Positions 1 through 64,000 of a stretch of DNA of 64,000 nucleotides are shown here, piece by piece. The position numbers were made by a program, and so were the translations under genes. Each line of letters starts with the position of its first letter. Position 1 is the stretch's first letter. The notes beneath the pieces were generated by a model. It worked only from the letters and a program-made list of their open reading frames with translations, ran no database searches and was not told the origin of the DNA. This DNA is from Mytilus galloprovincialis (lineage: Eukaryota; Mollusca; Bivalvia; Mytilida; Mytilidae): positions 6,019,001 to 6,083,000 of the forward strand of contig NC_134846.1 in NCBI RefSeq assembly GCF_965363235.1, written 5' to 3'.

Positions 1-726
1 CCGTCAATTAGCTTCATTATTTATAATTCCCATCTAACAAGGTCGTTTTGCTCCAAAAATTAATTTGATAGTTTCGATATTGTTTTGTACACAATTTTTC
101 ATAAGTTGATTATTTTTGAGTTTTTTGTAGTGTGATTTGATTTTGAATTGTATTTTTTTGGCTGTATTTCCTGAAAATGAATAGTTTTGTTGATTAAATT
201 TTGACTTTTTATAAAATTTACTCGAATCCTTTAGATCAATTTTCCTGTATAATGGCTAGTTATAGTAATAAAGTTTACTCCTACTAGGCACACAAGGAGA
301 AAGAATGGAAAAAATGCATGGTGTGTCAATGTTCTACATCAGAGTAATTAATATGTATGCGAGCGGTCAATGTATGTGAAGAAATGGTGACTTTGCTTTC
401 TCTCGGAGGTCTACTTCCTATACACAAGGTGATAGGATGTTCCACAAGAATATTTCATGTTTTTAGGCTTGAAAATATTTAGGTCGGGAAGACTATCAGC
501 AATATATGAGTAGATCAATAAAGTTCCCATAACTTGTTCGTCTGTAATCCTTCTTAGAGTTCCCCCCCCCCCAACCCAGTCCCGAGGCATCTACATATAA
601 TTCAATGCGAGAATTCATGCGTTGTTGCTGTTTTTATTAGATACGATCTCAAACATTTAATAAAATCTGCCGAAAGAGACCAACGAAATAGAGTAAATTC
701 GAGCCAAAAGGTATTTCAGGTAATAG
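1..726. other. No gene seen; AT-rich flank
   Basis: I see no coding exon, RNA gene or recognisable repeat here. The only compositional oddity is a short run of Cs near 565-574. Confidence 0.5.
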
Positions 727-1345
727 AAGAGGGACGAAAGATACCAAAGGGACAGTCAAACTCATAAATCTAAAACAAACTGACAACGCCATGACTAAAA
801 ATGAAAAAGACAAACAAACAACAGCACACATGACACAACATAGAAAACTAAAGAATAAACAACACGAACCCACCAAAAAACTAGGGGTGATCTCAGGTGC
901 TCCGGAAGGGTAAGCAGATCCTGCTCTACATGTTGCACCCGTCATGTTGCTTATGTGATAACAAATCCGGTAAATAGTCTAATTCGGTAGGTCACATTTA
1001 TGAAAGGGAAGGGGATTGTAGTTACGACGTAAGGAACATATTCGATATCATTTGTGAAACGGTTATTCCATAACGGTCAACCAACTCGTGATTGCGTCCG
1101 TAAAATTTACGAAGGGATGATTTCAACTTCACCATTTGAAACTCTTGGTTTTATAGCTTCCTTGTGAGCAGCAACCCTCTAGCAAGAAAATCTTGATAGG
1201 AAATGCAAGCACGGGACTATCGTATCAATTGGGAGATATATACCCCGTCTGCAGGTGCTGCTGGAATGTTGCTACTTAGAAATGGAAAGTACGTTCACAA
1301 TTGGAAAGCTGAAATCATCTCTTTTGTCGTAAAGTTTGTCAATTA
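727..1345 (-). mobile_element. 3' end of a retroelement (RT C-terminus plus 3' tail), broken
   Basis: On the minus strand, about 1345 down to 1005 reads as the C-terminal end of a reverse transcriptase of the kind whose catalytic part carries GIPMGTNCAP and a YIDD-type motif. Recognisable phrases include IPAAP, GVYISQLIRYSRAC and FYGRNHELVDRYGI. It is followed by a shared 3' tail (about 1000 to 727) that recurs at 42058-42246 and 48304-48581. I infer a Penelope-like or other non-LTR retroelement; the family is not certain. It is an old, inactive piece. The reading frames in its tail are by-products of the repeat, not genes. Confidence 0.75.
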
Positions 1346-1564
1346 CTAGGTGTAAGTCAAGATATAATGCCGACTTAACTTTATTTGTAGTATCCTTTAT
1401 CTCTAGCTCGAATAGATGGTCGTTCCATACCAGACTATAGAACCTGATCGCAAATAAACAAGCGTTACTTAAATATCTAGGTGATTTTACTCATTGTCAT
1501 CATGCTCAGTACCCGGTGTTGACGTCAGAACAGGATAAACTGTATTTTTGTTGACCCAATTGTC

Positions 1565-2200
1565 GTGACGATGTTACATGTGTTATCTTCCACAGGGTTA
1601 ACTGACTGCCAGAAAGAGGCAGACAGGCGAAAAATCCTGCATGCAATGTGTAATGTTGAAGAGTTTGGAAGGCAAAACAAGAAGGGTCGAATTATTACAA
1701 AGTCGCCAGATACAGATGTCCTTATTCGTTGTGCGTATTTTTTTTTTCATCAATGAAAAACACCCATAACTATGGTTTCAAAGACGAATAACTAGCAATA
1801 AAGATGGACGTAGATTCCATCCTGTACATGAATTGTGCAGTGTGTTGAACCATTTTATGTGTAAAGTTTTGTCTGCTGTGCATGCTTTGACAGGTTGTGT
1901 TCGGAATCGGGGGGAAACAAGTTTAAAAGGACAATCTTGGAGACTTGATTTAGACCATTTGTCAGCGGTGACATTGCTATGTTGATGTCAGCCGGACATT
2001 TGTTGCAAGACTCTATGACCAGAAACGGAAAGCTAAATTTGACCACAGTGATTAAAATAAACTCCGTGTAAATAAAGCTAAACAAAAAGATATCTTAGCC
2101 CAACTACCCCAATGCAAATCAACTTTTCTGCAACATGTTCTGAGAGCTTCATTTAAGACAACTACTTGGACTTCTTCAAATATTGCACAGCAGTCTGTTT
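1565..2200 (+). mobile_element. Decayed remnant of an EADTR/SPDTDV mobile-associated gene family
   Basis: The first 60 codons read VLSSTGLTDCQKEAD..., then KSPDTDVLI. This resembles a protein family that is highly repeated in bivalve, cnidarian and other invertebrate genomes and is characterised by EADTR and SPDTDV blocks. Further downstream, the stretch near 2100-2180 recalls the family's QHVLRA..T..W block. The role of the family is unknown to me and its mobile nature is inferred from its copy number. The copy is broken and old. It lies just downstream of the RT tail, so the two may have been part of one larger insertion. Confidence 0.5.
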
Positions 2201-2369
2201 TAGACTTCGGGTAGGAAGACACAAAAGGATTAACCCGAACTTTGTCCGTGTCAAGGCAGTGAAGCGTGCTGTAATGCTAATACGCGTATTGAATCCGCAA
2301 ACGATGACAAAGAGATTGACCCATATCTACGATTCTTGTAAACAATGTTCCAATGTAACGTTTTGATTT

Positions 2370-4680
2370 TTTTACAGGCAGTTTATCCCTGTTTATGGAA
2401 TACTATATTTGTTGGAATGTAGCTTTTCAATGACAAGTCATATATGATTCAAACTAGCATTAGTATCCATCATTCTCCAAGACAATTGACGAGTATTCAC
2501 ATTTGTAATGGCAGCCCTCTACATAATCAATCAAATTTGTCGTTTTGACATCCTTGGAAGAATATGCTTTTGATTTATTTGTTTTGTAGCATTTTTATGC
2601 ATTATATATTAGAAAATTCTCGTTTTTTCCTCATTGTTGAATTAATGATATTTTCAGGTTTGATCGTTTACACCAATTTCAGAAATTTTGACCATTGTAG
2701 GTTTTTACGACCAAAATTTTCTTAATGTACACAATTTTCATCTTTCGTCGATATATAATTTAGATGTGTATTCTTCTGGAACAATAAAGTTTAAAAAATG
2801 AACTTCAGTTGCAGTACTGTATTATACAGAGCGATAAACCATGCCTGTAAATGGAGACAAACTAACATTTAAAGATGCGTAACTGACTCTATGGAGGTTC
2901 TACATACGTAATTTGCAGCTTATTTTAACAGCTATATCACACCATAACGATTAACGTACAGTCGAATATTACCAATTGAAATGAAGATTGGATTCGAAAT
3001 TAAATACCTTTTGTACATTTTTAGAAACATACCATAATATGAGAACCTTTTGGTTCTCATTTGATCTTTCTCTGATTAAAACATTGTCTTCTTGAATTTC
3101 CGCTCTTTACAAACGTTCTTATATATTATGATTGAACATCGAAAAAATATTTGTAGCTCTTAAATTCACAAATGAAGCAACACAATTGAGCAAGGCATAG
3201 TTTGATCACTTCTCTAGCTGACTTTCAGAATAGTTTAAACATATTTTATTTTCAAAAACATTGACAATATGATTAGACACAAGTTTTGCAACTTATAACG
3301 TCTTCTCCATTACATACAAATAATAAATAACCGAACAAAAATAAAATACATAATTAATAATAACATCATAAACTATATTAGTATGAAGACATGCAATTAA
3401 CAAGAATTTAAACGACATGGCTCATCAATTCCTAAAAGTCGAGTTGACCGTACATTTTTTATGATAGACCTACGGAATGAGGATCATTTTTCACCCTTTT
3501 GTTATATATATTTTTTGTTTTACTTTTAATACAAATGTGTTTTAGGAAGAAAGGGGTTCATAGTGTACAGCGTTCTTGTAGGCTCTTTCGTGAACCTTCT
3601 TTTTTTATTTGCAACCAAGCAAACGACTGGCAATGTGATTCTTCAGAGGGATTTTTAAGTTCATATTTCCGGGGCCCATCAATTTTCAACCGAGAGTTTA
3701 TCTCATATAAGTTCTGTCAAAAATGGTTATGAATATATTCGTTTTAATCTTTTATTAAGCGAGTTAGGGGCTGGTAACAAATCATTTACCAATCATCAGA
3801 ATTTAAAATAGCAACCTGAATTGAATTCTGAACAATCCAACCCATAATGCATCTATAAATCAACTCCTTTTCCTATTTTATTTCTGGATATTAAGTATGC
3901 ATTATAGTTTACATCAGACAAAATAGATAGAATTACGGCAAGCTAGAAAAAACCCAGTAAAATATCGTTTCATCTCGGCCTCTACTAAGTGTTCTACAAC
4001 TAATCTTTCAGTGTTGTTAACAAATTCATCAACTACTATCAAATAGCTTATCGTAAACTATAGTAATAAAATATATAAAAATAGTTAAATTTACTATTTT
4101 TTTTGTGTAAAAATTCTTTAAATGTTTAAGATAAATTACGTGCTTCTGATTGTTCTTTTGATTCTATTGACAGTTTTGATCTTTTACACTTTACACTACA
4201 CTTCCACACACTCTTATCAAACACCAGTTTTTCTATTGAACTAAATAGCTGTTTGGTGAATCTGAATGCAAATATATTTGCTGCAACTCATTTAAAACAT
4301 TCTCCTCAAATGAGAAAGGTTAATTTGCTAGATATACTTACTGCAGGTGCGATGAAATGATTGAAGCTATTTTCTACTTGATAATATTTATGTACGTTTC
4401 AGCAACATAGTTTATCGACAGGTTTTTGGTATTCCAATGGGCACGTAATGCACCCCTTTTATAGCAGACTTGTTTTGTACTGTTATGAATTACAGTTTTT
4501 GACCAAACTCAGTGAAGACCCGTCTAAATCAGCAACAAATACCGTTATCTTGATAATTGTTTTTCGTTCAATAATAAAGAATTTTCTAAATATACTGCTG
4601 AAATTTACCCAAATGAGCTTACTTTAAATCTATCAATTTAAACGGTAATGACTGTCCTTTCTTAGAGTAAGATATTTTGG
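2370..4680. other. Gene-poor intergenic DNA
   Basis: AT-rich sequence with short chance frames only. I found no domain, no paired splice sites around a conserved block and no repeat that I recognise. Confidence 0.45.
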
Positions 4681-4689
4681 AAATTCCAC

Positions 4690-4850
4690 ACTAAAATTTT
4701 ACACCACTGACCCGTCCAAGGTTAGAGGGAGGGTTGGGATCCCGCTAACATGTTTAACACAGCCACATTCTGTTTGAATGCGCCTGTCTTAAGTCAGGAG
4801 CCTGTTATTCAGTGGCTGTCGTTTGTTGGTGTAATACATATATTAGTGCC
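4690..4850 (+). repeat. Interspersed bivalve repeat fragment
   Basis: About 160 bp centred on GTTGGGATCCCGCTAACATG and AAGTCAGGAGCCTGT, a sequence I recognise as widespread in mollusc genomes. It is non-coding, with no terminal repeats visible in this copy. Confidence 0.5.
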
Positions 4851-5394
4851 TAACAAGATTTTGTGAGGTAGACGAAATTGACTTTAATACGATCGTATTG
4901 ACTTTTGATGTCCAGAAATAGACAGATCGGACATATATGCATATGTTGACTTTATTTACTTACTACTTAAGTTTTGGATTAAATGTGATTTACATATTCG
5001 AATGAGACTGAAAAATGCTTTTGTTTGGTTATGATAAATAATAATTTTACCTGCCGTAGCCGTGCGTAAAATATATTTCGGTATTTCTCTCAAGAAAATG
5101 ACTTGTTTAATGGAACAAAAAGTCTTATTTGTAAACTTTCTCTTTTGTCTTCACAATAGGCTTTAAAAAAAAAATCTATCAACTGTGTATTCGGAAAACT
5201 TTTTGAAAATAGAAGAAGAAGTGGCAATTCTTACCTCTCATACCTTAACTTTCATTGATAAAGTATAATATTGAATCGTCCAGTGTCCAGTTTGAAGGTC
5301 ATTTTAGTAACCGTACACATTCTTGCACGTTCTTATTAATCAATATTCATGTATGAAACGCATAAACAAGTTTTAAGGTAAACTAATAACAACA

Positions 5395-5505
5395 ATTTTC
5401 TCATTGTTGAAGACCGTAAGGTGACCTATAGCTGTTAATTTCTGTGTCATTTGGTCTCTTGTAGAGAGTTGTACCATTGGCATTCAAACCACATCATTTT
5501 TTTAT
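5395..5505 (-). repeat. Copy of a high-copy mussel repeat
   Basis: In reverse orientation this matches pieces at 35360-35460 and 57433-57625: a block around a GGCCTTCAACAATGAG-like core and a block around GCCAATGAGACAACT. It lies in the intergenic region and is non-coding. Confidence 0.55.
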
Positions 5506-6345
5506 CATTTTTTTTACAGTTAATCATGTTTTAAAATTATAATGGAACTGTTCCCTGTTATTCCGTTTCTTTTGAAAACATCGCCTAAAAGGCATTTCGG
5601 GGGTCTTCGCAAATCATTGATATTAAAGTAACAGATAAAGTTGGTCTAGATCTTTTATAAAAAGTTAAAATTTTGAGAGTAGTATGTGATTTATGTCTAA
5701 GACTTTTGATGTAAATATAGAAATATTGTGTGTTTTATCATGACTACGGCTGAGATTTCTAAAAAACACCTTATTGGTTTTTGATTATTTTTTCTAACTT
5801 TGCCAAATAAGAGGAGATAACTCAGATAAAGTAGTTTTTTTATAATGGAAAGTGTTGTGAGTTTACCTATTTTAATCTGTAACAAGAAAACAAGTTCGGT
5901 GACCCCATTTTTTCTTTTTCGTATCTGAACATGCTGAAAGCATGTAATTATAGCTATCTTCTCGCATTCTAGCTGATAATTCTATCGTGAAGTCTTCTTT
6001 TTATCACACACAGTTTGGTGTTTCATGCATAATCTATACAGAATCTGACAATTTTACACAACCTGTAGCGTGAAAAATGTCCGGTGACCCATACTTTTTA
6101 TTATACTTTGGATAAAAGCATGAGGAAACTTTGTTTTGACAAATTATTAAAACATTCTATCAATTTTAATTAAGACACCCAAGCCACCTTGACAAAAAAA
6201 TTCCGCTCAATTTCTACATTTGTGCCAATAGTTCAACATTTATGAAAATTGTTATATAAAAAAGTCTAAAAGAAGTGGATGGTTCTTAATCTGTAATCTA
6301 AAAGAGATCATTGCATTATTTGGCCTTTTTACCGTTTTTGGATTC

Positions 6346-6392
6346 GAGCGTCACTGATGAGTCTTTTGTAGACGAAACGCGCGTCTGGCGTA
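6346..6392 (+). ncRNA. Hammerhead ribozyme motif, core intact
   Basis: The order of parts is that of a hammerhead. Stem I 5' strand GAGCGTCA is followed by the conserved CTGATGA (6354-6360), stem II GTC/GAC around a 7-nt loop, GAAA (6374-6377), a very short stem III (ACG/CGT, 2-nt loop) ending in GTC, and stem I 3' strand TGGCGT. Predicted cleavage lies between 6385 and 6386. Stem I pairs for six positions, including G-U pairs. It sits in the 3' part of a truncated copy of the interspersed element best seen at 40560-40915. Activity is inferred, not shown. A tiny stem III is known from schistosome-type and Penelope-associated hammerheads. Confidence 0.75.
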
Positions 6393-6483
6393 TATACTAA
6401 ATTTAGTCCTGGCATATATGATGAGTTTATTTATAAAGGGTTTCAACAATTACTGGAACATACGACTAATCTGTTAAATGTTG

Positions 6484-6800
6484 CCTAAATAAAGGCAACA
6501 GTAATATACCACTTTTCAAAACTCGTAAATCGATGGAAAAAAAAACAAAATCGGGGTAACAAACTAAAACTGAGGGAAACGCATTAAATATAAGAGGAGA
6601 ACAACGACATAACATTAAAATGTAACACACACAGAAACGGACTTAGCATTAGACAAAATCCAATGAGAATAACAAATATAACATCAAAACCAAATACATG
6701 AATTTGGGATAGAAAAGTACCGTGACACGTCATATAGTAATGCGAATTCACACACAAATATAAGAGAAAACAAACGACACAACGTTAAAATGTAACCTAA
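6484..6800 (-). repeat. Interspersed repeat, reverse copy of the 23.1-23.5 kb family
   Basis: Read on the minus strand it follows the same order as 23170-23540: a GGTTACATTTTAACG-like block, a CCAAATTCATGTATTTGG block and an end reading ACTGTTGCCTTTA. It is non-coding and about 320 bp long. Confidence 0.6.
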
Positions 6801-6809
6801 GATTGTAAG

Positions 6810-8010
6810 TAAAAAGATTTCGTAAACACCTAACCGCATCTTCCACAGCTTTTATATATGTATAAATTTAAATTGGCAATAGAGAAGAAATATCGTATTG
6901 CACGATATCTAATGTGGTCTCTGTTCCTTTGACTGTATTTATACTTCATGCAGAAAAATTGAATTATTTTCTAATGATATGCAAGCAAATGTGCCTTTTT
7001 AACATTCGTGGCGTCACGATAGGAAGTTGATAGGATTGACCAATGAAGAACTGAGATCAAACGGTCCGCACCTCAAGTTGATAATATTTTACTCTTACAT
7101 TGATACCAGTGGGTTATCGGATTTATCCGATCAAGATAGTTAAATTATCAATTTCAAAGTCCAAGGCTATGCGAGGACTTTAAATTTATAACTCAACTAT
7201 TGATATTGGAAAAAAAACCGATAATCCACGAGTAATTATATTAGAATATGTTTCTCTAATGATTGAACTATAATTTTTCAGTTTTTGTTAACCGAAAATC
7301 CCCTTCGAGTGCCTTCCACATTCCACATATTTGTCAATTTCTATAACACCTTTTAGCATATTTGATTTATCCAGTGAGCTAATAAAGGTTATGACGCTAA
7401 AACTCATTTCCCGGTAACTACACGTTCATTATTTGTTTTTATAAAATGTGTTGTTATTCTGTTACGCCTTTCCGTAATTTATATAGTTAGTTTGATTATA
7501 TTCTTAATCTATTTATGTGTTCCAGTCTAGGAGGATTATTCATCTTTAACGTCAAAACATCGTACCGTCGCTACCTTTCCGTCTCTCATACGTATCCGTT
7601 ACATGAAAATTGCAAGGGCATTACGATCACGAGGAACATTTCTTTGAGACGTCATCTTGGACACAATTCGTGGCTAACAACAGAGTGAGTTAATTCTACA
7701 ACATTGTATTTGAACCCTTCAAATTGCTCTCTACATATTTGAACCTTTTCTCCGTGAAATACCTGGAATTTATCTGTTCTTGAAAGTACAACATTTTCTC
7801 GCATTCAACGGACTGTGCTATCAATTAGTAATTTACCTTTGACATTTCGTTATAATAACATTAATTGAACACATTGTAAAATTGTATTTTATTTGTTTTT
7901 CAGCTTTTTACCATTTGTTAGATTGGTTTGAGAATAAATTATCAGCACCTGATAGTCTTTTCTGCTTGAGCCCAATCGTCGGTTATACTTAGTGGTCAGG
8001 CCATTACAGT
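6810..8010. other. Intergenic, no supported feature
   Basis: A slightly more complex stretch at about 7510-7690 gives a 57-codon open frame (MCSSLGGLFIFNV...), but I recognise no domain in it and do not call it a gene. Confidence 0.35.
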
Positions 8011-8011
8011 T

Positions 8012-8290
8012 GTGTTGACATGAATATCAATTATATGGTCATTTTATAAATCAACAGTTTTCAAAACTACGAATTATTCAAAATACTAAGGATTTTCTCA
8101 TCCCAGGCATAAATTACCTAAGCCGTATTTGGCACATGTGTTTTTGGAATTTTTGGTCCCCAATGCTCTTTAACTTTATACTTGTTTGGCTTTCTAACTT
8201 TTTATATCTGAGTGTCAATAATTAGTCTTATGTAGACGGACTTTGCGTCTAGGGTATCAAATTACAAGCCTGGTACCTTTGATAACTATT
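8012..8290 (+). mobile_element. Diverged copy of the hammerhead-bearing element
   Basis: It aligns block by block with 40648-40915: GTTGACATGAATATCAATTA, then AAGGATTTTCTCATCCCAGG, GCCGTATTTGGCACA, CTTGTTTGGCTTT, and the 3' end CCTGGTACCTTTGATAACT. The ribozyme core at 8210-8260 has decayed: the CTGATGA and GAAA elements are both lost. This is an old copy about 440 bp upstream of the GPCR. Confidence 0.75.
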
Positions 8291-8825
8291 CGGAAAGATT
8301 TAATTTGCCATATAACTAGAAAAATTTTAAGAATAATTTTGCCAAAGGCTCGTTTTATTTATGTTGAAATTAAGAAACATGAGTTGATATCAAGGCACAC
8401 CAATATGTATTTGAAATGTAATTATCAAATTTATTTTGGAATAGAACAATTAAGTCGCAGATTAAAAAAAGTCTTGCTAATGTTAAAAAACGTATCGGAT
8501 TTGCTTTATATAAGATTTGTAACCATAGCATCTGAATATGTTTAGTATTAAGTCTGTGACAAACATCATGCTAATAGCACAGTAATACAAATAACTATAA
8601 CTATAAAAGCAGAATCATTAACTTAAATTGAAACAAATCATTGGATGATATAAGTAGATTTGGCCAAATCTTGTATCTCATACAAATATAGGCAACGTTT
8701 AACGATTTTAGTCCGATTTTTGATAAATGAAACATATGGACATATTAGATTAAGACTTTCATTATCTTCATTTAAGACTTAATTTTAGCTGTGTGAACGA
8801 TTACAGTAGACTAGCAAGCTGTATT

Positions 8826-9761
8826 ATGAATTTTACTAGTGCAGAAAATCAGACGAGTCTTGGTCAAAATTATTTATTTGCAAGAATAAATTCCGGAATT
8901 GGGGTGTTATCGATGGTGCTAAACTTTGTAGTGCTTGTAGGATTTTTAACAACCAAAACACTTAGAGACAATTCATTTTATAGGCTACTTATCCCGATAA
9001 TTGCAGTTCGTTTTATAGGATCAACAGGTTTGTTTGGATATAACATTGTAATTATTACATATTTGGAAAGAATCAAGTATATATGTTTTATAAGTATGGC
9101 AGTTGGAATGCTAATGACGGTATTATCAACAATGCAAACCGTCGTCGTGTCTTTTGACCGTTGCTAAGCATCATTACCATTACCTACCTCCGTTATCCTC
9201 AGAAGAAGAAAGATTCTTATTTGTATTGCTACTACAGTTTGGTCATTAATATTTCTCAGTATGGTATTTATTTCAGCTGTAAACATTGGCGATGGAGACT
9301 GTTACGCCTTGCAATCATTTCATACCAATCCAGAATCTAGTATGCTCGGTTCTGTAGTCCTTTTTGTAACCCTTCTTGTTGATATTATGTTTTGTATATT
9401 AACTTTGCGTAATATCCGAAAGAAATATCATTCAGTCGGTATAATGATGTTTACTACTAAGTCAAATCCAACAATAGTGTGCCAACGAGGTATTAACTTG
9501 TTCGCAACGCCTTCCTTGCAGACAAAATTGAAAAATAAACGTCATGCTCTAGTTGTGGTGTTGTTTGTTGTTGTAACACATGCAGTGACATATTTGGCGC
9601 GAATAGTCATGATAATCTTCATTAGACTGGACACTTTAGAAATAAACAGTATGAACGATATTTTCATTTTATTTAACTTCCTTACGTTTATATTTGACGC
9701 CATTTTCTGCATCATTTCAGTACGTCCATTGCGAGAGATATTTACACGAAATTTTATTTGA
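8826..9761 (+). pseudogene. Class A (rhodopsin-like) GPCR, interrupted
   Basis: A single reading frame of 311 codons that would give a seven-helix receptor if read through one stop. The N-terminus has glycosylation sites NFT and NQT. TM1 contains the conserved Asn (VLNFVV), a Cys precedes TM3 (YICF), and TM3 ends in SFDRC, a DRY-type motif. TM5, TM6 (HALVVVLFVVV) and TM7 follow, ending in a short helix-8-like LREIF. The frame stops at 9165-9167, right after DRC. Between about 9163 and 9206 the shifted frame reads LLSIITITYLRYPQ, a convincing second intracellular loop, so two compensating indels are likely, not one point change. The Asp of TM2 and the Asn-Pro of NPxxY are not recognisable (VRF and DAIF instead). 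I chose the ATG at 8826, before the glycosylation sites. A TTTTAG acceptor-like site at 8783-8788 leaves an upstream exon possible. The ligand cannot be told. Confidence 0.75.
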
Positions 9762-10447
9762 TTATAGGATATGGAAACTTAAACTTAGGAAAATTAGTGA
9801 AACCAATGTAATTTTACCATTCTGCTAGTAACCCTTTAATTCATTTTGGAATATAACTCATTTAAAAATAAGAAAATTACATTCGAACAACTCTCTTATT
9901 TAATATACATCAACTGGATTTGTGCGGAACCATTTTGAAGTGGAATTTGGAAATCAACATATTACTTGTAATAACAATTGTCCGAACATGTATGGTCAAG
10001 AATACAATACAATCTAAAGAAAAACTAACAGAAAGCCACTGATGAATTAAAAGTCATTCAAAGTAGACACAATAATTTTAGTTCAAATACATTGAATCAA
10101 TCTGCAATTGTACTGTTTGAAAAAAATATTCAAACACTGGTTTGCATTCTTTTGGAATTAACCCGGATGTGACTGACACTTAAGGAGAAGCTGCCATCAC
10201 AGAATATTTCGGATCATATTTTTTGTAAGATGTACATTAATATTGTTTAATTTTCTTTGTGCATACTTTCCATCACCTGTTTTTTTTAGCACACGGTTGT
10301 CAGAATCAAATAATAAATATGATTTTTTTTTGTTTAAACTACATGTTGGGAACGGCATTGAAATTGGGTCTTTAATTGACATACAATGTTGAAATCATTA
10401 ACATTTAGAATGATTTTTGCAAATAATATTTTAATTTGCTATCTTCA

Positions 10448-10755
10448 ATATATTATACTCCTTCGTAATTAATTCCATTTTCTATGTGCATATATTTAGA
10501 GTAAGAGTAATTAAGAGTTGGTAAACTAAGTGTATGATAAACATTTCTAGATTTTTATTCTAAATATACACACTATAATAAAATACAAACAGAAAAGTGT
10601 GAATTTCTTGAAATATATCAAAATGAATCCACAAAAATGTATTACATAACCAGCAATATTTATCATACACTATATTTCCCAGCTCTAAATTACTAAAAAT
10701 GTATGCACTATATAGAAAATGGATGAAATAAAGAAGTATTATAATAAGATATACT
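10448..10755. repeat. Imperfect inverted repeat (foldback element)
   Basis: Arms of about 105 bp at 10448-10552 and 10650-10755 are reverse complements with scattered mismatches: CATTTTCTATGTGCATA against TATGCACTATATAGAAAATG, and GTGTATGATAAACAT against ATTTATCATACAC. The spacer is about 100 bp. It looks like a MITE or foldback element; no target duplication was identified. Confidence 0.6.
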
Positions 10756-10789
10756 GGATTGGTCCTAGGCCCGATTGATTTTAATTAAG

Positions 10790-10930
10790 ACATAATTCAT
10801 GAAGGCTTGAATATATCGTGTTTTTACCACGGGTTAGTCCTTTATGCCAAATAAGTTACCCTGAACGACAGCGAGGGGTAAAATATCAGCATAAAATCAC
10901 GATATTTTCATTCTCCCATGAATTATTTCG
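10790..10930. repeat. Short inverted repeat
   Basis: AATTCATG...ATATCGTG on the left mirrors CACGATAT...CATGAATT on the right, around a spacer containing GCGAGGGGTAAAA. It is probably another foldback element in the same intergenic block. Confidence 0.45.
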
Positions 10931-11501
10931 ATTCTAATAGGACAAATACGGCAATTCGAAGCGCTCTAGGTTGAGAAAAATATTTGCCGTTTCCAGAAAA
11001 AAAAACCACTATTAAATTGGCGTAAAAAACATGCTTGAACTATTTACAATTACGTTTTTAGATAGTTTTGGATGAATTTAAATGATGATTTACTTATATG
11101 TCTTAAATATATAAAAAAATGGCTTATAACACATTTTAGCATCGTTTGTTTACGTTTCCTTGTGAAAATTTTCGGTTTCACAAGCGTGTATTTTGCTCGT
11201 AAAATGCGGGTATTTTTACGTCATCGTTCTATGACGTCGGGAAGCTCATTCATAAAAAACATATGACGTGGGAGTACAATCGGAACAGCCCATTCAATAT
11301 ATTAATATTTTACCACGGGTGTGTACTCAAAGCGTATGGAGGACGTCATGTTAGAATATCAAATATTTAAACTCTTTAATCGATATACGATTCATGATAG
11401 CCTATCTGACTAAAGAATAAAGTATTTCTTAAAGATAGAACATTGTAGTAAGATACTTGAATATTATCTTTATCGTACTTGTTTTATTTTTTTTTGGATA
11501 A

Positions 11502-11506
<5 letters not shown>

Positions 11507-11539
<33 letters not shown>
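11507..11539 (+). repeat. (CT)n microsatellite
   Basis: About 16 perfect CT units interrupt otherwise AT-rich DNA downstream of the receptor gene. Confidence 0.9.
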
Positions 11540-11540
<1 letters not shown>

Positions 11541-11639
11541 ATATAATTTGGACACTTCATTTCAGTAATGTCCTTAATGATGTCTTAGACATCTTTCACA
11601 CTGACATTTTATATGAGATTAATGGGAATCTAGTCAATT

Positions 11640-11705
11640 CACATGATTTTTTTTCAATCTATGAGTTTGACTGTCCCTCTGGTATCTTTCGTCCCTCTGC
11701 ATTTT
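11640..11705 (+). repeat. Tail fragment of the RT-element 3' end
   Basis: ATGAGTTTGACTGTCCCTCT and GGTATCTTTCGTCCCTCTG match the terminal 50 bases of the 3' tail seen in full at 48304-48581 (there in reverse orientation). Confidence 0.65.
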
Positions 11706-12142
11706 GCTCTGTTAGGTATACGCTTGTTTGAGTTGAATTTTACTAATAATTTTTCTCGTGAATTTCAGGAGATATTCAAATATTTTCTTGAATAAGCTGA
11801 TCTGAAAAAAGTATATTATTTCCCTTTGTAGTCGTTAAGACTAATCATAGAACATAACACAGTTTGCATTGAAATATATTAAAAAAAATTGAACCTGACA
11901 AACTAGCACAGATTATTAAAAATCTATCATTTTTTAACAAAACAACCAATACGTGCTACGCCAAAATATCAAAATCCAAATGACAAGTTTGGTTTGGTCC
12001 ATTTTAACCTTTTGCAATTAATATACAGTTGATCTTATTTGTGGAAGGTAACACATCTAAACAATATTCAATACTTCCGTTCCTTATGTCCCAAGGGACT
12101 TTCAAGAAATTGAGGGAATGTTTCCAAAGTTGACTTATACGT

Positions 12143-12590
12143 TTAATTCCTTGGAATAGCATATTCAACTGTGTTTCTTTTTTCAGATTGTTTAGCGTTC
12201 TGGTGTTTAGTCTTCTTTTTATGAATTTTCACTGGAACGGCATAACCAAATTTGTTTCTTTTAAGTGTTGATGTATCTTTGTCTAGATTTATTTTTCCTA
12301 TGTTACCGTGACTGACAACATGGACAATACTGTTGTGATAAGTATGTGGCTTTAAATATCCAAGACTATCTTCATCAGAATGCTTTCGTCTGAGTACGTT
12401 TTTATTTGCCAACCGTGGAGTTTCGTATGCATCGTCATCAAGATTATGAGAAACGTAATCTATACTGTTAAAATTGTCTAAGTCTGTGATTTCATCATAG
12501 TGATGTGTCTGAATTTCAGGGGAAATCTGTGCTTGCTCACGGATTGGAGAAGTGCAAGGATTTTTTAGTTGCCTTCGCTGGATGCAAAAC
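12143..12590 (-). CDS. Receptor exon 10: cytoplasmic tail with YxxP motifs, stop
   Basis: Residues 500-648 and the TAA stop at 12145-12143. The basic FCIQRRQLK is followed by an acidic, tyrosine-rich region. Tyrosine contexts are Y531 DEI, Y545 VSH, Y555 ETP, Y578 LKP, Y584 HNS, Y616 AVP and Y643 AIP. The four YxxP sites suggest docking for Crk- or Nck-type SH2 domains, and YDEI resembles a Src-family SH2 site; this is inference from motif only. There is no kinase or other folded domain. Confidence 0.88.
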
Positions 12591-15500
12591 CTAAAATTAT
12601 TAAAATACGAGTGGTTTTTTTCCCATGTTTAGTTATAATCAGATAATACAACTGTTAAAAATGATTGAAAACCTTACTTCGATCAATAGTCATACTTTTA
12701 AACCAAGATCACATACAATTTTGTCATAGTTCAATTATATATAATGCGAAGCAGATAATTTAAACACGATAAATACAATCCTCCATATCATAGATAATGA
12801 TATTTACAGTAAGTCTAGACATACGTTTTGAATATAAAAATTTATGAAGAGATAGTTTTTGTGTGTGCTAGATGATTGTATTCCATTTCTGTTTTTTTTT
12901 TATATTTTCTCTGTATCTGTTTTATAATTGCTTAAATAATGTAGAGTAGATTTGAACAAAAAGTAAAATCACAAAAATACTGAACTCAGAGGAAAATCAA
13001 TTCGGAAAGTCCATAATCACATGGCAAAATCAAATAACAAAACGCATCAAAAACGAATGGACAAGAACTGTCATATTCCTGACTTGGTACAGGCATTTTC
13101 AAATGTAGAAAATGGTGGATTGAACCTGGTTTTATAGCTAGCTAAACCTCTCACTTGTATGACAGTCGCATCAAATTCCATTATATAGTCACCGATGCGT
13201 GAACAAAACAAACAGACATAATAGGTAAAAATGTCAAACAAGTTATAAATTACATCTGCAGCAGGATAACTCGTATACGTTTGATTTGTTGTATGTTTCA
13301 GGATTTGTTGTATTTATGATATATCAAATTACACTTAATCAAATGACTTTGTACTTTAACAAATTTACTTACGCCAGGATCACGCATGCAACACATAAAA
13401 AGAAAGCAATGGATACTGCAGTTAAATAAATTTTGTAGTTTTCTGAAATTTGACACAAATACAGTTTTATAAAACAAGGAAGTGAAATAGAAATCAAATT
13501 TTACAATATACATATTTTGGTATTATACAGAAGAAAAATTTTCTTACTATTTCTTGGTTATAAATCAATTGACTACTTGTTGGTTATGCGTTATTTCCCT
13601 TTGTAGTCGTTAAGACTAATCATAGAACAATAATAACTTTTGTCACATTGTATATACTTGTTTATGTATTGCCATAGCATATTATTTATGCTTTCGCAAA
13701 TAAAATTTTCATTCATTCATTCAATAATGTGCTCAAAATCAAATTTTTAATTTATTTATAAACTATATGTTAAGGATAGCAAAAAGCCATTTGAACATCA
13801 CCATATCATAGTTGCAGTCTTAATCAAAACGTACAGATAAATGTCTTATTGTTTTCACTCAAAGACAGACCATTTTATTTAGCAATTTGATTTTCACTAA
13901 AATTCACAGTTTCACTAGTTTATAGGTACTTTTGGATTTTGGAAACATAACAAGTAAAATCACAAAAACTTCAAAAATGAAAATCTCTATTAAAATGGCA
14001 ATATCAAAAGCTCAAAAACACCAAACGAATGGCATTTTCTTATATAGGGAAAGGGGATAAAAACTTATTTTAAAGCTAGCAAAACCTCTCCTTTGTATGA
14101 CAATATAAAATTATATTATATTGATCACAATGTTTGAACAAAACAAACAAATATAATAGGTAAAAATGTCAAAAAGGGGTACAGCAGTCTACACTGTGTT
14201 TTTATCTTAATCTCTATAAAAGCAAAAAATATGTAAACAAACATTTACCATGGAACAATAACGCTATGACGGGATGTATAAGTACATAGCGACGTCATAT
14301 GTATCTACGAAACACAAAAAAAAAGCATTTGCAGAAGTTAAGGATAACTATACAAAAATTATCATAGAACAATAACATCATTAGGGATGTAGACAGACAG
14401 AGCCACGTCATATGTAAAAAAGAAGCAGACTAATACGTTGAAAAATATATTAAAAAAAGTAAGAATATAGCTCAAAACTACAATAGTGTAACTTTAAACA
14501 AATTATTTATTAATGTGACAAATTCATGAACTTTCCGACTTAGACCTTGTTGTTGAAGCCAATGATTAAAAAATGACCGAAAATCTATGTTGCCATACTC
14601 AAGTGTTATATACAACGGTTTAAGGATGTACTTATATGAGGTTTTGGAATTAGTGTTAGATGTTCGGAATCCTTGTTTTTTTCCCATACGATGCAAAGTA
14701 AATTATTTTGTTCCATAAGGCCACACCAATTTAATTCCTTGTTCGACGGACCCGCCCGCACCTATTTTTTTCAAAGCAAAATTTTTTAATTTTTTTTATA
14801 TTCCCGCTTCCCGCATCCGGAAATGTAATCGTGTCCATTTCCAGCACCGTTTTTTTTTTGTAAATATTATAAACAGATATTTGCACTTGTTTTTATAATC
14901 ACAATCTAACATGTATTTATAACGATTTTAAACATATAAGCACCCAAGTACACTGTGTCAATGTCTGTGATAATATTTGATTCAGCATGAAACCCATTTA
15001 TCCCAAATGGGAGTGCTCCGTTATCAGTAGAAAACAGAAGAAAATACCTGTACAGAACAAAACATTGGTTTCCTTCCCCCTTACTTAGATTCCCTATCAA
15101 AATATGTTCGTTGTTAGAAATAAACTTCAAAGAATTTCGGAAAGAAATGCCTTCAACTGCAATATGCTGGCGATACAAAACTATCCATACCCCTTGCATG
15201 TTTATGCACCTGTCCTGATTGATTCAGGGGCCTTTCGTTCAGCAGTTAGATATCGTTCGTTGATGTTCATAAATATTATTTGGTATTTTCCCGTTTGTAT
15301 ATATAAATTAGATCGTTGGTTTTCCTGTTCGAATTGTGTATACTTATAATTTTGGGGTCCCTTATAGCTTGCTGTTTGGTCTGGGTCAAAGCTCTGCCTT
15401 ACGTACTATGACCTGTTTTTGCTATTATCCCTCAGAAGGGCACATATGGGGTCATTTTACTGTTGTAAAAAAGAAACTTGAAGAAATACCAAGGATTTAC

Positions 15501-18500
15501 ATAGTGTTACTATACAAATCCTTTGAAGAACAATTAACTAAAAGAGAGGAGAAATACATCATATTTAAATACTTTTAAACAACATTACTATATTCTTAAA
15601 GAGAATTATTTATGATATTATTTATTTTGAATAATATTAAAGTAAATGTGTTAACATGGCCTAAGTCCAGGAATATTACAAAATTCTTGGGCATGTTTTG
15701 ACCATTTAATACCAGATAGATAGTTCTTTGGGAAAATATCAGCTCTTTTGTACTAAAAAGTTTTATTTACAAAAAAAAAATATTGTAACTTATATTGACC
15801 CCTCATAAAAAGGATATTTATAAAATTGAGGGGTTGTTCCCAACCTGATTATGACTTGGATGGAGAATTGTCTCATTAATTGGCACACATACATATACCA
15901 AATCTAATTATTCAATTATCTATTGGTGAACAGGGAAAAATACTTCATAAATGAAAGAAATGTCAAAGTACAAGTGATAAATAAAGTTTTAATATTGTCA
16001 AAACCTACTATTTTATGTTTACAAAAAAAAATATAATCGCTCGCCTTTACTTTTCAAGCTTCGCCTCAAAAATTTGCAAAATAAATATTTTTTTATTAAA
16101 ATTTTCAAATCGTTCGCTCGCCCCAATTTTTGAAGTCCAAAAATCCGTAGAACAAGAAATTAAATTGGTGTGGCCTAACCCCATTTATCTTTTAATTAAG
16201 ACTTAATAACTCATAAAATGTCATTTACCAAAATTTAAGCAGATTCTTGATGCTTTTTCTTTTGATTTGAAACCCAAATAATACCAAGGCAAATATAAGG
16301 TAAAAGTCAAAGTCAGCCTTTTCCCGCCATACTTTAAAAATCAAATATCTCGAAAAGGAGCTCCATGACCTATCAATATTTAAAGGTTCTTTTGTTTTGT
16401 AACTAATATTCTTTCGACTGAAAGTATCAATTTTAAGTTCTTGATATATTGAATTTCCCCTAATCACATCTTTAATTTGTATTTTAAATCACAATATGAA
16501 CATTTCCTTTTAATATGTACCTTTACATGGTGGTGTTTCTGGACATGCCACACGAGAACCTTCATGTTCTTCGCCATTTGTATCAACACACCAACAATCC
16601 TGCTGATTGCATTGTATTTCATCAAAATCTCCAGTGGCTGTGCACACTGGTTCGTGTTGTGTTCTAAACTCTCTTTTAAACAAGACTAAACTTAATAAAC
16701 AATTCTTTAAATTTTCCCCTGTTGAAATAATATGAAAAGAAGGTATTCTAAATTTGTAAATCAAATTGAAATCTAATTGTAATATTGCAAGAAAAATATC
16801 CAAAATGCACACATGCACAGGTAAGATGTATTAATATATCTTTGCACATATTTAATTTTGGCATTAAACTTTAAACATTAAAAGTTTTACATCAATAGTC
16901 GAAATCAAAAATCTCGTCTTTCGGCTTACTGTTTGTGCATACCTCAAAGGATCTCATTATAGATACCAGGATTAAATTTTTGTATTTACGCCAGACGCAG
17001 AAGACTCATCAGTGACGCTCAGATAAAATAAAAGTTAAAAAGGTCAAATAAAACACGAAGTTAAAGTGCATTGTGGACCAAAAAGTTTGGACAAATTACT
17101 AGCTAAGGTAATCTATTTCTGATGTAGAAAACCTTTAGTATTTCAAAAATTCTACAAAATAAAACGAGTTTTATTTAAAAGTGATAACATATTCGAAGGG
17201 ATAAAAACAGGTCAGTATGCTTTTTACTAGTGTTGTCAAAGGTTAACCAGTCAACCGGTTAATCGTTCGAACAACCGAATACCTAATACCAAAAATGCTA
17301 ACCGGTTAACCGGACTTTTTTTCAATTTTAATAGATGATTTGATATAAATTTGTATTGAAATCATTAAATATTAATATTGTCTTTAAGAATTTTCGTCGT
17401 GGTAATTAATTTGACAGATCAATTGTCCAGTATATTGATTGCTATTGTTAATCCAAAAATATAAATTAATTAGAACTTGTCTCTCATCTTGGGACAAGAT
17501 ATTAAGGAAACATAATTAGTTACATGTTTTTTTTAACAGTAACTTTAAATCAATAATACGATTAAATTTTACGATTTACTTCATTATTTCATTTTTGATC
17601 TAATTGTGTAGACCTACATCTGAATGTGCAATCTCCGTCGTGCAAGTCTTTGTCATATTTTAAACGAAAAGCTAACTCAAAAACTATATATAAAAAAACA
17701 ACGTAAATGTAATCGATATATACTTGATGGATGGATAAATCAATCAAAAATAAAATACTTAACATTATTTTCGGAAACGACAAGTGAAAAAGAAATACAT
17801 ATTCAAATTTACGAGATCAAGATTTTTTTAATTATTTTTCAAGTTCAAACGCCATAGTTGATACCGTGTATTTGATTAAAAACCAAACTTCGACAGGAAT
17901 CTTCACAGACAAGCATTATAATAAAGGACAAACTTCAATTCATGGTATTATAAAAACGTAAATGTATGACTTGAATGGAAGGGATTCACATTGACACTCA
18001 TACCACATCTTCTTATATTTATGTGTAGGGTACTATTGAAAAGACTTTCAAACATCAACTTAAACCACAGGTTAACCGGTTAATCGGTCGAACGATTATC
18101 CGAGTAAGCGGTTAGGCAAAAGTGTACGATTTGACAACACTACTTTTTACTAATTTGTGATTTTTCTATATTAAAATATTTGTCCATTTTTTTCAATAGT
18201 CGTGTCATCTTCTCTTAGTAAGTATTATATCATTCTCCGCTCGTATTTCGTATTATGTATTATGTATCATGTATTATGTATTATGTATTATGTATCATGT
18301 ATTATGTATTACATGTATGTATCATGTATTATGTATTATGTATTATATTTTGCTCATGCACACCTCTATATTTATAACAATACAACAACAATATACTTTA
18401 TTTGGAAACACTCAGATACATATTTACATGTGCAACAAGAGGCAAAATACATAGTCATTATTATGGTTACTACAAAACAATATATATTATGTTAACATAT

Positions 18501-21500
18501 AATCATATAAGTTACATGTAGGATGAATTTTTGTAAAAGATTTTATGTTTGGAGAATTTAAAAAAAAAGGTATCAAAACTGAGTAATAGGTACTTGGAAT
18601 CAGGACATTTATATTTTAAGCCCTCTCAATTTTTTCAAAGTCCGTTATTGTTTTTGCTTGGTGTTAAATGCCATGATTTTCGCGTTTCTGTATTCCTTGA
18701 ACATACATATAATATAAATAAACTGTATTTGCTATTAGCTATTAATTCCAAGCTCGAGATTCCAAGTTTTTAGTTCTCCACGTCGATAACTGCTATATCA
18801 AAAAGAGAGTCTGTATATATCATGTATATTATAGGATTAAATCATAGAATACATGTATGCAGACTAACGCGAAAATAATTGGCCTGTCCCCAAGTAATTA
18901 TGGTTATGGGGAGTAAAAGGGGTATCTGCACGGAAGAACGTGAAATAAAATTGCCATTTCACGATGAACGAACAATTAGAAATATCTTGTACGTTGATCT
19001 TTTTATTATTATTTTTTTCCCCAAAACCTGGTGAATAACGAACCTTTTTCACGCCTGTAAGTGAAATAAAAAGTGGCAAAACACGTTGCACGTATAACCC
19101 TTTATCCCCACTTTTAAAGTTTAACATCTGAAGTCTCACTTGATGAAGTAACTGTGTGACATGATTTATAACAATTCTATTGTCTAAGAAGCATTTAAAA
19201 AATAATCACTTAACGCGTATATTCCTCTGACCAGGTTGACCTCCAAACAAGTCAAGAGCTGATTCAGATCATTCCTAATCTATTTTTTTTTGCATAATAA
19301 ATATAATTAAACTTGTCGTTTTACTATTAGTCTCAAGCCTACTATGACCATGATGACAAGTATAAAATACCTTTATAACAATCTGGTATATTTGAATCAG
19401 CCATTATGGTCCCAGGAATGATGTTTCCAAATAAATCGGAACACCAGCATGTCTTTACTCCATCGATGAAGTCACATTGCAAGGCTTCGAATGCACCATT
19501 TGTGGTACACTTAGGATACTGGCAATTTCCTGTTAAGCTATTTCGGATTCGCTGACAAGATGTCATTTCTTCAGTTCTACCTTGTACCTCTTTAAGAATA
19601 CAATAAATAATTCCTTTACTTTTATATATCAACTTATTGATAATTGATTTGAAAAGTAATGAATCATTGATTTATTTGAAATTAAAACAAACTTCATTTC
19701 ACATTCCCATTTAAAATCAATTGCCCTTCGTTTTTGATTTAGGATGTAAATATGAATGTGAATCACGTTAATAAGTCATGCTGATAAACAGTTATTGTTA
19801 AATCGTTGCAATGTTAACCTGGGCAGTGCTTACAATCTTTAGAAATTATAGCTACGTTCCTGTCATATGCACGATATATATTTTGGCTTTCTTATTGAGT
19901 AGCTTAGAGTGTGTGCTTTGTGTATGTTCCGTTGATTGATGGCATTTTTTTTCATTGGTTTTTATGGACTTTTATCTAAATATTCCTTTGATTTCTGTAT
20001 TTTTGTTAGAATATTTTCGCTTTTATCATTGATAGTATTTATCTAAATTGTAAAACAAGTACTCAAACATGTAAGTGTGTAAGAGAATTTACTATGGGTA
20101 TACAGTCCTATTGTTTAATGTATTTGATATAATAAATTGCCATCGACAAATTATAAATAAAGCTATACAATAACATTCGAGTTCAAACTATTGCATTGGA
20201 ATAGGTTTTTCCCATTTTATATGTTTATGAAATAAAAAATAAATAAATTGCAAATTACCTCTTGCAATGCATTGTTGGCCATTCAAATCTGGACATACAC
20301 ATTTGTTCGAACGGTTATGTAACGTCAGTCTAGGGGATGGCAAACATAAATAACGACACCCTCCGTTATTGATACCACAAAAATTACATCCTGATGAATA
20401 TAGCAAGAAAATTAAATACATACTGGAATTATAAGCAAACAGATAAAACTGTTTTCTTTAATAATAGTGAAATATTGAAGAAGAACATTTATTTATGCTA
20501 AAACCTCTAAAGAACACTTGATCTTGTTGCGAAATTATTTCTATAAAAACTTTAGATTTTTCAACCCTGTATACCACTATTCCCCAATGAGACATTGAGT
20601 AAACAAACCACAAAGCTTTCAAATATATAAAAAAAAAGTAGAATAGGCAATTCATGTTTCTCTTTTGCACCATACTGCATATTTTTTGACAGTGACACAA
20701 TAAATGTAAAACACTCTAGGATGAACAAATGTTCAGTCAAGTGGAGTTTCGTATTGACACCGCATTTGTTGAACTTGGTGTTAATTTTTAAACAAATTTT
20801 CGGCATTCCTATGGGACCAACTGTGCGCCTCATCTTTTCAATCTCTTCTTATTTTCATATGATCCCGATTGCCTTCACATAATAAGCAAGTCAAAGAAGC
20901 CAGATCATTTAATTGTAAATTCAGATACATTGATGATGTTTTTCCATTTATGGTCCAAACTTTTCTGATTGGGTTCGTTTAATTAATCATCCAGAACTAG
21001 AGATATAAGAAACAACAGAAACTGGTTCCTCTGTCTCTGCCTCTTTATTAGACATATATCTCGAATTTGACAAAAGTTCCGGAACATATGACAAACGTAA
21101 CGATTTTATTTTTCAAATTATAACTTCCCTCACCTTAACAGCAATAAATTAATTTCGTTTGCATATGGGACATATATTTCCAAACTAATTTGACATTCAA
21201 GAGCTATAGGCAGCTACTCAGGTTTTATAAACAGTCACCAGTGTCTGAGCAGATGAACCAGGGTTTTTGTCGATAACTTCTCCTTCTTTTTATAAAAAAA
21301 TTCCAAGAATCAAGACATAGTTGGTAAATAGTCCGTTTCAACTTCACAAATAATTCATGATGGTCTTAAATATTATATTATGTACTGACGTTGTTTATCA
21401 TCCTTACTACGATTTGTAGTGTTTTTTTCAAGTGATTAATAAGTTATTGTTGAAGTGGGTCGGTACTTATACAGCCCGTCATTGTATTTTTACTTCGTTT

Positions 21501-24500
21501 TTCGTAAGAGGGTTACAACTAAAGAACAAAGGTTCAACATTTAAGGCACTTTCTATGTAGTTTTTAATTTAATCCGCTTTTTAAAATATTATGATAATAC
21601 ATTTAATAACTAGTTCATAAGTTGGATGCATATCACGAATTTTAGTTACAATAATTACTGTTTTATGATAAGGAATAATACTTCAAAGTTTACCTTTCAC
21701 CGTTTGACCAAATACTTCCAATCCGTATGGTTTATCTATGATTCCTAGTTGGTAAGGATTAGACTGATGTTTATTGTCTGTTTTGTTGATCATTTGGATA
21801 TAGCCCGAATTATAATTTGCCCATATGATATGAGAACCAACTATAACAAGCCCAAAGGAACTGTTCTTTTCTGTTTTTAAATTGATTACAACTGTGACGT
21901 CACTTCCATCAAACTTGGAAGATTTAATGTCATGAAGCTTTTCATCTGCCCAATAAATCCTGAGTTGTATTTGATCTTCAAAGATATTTAAAATAAGATA
22001 TTGTAGCAACCCTGGTTTGTTGTCGATATGAATTAAAATTTCAGGCTTAAATACAATGGAAATTATTGGTTATGATATACTTAAGTGAGGTTTAGGAATT
22101 TGTGTCAGATGTTTGGACTCATTGTTTTTACCTACGATACAGGCTAAATCATTTCGCCCCATAACACCCATTTTTGCCATGTAAGACTTCAATAGATCAC
22201 AAAAGGTCGTTAACCAAAATTTAAGCAGATTCTAGTTATCGTTTCTTTCGATTTGAGATTCAAGTAATACCAATGCAAATATAAGATAAATGTCCGAGTC
22301 AGCATTTTGACGTCATTTTTAAAAACTCCAATTTCTCGAAAATTTCGTTCAACGTAATCAGTACGATATTTTACGTTTGAAGTTAGATTCAAAACAAACC
22401 GGACATAGTTTTATAATATAGTTAATTGCTACCTTAGTTTTATATTAATAAGTATTAAAATGTGCTTTGTTATTAAATGCAATATCAGTATTTAGTTCTA
22501 ATACATAATCTTAAATCAATCCTAATTCTATCTTATTCATTCTTATGTGACGTCATTTTTCATTTTTTGATGATCTGTTTTACAAATTCAAATGACGTCA
22601 TTTTTTCGTCATTTTTCAGTTTCAAATAGGACGTCACTTGGCGTAGAGGTTTAAACTTATTCGGATGTGTCTACTTTTGTGTTTCAAATGTCTGGTTATG
22701 TAAATGTATTTCAGTTGTTTCCTGTAATTAGTTAATACTTCAGTTTTATCATGTACATCTATTGTATATTCATTTTATAAAATTTACTGTTTGCAAAAGT
22801 ATAAATTATTCTAAATTATAGGGATTTTCTGGTAACTAACAGAAAACCCTTGCCGTTTTTGGCACAACCTTTTTGATATTTTGGTCCTCGATGCTGTTCA
22901 ACTTTGTACTCGTTTCGGCTTTCAAACTTTTGTATCTGGGCGTCACACGTAGGTCTTGTGTGGACAAAATACACTTCTGGCGTATTAAAATTTTGAACTT
23001 GTTGCCTTTTGTTGGCTGTTGTTCGTGTGATTCTTTGTCAATTGTGTTCTCCAATTTATTTATATTGTAGTCCTGTGTTGTCATTTTGATGCTATATTTC
23101 AAATGGCCATAAAAGTGCGAGGTTTGGCATGCCACAAAACCAGGTTCAACCCACCATTTTTTCCTTTAAAAATGCCCTGTACCAAGTCAGGAATATGGCC
23201 ATTGTTATATTGTGGTTCGTTTCTGTGTGTGTTACATTATAACGTTGTGTCGTTTGTTTTCGCTTATTTTTGAGTGTAAATTCACATTGCGATAAGACGT
23301 GTCACGGTACTTGTCTATCCCAAATTCATGTATTTGGTTTTGATGTTATATATATATATGTTATATTTGTTATTCTCGTGGGATTTTGTCTATGTGTGTT
23401 ACATTTTAGTGTTATGTCGTTGTTCTCCTCTTATATTTAATGCGTTTTCCTCGGTTTTAGTTTGTTACCCCGATTTGTTTTTTGTCCATGGATTTATGGG
23501 TTTTGAACAGCGGTATACTACTGTTGCCTTTATCTATAACCTTTCAATGATTTAAGCTTATTGTATTCCTTGAATATTAATGATCTTTCAACTTAAAGTA
23601 TCAATTTAACTTCTTAATTTTTCTTTCTTAGTCTGGCATAATTATTTTAAAAGGAAACATTACTCCAGCAAATGATTATCACATTATATAAATAACAAAA
23701 ATGAACATAACAATCATTAAATGAATATCATCATTCGGTAATTTGGTGATTGGAAATACTTGCCAAGTATTATACTTCTTTTCAATAGGATCTTTGATTA
23801 TAATAGTTATTTCAATCTGAAATTCTTTTTACTTCGACTTTTGAAGTCAAATAGCGACATAAACAACTTATAGATGTGGCACCATATTTAACATCAGTCT
23901 TTTGTGCTATGAAAAGATTTTGGGGACATACCTCTTGCACTTACATAGTCATTTCCCGAATTTTGTGTAAAATATATGCAAAAGTTAGTTAGACTTTATG
24001 CGATTGAATTATTGTTGATTTATGGATTTACCTCAAAAATATGTAATCTGCATCCAAAAAAATAGTGATCTGACATTTGGAAGAAAAATGGCAGTAAAAA
24101 TAAAAATGTTATTTGTGGAACTTCCATGGTTCCACGGCAAATTAATATGTATTTATAATATAGTATAAACATAATACTGGATGATTTTTTAAAGTTATTA
24201 AACTGGATTCTATTTTTTATTCATGGTTTTTCATTTCTAGCTACATCGTCTTCCATTTAACACAGAGGAATAGAACAGTAATGAATAAGCATGTATATAC
24301 CTATTGTAATAGCACGTGGTGCACTTATACCAGTCCTAACAAGAACTTGTTGTTTACTTCCATCCATCCCAATGCGGAGAATCTTCGGCACTTCACTAGA
24401 ATCAGCCAAATACATCCATCTGAATAAAATTTGAATCAATAGAAAAAAAAAAAACCCGAATAGATATCAAGTAACAAGCACATGTATTTTCTGTACATAA

Positions 24501-27500
24501 AAAAAAATAAAATCTTAGTACTATTTATTTTTAAGGCATTTGTAGGTTTAGAATAATTATAAAAGTGCAAATTGTTTTGTTTTGTATTGTATCAGATATA
24601 GGTTTGTTTGTTTGTTTTCAGAAAACAAATAATTTCGTCACAATTTTTTGTACTATTCTTAAAAGTTTTTGGCATTTACAATTAATTAATTCACGATGAT
24701 ATAAAATGGAATAGTGTTCATTACTCTTATTACTATTATTTTATAGTGAATTGGTATTTTTGGTAAAACGTTAGATTCTTTTAGATTAATGAGCCTAAAC
24801 TTTTCACAATTCCTCTCAGCCGATGATTGGTATTTTGTATTTTCCCTATTAAATTAAATTAACGTGATAAACTTATACCTTTCATAAGGATCTAACGCCA
24901 AATCACTCATCTGTAGAGCTTTATCTTTATACACCGTCTTAATATGTGACCCATCTAGCTTACAGACTTGTATTGTAGATCTCCCTGGATCAAGCCAGTA
25001 CAGATTCTCGTGAATCCAGTCAACTTCTATATCACCGATGGACGAAATATGGTCAACAATATCTGTTTGATTTACAAGAGTTCCCGGCAGATAACTCGCC
25101 CTAAGATATGATAAGGTGCATGTTATATTTTATTGGAATTATAAATTATCAGAATAATTTAAAATTGTTTATTTAATTTTTTTAAGTCCCACTATGACAA
25201 GAAAGAAAAACACAAAGTCTCAAGAGCGTTTTTTTCGACAATGAAAACATATACATCAACAGTAATATGGTTCAATCATCTTTAATAACAGAAACTAAAT
25301 GGTAGGCATATTTTTTTAAACAAATATTGTCTTATATTCAAAACTTAAACAGACTTAGTATAAAATTTACTGACACAGGTTATTAAAAAACAAACAAATA
25401 TTTTTGTTAATTCACAAGGGGCACATTCGCTAGTATTACCAGCCAAATTTCGTTATTGTTTATGATTTGTGTCCTTGTTGAAATAGTGAGTTTCATAATA
25501 TTTGTTCAAGGAAATTCCAATTTGTATAATTTCCAATTTTTACAATATCTCACATTCTACTTTATAATAGATTAAACAGTGACAATATTATTCCGACCTT
25601 GGGGAAGTATTTCGTTAAAGATTGTAAATTCTCTCACATTTGCATGTGAACTATTTAAGGGGAGTGCTTCTGAGATACCCCAGCAATATATCATAATCTT
25701 AGAATAATCGTTGTATTGATATCTCAGAGCTTCTTAATTGTTCCTGTTTTATTAAGTTTTCAAGCTATAGTGACATAAACTTTGAAAGTTTAAAGATGTG
25801 TTATGAAGTAAATTTGATGAGTATAGATAAATAACTTCCAGATAGTTTCAAACGTTTAATTTGTAAAATGTCTTTCTACATAATCATGATAATGTTTCAA
25901 CAAGAAAAATTAAATAATATATGTTTAAGTTTATAGTTATACCTAGAAGTTTGAAATATTGTCACACGAGATTACACAGTCAAGGGTATTGAAAACAGGA
26001 TTTTAGTTATTGGTTTTCTTATCGATAGCTATTCCAAATCTTTTCCTGGTTTCTTGCATTTTATTTTTTTCTAGACCATAAGGTTCCCAACATTACAGGT
26101 TTTTATTCAGATTATCATTTTGAAGATCTGATAAAAAAAAAAGAAATGTCATCAGCATCATTATAAAATTAACACTTGATATATAAAAAATTCATTAACG
26201 AACACATAAAACAGGACAAGCCCAGGTATTGACCCTTGGCTACCACCAAGTATTTACACAACTAACAAGGACGTAGATAACTTGTATTTAGACTTCGGCA
26301 GGACATATAGTTCACTGATAGCAAAACATCAGAAAGTTTTACACTGTAAGCAGAATATTTAGAATAAAACAATGACATAAAAATGGAAACAACACGTTAT
26401 ATATTCATTCCATGCATTCAAAACGTTAACGCTGTTTTGGATTTACCTTCATCAGGAACGCTCAAAGCCAGATATTTTAAAGTGAAGGATTTATAAGAAC
26501 CAAAACAATTATAGAGCTATATTATCAAACAATGAAATAGGTAAATCAATCTAAGGCCAACTTTACCTGAGGAATTTTAAACCTTAGTTTCTTTAAAATT
26601 TAAAATAAAATCATAAACGAACAATATAAATAAATAGTTGTTATAAATGATAGCAGTACCAAAGTACTGACTTCTGTGCTAATGAAATCCTCGGGGACTG
26701 AAAGTCGACCAGCAAATAAGTTTTAGTTTATTAAGAAAAACTATCTTTGATTGTTAAGTTCATGTACTATTCATTATAAGTAGATAAAGCAATAAAAAAA
26801 TCTATAATATATATTGCAGATAAATATGTTCGGAAATTTAATTGCAGTTTCTAAGTTGTTAGTTGCATAAAACTGGCAGTGTTCATATGTTTATAACAAA
26901 TTAAAAATAATGAGACAATCTTATTCTGCAAATCTGGAGGATTCGATTTGCGGACACTTACATAAGGATTTCACTGGAAAAGGGATACAGACCCTTAGTT
27001 TAAATTCGAAAATCATGAATTTAAAGTTACAACATTTTAATAAATTATCTTGTCTTACCTTTTAATTTTGTAATCTTTACTACTTTCTTCTACCCAGAAA
27101 ATAAAACCCTTAGAAAACAATGAAGAAACAGCAAATGTTTGAGCATCTGAATACAAATCCCGTCTTAATTTGAAATTTAGCAGACTGAACTCATGAAGAC
27201 CACTCTCTGATGAAACTATTAAAAAGTCTGAAATAGAATAGATACAGTTTTTGTACATGTAATTGATATACCAGTTATCTCTCTTTATCGGGAATCTCTG
27301 AATCAAATATATACTACAATATCATACTGACAACCAAACAAAAGAATAATTAAAACTGCTTGTAATGTTATGTCATGTTGAATTAAACAAACACTCATCA
27401 CTATTTATTTACATATTTATACGATATCTATGCTTTATCCCATTATGAGTGTAATGTAACGATAATATCTAAGTTGTCACTTTGCTATATAACCATTCAA

Positions 27501-29126
27501 CTATTATCATGATTTGAGTAAGTATATTGATAATACGAACATCTGCATGTTAATATATGATGTCCTCTCGATCTATGATGTGGTGAGAGCTTGACAATAA
27601 CATCTGCATGTTAATATATGATGTCCTCTCGATCTATGATGTGGTGAGAGCTTGACAATAACATAATATGATTATTTTGTCAAATAAACAGTATTAAACA
27701 TTCATAATTCAAATTTGTAAATTGGGTTTCAATTATTTCAAATGTCTGGAATGGAGAAAAATGTTTCCCAATTTCCTTTCTCAATTTTATTTTTATGATA
27801 AAAAGTTATATCTTAAAATTTCGAAATATTCATTTTTTTTCTGTTACCTTTACCAAGTTATTATCATCACAGTTGTTTTTGGTCGTTTTGTCGGTTGATA
27901 TTGTCAAGTATTTTGTCTTTTAATCGTTTTTGAGACTAATGCGTTTGAAACTCATTTTGGATTCATTTTTTTAAGATAATATGCTTTGTGTTTGCATATT
28001 ATTTAGAGTGAGCAGTTTACAAAATATAATGAATCTATATTTTTTTCATATACGAGTTGTCCAGTGATGACATTTTTCAATAAAGGATATACTCTATATC
28101 AGGTAATAACCTATTTTGCATGTTTGGGTAACTTACCAAATTTTGTCAAAATAACGGTACTATAAACAATTGTCATACAAGTTAGATGTAAATTTAGCTA
28201 CAAAACCATGTTTAACTAACAATTGTCGCCATAATATTCTTTTGTTTGTATCAAGTCAGAATTTTGACAGTTGTCCATCTCTCGTTTTGTTTTTCGATAA
28301 CGTTTAACCTGTTACCTTTTGATGACTATTATTCGTTTGTTTCTCTGTCCTATATTTTCCCCCATTTGTTTATTGTAGCCCTGTCGTGTAATGCTGTCAT
28401 TTTAATGTTATAATTAACATTGCCAAAGCGGGAGGTTTGGCATGCTACAAAACCAGATTCAACCCACCATTTTTTCAAAAAATGCCCTGTACCAAGTAAG
28501 TAAAATGGCCATTGTTACATTATAGTTCGTTTTTATGTGTGTTACATTTCGATGTTTTGTTTCTGTTGTGTCGTAGTTCTCTTATATTTTATACGTTTCC
28601 CTCACTTTTTGTGTGTAACCCGGATTTGTTTTTTGTCTATCGATTTATGAATTTCGAACAGTGGTATACTACTGTTGCCTTTATTAATCTTTGTCAGATT
28701 TTAGGGACTCCTTCTTTTTGAACTTACCTTAGATTTCGTTTTTGTTCTTTATTTTTAAATAAACGCGCTTCTAGTGTTTTTTCGGCATTTTTTATGGATA
28801 ATAATGCCGGATTACATTGTACTTTGATTTATAAAAAAACTAAACAAATGCAAGTTATTCCCTCCTTTCATATTTTCTAACTTTGGCTAAGAGGTATATG
28901 ATTTTACGCGATATATCTTGTATTGTGTTAATTTTTTTATATTGGGCTTTTCTATTAGGTTGAAGTTTGACTCACAGCCGAAAAAACCCTATATAATTAT
29001 ATATATATATATAATACCACTGTGTTGGAAGTACTTACCTGAGCAGGTAGCATCTCTTATGATTCCAACTAAAGCAAAACAGATATATAATAACTGAATA
29101 CGACCTAGAAAAATAATAACATGCAT
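12143..29126 (-). CDS. Single-pass receptor: YWTD propeller-EGF-2x thyroglobulin type-1-TM-YxxP tail
   Basis: Ten exons, all with GT-AG borders: 29126-29039, 27227-27059, 25100-24879, 24419-24301, 21975-21694, 20390-20259, 19589-19371, 16718-16521, 13442-13373 and 12590-12143. Every junction keeps phase and the total is 1947 bp, 648 residues plus stop. Signal peptide 1-28; LDLR class B propeller about 30-293 with six blades (YWLD, MYLAD, IYWAD, IIWAN); EGF 294-338; thyroglobulin type-1 modules 338-411 and 411-477; membrane helix about 482-503; basic stop-transfer QRRQLK; cytoplasmic tail to 648. The EGF and both thyroglobulin exons are symmetric phase 1-1, as is usual for shuffled extracellular modules. 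By family knowledge the propeller-EGF unit binds protein ligands and type-1 modules often bind or inhibit cysteine proteases. Tail tyrosines Y555, Y578, Y616 and Y643 are in YxxP context, which suggests SH2 docking. The ligand and pathway are unknown. The first exon is the least certain: TTTTTCTAG inside it could instead be an acceptor. Confidence 0.88.
13005..13245 (+). repeat. High-copy mussel repeat (CTGACTTGGTACAGG family)
   Basis: About 240 bp in receptor intron 9 (downstream of the TM exon). Landmarks are ATTCCTGACTTGGTACAGGC, GGTTTTATAGCTAGCTAAAC and ATAATAGGTAAAAATGTCAA. Other copies lie at 13930-14215 and 45510-45830 (same strand) and at 60625-60920 (reverse). Confidence 0.65.
13373..13442 (-). 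CDS. Receptor exon 9: transmembrane segment
   Basis: Residues 477-500. The exon is 70 bp and reads ENYKIYLTAVSIAFFLCVA then CVILA, an uninterrupted hydrophobic helix. The acceptor TTTCAG and the donor GTAAGT are clear. It follows the last thyroglobulin module with almost no linker, so the module sits right at the membrane. Confidence 0.88.
13589..13730 (+). mobile_element. 3' end of a non-LTR element with ATTC tail
   Basis: The segment ends CAAATAAAATTTTCATTCAT followed by ATTCA units, as for LINE or RTE-type 3' ends. Its first 38 bases (CCCTTTGTAGTCGTTAAGAC and flanks) recur at 11816-11853 with different downstream sequence. Confidence 0.5.
13930..14215 (+). repeat. Diverged second copy of the CTGACTTGGTACAGG-family repeat
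   Basis: It has the same order of blocks as 13005-13245, including AAAGCTAGCAAAACCTCTCC and AATAGGTAAAAATGTCAAAA, but the central CTGACTTGG block is lost. Confidence 0.55.
14719..16182. mobile_element. TIR element (GGCCACACCAATTTAATT ends) in a receptor intron
   Basis: The left end TAAGGCCACACCAATTTAAT and the right end, which reads TTAGGCCACACCAATTTAAT on the other strand, form terminal inverted repeats. The similarity continues through CTTGTTC and CGGA for about 32 bp. No transposase was seen, so it is non-autonomous. The interior holds another repeat at about 15225-15425 and probably has other insertions. A TA target duplication is possible but unclear. Confidence 0.6.
15225..15425 (+). 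repeat. Diverged copy of the 'CCTTTATAGCTTGCTG' mussel repeat
   Basis: The landmarks CCTTATAGCTTGCTGTTTGG and GGTCAAAGCTCTGCC align with 40918-41085 and 61990-62165. A related 3' piece, ACTTGGATGGAGAATTGTCT, lies at 15850-15880. Confidence 0.5.
16521..16718 (-). CDS. Receptor exon 8: thyroglobulin type-1 module B
   Basis: Residues 411-477. It reads EPVCTATGDFDEIQC, CWCVDTNGEEHEGSR and ends PETPPC. Seven Cys again, the extra one being in VACPE. The acceptor TTATTTCAACAG at 16719 and the donor at 16520 give a 198-bp symmetric phase-1 exon. Confidence 0.9.
16955..17090 (-). mobile_element. Hammerhead-element copy with internal deletion of the ribozyme
   Basis: On the minus strand GAGCGTCACTGATGAGTC is followed directly by TTCTGCGTCTGGCGTA. 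The stem II 3' strand and the GAAA core are deleted while both stem I strands remain. The 3' end reads TTTAATCCTGGTAT, as in other copies. It lies just upstream, in transcription order, of thyroglobulin exon 8. Confidence 0.75.
17228..18142. mobile_element. hAT-like MITE with 8-bp target duplication
   Basis: The 915-bp element starts TAGTGTTGTCAAA and ends TTTGACAACACTA, and is flanked on both sides by CTTTTTAC (17220-17227 and 18143-18150). The 8-bp duplication and TAG..TG ends fit the hAT superfamily. Both ends carry subterminal blocks of GGTTAACCGGTTAA-type palindromes. No transposase frame, so non-autonomous. It lies in the intron between the two thyroglobulin exons. Confidence 0.85.
18249..18350 (+). 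repeat. TATTATGTATCATG minisatellite
   Basis: Irregular tandem units of ATGTATTATGTATCATGTAT type, about 100 bp. The open frames read through it are low-complexity artefacts. Confidence 0.85.
19371..19589 (-). CDS. Receptor exon 7: thyroglobulin type-1 module A
   Basis: Residues 338-411. The hallmarks are CQRIR, PKCTTNGAFEALQC, CWCSDLFGNIIPGT and a final DC. The CWC motif and the QC before it are diagnostic. One extra Cys (GNCQYP) gives seven, so one may be free or may bond with the second module. The exon is 219 bp in symmetric phase 1. Confidence 0.92.
20259..20390 (-). CDS. Receptor exon 6: EGF-like module
   Basis: Residues 294-338. The pattern CNFCGINNGGCRYLCLPSP, then CVCPDLNGQQC, is the EGF module that caps LDLR-family propellers (C..NNGGC..LCL.P...C.CP.G...C). 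The exon is 132 bp in symmetric phase 1. One extra Cys (CNFC) is present. Confidence 0.92.
20757..21500 (+). mobile_element. Reverse-transcriptase remnant (GIPMG type)
   Basis: In the plus direction the segment carries FGIPMG at about 20800, matching the RT family of 727-1345 but covering its central and C-terminal catalytic region. It lies antisense in the intron between receptor exons 5 and 6, just beyond the EGF exon. Old and broken. Confidence 0.65.
21694..21975 (-). CDS. Receptor exon 5: last two propeller blades
   Basis: Residues 200-294. RIYWADEKLHDIKSSKFDGS is blade five. FGLVIVGSHIIWANYNSGYI is blade six, matching the PFGLTV..D.IYWTDW pattern that closes LDLR-type propellers just before an EGF module. 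Phase 1-1. Candidate N-glycosylation sites are NSS and NKT. Confidence 0.9.
22853..23000 (+). mobile_element. Diverged hammerhead-element copy
   Basis: The blocks TTTTGGCACAACCTTTTTG, GTCCTCGATGCTGTTCAACT and CTTCTGGCGTATTAAAA follow the order of the 40560-40915 copy. The ribozyme core at about 22939-22975 is no longer recognisable beyond the outer stem I strands. Confidence 0.65.
23010..23555 (+). repeat. Composite high-copy mussel repeat
   Basis: Landmarks are GGTTTGGCATGCCACAAAAC, CCTGTACCAAGTCAGGAATA, GACGTGTCACGGTACTTG and the end TATACTACTGTTGCCTTTAT. The same arrangement occurs at 28190-28710, and in reverse at 6484-6800 and 56040-56285. It is non-coding and lies in the intron between receptor exons 4 and 5. 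Confidence 0.65.
24301..24419 (-). CDS. Receptor exon 4: YWTD blade
   Basis: Residues 160-200. It reads WMYLADSSEVPKILRIGMDG and then APRAITI, a class B repeat with MYLAD at the YWTD position. It enters in phase 2 and leaves in phase 1. Confidence 0.9.
24879..25100 (-). CDS. Receptor exon 3: YWTD blade
   Basis: Residues 86-160. It reads IEVDWIHENLYWLDPGRSTI, then KLDGSHIKTV, a canonical LDLR class B repeat with YWLD for YWTD and the downstream DGS. The split Arg codon at each end joins exons 2 and 4 in phase. Confidence 0.9.
26365..26485 (-). repeat. Repeat with a second, decayed hammerhead-like motif
   Basis: On the minus strand GAGCGTTCCTGATGAAGG is followed by TAAATCCAAAACAGCGTT. CTGATGA, a short GG/CC stem and an AAAA in the GAAA position are visible, but stem I is not paired and the G of GAAA is lost. 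It is distinct in sequence from the 40.8 kb family. It lies in receptor intron 2. Confidence 0.35.
27059..27227 (-). CDS. Receptor exon 2: first propeller blades
   Basis: Residues 30-86. The acceptor CTATTCTATTTCAG precedes DFLIVSSESGLHEFSL, the typical opening strand of an LDLR class B propeller, followed by GFIFWVEE at the YWTD position. It enters in phase 1 and leaves in phase 2. Confidence 0.85.
27541..27662 (+). repeat. Perfect 61-bp tandem duplication
   Basis: 27541-27601 and 27602-27662 are identical. Each unit holds a small inverted repeat, CTCTC...GAGAG. It lies in receptor intron 1, upstream of exon 2. Perfect identity implies a recent event. Confidence 0.95.
28190..28710 (+). repeat. 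Composite high-copy mussel repeat, second copy
   Basis: Same block order as 23010-23555, including GGTTTGGCATGCTACAAAAC and TATACTACTGTTGCCTTTAT. It lies in receptor intron 1. Confidence 0.65.
28993..29016 (+). repeat. (TA)n microsatellite
   Basis: A short TATATA run some 20 bp from the donor of receptor exon 1. Confidence 0.8.
29039..29126 (-). CDS. Receptor exon 1: signal peptide
   Basis: The start ATG lies at 29126-29124. The 29 codons give a hydrophobic core LLYICFALVGII and end at ATCS. The donor is a perfect AG|GTAAGT in phase 1. An acceptor-like TTTTTCTAG lies a few codons into the exon, so a start in an unseen upstream exon cannot be excluded. Confidence 0.75.
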
Positions 29127-31380
29127 TTCAATTTGAACTTTTACGTTAGTAATTATAATTTATTATAAAATATATGTTTTCAACAAAAAATATTTCCTTA
29201 TTACCCAACAGCTATTGTGACAAATAACGGAAATTATTAATTAGTAGTAATTATAGTACAATTCACCGAGTTAAACTACGGTCATTGTATCAATCGGTAT
29301 CAATTGGTATACGTTAAGTGTAACAGAAAAAAAAACCAGATGTTAAAATGATACTTCATTATTATTTAGGGCAGATGACCGTTATTATTGATGTTATGCA
29401 TCTAATAAGACATGTGCATGATATATTTATCTGAGAATAAATCCGTTACGAGACATATAACATTGTATAATTAGAATTAATGCGCTAATAACTAATCATA
29501 TAAAAATCCCAATTACTGATATTGAAAGGTTGCATAAGTATTGTAAATCGTGTTTGCAAGTTTTGATACAAATTAAGAGGATTCATAATTGTATAATATT
29601 TTTAAAATTTTTTTTTTTTCAAGTGGCTGGCTTTCTAATATATCACTAAGATTGATATCTGTGTAATCGGTAAGCGTTTAGAATGATTAAAATAAAAACT
29701 GCCATATACAGAAGGGAGTTGGATGCAAATGTTATTCATGAAACTGGTAACAAATTATTCGCGACGTTTCTGCAAGGGTAAACCAAAATCGACTAACCTA
29801 GTTCCTTTGAATAAATTATGATCATACTATTCACGTCTATGTATTTACAGAGTAAAGAATAGTTTAAAACTGTCAAAAGTTGAAAGTTATATAACTAGAA
29901 AATCAGATGTAATCCTCCTGTTTTACGTACGAAATGCCTGTACCAAATGGTTTAGCTTTTGGTTTTGCCATTGTATAAGGGACTCTCTATTTTTTCTGTT
30001 TTTCTTTATAGTATTCCTTAAACAGGTAACAACCTTTTCCTGTGACGTTTTTGCAAAGAAAACCAAACCAACCAGCGTAATTAAGTTGAATTTCTGTTGA
30101 CCTGTACTGCGTAATATTTTCTTATTCCTTTGGATATTGGATCACCTCTACTTAGCACATTTTACATCTCCGTATCTACAGAACATGAATTAAAACTGGT
30201 ATCGCGTACGTATGTAATGTCATTGGAAGTTCATAGCTATGATAAATCTTAGGATTTGAAGTGTTAAGTTTGTTTCTCAATACAATTTGTCTACTGCGCT
30301 TCTTCGTATTTAAAGCCCCAAAGACGCGAATCATGTGATTTTACCTTTTTCTATTGTTTCCAGTTACAATTTGAATGATTGGGTTGTATGACCTCTATAT
30401 ACCTCTGTATCCCAAAAGTTCAAAGCTGAGTTTCTGTTGTTTTCAAATAAGTACAAAATGTATTTAATTGGTTCACCGTACATGCGTATTATATAAATCT
30501 AAAGACGCGCTTCTAGCGTTACCAAATACAATAATGTAATATTCAGGTGCGTCTCAGGATATAAGTAAAAGTCGGAGCTAACTCCAAAAAGGCTATGTTT
30601 TCACTTAACCGACTTAAATTTAATGTTATCAATTGAACTTAGAGCCTGTTGCATTTCAAACAAAACAAAAAGAAGTGTATAAACAATAAGCATGGCTAAA
30701 ACATGTCTCGATTCTAAAAGAATTATATGATAACAATCAAAACCAAAACTATCCAAAGCATAAACATAGAATTATGACACAGGTTTCTAAACTCGAACAG
30801 ACACATTATTATATATGTAGTAAATATTGATTAATCTAACTCTAAGATTCGTAGGCAATTTCATATTGATAGCGATCAATGGATCGACAAAGGGTTCATA
30901 CAAGACTGATTGAGTTATTATTTGAGTTTAACGCGGATTTTAGCACTATTGTGTATCTTGATATGATCAGTGCTTTTTAACAGAGGCAGTCGGAGTGCAT
31001 AGATATATCCAACAACTTTTGACAGGAAAAGTATATTAAAGAACCTATTATTATGATTGGGGACTTTCCTTTTTGAATTTTCCTTGGAGTTTAGTATTTT
31101 TGTGATTTTACTTTTTTTTAACAAATCTGGTATTTACTAAACACAATAAAACAAGTATCACATCATATCATATTGTGTCTTTGTAATTAAATATCACGCC
31201 ATGAGAGGTTTAGGTAGCTATAATATAAGAGAAGAACTATGATACAACAGAAACACAACACGGCGGGAGCTATTTGGAAAACTATGTTTTTCTTATTAGT
31301 ACTTATGCGAATGTCTAACCAATCAAAGATTACTTTGCTTTACTTTTTACTACACTTTAAAAATATTTATTTAGAGTGGA
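29127..31380. other. Intergenic, upstream of the receptor gene
   Basis: AT-rich with no supported exon. It should hold the receptor promoter just above 29126, but no clear core element could be assigned. A fragment at 31065-31115 (TTTTTGAATTTTCCTTGGAG) belongs to the CTGACTTGG-family repeat. Confidence 0.4.
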
Positions 31381-31389
31381 TTGGACAAC

Positions 31390-31660
31390 AAATTATTGCG
31401 ACATTTATTAATCCTTTTGCACTTTGCGGGTTCTTGTGCTGCCTTGTATTCCGACAAATTGTCGGCATTCCTAAACTATGCACCTCTACTTCCCGACCTC
31501 TATTTATTTTTATTAGTTCCTTTAGACACTTGTCAAAAAAAAGAAGATAAAAAAGGCAGATAATATAAAGACTTTGTAAAACGTTACCAGTCTCTGAGTA
31601 GACAGTTGATGAACCAGGGGTATGGCAACTTAGGTCATAACAAAATAATTTACGAAAAAC
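31390..31660 (+). mobile_element. Reverse-transcriptase remnant
   Basis: A block reading FRQIVGIP and, a little further on, pieces resembling the APLLADLYLF stretch, as in the RT of 727-1345 and 20757-21500. Old and broken. Confidence 0.55.
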
Positions 31661-32154
31661 AAATAGGCCAGACATGATCCAACGATTACCACTGAACTAC
31701 ATGCTACTGATCACGACTTGGGACAGACACTTATAGAATGTGGCATGGATTGGTTAGTTTATTGGTGTTATCATAAGGAAATGTAGTAAATTCAAGGCTA
31801 AGTATGGAATGTGTACAACTTTTAGGTGCAACATAGATATGGATGACACATTATAAATAAGCAGAGTTCCTGATTGTATGTAAGAACACTTTTAAAGGTA
31901 GGTCAACTTCATTAAAAGTAAATTAGCATACTGAAGGTAGATCACTTTTGGCTGGTTACATATTCAATATCCTAAATGTAGAATTATTGCTAGAATAATT
32001 GAAACTTTTAGAAAACATGGACTTCGGGAGTAAATCGAAATTGAAAGTTATAAGTGGATACTTGAGTAGAAATCTACAGTTACTATTGGTTGTTTCAAGG
32101 TCAAAGTTTATCCTTTTTATCATTGTTTTTACTTCCTTCGTTCATATTTTGTAA

Positions 32155-32460
32155 TAATTTAATTTTGGATGTAACGCGTCCTCTGATTGGCTGACGTTAT
32201 TTTGTTATGAGCCCATAGACATAATTTAGTCATGTGACCGTGACGTCATCAACGTTTTTTCATGGTTTTCTACGGTTTAAAATGGAATTTAGAATTAGAT
32301 TATAAGAAATGACTGTAATATTTTTTCTGTCTATTCGAAATAACATAAAAAGTGTGGTACACACTGTTAAGTAACCAGCTACGCGCGTTATTCAGTGTGC
32401 ACCAAATTTTTTATGTTATTTCTTCATAGACAGAAAAAATATTACAGTCATTCCTTAATT
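32155..32460. mobile_element. Foldback element with 59-bp arms
   Basis: The arms 32308-32366 and 32393-32452 are near-perfect reverse complements; the outer 27 bp (AATGACTGTAATATTTTTTC and onward) match exactly. The loop is about 26 nt and includes ACGCGCG. The left flank, with CCTCTGATTGGCTGACG and GTGACCGTGACGTCATC, is a block I recognise as part of the same mussel repeat. Confidence 0.75.
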
Positions 32461-33120
32461 AGAGTTATCCATTTTCAGTACGATTTTTTTTGTTTATATC
32501 TACCTACATGTATAGAAAGAATACAAAGACACTTAAATACAAAAACACTTGAATACAAAGACACTTGAATACAAAACACTTGAATACAAAGACACTTTTG
32601 ATAGAATGTACATTAATTGATGCATTGTTGGTTGCTTAACAACTTCCAGTGACAAATATTTCTTACACTATCGAGAACAATTAACAACACATACAATAGT
32701 TAGGTACTGCTTTCGAGGTAATCCGGACGAAGGTCAGATAAATGTTGAATGTCTTTGAATGGTGGTGTTTGCCTTGTAACAGATAATCTACGGATTCCTC
32801 AAAATGTTGTTGTGAGGGAAATACAGGTGCACAGAGCTTGGCACCCTCTTTACAAAAAACATTATATTAAACGTCGTCATTTTATCCGTGCGAGACTGCG
32901 TACTTGTGCATCCCAGAGAACAGATCTAGACGCCCAACTTTAGTAAGGTTTTATTGCCAGTCGGAAGATCAAATTAATGGGACCTTTTTTGCATTCCCTA
33001 GTCACCCTTGAGGTGAATCTAATTTGTGTATCCTATTATTTTTTGAACAGCTGACACTCGAATATTACGTATAAATCTATATACCTAAAATTTCGGACAC
33101 CAAAAGCTTTATTATTGTAA

Positions 33121-33300
33121 AGGATAGAGGACTGAGTGGTCTAGCGTGTCGGGCACAATACAATGCGATTGGGTGCCACAACATCTCAGTAGCTTGAGTT
33201 CGAATCCCGGCCAGTCAAGAGGAGCACAATTTTTGCTAATGCAAATCCAAAGATCTTACATTGTTTGGTGATATCTAGACGAATTATATATACTGAACAT
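33121..33300 (+). mobile_element. tRNA-derived SINE
   Basis: The head is tRNA-like: an A box within GAGTGGTCTAGCGTGT and a B box GAGTTCGAATCCC. A tRNA-unrelated body follows, with TTTTGCTAATGCAAATCC and ATATCTAGACGAATTATATA. It is not a functional tRNA: the acceptor stem does not close. It lies just before exon 1 of three-finger gene 1. Confidence 0.8.
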
Positions 33301-33678
33301 ATACTAGTAATAAAAATTGTGATTTTGCAGTTTTTCAAGTGGACACAAGTGTGAGAATGAATTCGTTTGGTAAGAACAATACAGAGTCAGTATCTATGAT
33401 AATCGCATAATAGTTGATTTTTCTCTCGCAATGAAATATTACCCACAAAGCACCAAATTAAAGATAAAGTCTTTTAATAATGTTTCTTATCGTAATGCTG
33501 ATTTTTTAATTGATATGACACAAACTCATTCGAAAATGTCCTATATCGATATAATCTCCGCATAAAAGACATAGCGGTTAAACATTTATTGAAAAAAAAG
33601 ATAAACTATATGGAAAGTTTAGCGAGTTAATGCCAGAACAACGATAATTATTGGTAGTAAGTATTGCAGATGATGGTG

Positions 33679-34078
33679 TTAAAGGTAGCACGATAGTATT
33701 TGCATTCCAGAATTTAGGATGTTCTTTCGAGTACCCTACCTAAGTCAATATATCTAAACAGTGTGATTGGACAAAAAATACAATATCAACTGAACATACT
33801 TTCTCAAACAGATGAAAATGAATTAAGTGTATTCACTGCACGATAAAAGACCAAAAGCACTACTTATTATGGCTTTAATTTTTTTAGATAGCAAAAAAAG
33901 TAAACGGTTATGATACACATTCAAATTCATTTCTGAATAGTAAAATGAAAGTACTTCTGTTAATCAGTTGATTGTGAATTTCAATGTAGAATTTTTGGCA
34001 GTGTCAGAAAGTGGCGAAAATTCTAAAAAGGCTATCATTATCCCTTATAGGCCAGGAAATACTACCGTGCCACCTTAA
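33679..34078. mobile_element. MITE with TTAA ends (piggyBac-like)
   Basis: The left end TTAAAGGTAGCACGATAGTA and the right end, TTAAGGTGGCACGGTAGTAT on the other strand, are inverted repeats flanked by TTAA, about 400 bp in all. No transposase. It lies in intron 1 of three-finger gene 1. TTAA borders are typical of piggyBac insertions; assignment by ends only. Confidence 0.6.
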
Positions 34079-34639
34079 GGCCTTCATAAACTTATTCATT
34101 GCGTGTTTTGCAAAAGTTTCATATGATTTTATGTATTTAATGATTGTACAGGCACGCAAAATTACGATTAAATTTTTTAGAAACGCGATGAAATGCGATT
34201 GGTAGTGCATTACTTAAGAAATTTTGTAGTTCAGAAGAAAAAAATCAGCGCTTATAAATTTATATTTTACTGCAGAGGATTTTTCTTGAAACAGAAGTTA
34301 GCTTACATGTAGGAAGTGCGAACACATCGAAATAACGTAGAAAAAAACCTTCTTTTTTATAGTGTAAGAATTATTTAACAATTAGAAGTTGACTTTTTTA
34401 TTTGGATATACGTTTTAGTATGTTATAAGTCGAATATGAGAATTTGACAGCTAGTGCCCCTTTAATATGAATGACCCTTGCAAAATATATTTAACGTTAT
34501 TTATTTTAAAAGCTGGCAATAAAATATCGTTTTCGATAATAGTTTTTAGTTTGCTTGTCGGAGTTACTCTTCTACATCAATGCTGAGGTGAGTAATAATA
34601 TAGTTTTGCTAAATATTGATGTTAACAGAAAACTTGTAG

Positions 34640-34703
34640 ACTGTCACTTGGTGACCTTCTGCTGTTGTTTTTTTTTATGGTCGGGTTGTTGTCTTTTTGT
34701 CAC
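34640..34703 (+). repeat. High-copy repeat, left part, split by the solo LTR
   Basis: GTGACCTTCTGCTGTTG and GGTCGGGTTGTTGTC belong to a mussel repeat that continues at 35299 with CACATTCCCAATTTCCATTC. The reverse copy at 56948-57008 runs uninterrupted. Confidence 0.7.
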
Positions 34704-35298
34704 TGTTATGATATTGTAATTATTATATTTATTTATGTTGGCCTAATTTGTGTTGTGTGGCCTGATAGTTGTTTACAGAATATCTTAGAACTGTGCAGTT
34801 TAGAAATCACTGGAACAATTACAGAATGATTGGAACTTTCCAGAATGATCCCTATCAAAGATGCGTAATTTAAACTTCTACGTTATTCCAGAAACTTCCG
34901 TTATAGTTTCTAGAACTTTCCATTTATAGAATGTTCTAGAGTTTTCCGTGTCAACTATATATATATACAGACACTAAAGTAAAAGTCTCACTCTTGGATT
35001 TAGACTTAGACATCGATAGACATTAATATTCATAACATTTGGATTGACACTTTAATTCTACAAACAACATCATACTGGATTGTGACCGTAGAAGTGAACG
35101 TAATATTCAGATTGGATTCCGAAAGATATCCGGATACAGATAAAGATAAAAGATTGAACTCATATTTTGACAGTTAAGTTAACAGTAATATTTGTGTAAT
35201 ACTTCTTGTAAACTTTTGTATAATAAATATTGTTAAATTTTACTATTGATTTGTGTCTTTTGTTGGCTACAATTTAAAGGCGATTTCTGGCCGTAACA
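34704..35298 (+). mobile_element. Solo LTR with clustered heat-shock elements
   Basis: The 595-bp unit begins TGTTA, ends TAACA and is flanked by the 5-bp duplication GTCAC (34699-34703 and 35299-35303). No internal retroelement sequence lies nearby, so it is a solo LTR left by recombination. A TATATATATA run at about 34958-34967 and an AATAAA near 35221 fit U3 and R. U3 holds three perfect three-unit heat-shock elements at 34832-34846, 34885-34899 and 34907-34921, and a fourth with one changed unit at 34928-34947. The family (Gypsy or other) cannot be told without an internal region. It interrupts an older repeat in intron 2 of three-finger gene 1. Confidence 0.88.
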
Positions 35299-35303
35299 GT
35301 CAC

Positions 35304-35460
35304 ATTCCCAATTTCCATTCTCAATTTTTTTTGCTTTTGTTATTTCATTGTAAAATTATTAGGAATATTTTGTATGATTGCCAATGAGACAACTCTTTAC
35401 CAGAGACAAAATGACACATAAGTGAAAAATTATTGGTCACTTTACGACCTTCAACGATGA
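35304..35460 (+). repeat. Right part of the split repeat plus an adjoining repeat
   Basis: CATTCCCAATTTCCATTCTC continues the repeat broken by the LTR. At 35360-35460, GATTGCCAATGAGACAACTC and TTACGACCTTCAACGATGAT match 57433-57625. Confidence 0.6.
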
Positions 35461-35546
35461 TAATGACGACGATAATGATGATGAATGGCTGCTTAACGGC
35501 AAATTTATATTATATTCAGGACAATATTATTTAAAAATAAAATGAA

Positions 35547-35825
35547 TATTAACCCTGGCTGCTTTGTTCTAGACTGACACGCTGAGATGGATTTTATAAA
35601 GAGTGCTAGTTGATAAGATAAAAGTCCACAGGCAGACTTGTAATCTTACCCGGACACTATTTTCTGGCTCCGTGTCGGTCGTGACGCCTCCTTCAATAGC
35701 GAACAAGCAGCAAATACCCAATTCAAAGTCTTTAATTTGATCCGGTCTGCGTTTGGACCTAGGTTCTCCCGTACACGCTGCAAATATGCTACCACGAGAC
35801 CACTGAACCGGTTCCTTCAACAATT
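35547..35825 (-). mobile_element. tRNA-derived SINE, reverse orientation
   Basis: On the minus strand the head reads GAACCGGTTCAGTGGTCTCG, then TGGTAGCATA (A box) and GGTCCAAACGC (degenerate B box). The body holds CAAATACCCAATTCAAAG and CCGGACACTATTTTC (plus-strand reading) and ends near TAGACTGACACGCTGAG. The 84-codon open frame across it is a by-product of its higher GC content. Confidence 0.75.
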
Positions 35826-37884
35826 AGCAAACCTATATATATTGCAAAGTAATCTACCACAGGACCTAGAATGATCCAGTTATTCAGTATTGTTGCTTCC
35901 TTCAAATTTTGTACGTGATTTTAGTCTCAATTGTGACTTCGATGGAGTGTTGTGTGATTGCAACTCACGCCACATCTTCTTATAGATATTTAGTGTTTTT
36001 AATTAGTAATTTTTTTTTAAAGCTCGGAATCTTAAAAGCTGTATACTGAAAACCTCTCGGACCAAAATTCGTAGAATAAACCTTTCCATTGACTGACCGT
36101 TACTTAAATATTTTCACTTACCATATGAATGCACGTGATGTCTATATTCATTATTTAATAAAACTGAATAATACGTGTTTTTTCCTTCCTCTACACAGGT
36201 TTAATTTGTTTAAGCTGCCAAAAAGAAGAAAACATGCTTAACTGCCTTAACAAAACTGTAGTGTGCAGTGATAGTGATGAGGTACTCTATGCATTAATTA
36301 TTTAAAATTATATTCTCGTCTACGCCTCGGAATATTCATTACTCGGTTTGATATAATCATTTTGTAAAGTTAACGTATTATTGGTGCATATACAATTCTT
36401 TTTATTAAGTGTTTGTATCCTGTAAATATCATTCTTGTAGAATACATTGGTATTTAAATTATTCATGTGATTTCCGTTGGAACCTTAAATCCCATGGATG
36501 GGGGACTTGTACGGGATTTTTTCCTTTAAATTATGATGATGAGGAAAACAAAGAATCCCGTAATCAGAAATAAAATTGTTGGTACACCTTGTTAACCTTG
36601 AACTTAAATATTGAAACTAAATGATAAATTAAATGTTGACATCATGGTATTTGCTTAAGTCAACATTTGGAATTATTAGAGCTTACTTAAAAGACTTATA
36701 CCAAATACACGGTAATTTCCTGAAAGAGTTTCCTTTTCCGGTATATTTTTGTTATGCTCTTTCTTATTGTCGAAATACAAAGCTGTTTAGGCGTCAAATT
36801 AAATAATATTAAAAAAAGATGGATAATACAAATAAAATGAACTTTTGAAAGATTAAAAAAAAAGTTATGTTAAGAATAAATCTGAAGAATTTCGTTTCAA
36901 TTTGCGTTATCACAATTGATTACATTTGTAAACTCTGAAACATATAAATGAAATAGAGTAAAAAAACATACAAGACTAACAAATTATAACCAAGAGGCAC
37001 CTGATTTGGGGCAAGCGCAATCATGTGGCGGTGTGAGATATCAACCCTTCCTCTACACCTCTAGCCAATGCAGTTTAAACAAACACATACTGTAGCTATA
37101 CATACAGTAAAACTTAGTTTAAAAGAAATCTGAGTCCGATGTCAGAATAGGTAACAAAAGAAACTAGTAAGCAGAATAACGATGTTACATAAATTAACAA
37201 AGGACTAAAAGCAATAATTATTACTGACATGTCAGCTCCAGACCTCATTTAATGTGATTGAAAGGTTATGTCTTAATGATCATATGAATATCAAGCCCAA
37301 TAATGTGCCAACAAAATGATATCTGTTCCTTAAATATCTTATGATAAGTAAACAAGTAAATAATAAATTATGGTTCAGTGTTCTTTTGTTCTTGACTGTT
37401 GATTGGTTATTGCTAGATTGATATCCAATAACTTACGCGTACATGTATGAACATAAAAAAATACGTAATTTAATTCAAGATTCAACTTTACATAATATTT
37501 GAAATTTTAGAAGTGTTTTCTAGACAAAGACGTGAATCCTTCGTTGATTTTGGAGATAACAGCAGGATGCAGATCGAAATTGGTAAATATGTTTTGTTTG
37601 TACATGTTGTATTTAGTATGTTTGAAGATGAAAAGGAAGGCAATTTTATTTCACATCATTCATAATTGAAAAAAAACCAATCACATGTGTTATATTAAGC
37701 AAATAAATAATTATCCATTATGCTCGGAAGGTCTGATAAGAAAGCATAGATATTTTGAATTGTCTATTGTCTATGACAACACATCGAAAAGACTATTATA
37801 TAATATACCAAATAAATCGAATGGAAGAAAAAAAAAACCAGTGGTATGCAATACGTATGTTATTTTGATCTAGATATAAGAAAA

Positions 37885-38050
37885 TGGGGAATGAATGGCA
37901 ATGTGACAATTCTCAGTCCAAGTCACAAAAGTAAACCATTATATTTCAAACACGAAGCCTTGGCTCACGTCGAACAGCAAACTTTAAAGGACCCCAAAAA
38001 ATGACCAGTGTAAAACCATTCAAACAGGGAAACCAACGGTCTTATCTAAA
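37885..38050 (-). repeat. 'CCTTTATAGCTTGCTG'-family repeat, reverse
   Basis: Plus-strand landmarks are AGCCTTGGCTCACGTCGAAC and CCAGTGTAAAACCATTCAAA. The reverse complement aligns with 40918-41085 and 61990-62165. It lies in intron 4 of three-finger gene 1. Confidence 0.65.
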
Positions 38051-39109
38051 TAACCAAATCTGTATTATATTAAATTTATATTATATATAAATGATTTATC
38101 AATATTATATCTATGTTACCAAAAAGGAAAATCACCAAAATACCGATATTAATATTTAAGTTTAGATTTATCTGCATATTTCTCTTCTTATTTTATATTA
38201 AGAAAATGTTGAATGATTTATAATAGAACGTCGAGTGTCTGTACTTACAGAATTCATAATTTTCCTAACTTGACTGATTCTTATGTAGTATCTGTATCAC
38301 AGATTAGCACGGATAAGTTCAAATTATCTTAGACACAATCCAGACCTTTTCTTCCCCTAGACCATGACACAATACAACATGCGACTAACTATCGAATATT
38401 TAGTTCCAATGAGTAGCGGGATATGTACCATTGTTGGAGCGGGAACAGGTACTTTTCCAGAGTATATGAGTTTTCTCCATTTCTGTTGGTCTTGTGATGC
38501 TCAATATCAACATTTCTGGGTTTTTCTATGTGAACTGTTTTTTTCCTTATATTGATGTCTTTTTATTTTTATCTTTTTGTTTTTGTTTTTGGTCGAATCA
38601 TTGACAATTTTTGTAATGTCACCAGTTAAACTCCTTTTGACAAATAAATTTGTATACGAGTTTCGTCTAATGTATATCTAATCTTAATGAAAAAGATAAA
38701 TAGCATAATTACCGAACCCCGACAAAAATTCTAAACGGAAAGTCCTTAAAGCGACACTAGCTTCAAATATATGTTCATCGATTTGACTCAAATTCTCATA
38801 TTTGTTTAATAACAATGTGAACCATTTATCCAAATTATAAAAAGTCTAAAATAATAAATTTACAGGGCATGGGCTCGATGATAATACGTAGCATCGTTTC
38901 GTGTGAATTTTAGTCTAGACACCATCTAATTAACCGTCGAGTTGACCTTCGAATACTTCAGATGGCTATAAAAGCAATAAAATCATAAATATTGATATAA
39001 ATAGAAACAGGACTCGTGCAATTTGTTTTGTGTTATAATTTTAATCACTATAAAAACAAACCAATGTCAACAAAGACAAAACAAAACGATATATATACAA
39101 AGCACATTA

Positions 39110-39215
39110 GCACCGGGTTGACGACTGTGATTTAACCCAGTAATGGTTTACTTTTACAAATTGTGAATTGGATAAATAGTTGTCTCATTGGCACTCATAC
39201 TATAGTGTTCTTAAC
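39110..39215 (+). repeat. 3' part of the same repeat family
   Basis: TAATGGTTTACTTTTACAAA and GTTGTCTCATTGGCACTCAT match 41008-41070. Confidence 0.6.
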
Positions 39216-40559
39216 TTGCTGTTTCTAAAACGGCCCTGTTATATATTCGAGGTAAGCTGTATTGGACCCGAGACTCGAAAAATGTGTGAATTATTTCCGT
39301 TTTTAAGACCACAAGACGTTACAAAACATTACACATCATTTAACCTTTTTATTTTATGATTAAACAGATGTTTTATGTATAACATTACCCCCATTTCTTT
39401 CTCTTAACACGTTTCCCACTAATACAGCACATCACTTTTTCAAGTGGTCACAACATAAGTTACAAAGTTTGTTACTCGGGCATCCTCCCCATTTACATGT
39501 TATTTCAACTTCTCCTTCTGTTCGATTTATCATCATTCCTAAAGTTATAAAATGAGAACTCATGGTTTTCATTGCAAACAAAACGGAAAGTTTTCTATAG
39601 AATTACTATTGAGAATGTACTAGGAATAACTGAAATAGCTGAAATAGTGTTGTAGTATCTTGAAGAACATGAAAGCGATTAATACTTCAAACTAATTAAG
39701 CAGTTATTACTATAATTATTATCAAGTAAACATCGAAGAAAATAAGCAATACAACTATACAAGGGTGAATTTTCATAAATGTGTTACGTAAAAAACCCAC
39801 AACATAACCGTAGACACGAATTTCATAGGAGACATTCGCAATCAACCAGTTCTTTACCCAACCCAGCATTTCATGATTCACCTTGAAATCACTTGACTGT
39901 AATGAAGTTGCTTTTACACAAAGATGTGGTGGTTTCCAAACTTTTAATTTGATTGTCAATTAGCTTTACCTAATGTCAGTTCTAGATCTCTGTATACAAC
40001 ATATAGTTATACCATTTCACTCACTAATCAATATTATTCTATGATAGCAAATGCGTTTGATTTTTAGAAAAAAAAAAAAAAAAAGGATAACATTTTTTGT
40101 CTTGGTTTCAGATTTGTGATCTTATAGAGTCTCAGTATAGTGTGGGGAGAAGACGACGACATAATTCATATACGGCACGCAGCCTTGGTTCATGTGGCCA
40201 GTGTTGCACTGGTTTGACCCATAGTATTCCATGCAATAGTTTTCTGTGTAATAAGAGTAGGTACTTCAATATGTATCCCCCCTGTTGTTTTTTTACATCT
40301 CTTGTAAGCATAACGTATTAGGACTTCTACAAATTTGAACTATTTCTCAGGTGTTCTGCATGAACTGCTTATACAAAGAGTTTTTTTTTAGACGTCTTAA
40401 AAGTATTTCATTAATCGAAATGTCAGTGTACTCTTACTGAGTCATGAACCTTGTTTTCCTTTGATATATAGTTATTAGGAATATAATGTGTTGATTTTCT
40501 AATGTTTTTAAGTCGCCTATAAAGTCATCTGTTGCACATCTTTTAATCTCTGTTGTCGA

Positions 40560-40915
40560 TAGTTGTGGAAGTCGTCAACTTCTGTGCTAGACTGTTGGTT
40601 TTCCCGAGGGTATCACCAGCCCAGTAGTCAGCACTTCGGTGTTGACATGAATATCAATTATGTGGTCATTTTTATAAATTTCCTGAATATAAAACTTTGA
40701 ATTTTCGAAAAACTAAGGATTTTCTTATCCCAGGAATAGATTACCTTAGCCGTATTTGGCACAACTTTTTGGAATTTTGGATCCTCAATGCTCTTCAACT
40801 TCGTACTTGTTTGGCTTTATAAATATTTTGATATGAGCGTCACTGATGAGTCTTATGTAGACGAAACGCGCGTCTGGCGTACTAAATTATAATCCTGGTA
40901 TCTTTGATAACTATT
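40560..40915 (+). mobile_element. Interspersed hammerhead-bearing element, longest copy
   Basis: About 355 bp. It runs from a 5' block with TTTTCCCGAGGGTATCACCA, through GTTGACATGAATATCAATTA, AAGGATTTTCTTATCCCAGG, GCCGTATTTGGCACAACT and CTTCAACTTCGTACTTGTTT, to a hammerhead ribozyme and a 3' end CCTGGTATCTTTGATAACTA. No ORF, no pol III boxes and no terminal inverted repeat are seen. Seven further copies or fragments occur in the window. Mobilisation is inferred to be in trans, possibly by a Penelope-like RT, because hammerheads are a known part of those elements. Confidence 0.8.
40835..40882 (+). ncRNA. Hammerhead ribozyme, core intact
   Basis: GAGCGTCA, CTGATGA (40843-40849), stem II GTC/GAC with loop TTATGTA, GAAA (40863-40866), CGCGCGTC, then TGGCGTAC. 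The predicted cut lies between 40874 and 40875. Stem I pairs A-U, C-G, U-G, G-C, C-G, G-U. Stem III is three pairs with a 2-nt loop, so efficient cleavage may need a dimer, as proposed for similar natural hammerheads. Confidence 0.8.
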
Positions 40916-40917
40916 GA

Positions 40918-41085
40918 ATGGTTTTACACTAGTAATGTTGGGCCCTTTATAGATTGTTGTTCGGTGTGAGTCAAGGCTCCGTGTTGAAGGCCGTACCTTG
41001 ACCTATAATGGTTTACTTTTTTAAATTGTTACTTGGATGGAGAGTTGTCTCATTGGCACTCACACCACATCTTCCTTTATTTTGG
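40918..41085 (+). repeat. 'CCTTTATAGCTTGCTG'-family repeat, fullest copy
   Basis: TGGTTTTACACTAGTAATG, CAAGGCTCCGTGTTGAAGGC, GGATGGAGAGTTGTCTCATT and CACACCACATCTTCC. It directly follows the hammerhead element. Other copies are at 15225, 37885, 39110, 52810 and 61990. Confidence 0.7.
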
Positions 41086-41089
41086 AATT

Positions 41090-42057
41090 TGTAATTTTTT
41101 GCAAGAATTAAAACTAATTTCCTTTTAAGTGAACATTCTTGAGTAATTATAAGAAATATATTACTCAACTCAATTATGGATTAAACTCATTTTTTTCTCC
41201 CAAAAATGTGTCTTCAAAGTCAAGGAGTCGACGAAAAAAATTGGTCACAGAAAATTAAAATCGTAATTTTCTTTCTTAACTTCTCGGGAAGCTATGCTGA
41301 ATTTAAATTATGTTATGTAACATAACTTGGACTATAATATGTCAAATTTGTGCCACTTAATACGCTCAGAACTCAGGCCCTATACATGTGTCCCTATGTG
41401 CCATAATAGGGACAATAATTTAATTTTAATTTAATATTCCAAGAGTTAATTTAATATTTATGTTTTGGTAAGTATTTTTACTGCTGTAACCAAATCATTT
41501 TAACACAAAAATATTTTTTACTAAAAAAATACAAGGGGTAGTCAAAATATTTATGAATAATAGATCAAGACAGGATTAAAATGATAAAAAAACAGGAGTT
41601 CCTCTTCATTACTGATACCTGGTCCTACCTTTTTCATTTAAACTTAAAAGAGATCATAATGAAAGTATTCTGAACGTAAAATCTTCATTATTTTGAATAA
41701 AAGGAAATTAGTTTGCAATCCTTGTATGAACAAACTTAATATAACAATAAATGCTGTCTCATTGATTTCATGCAAGTTAGTTAGTTCTAATGAATGGACT
41801 CAAATTAAAAAAAAAACCCACACTAAACCAATAAATAAATGGTGCTTATCATGAACTTGAAAATAAATAAGAACAAAAAAGACTCAGTAATATTTGTCTT
41901 CTTCTATTTGAAAAAAATAATAATAACATTAAAAAAACTGCTGACTGCCATTGAGGATTGTCAGATAAGCGGATCGCTAACAAAATGAATCTACATACGT
42001 TATAAATTGATATACAATGTACGATGCGACTAATGTAAGGAACTCATCATGAATAGG
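41090..42057. other. No supported feature
   Basis: AT-rich intergenic DNA with only short chance frames. Confidence 0.4.
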
Positions 42058-42246
42058 TTCCGAAGCACCTGAGATCACCCCTAGTTTTTGGTGCGGTTTG
42101 TGTTGCTTATTCTTTAGTTTTCTATATTGTGTCATGTGTACTATTGTTTGTCTGTTTGTCTTTGTTCATTTTTAGCCATGGCGTTGTCAGTTTATTTTCG
42201 ATTTATGAGATTGACTGTCCCTTTGGTATCTTTCGTCCCCCTTTTA
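42058..42246 (+). mobile_element. RT-element 3' tail, plus orientation
   Basis: GCACCTGAGATCACCCCTAG through AGCCATGGCGTTGTCAG to GGTATCTTTCGTCCCCCTTT. It is the same tail as 727-1000 and 48304-48581 in the other orientation. The open frame across it is a by-product. Confidence 0.75.
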
Positions 42247-43019
42247 ATCTCATTAATTATTTCCTCGTTAACAGATCGATGATAACAGACATTTGTTTCT
42301 ATTTTCCCCGAAAAATAGTGAAACAAACAATTGATTTGTCCGAAAATGTATCAACTGATCATGTGCCCAAAACACAATTGACGATATATACCGTTCAAAG
42401 TTGAGAACCACTGGATGTGTTCAGAAACAATGATTTAACAAAATTCAAAACAATATAACTTCTTTTTTCCATAAGTAAGTTTTGATTAATTACATATCGA
42501 CAAAATTGACAAACTCCTAATATAATTAGGAACCCCAGCCACATATTTCGTCTACAACAAACTCACAAAATCACAGTGTACAGAAGACCAACTCATTTCT
42601 ATGTTGAGTAGCATTGATAAAAAAATAAATGTATAATAGGCATTATAAAGATAAAGCATATTTTATGATTTGTTTGTTGTTGTATTACACATCGAGGGGT
42701 TGAACAATTCTTTTGCCAATCCTGATACCCTAATGTGTGAAGAATGACAAGAAAAATCTGAAAATGTGCAATTTCTGATTTTAATTTGTTTGATGCAAAG
42801 ATTTGATGGAAATTGTATCGTATTTTACCGATTATGATATAACTACGCACACCTCCTAATTTAAGTATTATTTTACTAATTAATGTAATAATAAAAGTCA
42901 ATAATCACTATTCTGTTATTTACATTTTTTTTTACTGTAAATGCATGAAGGAAGAAATAAGTGAATTTTTAAGGTGTATTAATTAGAAAGTAATGTCTTA
43001 TATTAACTTTAAAAATAGG

Positions 43020-43520
43020 GGTGATATGTTTTTCTCTTGTTTCATAACAAACAAGGATGTGTCCATAGTACACGGATGCCCCACTCGCACTATCATTTTC
43101 CATGTTCAGTGGACCGTGAAATTGGGGTCAAAACTTAAATTTGGAATTAAAATTAGAAAGATCATATCATAGGGAACATGTGTACTAAGTTTTCAAGTTG
43201 ATGTGACTTCAGCTTCATCAAAAACTACCTTGACCAAAAACTTTAATCATAACTTAAACCTGATCTTCGCACTATCCTTTTCTATGTTCAGTGGACCGTA
43301 TAAATTAGGGTTAAAACTTAAATTTGAAATTAAAATTAGAAAGATCATATCATGGGGAACATGTGTACTAAGTTTAAAGTTGATTGGACTTCAACTTCAT
43401 CAAAAACTACCTTGACCAAAAACTTTAAACCTGAAGTGGGACAGACGGACAGACAGACGAACGAACAGACGGACGCACATACCAGAAAACATAATGCCCC
43501 TCTACTATCGTAGGTGGGGC
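43020..43520 (+). mobile_element. Interspersed element with internal duplication and GACGGACA tract
   Basis: The start is CAAGGATGTGTCCATAGTAC and the end CTACTATCGTAGGTGGGGCA. Inside, a unit of about 183 bp is present twice (from 43086 and from 43269; TATGTTCAGTGGACCGT, AAAGATCATATCAT, CATCAAAAACTACCTTGACC). A GGACAGACGGACAGACAG-type tract lies at about 43439-43475. Non-coding. Confidence 0.7.
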
Positions 43521-44044
43521 ATAAAAAGCTGATATTCAAATATTCCAAATAATTATTTTCTCCATTTTAGTTGGCAATAGTATCGTTTTTTTAAATACAG
43601 AGAATCAGGAGAAAATAGAATACCCCCTCCAAATATTAAGTTACGTAGCTGTTCGTGTTTAAAAGATGAGGATGTTTGGTAATTTGATAGTATAAAAGAA
43701 AAAGGTATATATAATAGAAAACATTCAAAATACGAAGAGCACCGAATCGTTATCGTAATAAGCATGTTCAACAGAAAATAAAGGTCTATTTCCAAGGCGA
43801 TGTGAATCGACAAGAAATCATACTTTTGTTTTTATGATAATCCGATACATAAACATGCTAAATGTGAAACAATTTGACTCGTTTACATTTTAGGACCGTC
43901 AGTCGAACAAACGGAGGAAATGATTGTTTACCTACAACATTTGAAGACTAATAAAGATGGAAAATTATAAAGTAAAACCACAACACACAAATACTATCAA
44001 ATCAGTAAATGTTTAAAAATAACCAGTAGTATGCATTTTAATTA

Positions 44045-44165
44045 GCAACAATATACGTTGTGTTTTGTATATTGTTGTTTTCTTTTCGTTTTGTTTCTGT
44101 CATGGTTTCGTCAGTTTATTTTCGACGAAGAGTTTGAGTTTACTTTGGTATCTCTCTGTTAAATC
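44045..44165 (+). repeat. Strongly diverged RT-element tail
   Basis: CATGGTTTCGTCAGTTTATT and GAGTTTGAGTTTACTTTGGT keep the order of the 42170-42240 tail with many changes. Confidence 0.4.
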
Positions 44166-44559
44166 GTACCGTTTAGTTGGGCAGGTCGCACTGTTTTTTG
44201 CCTACATGTAAACACTTATTTGCATTTTGAGTTATAATTTTCATTACGTATGTACAAAATGGAACTAAAACGTATTGTTGAACTACTATGCATACACTAT
44301 AAGCTAAAAGTCTCAAACAAGTAAACTAATAAATTGAATTATTACGTCTTCTCATTGTATATATTATGCATCTTGTATGTATAGCTTTTATTATTGATAA
44401 GTATTTTGTCTTGGACATATGGTCAGTAGTTCATATTGCTCAGAATGACCCGGTAAAAATGAGGTTGCGCAAACTTTTAATCATTTTGAAAAGCCTGAAT
44501 TTTAATATGACTGCTACAGTTTTGAACTTGAACCTTCAGCCCTATTGTAAATAATTTTT

Positions 44560-44705
44560 GCACAAAAAATGCCTGTATCAAGTCAGGAATATGACAGTTG
44601 TTATGCATTTGTTTGATGTGTTTGAGCTTCTGATTTTGCCATTCAAATAAAAACTTTCATTTTTGAATTTTCTTCGAAGTTTGGTATTTTTGTTATTTTA
44701 CTTCT
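44560..44705 (-). repeat. CTGACTTGGTACAGG-family repeat, partial
   Basis: TCAAGTCAGGAATATGACAG and CTTCGAAGTTTGGTATTTTT match 60785-60910 (itself a reverse copy of the 13005 family). Confidence 0.6.
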
Positions 44706-45249
44706 TGCATTTTGGTGACGTCACTGCTTGGATGTTTAGAATGATTAAAACGATAAAAGCCTAGACTGCTCGAATTAAAATGAAACTGTGGTTGAAAGGT
44801 CGGAATTTGTCAGAACAGAAAATTATTTCACAGCTGCTTTTTGTGTCCTTAGGATATGTATTTCTGTTACTTGTTGATACATGTATGTGGTGATACTCAA
44901 ATGATATTCATGAGTAAAAGCAGTTCTGTGTACTAGTTAGGTTTGAGTCATTTAAACTTTATCTTGGAGTAGAGGAGCAGGCCAGACCATACTAAAAGAA
45001 GTTAACTTTATTAGAACAGGTCTTGTTCGAAAAGAGCAGTCCCGACTAACTGTCCAAACCTAACTTGTTTGTAGAAGAGGTTGTTATATTCGTCCCGAGT
45101 TTACTTCAATTTTGGCCCTATCATTGAATTAATTTTTGGGCAGTCATAAAAACTGTCCTAGGACCAAGAATTTTTTTATGTTTACACAAATCCTGTCCCA
45201 TTCGAACTGTCATCCATCATGAAGTCTGGTTATTAATTTAACTAGCTGT

Positions 45250-46115
45250 TCAGGTTAAAACTGCACCAATATCTTTCCATAAAGATCAACCAACTCATGA
45301 TAGCATTCTTAAAATTTTCAAAGAGACGATTTTAACTTCATGATAGAAAATACAAGTTCTGGAATGCACCAACTGGGAGTTTTCTACTCCATTTGATGGC
45401 GCTGCTGGAGTGTTGCCACATAGAAATGGAAAGCTCACAATTACCCAATCATCTTGTTCGCTGTAGAGTTTTGATCTCAATATACCTTTATGGTCAATGA
45501 ATAGAAAAAAGTAAAATAAAAAAAAGAAAAACGAACTCTGAGGTAAATTCTAAACGGAAATTTAGGCAAAATCAAAAACTAAAACGAATGGATACCAACT
45601 GTAATACTCCTGACTTGGTACATGTATTTTCTGATGTCGAAAATGGTAGATTAAACCTGGTTTTATAGCTAGCTCAACCTGTCACTTGTATGTAAGCTGC
45701 ATAAGATTCCATTATATTGATAACGATCTAGGAACTAAACAGACATAATAACTATATAAGAACAAACGAACATGTCAACCAAGGAAAACAAAAAGGCATA
45801 TAGACAGACACATTAGCAATACGAAAGAGATGAAAGTCAAGAGAAGAGGTAGATTGAACTGTATCTGTTTATCCTTAATTTTAAGTTAAATTGGAAAGAA
45901 GCGTTCAACATAAACAACAAACTTTGATTTATTTAGAGAGATGACATCATCTATATATATCGGAATGTGAAGTGAAATGATAATGCTCTATATTATTTCC
46001 ATTATTCCAAAGAAACTACTGTCCGAAGGTGGCCTCACATGAAAACAAGAATAAGTTAGAAAGATGAGGAGTGCAATTGGTTTGAACGAAAATGCCATTT
46101 GTTTTTTGAAATACA
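45250..46115 (-). mobile_element. RT remnant split by another repeat
   Basis: On the minus strand 46110-46016 recalls the TNCAP..LSNLFLF stretch of the RT catalytic region, and 45480-45250 recalls its C-terminal IPAAP...GV...SQLV block. Between them (about 45510-45830) lies a plus-strand copy of the CTGACTTGG-family repeat. Old and broken. Confidence 0.6.
45510..45830 (+). repeat. CTGACTTGGTACAGG-family repeat inserted in the RT remnant
   Basis: CTCCTGACTTGGTACATGTA, GGTTTTATAGCTAGCTCAAC and ACAGACATAATAACTATATA follow the order of 13005-13245. Confidence 0.6.
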
Positions 46116-46468
46116 CGTTTATTAAACGTATCAAATATATTGTCAATAAAAATCAAGTATCTTGACAATGTCTGTTTTTTTTTTGTTTGAATCAGAGTGA
46201 TTACTATCAACATTGTGGTCATTCGTTTTATTCAACAAACAAGTGTGGACACAGATCAGTGTGGATAGTATGTTTAAATGTTAGTGTTTTCTGACAAAAT
46301 GAGGCCTCTGTTTTTTCCCATAAGGTTCTATATTAAAATGTGTTGCACAAAGACAGCCAATCTGAACTAAACACTAAACATTAGTATTAGATAGTTAGGA
46401 GAGGAACACATTAGGTTCAATTCTGTATGATGTGATTTTGTTTTGTGAGAGATGGTATCTATGATCAT

Positions 46469-48600
46469 GCATGCATGTACTATTTGTATGGTTCTATTTA
46501 TGTTACATTGTAGAGGATCCTTCCAGGATCATTAGTAAACGATTTTGTTTAAATGTCTACTTTGTTTCTCAGATTAGAAGATATTTATAGATTTCAAGTA
46601 ATGACAATTCCTGACATGATGCTTGAGGCTAATTGAGCTAAAAAGTAATCTTTGCTACTTTAGTGAATATAGTGAATGATCAAATACACTCAGGACTGAG
46701 TCGTCAGTAGGCAGTACAGATGTTTAAAAGTGTACAAAATCGACTTAGCAGTGTACAAATCGACTAAGCATCATATTGCTAGTAACACAAGTAGCATTGG
46801 TTGGTAAATTTGTGCTTTTTTTATTTGGCTTCTGGACAAAAAATGTTTGGTTCAAATGTAAATAAAATGCTATTATCTCCCCATTACTACTAACATAGAA
46901 CATGTAGAATGAATACAACTTCCACAATTCCTTGTGCAGATGAGAGTTGTCTGTCAAATCTTTATTTCACAAATAATGAATTGCATAACAATGAACTGAG
47001 CTCGAAAAAAAAACCACTTTAATTATATACTTAGACAAAGAGTTCAATCCAGTGATATACTTTGTACTACAGGTCCTTCATGAACATCCATCCTCCATAA
47101 CCAAATATCACGAATACTACATTACCTAGCCAGTAACAATCGCTTCATGCTAAAAATTGCATGCATGTACTATTTGTATTGTTCTATTTTTGTTACATTG
47201 TAGTGGATCCTTCCAGGATCATTAGTAAACGATTTTGTTTAAATATCTAATTTTTTCCTCAGATTAGAAGATATTTAATGATTTTAAGTAATGACAATTC
47301 CTGACATGATGCTTGGGGCTAGATGACCTAGAAAGTAATCTTTGCTACTTTTTACTGAATCCGTCTTCAAAAATGTCCTCTCCAAACTCCAAAACCTGGT
47401 CAAAGGAAAAAAAGTTTTAACCAGTATGAAAATGATATCAACAAAAGAACCATTGTGAAATGCTTCAAAGATTCATAACTGCTACAAAAGTCAACTGATA
47501 ACATTTCTAGTGGATATGAACACCTACTCAATATGTTATAAGAAAGTGGTCTTGTTTCAAGATGTTTTTGTTATATGGATACAAATATAATACAAAGATT
47601 ACAGTACAGCAAGCTAGTTTTGTTGTGGTATGAAGGTGCTGTAATTAATATTTACAATCATTTACGAAAATAACGAAATTAACGAACGAATGATCAATGT
47701 TGAACAATGAAATATAATTTCAGAAATCAATTAGGTCAGATCGACCTGTAAAAATTTGTTATTTATTTACATATTGAATGATCGTATACACTCAGGACTG
47801 AGTCGTCAGTAGGCAGTACAGATGTTTAAAAGTGTACAGATCGACTTAGCATCATATAGCTAGTAACACAAGTAGCATTGGTTGGTAAATTTGAACTTTT
47901 TTTTTTGGCTTCTGGACAAAAAATGTTTGGTTCAAATGTAAATAAAATGCCATTATCTCCCCATTACTACTAACATAGAATGGATACAACTTCCACAATT
48001 CCTTGTGCAGATGAGAGTTGTCTGTCAAATCTTTATTTCACAAAGAATGAATTGCATAACAATGAACTGAGCTCGAAGAAAAACACTTTAATAATATACT
48101 TAGACAAAGAGCGCAATTCAGTGATATACTTTGTACAACAGGTCCTTCATGAACATCCATCCTCCATACCCACATCTCACGAATACTACATGAATGGATC
48201 AGAAGTCCTAAAAAGACAAGATTTGTTTTTCATATTTTCAGTATATACACCAGTTAAAACTTTTACAAAGTTGTGGTAAAATAATTTGGTACCTAGCAAG
48301 TAAAAGAGGGACGAAAGATACCAAAGGGACAGTCAAACTCATAAATCTAAAACAAACTGACAACGCCATGGCTAAAAATGAAAAAGACAAACAAACAACA
48401 GCACACACGACACAACATAGAAAACTAAAGAATAAACAACACGAACCCCACCAAAAAACTAGGGGTGATCTCAGGTGCTCCGGAAGGGTAAGCAGATCCT
48501 GCTCCACATGCGGCACCCGTCGTGTTGCTTATGTGATAACAAATCCGGTAAATAGTCTAATTCGGTAGGTCACATTCAGGAAAGTAACAATCGCTTCATG
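46469..48600 (+). repeat. 690-bp direct duplication, second copy enlarged
   Basis: 46469-47158 (copy A) is repeated from 47159 (copy B). GCATGCATGTACTATTTGTA, GGATCCTTCCAGGATCATTA, CACTCAGGACTGAGTCGTCA and CAGATGAGAGTTGTCTGTCA occur in both at about 90-95% identity by eye. Copy B has about 415 bp extra at about 47357-47773, about 100 bp extra at 48190-48290 (bounded by TAC in both copies, so probably a deletion in copy A) and an inserted RT tail at 48304-48581. The 99-codon frame at 47980 lies in this repeat and I do not call it a gene. Confidence 0.85.
48304..48581 (-). mobile_element. 278-bp insertion of the RT-element 3' tail with target duplication
   Basis: The insertion is flanked by AAGTAA (48298-48303 and 48582-48587). 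The unfilled site survives in copy A of the duplication at about 47129-47140 (CCTAGCCAGTAACAATCG). This fixes both borders of this short copy: AGAGGGACGAAAG on one side and GGTAGGTCACATTCAGG on the other. Confidence 0.8.
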
Positions 48601-48609
48601 CTAAAAATT

Positions 48610-49230
48610 TAAATAGGCTGAGTGCCCCTCTGTTTGAAATAAGAACAAACCTCCACCTAATCATAGTAAAGAAACATTTAAAATTTAAAATGTTATTAGA
48701 CTTATCAGTTAGTGTTTCCATCACAACTGACTCAATTATATATGTATACATTTATAAGACTCAGATTGACGTCCGGTCTCTAATCGACTTCCTTTCCCCA
48801 AGTCGATGTCCAAATCTGATTTCATAATAAATTATTCAAAAGCTACAACCAATTAAATACTTCTCTAATAGACAGCTATTTGTTGTTTTCAAATCAATGT
48901 TTCAAAAGTATTGGCTTCTCTAATTGACATCCTTTTTACAGACTAGCCGCAATGGAATCACAGTTTTCTAAAATGGTAGTTGAACCTTAATCTCACGCCG
49001 CCCCTAGAACAGAAATTTCACTGTTGCCTTGAGCCCATATTTAAATACTGACACAATTCAACTGATGTTCAATGTTTCCGAATGATGCTTGAGCTCTATT
49101 CTCAATTACCGGAATAATTAAGTTATGTATACCATTAGTAAATATATTATGTATAGCTATAGCATATTCCATATGCAAATCAATATTCATTCATCCAATT
49201 GGAATATATGTGTTGGCATCTGTCTAAAAG
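48610..49230. other. No supported feature
   Basis: AT-rich intergenic DNA. Confidence 0.35.
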
Positions 49231-49234
49231 ATAT

Positions 49235-49505
49235 TCCTTAATAGTCAACCAATTCGTGGTAGCGTCCAGTTTGTTTTCAAAGTAATTATTTCTTATTAAC
49301 CGCTTTGTATTCCATGGTTGATACATTCTTTGTACCCATCAACCATTTGTCAAGAAAAAAATGGTAGGACATTTCACCTCATGGAAATTGTTTGAACTTA
49401 CTGATACTGAATCCCAATTGATATGCTGTTGGAATATTGCTTATAGAAGTTTCGAAATTCGGAATCTATAATTATCACTTTTATTGCAAAAGTTTGTTCT
49501 TAATT
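49235..49505 (-). mobile_element. RT C-terminal remnant
   Basis: AGTCAACCAATTCGTGGTAG and CCCAATTGATATGCTGTTGG align, in the same order and strand, with 1076-1265 of the first RT tail. Old and more diverged than that copy. Confidence 0.55.
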
Positions 49506-51540
49506 GCCATCTTTGGGAATTCTAGATGCAAGCCGAAACAGTATCTGTTGTATTTTGGATTTAAGCATTGGTATGATGGATACATTTAACATAGTAAACA
49601 AACGAACTTTTGGCTTCTTCTCATTCTTGCGGGGTAACTCCTGTCTGAAAAAAAGTACAAGTCCTCAAAAGGAGGCGCAGAAGAATGCTGCTTTTTGTTG
49701 ACAGTACTTCTTCCAAATTAACAATTATATAATGTGGAAAAAGTCAGACAATTTAAGAGTTTAAGAGAATTTTTTGAAAATCTGTTGATCCGATTCTTAG
49801 AGTGTCAAAAAGTTAACAGCGTGGTTGAAGGAGTTATTAGATCAAACGTATTCAAACATTTTATTGAGATGTATCCCTCTTTTTGAATGAAAGCTAACAT
49901 TGTAAGCACTCTGATGCCTACATTTGTCCTTAAAGTACAATTTTAAGGAAAGTTATGCCCTTAAGTATGCACATTATAAATCAGATTAACAGTTTCCGGC
50001 TTGTCATTCATTTAATCACAATTGCAACATAATGAAGTTGGTTTTATAGGTAAACATCAACACCATCTCAGATGAGTTTGAAATCAGGGACAATCGATTA
50101 TTTTAAAATTTTTGCCATAAAAATATTTTATAAAACAATATAGAGATTACAAAGTGTGTGTTTTACATAAAGGTAAGTATTGAACAATGAACTATATTTG
50201 TATATGTAAGGTTACATTCAAAACTGACAATATCCGGGTAGATTTTTTAAAAAATAAGGATGATCGAATGTTTTGGATTACAAAGACCCTTTGAGCGTAG
50301 AATATAAGGATAATAAATATTGAAAGCGCTTACAAGCTAATTTTCTAAATTTAGAACTCATTTCATAGTTTGACTGCGAAGTCTCTTTGATGAGTATGTA
50401 AACTCTTATTTATTGAATATAAATTTGTGTATAACTTTAGAAAAAAAAATATATTGTAGCTATGAATCTTGATCATTTTGTTGATAACATATGGAATATT
50501 CTTCACGTTTTGGAAGATTTTTATAGTTTACAGGAAAATTGGCGTAGCAAGACTTCTTTTATGTTTGTTTTGCTTCATGTACATTTATTTTGAAATGCTT
50601 TGTTTAACACATGATATATAACAGCTTGAATAAAGTAGCCATTGAAATGGTATGGCTTTTATTTGTAAGTGTTATTTGTTTTTCTTTTATAAAATAAGAT
50701 GAAATTTGATATTTTCTTATTTATGAAATAAACCTCATATATACAGACTAAAAAGAACAACGTTTACAAACAGCTCGAAATAACAGTTATAAATTTCTTC
50801 ATTATACACGGACAAATTTGATTTAAATAATTCATGCTATAAGCAGAGATTTCATTCCTGTATGAAACCATCATGCACTGAGGAGGGTCTTAAATGAAGG
50901 AGTGTCTTGTCCCTGATCCCGCTGATTGTTTTGTCAGCTTCCCTCATCCCGCCTATCATTATAATAATACCGCTTTTAAATTTACGTGTCCTGTCCGTCT
51001 TCGTACATGATCACTAATTTGAATTGCACGCGAACAATTCTCCAATCCTGCGTCAAGCTTATGCCCCAATAAGACTCATAATGAGTAATACCAAAGATCA
51101 AAACAAACCTACATACTCGAACCATAAGAACTAAAATACAAATGTTTCATCCTGTATATTTTTTAGTTGTCAGTGTTTAAGATTAAGTATATATCGTAAG
51201 TATAGATTTACATAGACATGAATGATATGGGTGACAAATAGATAAGCATTGTTCCAGATATTATCAGTTGGACACATTGTAAGGTATGACATAATTTCAT
51301 TAAATTGAAACACTTCTATAATAGAATTATACAAAAACTTCACTGGGTAAAGGATTTCGTTGTGCGAATGTTCCATATTATTAGTGCAACGGCTATAAGT
51401 ATTCGACACGTTGACTGCGGGAGATAACAAAGATCGAATGGGTTATTCAATGTACAATGTCAATGATTTATTACCGAAACGATGATTAACAAACATTTCT
51501 TATCCATAATATGGTATTAACTTTATATTAAGAATTTACA
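49506..51540. other. Gene-poor intergenic DNA
   Basis: Only short frames without recognisable domains (for example at 49504-49701 and 51170-51430). I see no exon pairs or repeats that I can name. Confidence 0.4.
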
Positions 51541-52124
51541 AAAGGAGTAGGTCCGGTAAGGACCGATTTTGGCCTCAAATTTCAGGTTCATCTGACGAAA
51601 GATTTTGACCACTTTTTAAACACTTAAGTGTCTATTTTATTTGAATTAATTAGGTTATGTGAAAGATTTAAACAGATTTAGTCATTAAAAACGATCCGAT
51701 TCAAGCTCAAATATGAAAAATCTACCTAATATGCCGAAAAATGTCACTTTTCAGATGGTTTTTGGTAAAAATGAAAGTGGCCGCATCCGTGTTCATCCTC
51801 AACCTTAATATATGTTATGTATTATCATAAAATACAACTTACATTTCAATATAAAGGATGAACACGAATGCGGCCACTTTCGTTTTACACGAAAACCGTC
51901 TAAAATTTAACTAAAATGCTAGAATTATGATGATTTCAGTAATTTAGCATGACTTAATGGTGCTAGTACCGGACATATGTGCATTGTATCGTCAAAAACA
52001 GCCCATATTTATGTAGCAGAAGCATTCTACTGTCCAATAAATAACTAAAGGTTTACATTTTAACAATTTTGTAAAACTGCTATATTTTGGGGCCAAAAAG
52101 GGGTCTTACTGAACCTACTCCTTT
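51541..52124. mobile_element. MITE with 35-bp TIRs and an internal palindrome
   Basis: The ends AAAGGAGTAGGTCCGGTAAG (left) and AAAGGAGTAGGTTCAGTAAG (right, other strand) are followed by matching TTTTGGCC. Inside, arms at 51752-51799 and 51855-51901 (GAAAGTGGCCGCATCCGTGT against ACACGAATGCGGCCACTTTC) form a second nested hairpin. 584 bp, no ORF. The target duplication was not resolved. Confidence 0.8.
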
Positions 52125-52204
52125 ATAATTTTCGAAATGCAATGTACTAAGGCTTTTCTTCATACAATTGTACAACATACATAGAAACAAACTCTTAGAT
52201 AGCA

Positions 52205-52300
52205 AAATGTTATATTCCTGACTTGGTACAGGACATGTTTAGAAGAAAATGTTTGGTTGAATCTGGTTTAATGGCTAGCCAAACCTTCCGCTTTTATTGC
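52205..52300 (+). repeat. CTGACTTGGTACAGG-family fragment
   Basis: ATTCCTGACTTGGTACAGGA and GGTTTAATGGCTAGCCAAAC, in the order of 13075-13150. Confidence 0.6.
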
Positions 52301-52809
52301 AATTTTAAAAATACCGCTAAAATGACAATTTCTTTTGACTGGAATACAGTACAAATAAATCTAACTCTTTAGTAGATAAGTATACAACCTTTTGACTTTG
52401 GTTGTTTAAAGTGGTAATTGTAATTTATATTATATATATTTACAGCATTGATAAACTATTGTTGCCTCTTGACAGGTTCTGCTGATCAATTGATGGGATT
52501 GTCGGGATTATTAAGGCTTTGAATTTATTGATCTGTGACAATTTTAATTTGTTTTATACATGTAAAATTTTAATTCTCCTGATTTATCATGAATTTAAAA
52601 AAATATAAAACCATTTTTGAATAAAAACTGTATATTAGTAAAAAGTTGAACACAAATTCAATAACTATAGACAATAAGACAACTCGAATGATAAAATTAT
52701 ACAGAACAAAATATCATATTAGTATCAAAACTTTCAAAGTCAATAAATAAAATGTAATGACGTCATTTCATTTAAAGGTAGACTCACGTTGCTATCATTA
52801 TAAACCATA

Positions 52810-52930
52810 ACTAAATTGATATAAGAAGATGTGGTATGAGAATAATAATTTGTAAAAGTAAACCATCAAAAGGTAAAAATACGGTCTTCAACACGGAGCC
52901 TTTGCTCATACCGAACACTATATATGCTTT
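52810..52930 (-). repeat. 'CCTTTATAGCTTGCTG'-family repeat, reverse
   Basis: GAAGATGTGGTATGAGAATA, CACGGAGCCTTTGCTCATAC and CGAACACTATATATG are the reverse complement of the 40950-41085 order, with internal loss. Confidence 0.55.
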
Positions 52931-53021
52931 TAGAAATCGAGTTGTACAAACACTAAATATAGTTATAGGCTTAAAATTGACCAGATACGGTGAATTCTTT
53001 TTTTTTAAATATTTTTTATAT

Positions 53022-53395
53022 TAAATCATTCCAGTACGTGTATGAAGATTTTTTTTTTTATAAATAACCAAACGTTTTATATAACATTCAAGTCTGGCGA
53101 CTGTGCAGGTCAGCTCATACCGATAATTTCGATCCAAGGTACACACTTGTTGTTGGGCCGTGCCGATGCACAGATGTGTTGTCATCCTAGAAAAAATAAT
53201 TGCCTCCCGGAAATACCGAGCTATCACTGGCCACATATGTTCATCAAGTATTTCTTGGTATTTAATGGCATTAATATTGCCTTCTACAGGACTAACTGTG
53301 CCGCCGCCATTCCTGCAAATATACCCCAAGGCATGATTTGAATTTGTGTTTGTGATGTCCGCGTTTAACAGGGCCGGTCTCCACCCTCTTCTCTT
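53022..53395 (-). mobile_element. Tc1/mariner transposase fragment
   Basis: On the minus strand the translation contains GGGTV, VEGNINAIKYQEILDEHMWP and VIARYF, the middle of a Tc1-type DDE domain, between the GGGS-MVWG region and the QQDN/HR region. The following stretch is read only in pieces (frameshifts). The 5' end is cut at about 53395, where the TIR element of 53401-54719 begins. No Tc1 ends and no upstream half were found beyond that element. A dead fragment. Confidence 0.75.
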
Positions 53396-53400
53396 CCTTA

Positions 53401-54719
53401 TATATGTAACACTCCCAAACGTGTCCTTCCCCCGAAACGTGTCCGATTCCCCAAAACGTGTCCGATTCCCAAAACGTGTCCGATTTCATAACCCCAAAAC
53501 GTGTCCGATAATTGTTATTCGCCCAAACGTGTCTAGTGTTTAAAAACGCCATATGTAACACTCCTAAACGTGTCCTCCCCCCCCCCCCAAAACGTGTCCG
53601 ATCCCCCAAACGTATGTAACACTCCCAGACGTGTCTTGACTATTGATTGCGTGTTGTCCAGTTGCAAGAACGTCAGGCATAGTTAGAGCGAACATACGAG
53701 TTGAATTTTTTTTTTTACATTTGCTGTTTAAATCAACCTCAGACTGTTGATTGCGTATTGTCCGGTTGCAAGTATTTGATGCATATTCAGAGAGAACATA
53801 CAAGTTTCATTGTTTTTACAGTTGTACTGTATAAATTAACTTTAGACTATTGATTGCGTATTGTCCAGTTGCAAGTACTTCAGGTGTATTTAGAGCAAAC
53901 ATACAAGTTGTAATGTTTTAACATTTACTGTTTAAATCAACCTCAGACTTTTAATTGAATATTGTCCAGTTGCAAGTATTTGATGCATATTCAGAGAGAA
54001 CATACAAGTTTCAATGATTTTACAGTTGTATTGTATAAATTAACTTTAGACAGTTGATTTCGTATTGTTCAGTTGTAAGTATTTCATGCATCATTAGAGA
54101 GAACATACAAGTTTTAATGTTTTTGCAGTTCTACTGGATAAATTAACGTTAGACTGTTGATTGCGTATTGTCCAGTTGCCAGTATTTCATGCATATTTAG
54201 AAAGAACATACCAGTTTTAATGTTTTTACATTTGTAGAATAAATTAACTTTAGACTATTGATTGTGTATTGTCCAGTTGAAAGTATTTCATGCATATCTA
54301 GATATTTAGAAAGAACATAAAAGTTTTAATGCGCAGAGAAAGGGACATTTTAGCCAGGTATCTGTACATTTTAACTAAACATGTTTGCTTACAATTTGAA
54401 TACAACATAGCCGAAATTACGCGCCCACTTTTACCCAGTTTATACTAGTGGTTTAAAAAAGTACTAACATACTTTATCTATATTTTTTAATGAAATTGTA
54501 AATTAGTATACGTTAATGAAATAGCAATAACCAAATAATGGACACGTTTGGGGGATTGGACACGTTTGAGTAGTTGAAAAATTGAGTTTACAAAAATGAC
54601 ACGCTTTGGCGCCCTTTTGCCACTATACAAGTTTTGCAGTTCAGTGACGTCATGTGGACACGTTTGGGGGAATAGGACACGTTTGGGTGAATAGGACACG
54701 TTTCTGAGTGTTACATATA
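53401..54719. mobile_element. TIR element with clustered AAACGTGTCC motifs and central minisatellite
   Basis: The ends TATATGTAACACTC (53401-53414) and its reverse complement (54706-54719) sit in TA-rich flanks. The left 240 bp holds about nine AAACGTGTCC motifs, all in one direction, and two further copies of the end sequence ATGTAACACTCC. The right 180 bp holds about six motifs in the opposite direction. Between them, 53638-54335, lie seven tandem units of 101-104 bp (each starting GACTRTTGATTGCGTATTG or close). No ORF of substance: the minus-strand frame across the left end is low-complexity translation of the motifs. Likely a non-autonomous DNA transposon. Confidence 0.8.
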
Positions 54720-54724
54720 TAAAC

Positions 54725-55160
54725 ATGTTTATAATTTCAATTAATAATTTTGATATCATCAGAAAAAATAACCGTTTCCAGTGGTCGTTAACCGTCTATC
54801 TCCTTTTTCTATGCACCATGCATGTTTTTCGTTCGATTGACTTTCCTACAGACAAATGTTTTCTAATGCACACGCCTGGAACATATGTTACATTTAGACA
54901 CAGGAACACCATTAAACTTCTTTGTTATATCATACAAAAAACCTATAAGAGTGCATTCCAGCAATGGTCTGTCACTTCTTTATTAAAAACAGAACCTGTG
55001 TCGAAAAATTTCCGAACATTGTCAAAAACAATGCACTTGGTGATTTTATGTATGCCACCTATGTTCGACGAAAATATCCATTCTATGACATACGTTGGAA
55101 GTTCCTAACCTTTTCTACACATCTTGTTATATATCTTGTTCCAACGATACTAGAATAGTA
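54725..55160 (+). other. Unassigned open frames
   Basis: A 127-codon frame (54725-55108) and an overlapping 64-codon frame occur. I recognise neither, and I see no splice context or homologue in the window, so no gene is called. Confidence 0.2.
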
Positions 55161-55396
55161 TACGACAACAAATGTCACATGACGGTAGCCAATGTAATGC
55201 AAAACGCTGAGGATAAGTACAGTTATCGGAAGGGACATAAATGACGTAGGGCAAAGGCAATTTAAAAATGATTCACCTGAAAAAAAGTAAACATGACCGA
55301 ATTCCCTTTATCTCTGTTATATTTTACAATAGTTAACGCTATTTGCGATTACTTAACCAATAACTTATTTTAAAAGTTCATATTGTGATTTTGCAG

Positions 55397-58300
55397 ATTT
55401 TTGATTCACGTGCGAGAATAAATATGTTTGGTAAGTAAAATAATCATCAAGAAGCCCTATTCAAGATTTTTACATAAAACAGTTATTGTTTTTCCCTTCA
55501 CGGATATGTTGTATATAACATTGTATCAAATAAAACCAAGCTCCCTTTTGACACGATATTTTAGAGCTTGTTTTTTTCTATCATGATTTTATTTTATATA
55601 GGGTTGTTATTAATATGACAAATACTATCAAAATAGTTCAAAGTGGTGAACTTAAAATCGTCCCTATGACGACTTTATGGACACAATCACGAGCAGGTTG
55701 ACCGTTATCGAATAGCTGTTGCAATGGTGACAACGAATATGTTCCTATTGTCCTAACCATAATCCCGTATTACCGAATTAGACTTATGACCGCTTTGTAC
55801 TCATATAAGGAACACGATGTTGCCTCATGTGGAGCAGGATATGTGTACCTTCCCAGATCACATTGAATACCGTAGTTTTTTGTGTAGATCTTGTTCCCAA
55901 ATAATAATTTTGTAGATTGAAATTTGATTTCCCTAATTTAAGAAAGAATTCTCTTAAGGTGTTCTCTTTGCTCATTTTAACATCAGTAGGCTTTTAAATT
56001 TATAATACATTTACACCGACTGTACACGAGGAGTATAAAGGCACCAGTAGTATACCGCTGTTCAAAAGTCATCAATCGATTAATGGAAAACACACCTGGT
56101 TGTTACAAACTAAACACGAGGGAAACATATCAACTATTAGACTAACCAACGAAACAACAGAACACTGAAGTGCAACAAAAACCCAAACGACAATGCAACA
56201 TACATAGAAACGAACTATTGATAACAACTGCCATATGCCTGACTTGGTACAGGAAATTTTAAGAAAAAATGGTGGGTTTAACATAATATTGACAAATACG
56301 ATGAGCATAGGGAATGATATGCTAGGAAAATTCGGATCCTGTGTATTACAAGGCGGACATGAAAGACACATTGAAAACAGACATTTTAATTTGAGCATGC
56401 AGAACGTAAAAGAAAACCTCATCATTTTTAAACGTGAACAGATATTTATATAAACTTACCTTTAGAAAGCTTTTCAGTTTTGAATTTCCAATTGAGGAAC
56501 ACAAGTGGCGTTGTAATTTATATTTTGACGTGACACACGTGTAGCCTTTAATGCACATAGAGCCGTACTTTGATATCAATGAGAAAGACCAGTGTCATAT
56601 AAGATGTATTGTTGAAATTGAAAATAAATCAATTCTTATTTAAAATTATCAACCTTGTATCTTACACAAGAAATAAAGTTGAAATTTAATTAAATTAGGT
56701 TTTTTTTCTCGGTAAAAGGTGACTTTTCAAAAGTTGCCGATATGTTAAAACGTTCTATTAAAACCAAATAATAGAGTTCGTAAGTGTATTGTAGAGTTTC
56801 TTTATTTTGAATGTTTTAATAAACCTTTTCGCTATTTGTCCTCAATAATTGGATATCACCAAATTATGATGTCTAAAGAATAAAGTTCAAATTTTGCAAA
56901 ATCTCGGATTGGGTGAATTAAATCCATTAATAGTAATACATTAAATTGAGAATGGGGAATGTCTCAAAAGGACAACAACCCGAGTAAACAGCAGAAACAA
57001 CAGACGTTATTTTATCATGATTTGTTTGCAATCCTCACACGATGTCGCCTGATGAAATACTAGACTTTGTCATAGAGTACCACAAAAATACCTCGTAAAT
57101 AGTTGTCAAAGGTACCAGGATTAGACGCGCGTTTCGTCTACATAAGACTCATCAGTTACGCATTAAAACAGCATTAAGACGATTTTTAGCACGTGAACAT
57201 TTAATTAGCAACAGAGGCTACCGTACAAAAAAGAACAAAACAGCTTAACTCAGATGGTTAAGAGAACAAAATGACATCTCACATAAAAGCAAAAGATCAA
57301 AACCCGATATAAGAGTATCAGATATTCTAGAAAGTAGTTCAAATCCAATTTTATTTATAATGAATTATATTTTCCCATACTTGAGTAACAAACAGTTCAC
57401 ATCCAATGAATTTAGTGTAAAAATTAAAAAAAAAGACGATGTGGTGTGATGGTCAATAAGACGATTCGGTACAACTTTACAACAACATAGAAGTTAACAA
57501 AAACAGGTCAACACACTGCATTCAGCAATGAGTAAAAGCCATGCCGCATATATAGCAACTGTTAAAGGCCCCGATATTTCAAGTGTAAATCAAATCATTC
57601 GAGAAAACTAACGGCCTGATTGTAAAATAGATTACAATAATCGTTCATTTTTGTACAAATAACCGCATTCGTATGCAACTTCTCTTAGTCTCTATTGGAA
57701 TTTTATGCGAATTATTATTGAGAGTACATGTTCCATTAATCAGGTAATGAAAAGCTCATGATGAAGCTCAAAATGAAACGAATTGGCAGTAGGAACCATT
57801 CCCCAATTAAGCAACAACATTGGGAACGTCAGATATTGATTGAAAGATTTTGGCGTTTCTTATATGTTCCTCGTTGTTACCCAGAATGATAAAACATAAC
57901 AAACATTGGTAGATGTACATTTTACCGTGTACAAATAGGAAAAATATGCTATCAAAATACTGTAAAAATGATGGAGCATTTGATTTCAGTGTTAAGCTTG
58001 ATTATCGGTGTCACTCTTCTAAATCAATGCAGCGGTAAGTTAACCTTATACAATTACTGACTTTTGATGAGATTGATACAATGATTTGCCAACCCCAGAG
58101 ATATGATATTCACCGACCCAGTGGGGATTTAACATTAAGTTTAGCTATATATTGAGTTCCTGTACTGGTGGATTATACGCAGTGGTGATTTAACATTAAG
58201 TTTAGCTATAGATTGAGTACCTTTAAGGGTGGATTATACGCAGTGGTGATTTAACATTAAGTTTAGCTTTAGATTGAGTACCTGTAAGGGTGGATTATGC

Positions 58301-61102
58301 TTACTAAAATTTTGTTCATAAGATTTAACTTGTAATTATCACTACAGTTTAGTTCTCGTTTACTTCACTCATTGTGGGGGATTTTAGTCAACGTATTTAC
58401 GTAAATGCTCAACATTAAAAATGTCAGCCCGTCGCAGCTAGACAATTATGTGCAATAATTGCTGGAACGTTCTGTACAAAACCAAAAATGAAAATGCATT
58501 TGCAAGTTCGATAGGTTGGCCATGGATTGAGAACAAATTCACACTATTCTGACTGAAATAGTTACAATGAAATAATATAACTCAGTACAAATAACAGATC
58601 AAGTAACAAACAAGAGTAAAACTGTAGATCACAAAAAAATAAACGTAAATAGTATTGCGTACACACAAAACGGAAATATTCTTGAAAACTAATGAATAGA
58701 TTAGCTCAGTAGTAAACGTTTTGTACACCAAGCACGTGTTTCGTCTACCAAAGACTTAGGAGTGACACTTAAATAAAAGGAGTTGAAAGCCAATTGAGAA
58801 CGATACTGAAAAGCATGGAGGACTTACATTTTTTATTGCTATGAAAAATGTTTTGTTAACTTTAAATCTATAGTTATGAACATATCATTGATAATTTGTG
58901 TAAACATAGAAGTGATGACGACATGTAAACATAGAAGTGCTGACGACATTTAAGCATCAGAATGTCAAATTTTAGGATTTCGTTCAGTACGAAAAAAAAA
59001 AACCACACAAGCAATGTTCTTTCTGTTTAATTATATAACTAGTGAGTAATGTAGGGAATCATTTAATGACTGGCCTGCAGAAATTATGATCAACATTTAA
59101 AAAAGAAGAGAAATATATTTTTTTAGGTTTAACATGTCTATCCTGTAATCAAGCATCAAAAATAACAGATTGCCTTACTCAAAAAGCAGTATGCACTGAT
59201 GGATCTGAGGTACTGTGTTCACTAATATCGTTATATCCGTCTTCCCATCGAACATGAATTTCTCCCTCTGGTCTTTTCAGATTATTTCCGAGTAGTACGT
59301 TACGTTCTAAGGGTGGTATATATCCATAATGCAATAAACAGTAGCCGATTGTTAACTCTTTTATTTGATTTAATAACGTCTACATAACAGTATCTTGTCA
59401 CAGACCAGTTATATAAAGCAAATATTGACAAATAGGGATAACTCTATCATGATCTCTATCATGTAAAAAACTGTCACATCTTTGAATTACGAGATTTAAG
59501 CTGTGGCTTTATGTTGATAAAAAAAGAAATCAGAAATTTCTAATTTCAGTGATAGCTCTTTAAATATATATCGCGGAGTTTTGTTTTGTCGTAAAACGTA
59601 TTTATGTTTACGGATTTTGCGCTAGATATGTTTCGCTTAAATAAATAAACTTGAATACAAAAGCAGCTTACGTGCATGATAACTGCTTTTTAATGAATAT
59701 CACCGTATTTTACCACTGCGTGATAACTTTTTTTTTAATTCTGAAGCAAAATTTGAAACTGTTAAAACAACACCAGAGATCCAGACGGAAAATCAAAAGA
59801 GGAGATAATGCCCAGAACCGAATACAACAGCTTTATCGTGAAACAAACTACTTAATCAGATATTAATCCTGAATGAACAGACGACCTTACTGATAATTGA
59901 TTAATCTTTCTGTATTATGTTTCATAAAACCGTCAAATAAGTAAAATTTTAATCAATGAAAATCTTAATCTATTAAGTCAGTTATTAATACTTTGATATT
60001 TTGAAAATCCTCAAAATTATTTGCAATGCTAAATACAATGATATAGGCACTTGAAAAAAAATTATTTCTCTGAAAATCACAAAAAGTGAAGCTGTATCGA
60101 CATCCAACAATGAAAGAGAATAGCATACCTATTGAGTCGAATTATTGTAAACAATTGTTTTCTTACTTATAACAAGGGGCCTCTGTGGCCGAATGGTCTA
60201 AGTAGTTACCACTGTAATCACTAGCCAGTCAACACATAGGATGTGGGTTCGTCTCCAATATTTATTGATAAGAATTGTCAATTTTCCTATCGAAGGTGGG
60301 TGGTTTTCACAGGGCACTCTGGCTTCCTCCACCAATAAAAACTAGCCACCACGAAAAAGCCCAAAATGCGGTGCATAAAAGTGGTGTTAAAACACCAAAA
60401 ATCAATCAAAATCCTACTTAAAACTCCAATTATATCGTGTGATGTTTGTGTTTTGTAATTATTAGATGTCTTACGTGTATCATGTGTAGATCCCAGAGTA
60501 AGTTAAAGATACAATCATTTCAAATATAAGATAAGTATATCTCACTACGACGAGCACATGGCGCATTTGAAATTGATGCCCAATAGTGAGTATCATACAA
60601 ATACAATTTAAACAGCTATGGATTGTTGACTGCTGTACCCCTATTTTTGACATTTTTACCTATTGATTCGTTTTGTTTTGTTCACGCCTCGTTGTCAATA
60701 TTATTGAATTTGATGCGACTGTAATACAGTCAGAGGTTAAGCTAGCTATAAAATAAGGTTCAATCCACTATTTTCTAATAAGAAAATGCATGTACAAAGT
60801 CAGGAATATGACAGTTGTTATCCATTCGTTTGATGAGTTTGAGCTTTAGATTTTGCCATTTGATTAGGGTCTTTCCGTTTTGATTTTTCCTCGGAGTTCA
60901 GTATTTGGGTTTGTAGACGACTTCACATAATGTAATATTCAAATTTAAAGATATATAAAGATTCAATTGTAAAGCAGTTAGTCTGAATAAATGAGGTATT
61001 GTTCAACAACGTTTTTTTTTTGTATCTTAGGAATGTTTTTTAGAAAAAGTCATCCTTGATGATTTATCTGGTGTGTTTTCAGCAGGTTGCAGATCGAAAC
61101 AG
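55397..61102 (+). CDS. Three-finger (Ly6/uPAR-like) secreted protein gene 2, 3' end unresolved
   Basis: Four exons match gene 1 in size and phase: 55397-55430 (ATG 55424, MF), 57939-58034 (signal peptide MMEHLISVLSLIIGVTLL, then NQCSG), 59127-59209 (LTCLSCNQASK...C...C) and 61031-61102 (ECFLEK...AGCRSKQ). The third and fourth exons are exactly 83 and 72 bp, as in gene 1. The ATG pair at 57968 and 57971 inside the signal exon is an alternative start. No stop interrupts the signal exon. The exon for the last disulphide loop (SCGQCC in gene 1) is not found. A possible remnant, TWTIPCFNDIC, lies at 62465-62530 but its splice phase does not fit exon 4. The interval between has been filled by the repeats at 61291-62165, so the 3' part may be lost or may lie beyond the window. 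The product would be secreted; role unknown. Confidence 0.7.
55675..55870 (+). mobile_element. RT-element C-terminus/tail fragment
   Basis: GCAGGTTGACCGTTATCGAA, TACCGAATTAGACTTATGAC and CATGTGGAGCAGGATATG follow the order of the RT C-terminus and tail seen (reversed) at 1080-910. It lies in intron 1 of three-finger gene 2. Confidence 0.6.
56040..56285 (-). repeat. Composite mussel repeat, reverse copy
   Basis: GGCACCAGTAGTATACCGCT, AACACGAGGGAAACATATCA and GCCTGACTTGGTACAGG mirror 28470-28690. It lies in intron 1 of three-finger gene 2. Confidence 0.6.
56948..57008 (-). repeat. GGTCGGGTTGTTGTC-family repeat fragment
   Basis: GAGAATGGGGAATGTCTCAA and GGACAACAACCCG are the uninterrupted reverse version of the repeat split by the solo LTR at 34704. 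Confidence 0.55.
57108..57175 (-). mobile_element. Hammerhead element fragment: core kept, stem I lost
   Basis: On the minus strand CTGATGA, GTC/GAC stem II with loop TTATGTA, GAAA and CGCGCGTC are all intact, but the GGCGT 3' strand of stem I is deleted. The cut site runs straight into TAATCCTGGTACC. The 5' strand also changed (GCGTAA). Cleavage is not expected. Confidence 0.75.
57433..57625 (+). repeat. High-copy mussel repeat
   Basis: CAGCAATGAGTAAAAGCCAT, GTTAAAGGCCCCGATATTTC and GAAAACTAACGGCCTGATTG. Partial matches occur at 5395-5505 (reverse) and 35360-35460. Confidence 0.6.
58119..58300 (+). repeat. Three tandem units of 61 bp
   Basis: Units start at 58119, 58180 and 58241 (CAGTGGTGATTTAACATTAA, TTTAGCTATAGATTGAG, GGGTGGATTATACG) with a few differences. 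It begins 85 bp after the donor of the signal exon of three-finger gene 2. Confidence 0.92.
58725..58800 (-). mobile_element. Hammerhead element fragment with decayed core
   Basis: On the minus strand GTGTCACTCCTAAGTC replaces the CTGATGA core, while TAGACGAAACACGTGC keeps GAAAC and a diverged stem III. It lies in intron 2 of three-finger gene 2. Confidence 0.6.
60179..60412 (+). mobile_element. tRNA-derived SINE
   Basis: The tRNA-like head is GCCTCTGTGGCCGAATGGTC (A box, Leu/Ser-like) and GTGGGTTCGTCTCC (B box). The body has GGCACTCTGGCTTCCTCCAC and ATAAAAACTAGCCACCACGA, with the tail ACACCAAAAATCAATCAA. I recognise the body as a domain shared by bivalve SINEs. It lies in intron 3 of three-finger gene 2. 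Confidence 0.85.
60625..60920 (-). repeat. CTGACTTGGTACAGG-family repeat, reverse, long copy
   Basis: GACATTTTTACCTATTGATT, TTAAGCTAGCTATAAAATAA, CAAAGTCAGGAATATGACAG and TTCCTCGGAGTTCAGTATTT form the reverse complement of the 13005-13245 order. Confidence 0.7.
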
Positions 61103-61290
61103 GTAATTATTTTTTAATTTGATAGCAAAATGATGAAAACAGATGTTGGATGTTTGTAATGGATCCAATATCCTACAAGATTGACCAAAAATTGTCTATC
61201 TAGAAAATTTGAATATACAATAAGATTCTGATGTTTAGAAGTTGTGTTTGTTGATGTGGTTCAGAAGTGTTTATCGTTTCCCTTTTTTAT

Positions 61291-61985
61291 ACGCCAGTAA
61301 AATTTTTGACGGGACGTATTATGGTATACAAATGTCCGGCGTTCGTCTGTCCGTCTGTCCGTCTGTCCGTCTGTCGTACTGTCCGTCAGTCTGTCCGGCG
61401 TAAAACATGTCGCACCGTAACTTGAGAACGACTTGTCCAAATTTTAAAACTTTATATAGTTGTTTCTTATAATGGTCAAACGATCTGTATACTTTTTGGT
61501 GAAAATAAGATTAAAACTTTTTGAGTTACGGGACTTTTTATTTAAAACAGGGGTGTGGTTATTTTTCACAAGTCGCGCTGTATCTCAGAAACGATTTATC
61601 ATAATTGCTTAAAACACTTCTTAGTTATATTAATCTAAAGATCTGTATACTTTTTGGTTTTGATTCAAAAATCATATTTTAGGAATATTGAGTTTTTTGT
61701 AAAAAAAAGAAAACGGGGGGTGGGGGGGGGGGATTCCACATGTCACACTGTATATGAGAAACGATTTATGATTATTTCTTAAAACTTCACACACTTCTTA
61801 GATATATTTATCTTAAGATCTGTATACTTTTTTGTGATGATTCAAAATTTAATTTTAGAAATATTGAGTTTTTTGTTAAAGAAGGTGGTTTTTCACATGT
61901 CACGCTGTATCTTAGAAACTATTTATGATTATTGCACACAAGACGACGGGCGTATCATGCGCTCATGGCGCAGCTGTTTATTTAA
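61291..61985 (+). mobile_element. Interspersed element with GTCCGTCT tract and internal repeats
   Basis: The left end is ACGCCAGTAAAATTTTTGAC and the right end GACGGGCGTATCATGCGCTC. After a GTCCGTCTGTCCGTCTGTCC tract come about four degenerate units of 140-165 bp (CACATGTCACGCTGTATCTT, GAAACGATTTATGATTAT, AAGATCTGTATACTTTTTGG, ATATTGAGTTTTTTGT). A run of Gs lies near 61716-61730. Non-coding. It sits where the missing exon of three-finger gene 2 is expected. Confidence 0.7.
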
Positions 61986-61989
61986 AATA

Positions 61990-62165
61990 ATAGATTGTTG
62001 GTTTTTCCAGTTGGAATGTTTTTACACTAGTCATTTTTCCGGCCCTTTATAGCTTGCTCTTCGATGTGAGCCAAGGCTCCGTGTTGAAGATCTACTTTGG
62101 CATATAATGGTTGACTTTTAGAAATTGAATGGAGAATTGTCTCATTGGCACTTATACCACATCTT
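61990..62165 (+). repeat. 'CCTTTATAGCTTGCTG'-family repeat
   Basis: CCCTTTATAGCTTGCTCTTC, CAAGGCTCCGTGTTGAAGAT, GAGAATTGTCTCATTGGCAC and ACCACATCTT, in the order of 40918-41085. Confidence 0.7.
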
Positions 62166-62454
62166 ATTATATCAATATACGTTTTAATGTATTCTTAAAC
62201 AAAAATACGAAAACAAAATATGCAAAAATAATTTGACTAATAAAGAAAATAATATCGGATTAGTCTTAAATTGTTACTCTTAAAAACAAAACGATAAATT
62301 ATTACAAAAAGATAAAGATGCTGCAATATATCTGTTTTTTTCTCTCTGTACATGATTTCAGGAATCAAATATTGGCACTTCTTATTATTGAATACTAAAT
62401 GTTAAACATCTCTTATATACCTATATGGAGTTATTTTCTTTCAGAACAACAGGT

Positions 62455-62530
62455 AATTCTTTTTCAGAATCAACCTGGACGATACCATGTTTCAATGATA
62501 TATGCTCCAAGGCATTAAATAATGACCTGT
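62455..62530 (+). other. Possible remnant exon of three-finger gene 2
   Basis: After CTTTTTCAG the frame reads ESTWTIPCFNDICSKA, close to the last loop of gene 1 (THSIPCNSFLCNKS). The acceptor implies phase 1 or 2, whereas the upstream exon ends in phase 0, so at least one exon is missing or this is a dead fragment. Confidence 0.35.
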
Positions 62531-62703
62531 GTGAGGTCATTATTGTCCTTGATAAACATGCAATCTATGATTTACTTCAAAACTTTATTCGTCTAATAGT
62601 TTTTTGTTGCCGATTTGGAAATTTATTTTTTAAAGTTCAATCGATGATAGGTGTAAAAGAAACCGTCATTGTAGTCCCGCATTTTAATTTTAGAAACAAA
62701 TAA

Positions 62704-63455
62704 CATGGAGTTTTGTTAATTTATCGCTACAATAAAGATACATTATCATATATGTCAGATGAATTTTAATGTAGACTTGCATGTTTAGAACGATACACAC
62801 TGAATAGGAAATCATACTGTGACCTACATGTATTTATATTCGTCTTCGTGTCAGTTCTTAACTTTTTAAAATTTATGTATACCTTTTACTCTATCAAATG
62901 ATCAACTAATAAGATAATCTTTTATTCTATTGAATAACATTAACGTAACTCACGAAAGGGTCGGGTGCGCGGAGGGTATATAATTATATCCTGATTATCT
63001 TTTAATAAAATGTGTTGCTATTCAAAAGACAATCTTTCTGAATTTTTCATTCGATTCAAGTAAAATTGTTAAAAAAAATAACAAATTTTCCGCGATAGAA
63101 ATAACATAACAAATAGAAAAAAAACATACCCCTCCCCCTTTCCATAAGCTGAGTGGTACAATAAATTACTTACAATGTGTCTTGTATTTGTCATACACCG
63201 TTATCGGATGGAAACAGTACACTTGTGTCTTACTTCATGCAGTTACAGTAATATTTTTATTGTGTATGGATAATAATTTTTAAAAGGTTTATATCTAAAT
63301 TATTTAGTTTTATTTCACATTCTAAATGAGCCGCAGGGCGTATTAAAACCTGAACGCATTAGAAAGGAATATCCCACTTTAGTGTTGTCGGTAAAATAGG
63401 ATACTAAATTTTACAAATCTTTATAAAATTAATATTTTTTGACGGTATATAAATC
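62704..63455. other. No supported feature
   Basis: AT-rich DNA without recognisable exons or named repeats. Confidence 0.35.
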
Positions 63456-63581
63456 AGATAATGCATATTTTAAGGTTTTTCTTGTCGTAGAACACACCTC
63501 GGGGTGTCAGAATTGTTCAAAGAAAGACCTCTCTCCTCGGTGTGTTCTACGACAAGAAAAACCTTAAAATATGCATTATCT
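63456..63581. repeat. Perfect 43-bp hairpin
   Basis: 63456-63498 and 63539-63581 are exact reverse complements (AGATAATGCATATTTTAAGG, TTTTTCTTGTCGTAGAACAC, ACC) around a 40-nt loop. It is probably a young foldback element or MITE core. Confidence 0.92.
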
Positions 63582-63817
63582 ATAACATAACTATTGTTGA
63601 ATAATTCATCCTAAGGTATGGAGTTTCAAACAAAATTTTATGCTTATGATATACATAATATACATAATATAAGTGATGTTTGCGCCTTTATATAGGTGAC
63701 AACAAAATATCGTACATGTATGATTGAACGAATGGTCAACACAACATTATCTGACTGTGAAACTTATGCAACTTCTTATTTGCATTACATCAATCCATCC
63801 TAGGTACAATAATTATA

Positions 63818-63950
63818 ACCAAAGGTACCAGGATTATAATTTAATACGCCAGACGCGCGTTTCGTCTACATAAGACTCATCAGTGACGCTTAGGTCAAAA
63901 CAGGTAAAAAGCTAAACGATTACAAAGTTAAAGAGCCATGAATTATAATG
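63818..63950 (-). mobile_element. Hammerhead element, 3' part
   Basis: On the minus strand it runs from CTTTTTACCTGTTTTGACCT through the ribozyme to TTAAATTATAATCCTGGTAC and CTTTGGT. The 5' body seen at 40560 is replaced or diverged. Confidence 0.7.
63845..63890 (-). ncRNA. Hammerhead ribozyme, core intact
   Basis: Minus-strand order: AGCGTCA, CTGATGA, stem II GTC/GAC with loop TTATGTA, GAAA, CGCGCGTC, TGGCGTATT. The predicted cut lies between 63852 and 63851. Stem I pairs at six positions, with U-G and G-U wobbles, as in the 40.8 kb copy. Confidence 0.78.
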
Positions 63951-64000
63951 CTGTGTCATATTTTTAACAAAAATATATTATAAAATTGAGAAAGGAAATG

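Follow-up and report, generated by a model that had tools for sequence, protein, structure and literature searches.

A hammerhead-bearing repeat of Mytilus galloprovincialis is a retrozyme copy from a family whose insertions nearly always share a fixed 3′ end, consistent with reverse transcription from an internal start on an RNA circle

Introduction

Within a stretch of 64,000 nucleotides of Mytilus galloprovincialis DNA (GCF_965363235.1, contig NC_134846.1, positions 6,019,001 to 6,083,000; hereafter, the window), a non-coding repeat carries a hammerhead ribozyme, raising the question of how such an element reaches new places in the genome. An earlier note, drawn from the sequence of this window alone, regarded the mode of spread as unexplained; this no longer holds in full, for published work, the main text of PMC7229834 among it, already describes retrozymes of metazoans, the mussel included, together with their circular RNAs. 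According to that text (Cervera and de la Pena 2020), repeats of 350-390 bp in M. galloprovincialis hold ~5000 type I hammerheads; this non-LTR retrozyme cleaves in vitro and gives rise to abundant RNA circles in gonad and other tissues. A 2020 review, in its passages on animal retrozymes, reports no conserved motif in them that helps deduce their helper (PMC7761336). Here, we report that nearly all sampled insertions of the mussel family have a fixed 3′ end, which is the new detail, the family itself being already known.

Results

Extent and ribozyme of the window copy

The element was originally placed at 40560-40915 of the window. Searching the genome (1.385 Gb, 331 contigs) with this query returned at least 98 matches (40 of the 3,915 first-look candidates were scored). 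Of these matches, nearly all begin at query position 42-44 or beyond, and many genome matches lie 354 bp apart on one contig, forming head-to-tail units. Positions in the unit were numbered from the first base 3′ of the ribozyme cut (u1), with a real 354-bp unit from locus L026 as the reference. Alignment to this unit assigned 40603-40874 to u83-354 and 40875-40915 to u1-41, such that the window copy (40603-40915) is a monomer without u42-82. The original 3′ end at 40915 was exact, whereas homology starts at 40603 and not at 40560; in the genome search with 40560-40915, the segment 40560-40602 had no good match in any other copy. The motif TGGTTTT is found on either side of the window copy, offset by three bases. 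The features of the locus are as follows.

40560-40602, plus strand: flank, outside the family; the best genome matches begin at query position 42-44 and unit homology begins at 40603
40603-40915, plus strand: retrozyme copy, 313 of 354 bp (u83-354, then u1-41), 310/313 identical to the L026 unit
40837-40880, plus strand: type I hammerhead ribozyme (RF00163, 33.0 bits, whole model), predicted cut at 40874/40875
40875-40915, plus strand: tail of 41 nt between the cut and the fixed 3′ end (...TTTGATAACTATT); in 48 of the 52 insertions kept, the end falls at u36-48

In a search of 701 bases, the Rfam model Hammerhead_1 (RF00163) matched 40837-40880 on the plus strand over its full length, with 33.0 bits and an E-value of 2.6e-6, and the segment presents stem I (GCGUCA / UGGCGU), CUGAUGA, stem II, GAAA, a short stem III and GUC in that order. 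The full-model match and the ordered core bear out the earlier description of a complete hammerhead near the 3′ end of the repeat, together with its six-pair stem I, G-U pairing included in the count, and its predicted cut between 40874 and 40875. The score lies 1 bit short of the gathering score of 34, which explains why Rfam, applied to the entire window with its gathering thresholds, listed no match. Genome-wide, 29 of 70 among the RF00163 matches listed exceed that score (74 of 224,653 candidates scored), so the covariance-model search that had been proposed as a check falls just below gathering in the window and passes it elsewhere in the genome. The core pattern occurs four times in the window (6354 and 40843 on the plus strand, 57128 and 63856 on the minus strand), against an expectation of 0.00 from 100 shuffles. 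A 37-nt ribozyme segment has 7,677 exact copies in the genome, against 0 for its reversed control. Furthermore, in 35 pieces less than 90% identical, mean identity was 0.86 in the ribozyme versus 0.81 in the rest of the unit, the least conserved positions being u335 and u337 in loop II (0.38 and 0.56). We consider it next to inconceivable that an ordinary repeat acquired a hammerhead-like sequence by chance: the score of one bit below gathering in the window speaks for such an accident, but the 29 matches above gathering speak against it, as does the self-cleavage in vitro reported for a published mussel element of equal size in the main text of PMC7229834.

At E<=1e-3, the window contains seven further occurrences of the retrozyme element.

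6337-6422, plus strand: short copy whose hammerhead core (6354-6381) is intact, found by core pattern and similarity search
8012-8290, plus strand: diverged copy, also ending at u41
16961-17152, minus strand: old copy, 71%
22729-22989, plus strand: old, decayed copy, 72%
57095-57161, minus strand: copy with intact hammerhead core (57128-57155), ending at u44
58719-58822, minus strand: old copy fragment, 72%
63808-63936, minus strand: copy with intact hammerhead core (63856-63883), ending at u41

A second interspersed repeat, at about 40914-41093 and within about 30 bp after the retrozyme copy, has parts that match 10 other window places at the same threshold, which does not support the earlier claim that the retrozyme is the most repeated non-coding element of the window. 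The sole window frame of at least 130 aa lies at 9261-9761 (166 aa, bacterial starts) and has no Pfam match at E<=0.01.

Tandem arrays and identity as a retrozyme

The family comprises thousands of genome copies of a 354-bp unit with one ribozyme each, and its longest array, on contig C1, contains 19 full units. The view that each copy bears a single ribozyme is true of the window monomer but false for the family, in which tandem arrays carry one per 354-bp unit. Owing to its single ribozyme, a transcript of the window copy could be cut but could not free a unit circle. Two arrays on C1, C1:28984483-28989163 and C1:29329475-29334160, lie about 345 kb apart with near-equal spacing of exact matches, which suggests segmental duplication.

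Alignments of the copies revealed no LTR, that is, no flanking repeats besides the repetition of the unit. The unit contains no frame with the reverse transcriptase and GIY-YIG endonuclease that characterize Penelope-like elements; the longest stop-free run in the tripled unit is 58 codons, in agreement with the initial statement that the element has no ORF. The family combines the traits of a retrozyme: a type I hammerhead, head-to-tail units within about 170-400 bp, and neither a coding frame nor LTRs. The element is a copy of an already published kind of mussel retrozyme, hammerhead-bearing and non-coding, and the early suspicion of a mobile, retrozyme-like element of molluscs was correct. 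Likened by description, it probably belongs to the published mussel family itself. At about 1530-2460 of another locus (L063), a retrozyme dimer lies within a stretch whose flank resembles, by eye, a reverse-transcriptase gene.

The element had further been described as lacking pol III boxes. This is accurate for the B-box in the window copy, where no match was found with up to 2 mismatches allowed, but not for the complete 354-bp unit, which has a B-box-like GGGTCGATGCC at u51-61 (L026 unit), within the u42-82 stretch absent from the window copy, with 1 mismatch to the B-box consensus. An equally good site arose in 6/500 shuffles on one strand. A weak A-like site with 3 mismatches lies at u1-12, both A- and B-like sites being present in 4/500 shuffles, and two TTTTT runs follow.

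Fixed 3′ ends and random 5′ ends of insertions

To delineate insertion ends, we reduced 99 match chains to 52 insertions by dropping 19 near a locus end, 18 below 85% identity, 3 shorter than 60 bp and 7 with duplicate junctions; the sample was drawn from the best matches, not at random, and two members (L062 and L068) have a common 5′ flank, leaving 51 independent insertions. The 3′ end fell at u36-48, an interval making up 3.7% of the unit, in 48 of the 52, with the mode at u41 (18 exactly there), 41 nt beyond the ribozyme cut. Alignments of many copies extend a few bases beyond u41, as expected of chance matches. The 5′ ends, in contrast, ranged from u1 to u335 and were compatible with a uniform distribution (KS 0.11, p = 0.50; 52 insertions). 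Insertions were no longer than one unit in 22/52 cases and longer in 30/52. When loci were picked solely by ribozyme score, 17 of the 19 insertions kept ended at u39-46, and selection is therefore no explanation for the fixed end.

The four exceptions (L062, L078, L014 and L004) were wholly or partly explained. L062 has 300 nt of 5′ flank in common with L068 (98%), which ends at u42, indicating that the L062 end was altered later; L078 extends to u29 with a longer (doubled) query; and L014 and L004 appear altered close to the 3′ end.

Exact k-mer counts in the genome changed across the same point. The 20-mer u22-41 has 10,221 copies, of which 2,674 (26%) reach u51 (u22-51), compared with 5,482 for the 20-mer u42-61 and 4,481 for the 29-mer u29-57. 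Sequence to the left of u41 is thus about twice as common as that to the right, and most right-side copies have the left side before them. The comparison was made at the u41 point of the unit and with one ribozyme 37-mer; the 7,677 copies of that 37-mer show that the drop is not a matter of length alone.

No clear target-site duplication was found, a near-junction match of at least 5 nt occurring in 5/48 insertions against a shuffled mean of 2.8, and the listed 3′ flanks contained no A-tail or simple repeat. Searches of open-licence literature, PMC7229834 included, did not bring up a fixed 3′ end at u41.

Clonality of young arrays

Five of the 14 arrays had less than 1% internal divergence, and in these young arrays 0, 1, 0, 1 and 0 variable columns were common with other arrays, versus random-mix means of 37.8, 14.4, 9.7, 18.5 and 10.2 shared columns. 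Older arrays were less clean, as in L056, with 10 shared columns versus 8.9 for a random mix; across the 14 arrays in total, 44 variable columns were shared and 133 were not. The clonal young arrays fit copying round a circle, although unequal exchange after insertion could also be their source.

Penelope-like elements in the mussel genome

A genome search for GIY-YIG gave at least 147 matches (150 of 1001 candidates scored), and frames combining reverse transcriptase with GIY-YIG measured 911 and 791 aa. An Rfam scan of 11 Penelope-like loci (L072-L082) found no hammerhead of their own near the frame, the sole ribozyme among them being that of a retrozyme insert in L078; consistently, blastn of the unit against these loci detected no shared tail, with only the L078 insert at a low E-value, and no helper emerged from these 11 loci. 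In L078, the 911-aa frame of a Penelope-like element at 630-4183 is flanked on both sides by direct repeats of 370 bp (98.6%) that contain no hammerhead by pattern or Rfam, and the retrozyme piece lies at 5011-5181.

The reverse strand of a hairpin at u78-105 resembles a hammerhead core, and rare variant units carry the full CTGATGA there. We considered this antisense segment as a shared minimal Penelope-type hammerhead, its pattern occurring at 7 places, and rejected it: L083 turned out to consist of retrozyme units in reverse orientation, and Rfam found no antisense hammerhead in L083 or L026 at E<=5.

Discussion

Our findings make it probable that insertions of this family arise by reverse transcription starting at one internal site of an RNA circle, possibly over several rounds, with a Penelope-like enzyme as the most likely helper. 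Arrays of 354-bp units would be transcribed, the hammerhead of each unit would cut the RNA at u354/u1, and the unit-length RNAs would be closed into circles; array transcription, cutting and circle closure are described for M. galloprovincialis in the main text of PMC7229834. A reverse transcriptase from another element would then start on the circle at u41/u42, 41 nt past the cut, and copy toward lower u numbers, perhaps for several rounds, before stopping anywhere, and the resulting DNA copy would comprise from 0.2 to many identical units, its 3′ end fixed and its 5′ end random. We infer this reverse-transcription step from the insertion junctions: an internal start combined with repeated rounds and random stops would yield the fixed 3′ ends, the random 5′ ends and the arrays, whereas a start at the 3′ terminus left by hammerhead cleavage would give ends at u354, and the observed ends at u41 argue against it. 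In this explanation, the window locus is a monomeric, 5′-incomplete copy of a mussel retrozyme. A more specific version, wherein the fixed start at u41/u42 precedes a structured, AC-containing stretch and a Penelope-like enzyme copies the RNA circle for variable rounds with a random stop, is tentative and falls somewhat short of probable.

A Penelope-like helper is favored by analogy with elements of that kind, in which reverse transcription is known to start internally beyond a hammerhead and leave a "tail". In PMC11167929, as far as its main account goes, Poseidon, the Penelope-like element of Anolis, undergoes an internal reverse-transcription start in vitro, with a tail past the hammerhead. 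In the mussel, a fixed internal start with such a tail appears as a genomic signature only, in the 48/52 ends at u36-48. The same account gives uncleaved RNA as the main in vitro substrate and ribozyme mutants as without effect on insertion, from which it follows that an internal start does not require a circle. The mussel retrozyme might accordingly use an uncleaved, linear multi-unit transcript as the template for an internal start by a Penelope-like enzyme, the circle being a by-product. This alternative, which predicts an identical fixed 3′ end with random 5′ ends and has the Anolis enzyme as a precedent (PMC11167929), carries appreciable weight but is unlikely: a linear template should transmit mixed units, yet the young arrays are near-clonal while many genome arrays are mixed.

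Other modes of spread leave more of the data unaccounted for. Were the element SINE-like and mobilized by a LINE that begins ordinary target-primed reverse transcription at the RNA 3′ end, the variable 5′ ends would agree with the usual pattern of such insertions, but the linear RNA left by cleavage has its predicted 3′ end at u354 and not u41. The listed 3′ ends also have no A-tail or simple repeat, and target-site duplications are not clear (5/48 versus 2.8), making this route improbable even though the authors of PMC7229834, in its main text, name LINEs as possible helpers. Spread through DNA alone, either as a tandem satellite by recombination or as a DNA transposon such as a Helitron, with the ribozyme a relic, would suit the tandem arrays, one of 19 units, and the two similarly spaced C1 arrays about 345 kb apart that suggest segmental duplication. 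Single and partial copies are, however, scattered over contigs, one end being fixed and the other random, whereas Helitrons have two fixed ends. We regard this reading as very improbable, and the RNA circles published for the mussel (main text of PMC7229834) count against it as well.

If reverse transcription does start at u41/u42 on the circle, the fixed point would be the start signal of the enzyme, and would settle which elements mobilize animal retrozymes. Given that a motif for deducing the helper was wanting, the fixed 3′ end is such a mark, naming the start point and allowing candidate enzymes to be tested. A mussel element of this kind is in itself nothing unusual; its fixed start makes the helper question directly testable.

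Compared by description, the present element showed no difference from the M. galloprovincialis non-LTR retrozyme (MN642551-MN642576) in the main text of PMC7229834: both have a type I hammerhead, 350-390 bp tandem repeats in thousands of copies, no coding frame and low G+C, the published dimeric construct being Mg353. With plant LTR retrozymes (PMC4918200), it has in common the hammerhead, RNA circles and the lack of an enzyme of its own, but not the type III ribozyme, the LTRs or the 600-800 nt circles that PMC7229834 recounts for them. Penelope-like elements, in the main account of PMC11167929, combine a minimal hammerhead with coding sequence for reverse transcriptase and GIY-YIG, unlike the mussel retrozyme with its 41-nt tail and no frame; the Anolis element has its start roughly 85-92 nt beyond the cut, as computed from that paper, versus 41 nt in the mussel. 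In other respects, the mussel retrozyme resembles Poseidon as portrayed there, sharing the hammerhead, tandem or partly tandem copies, ends that do not match the target and an internal reverse-transcription start with a tail, the last of these predicted in the mussel.
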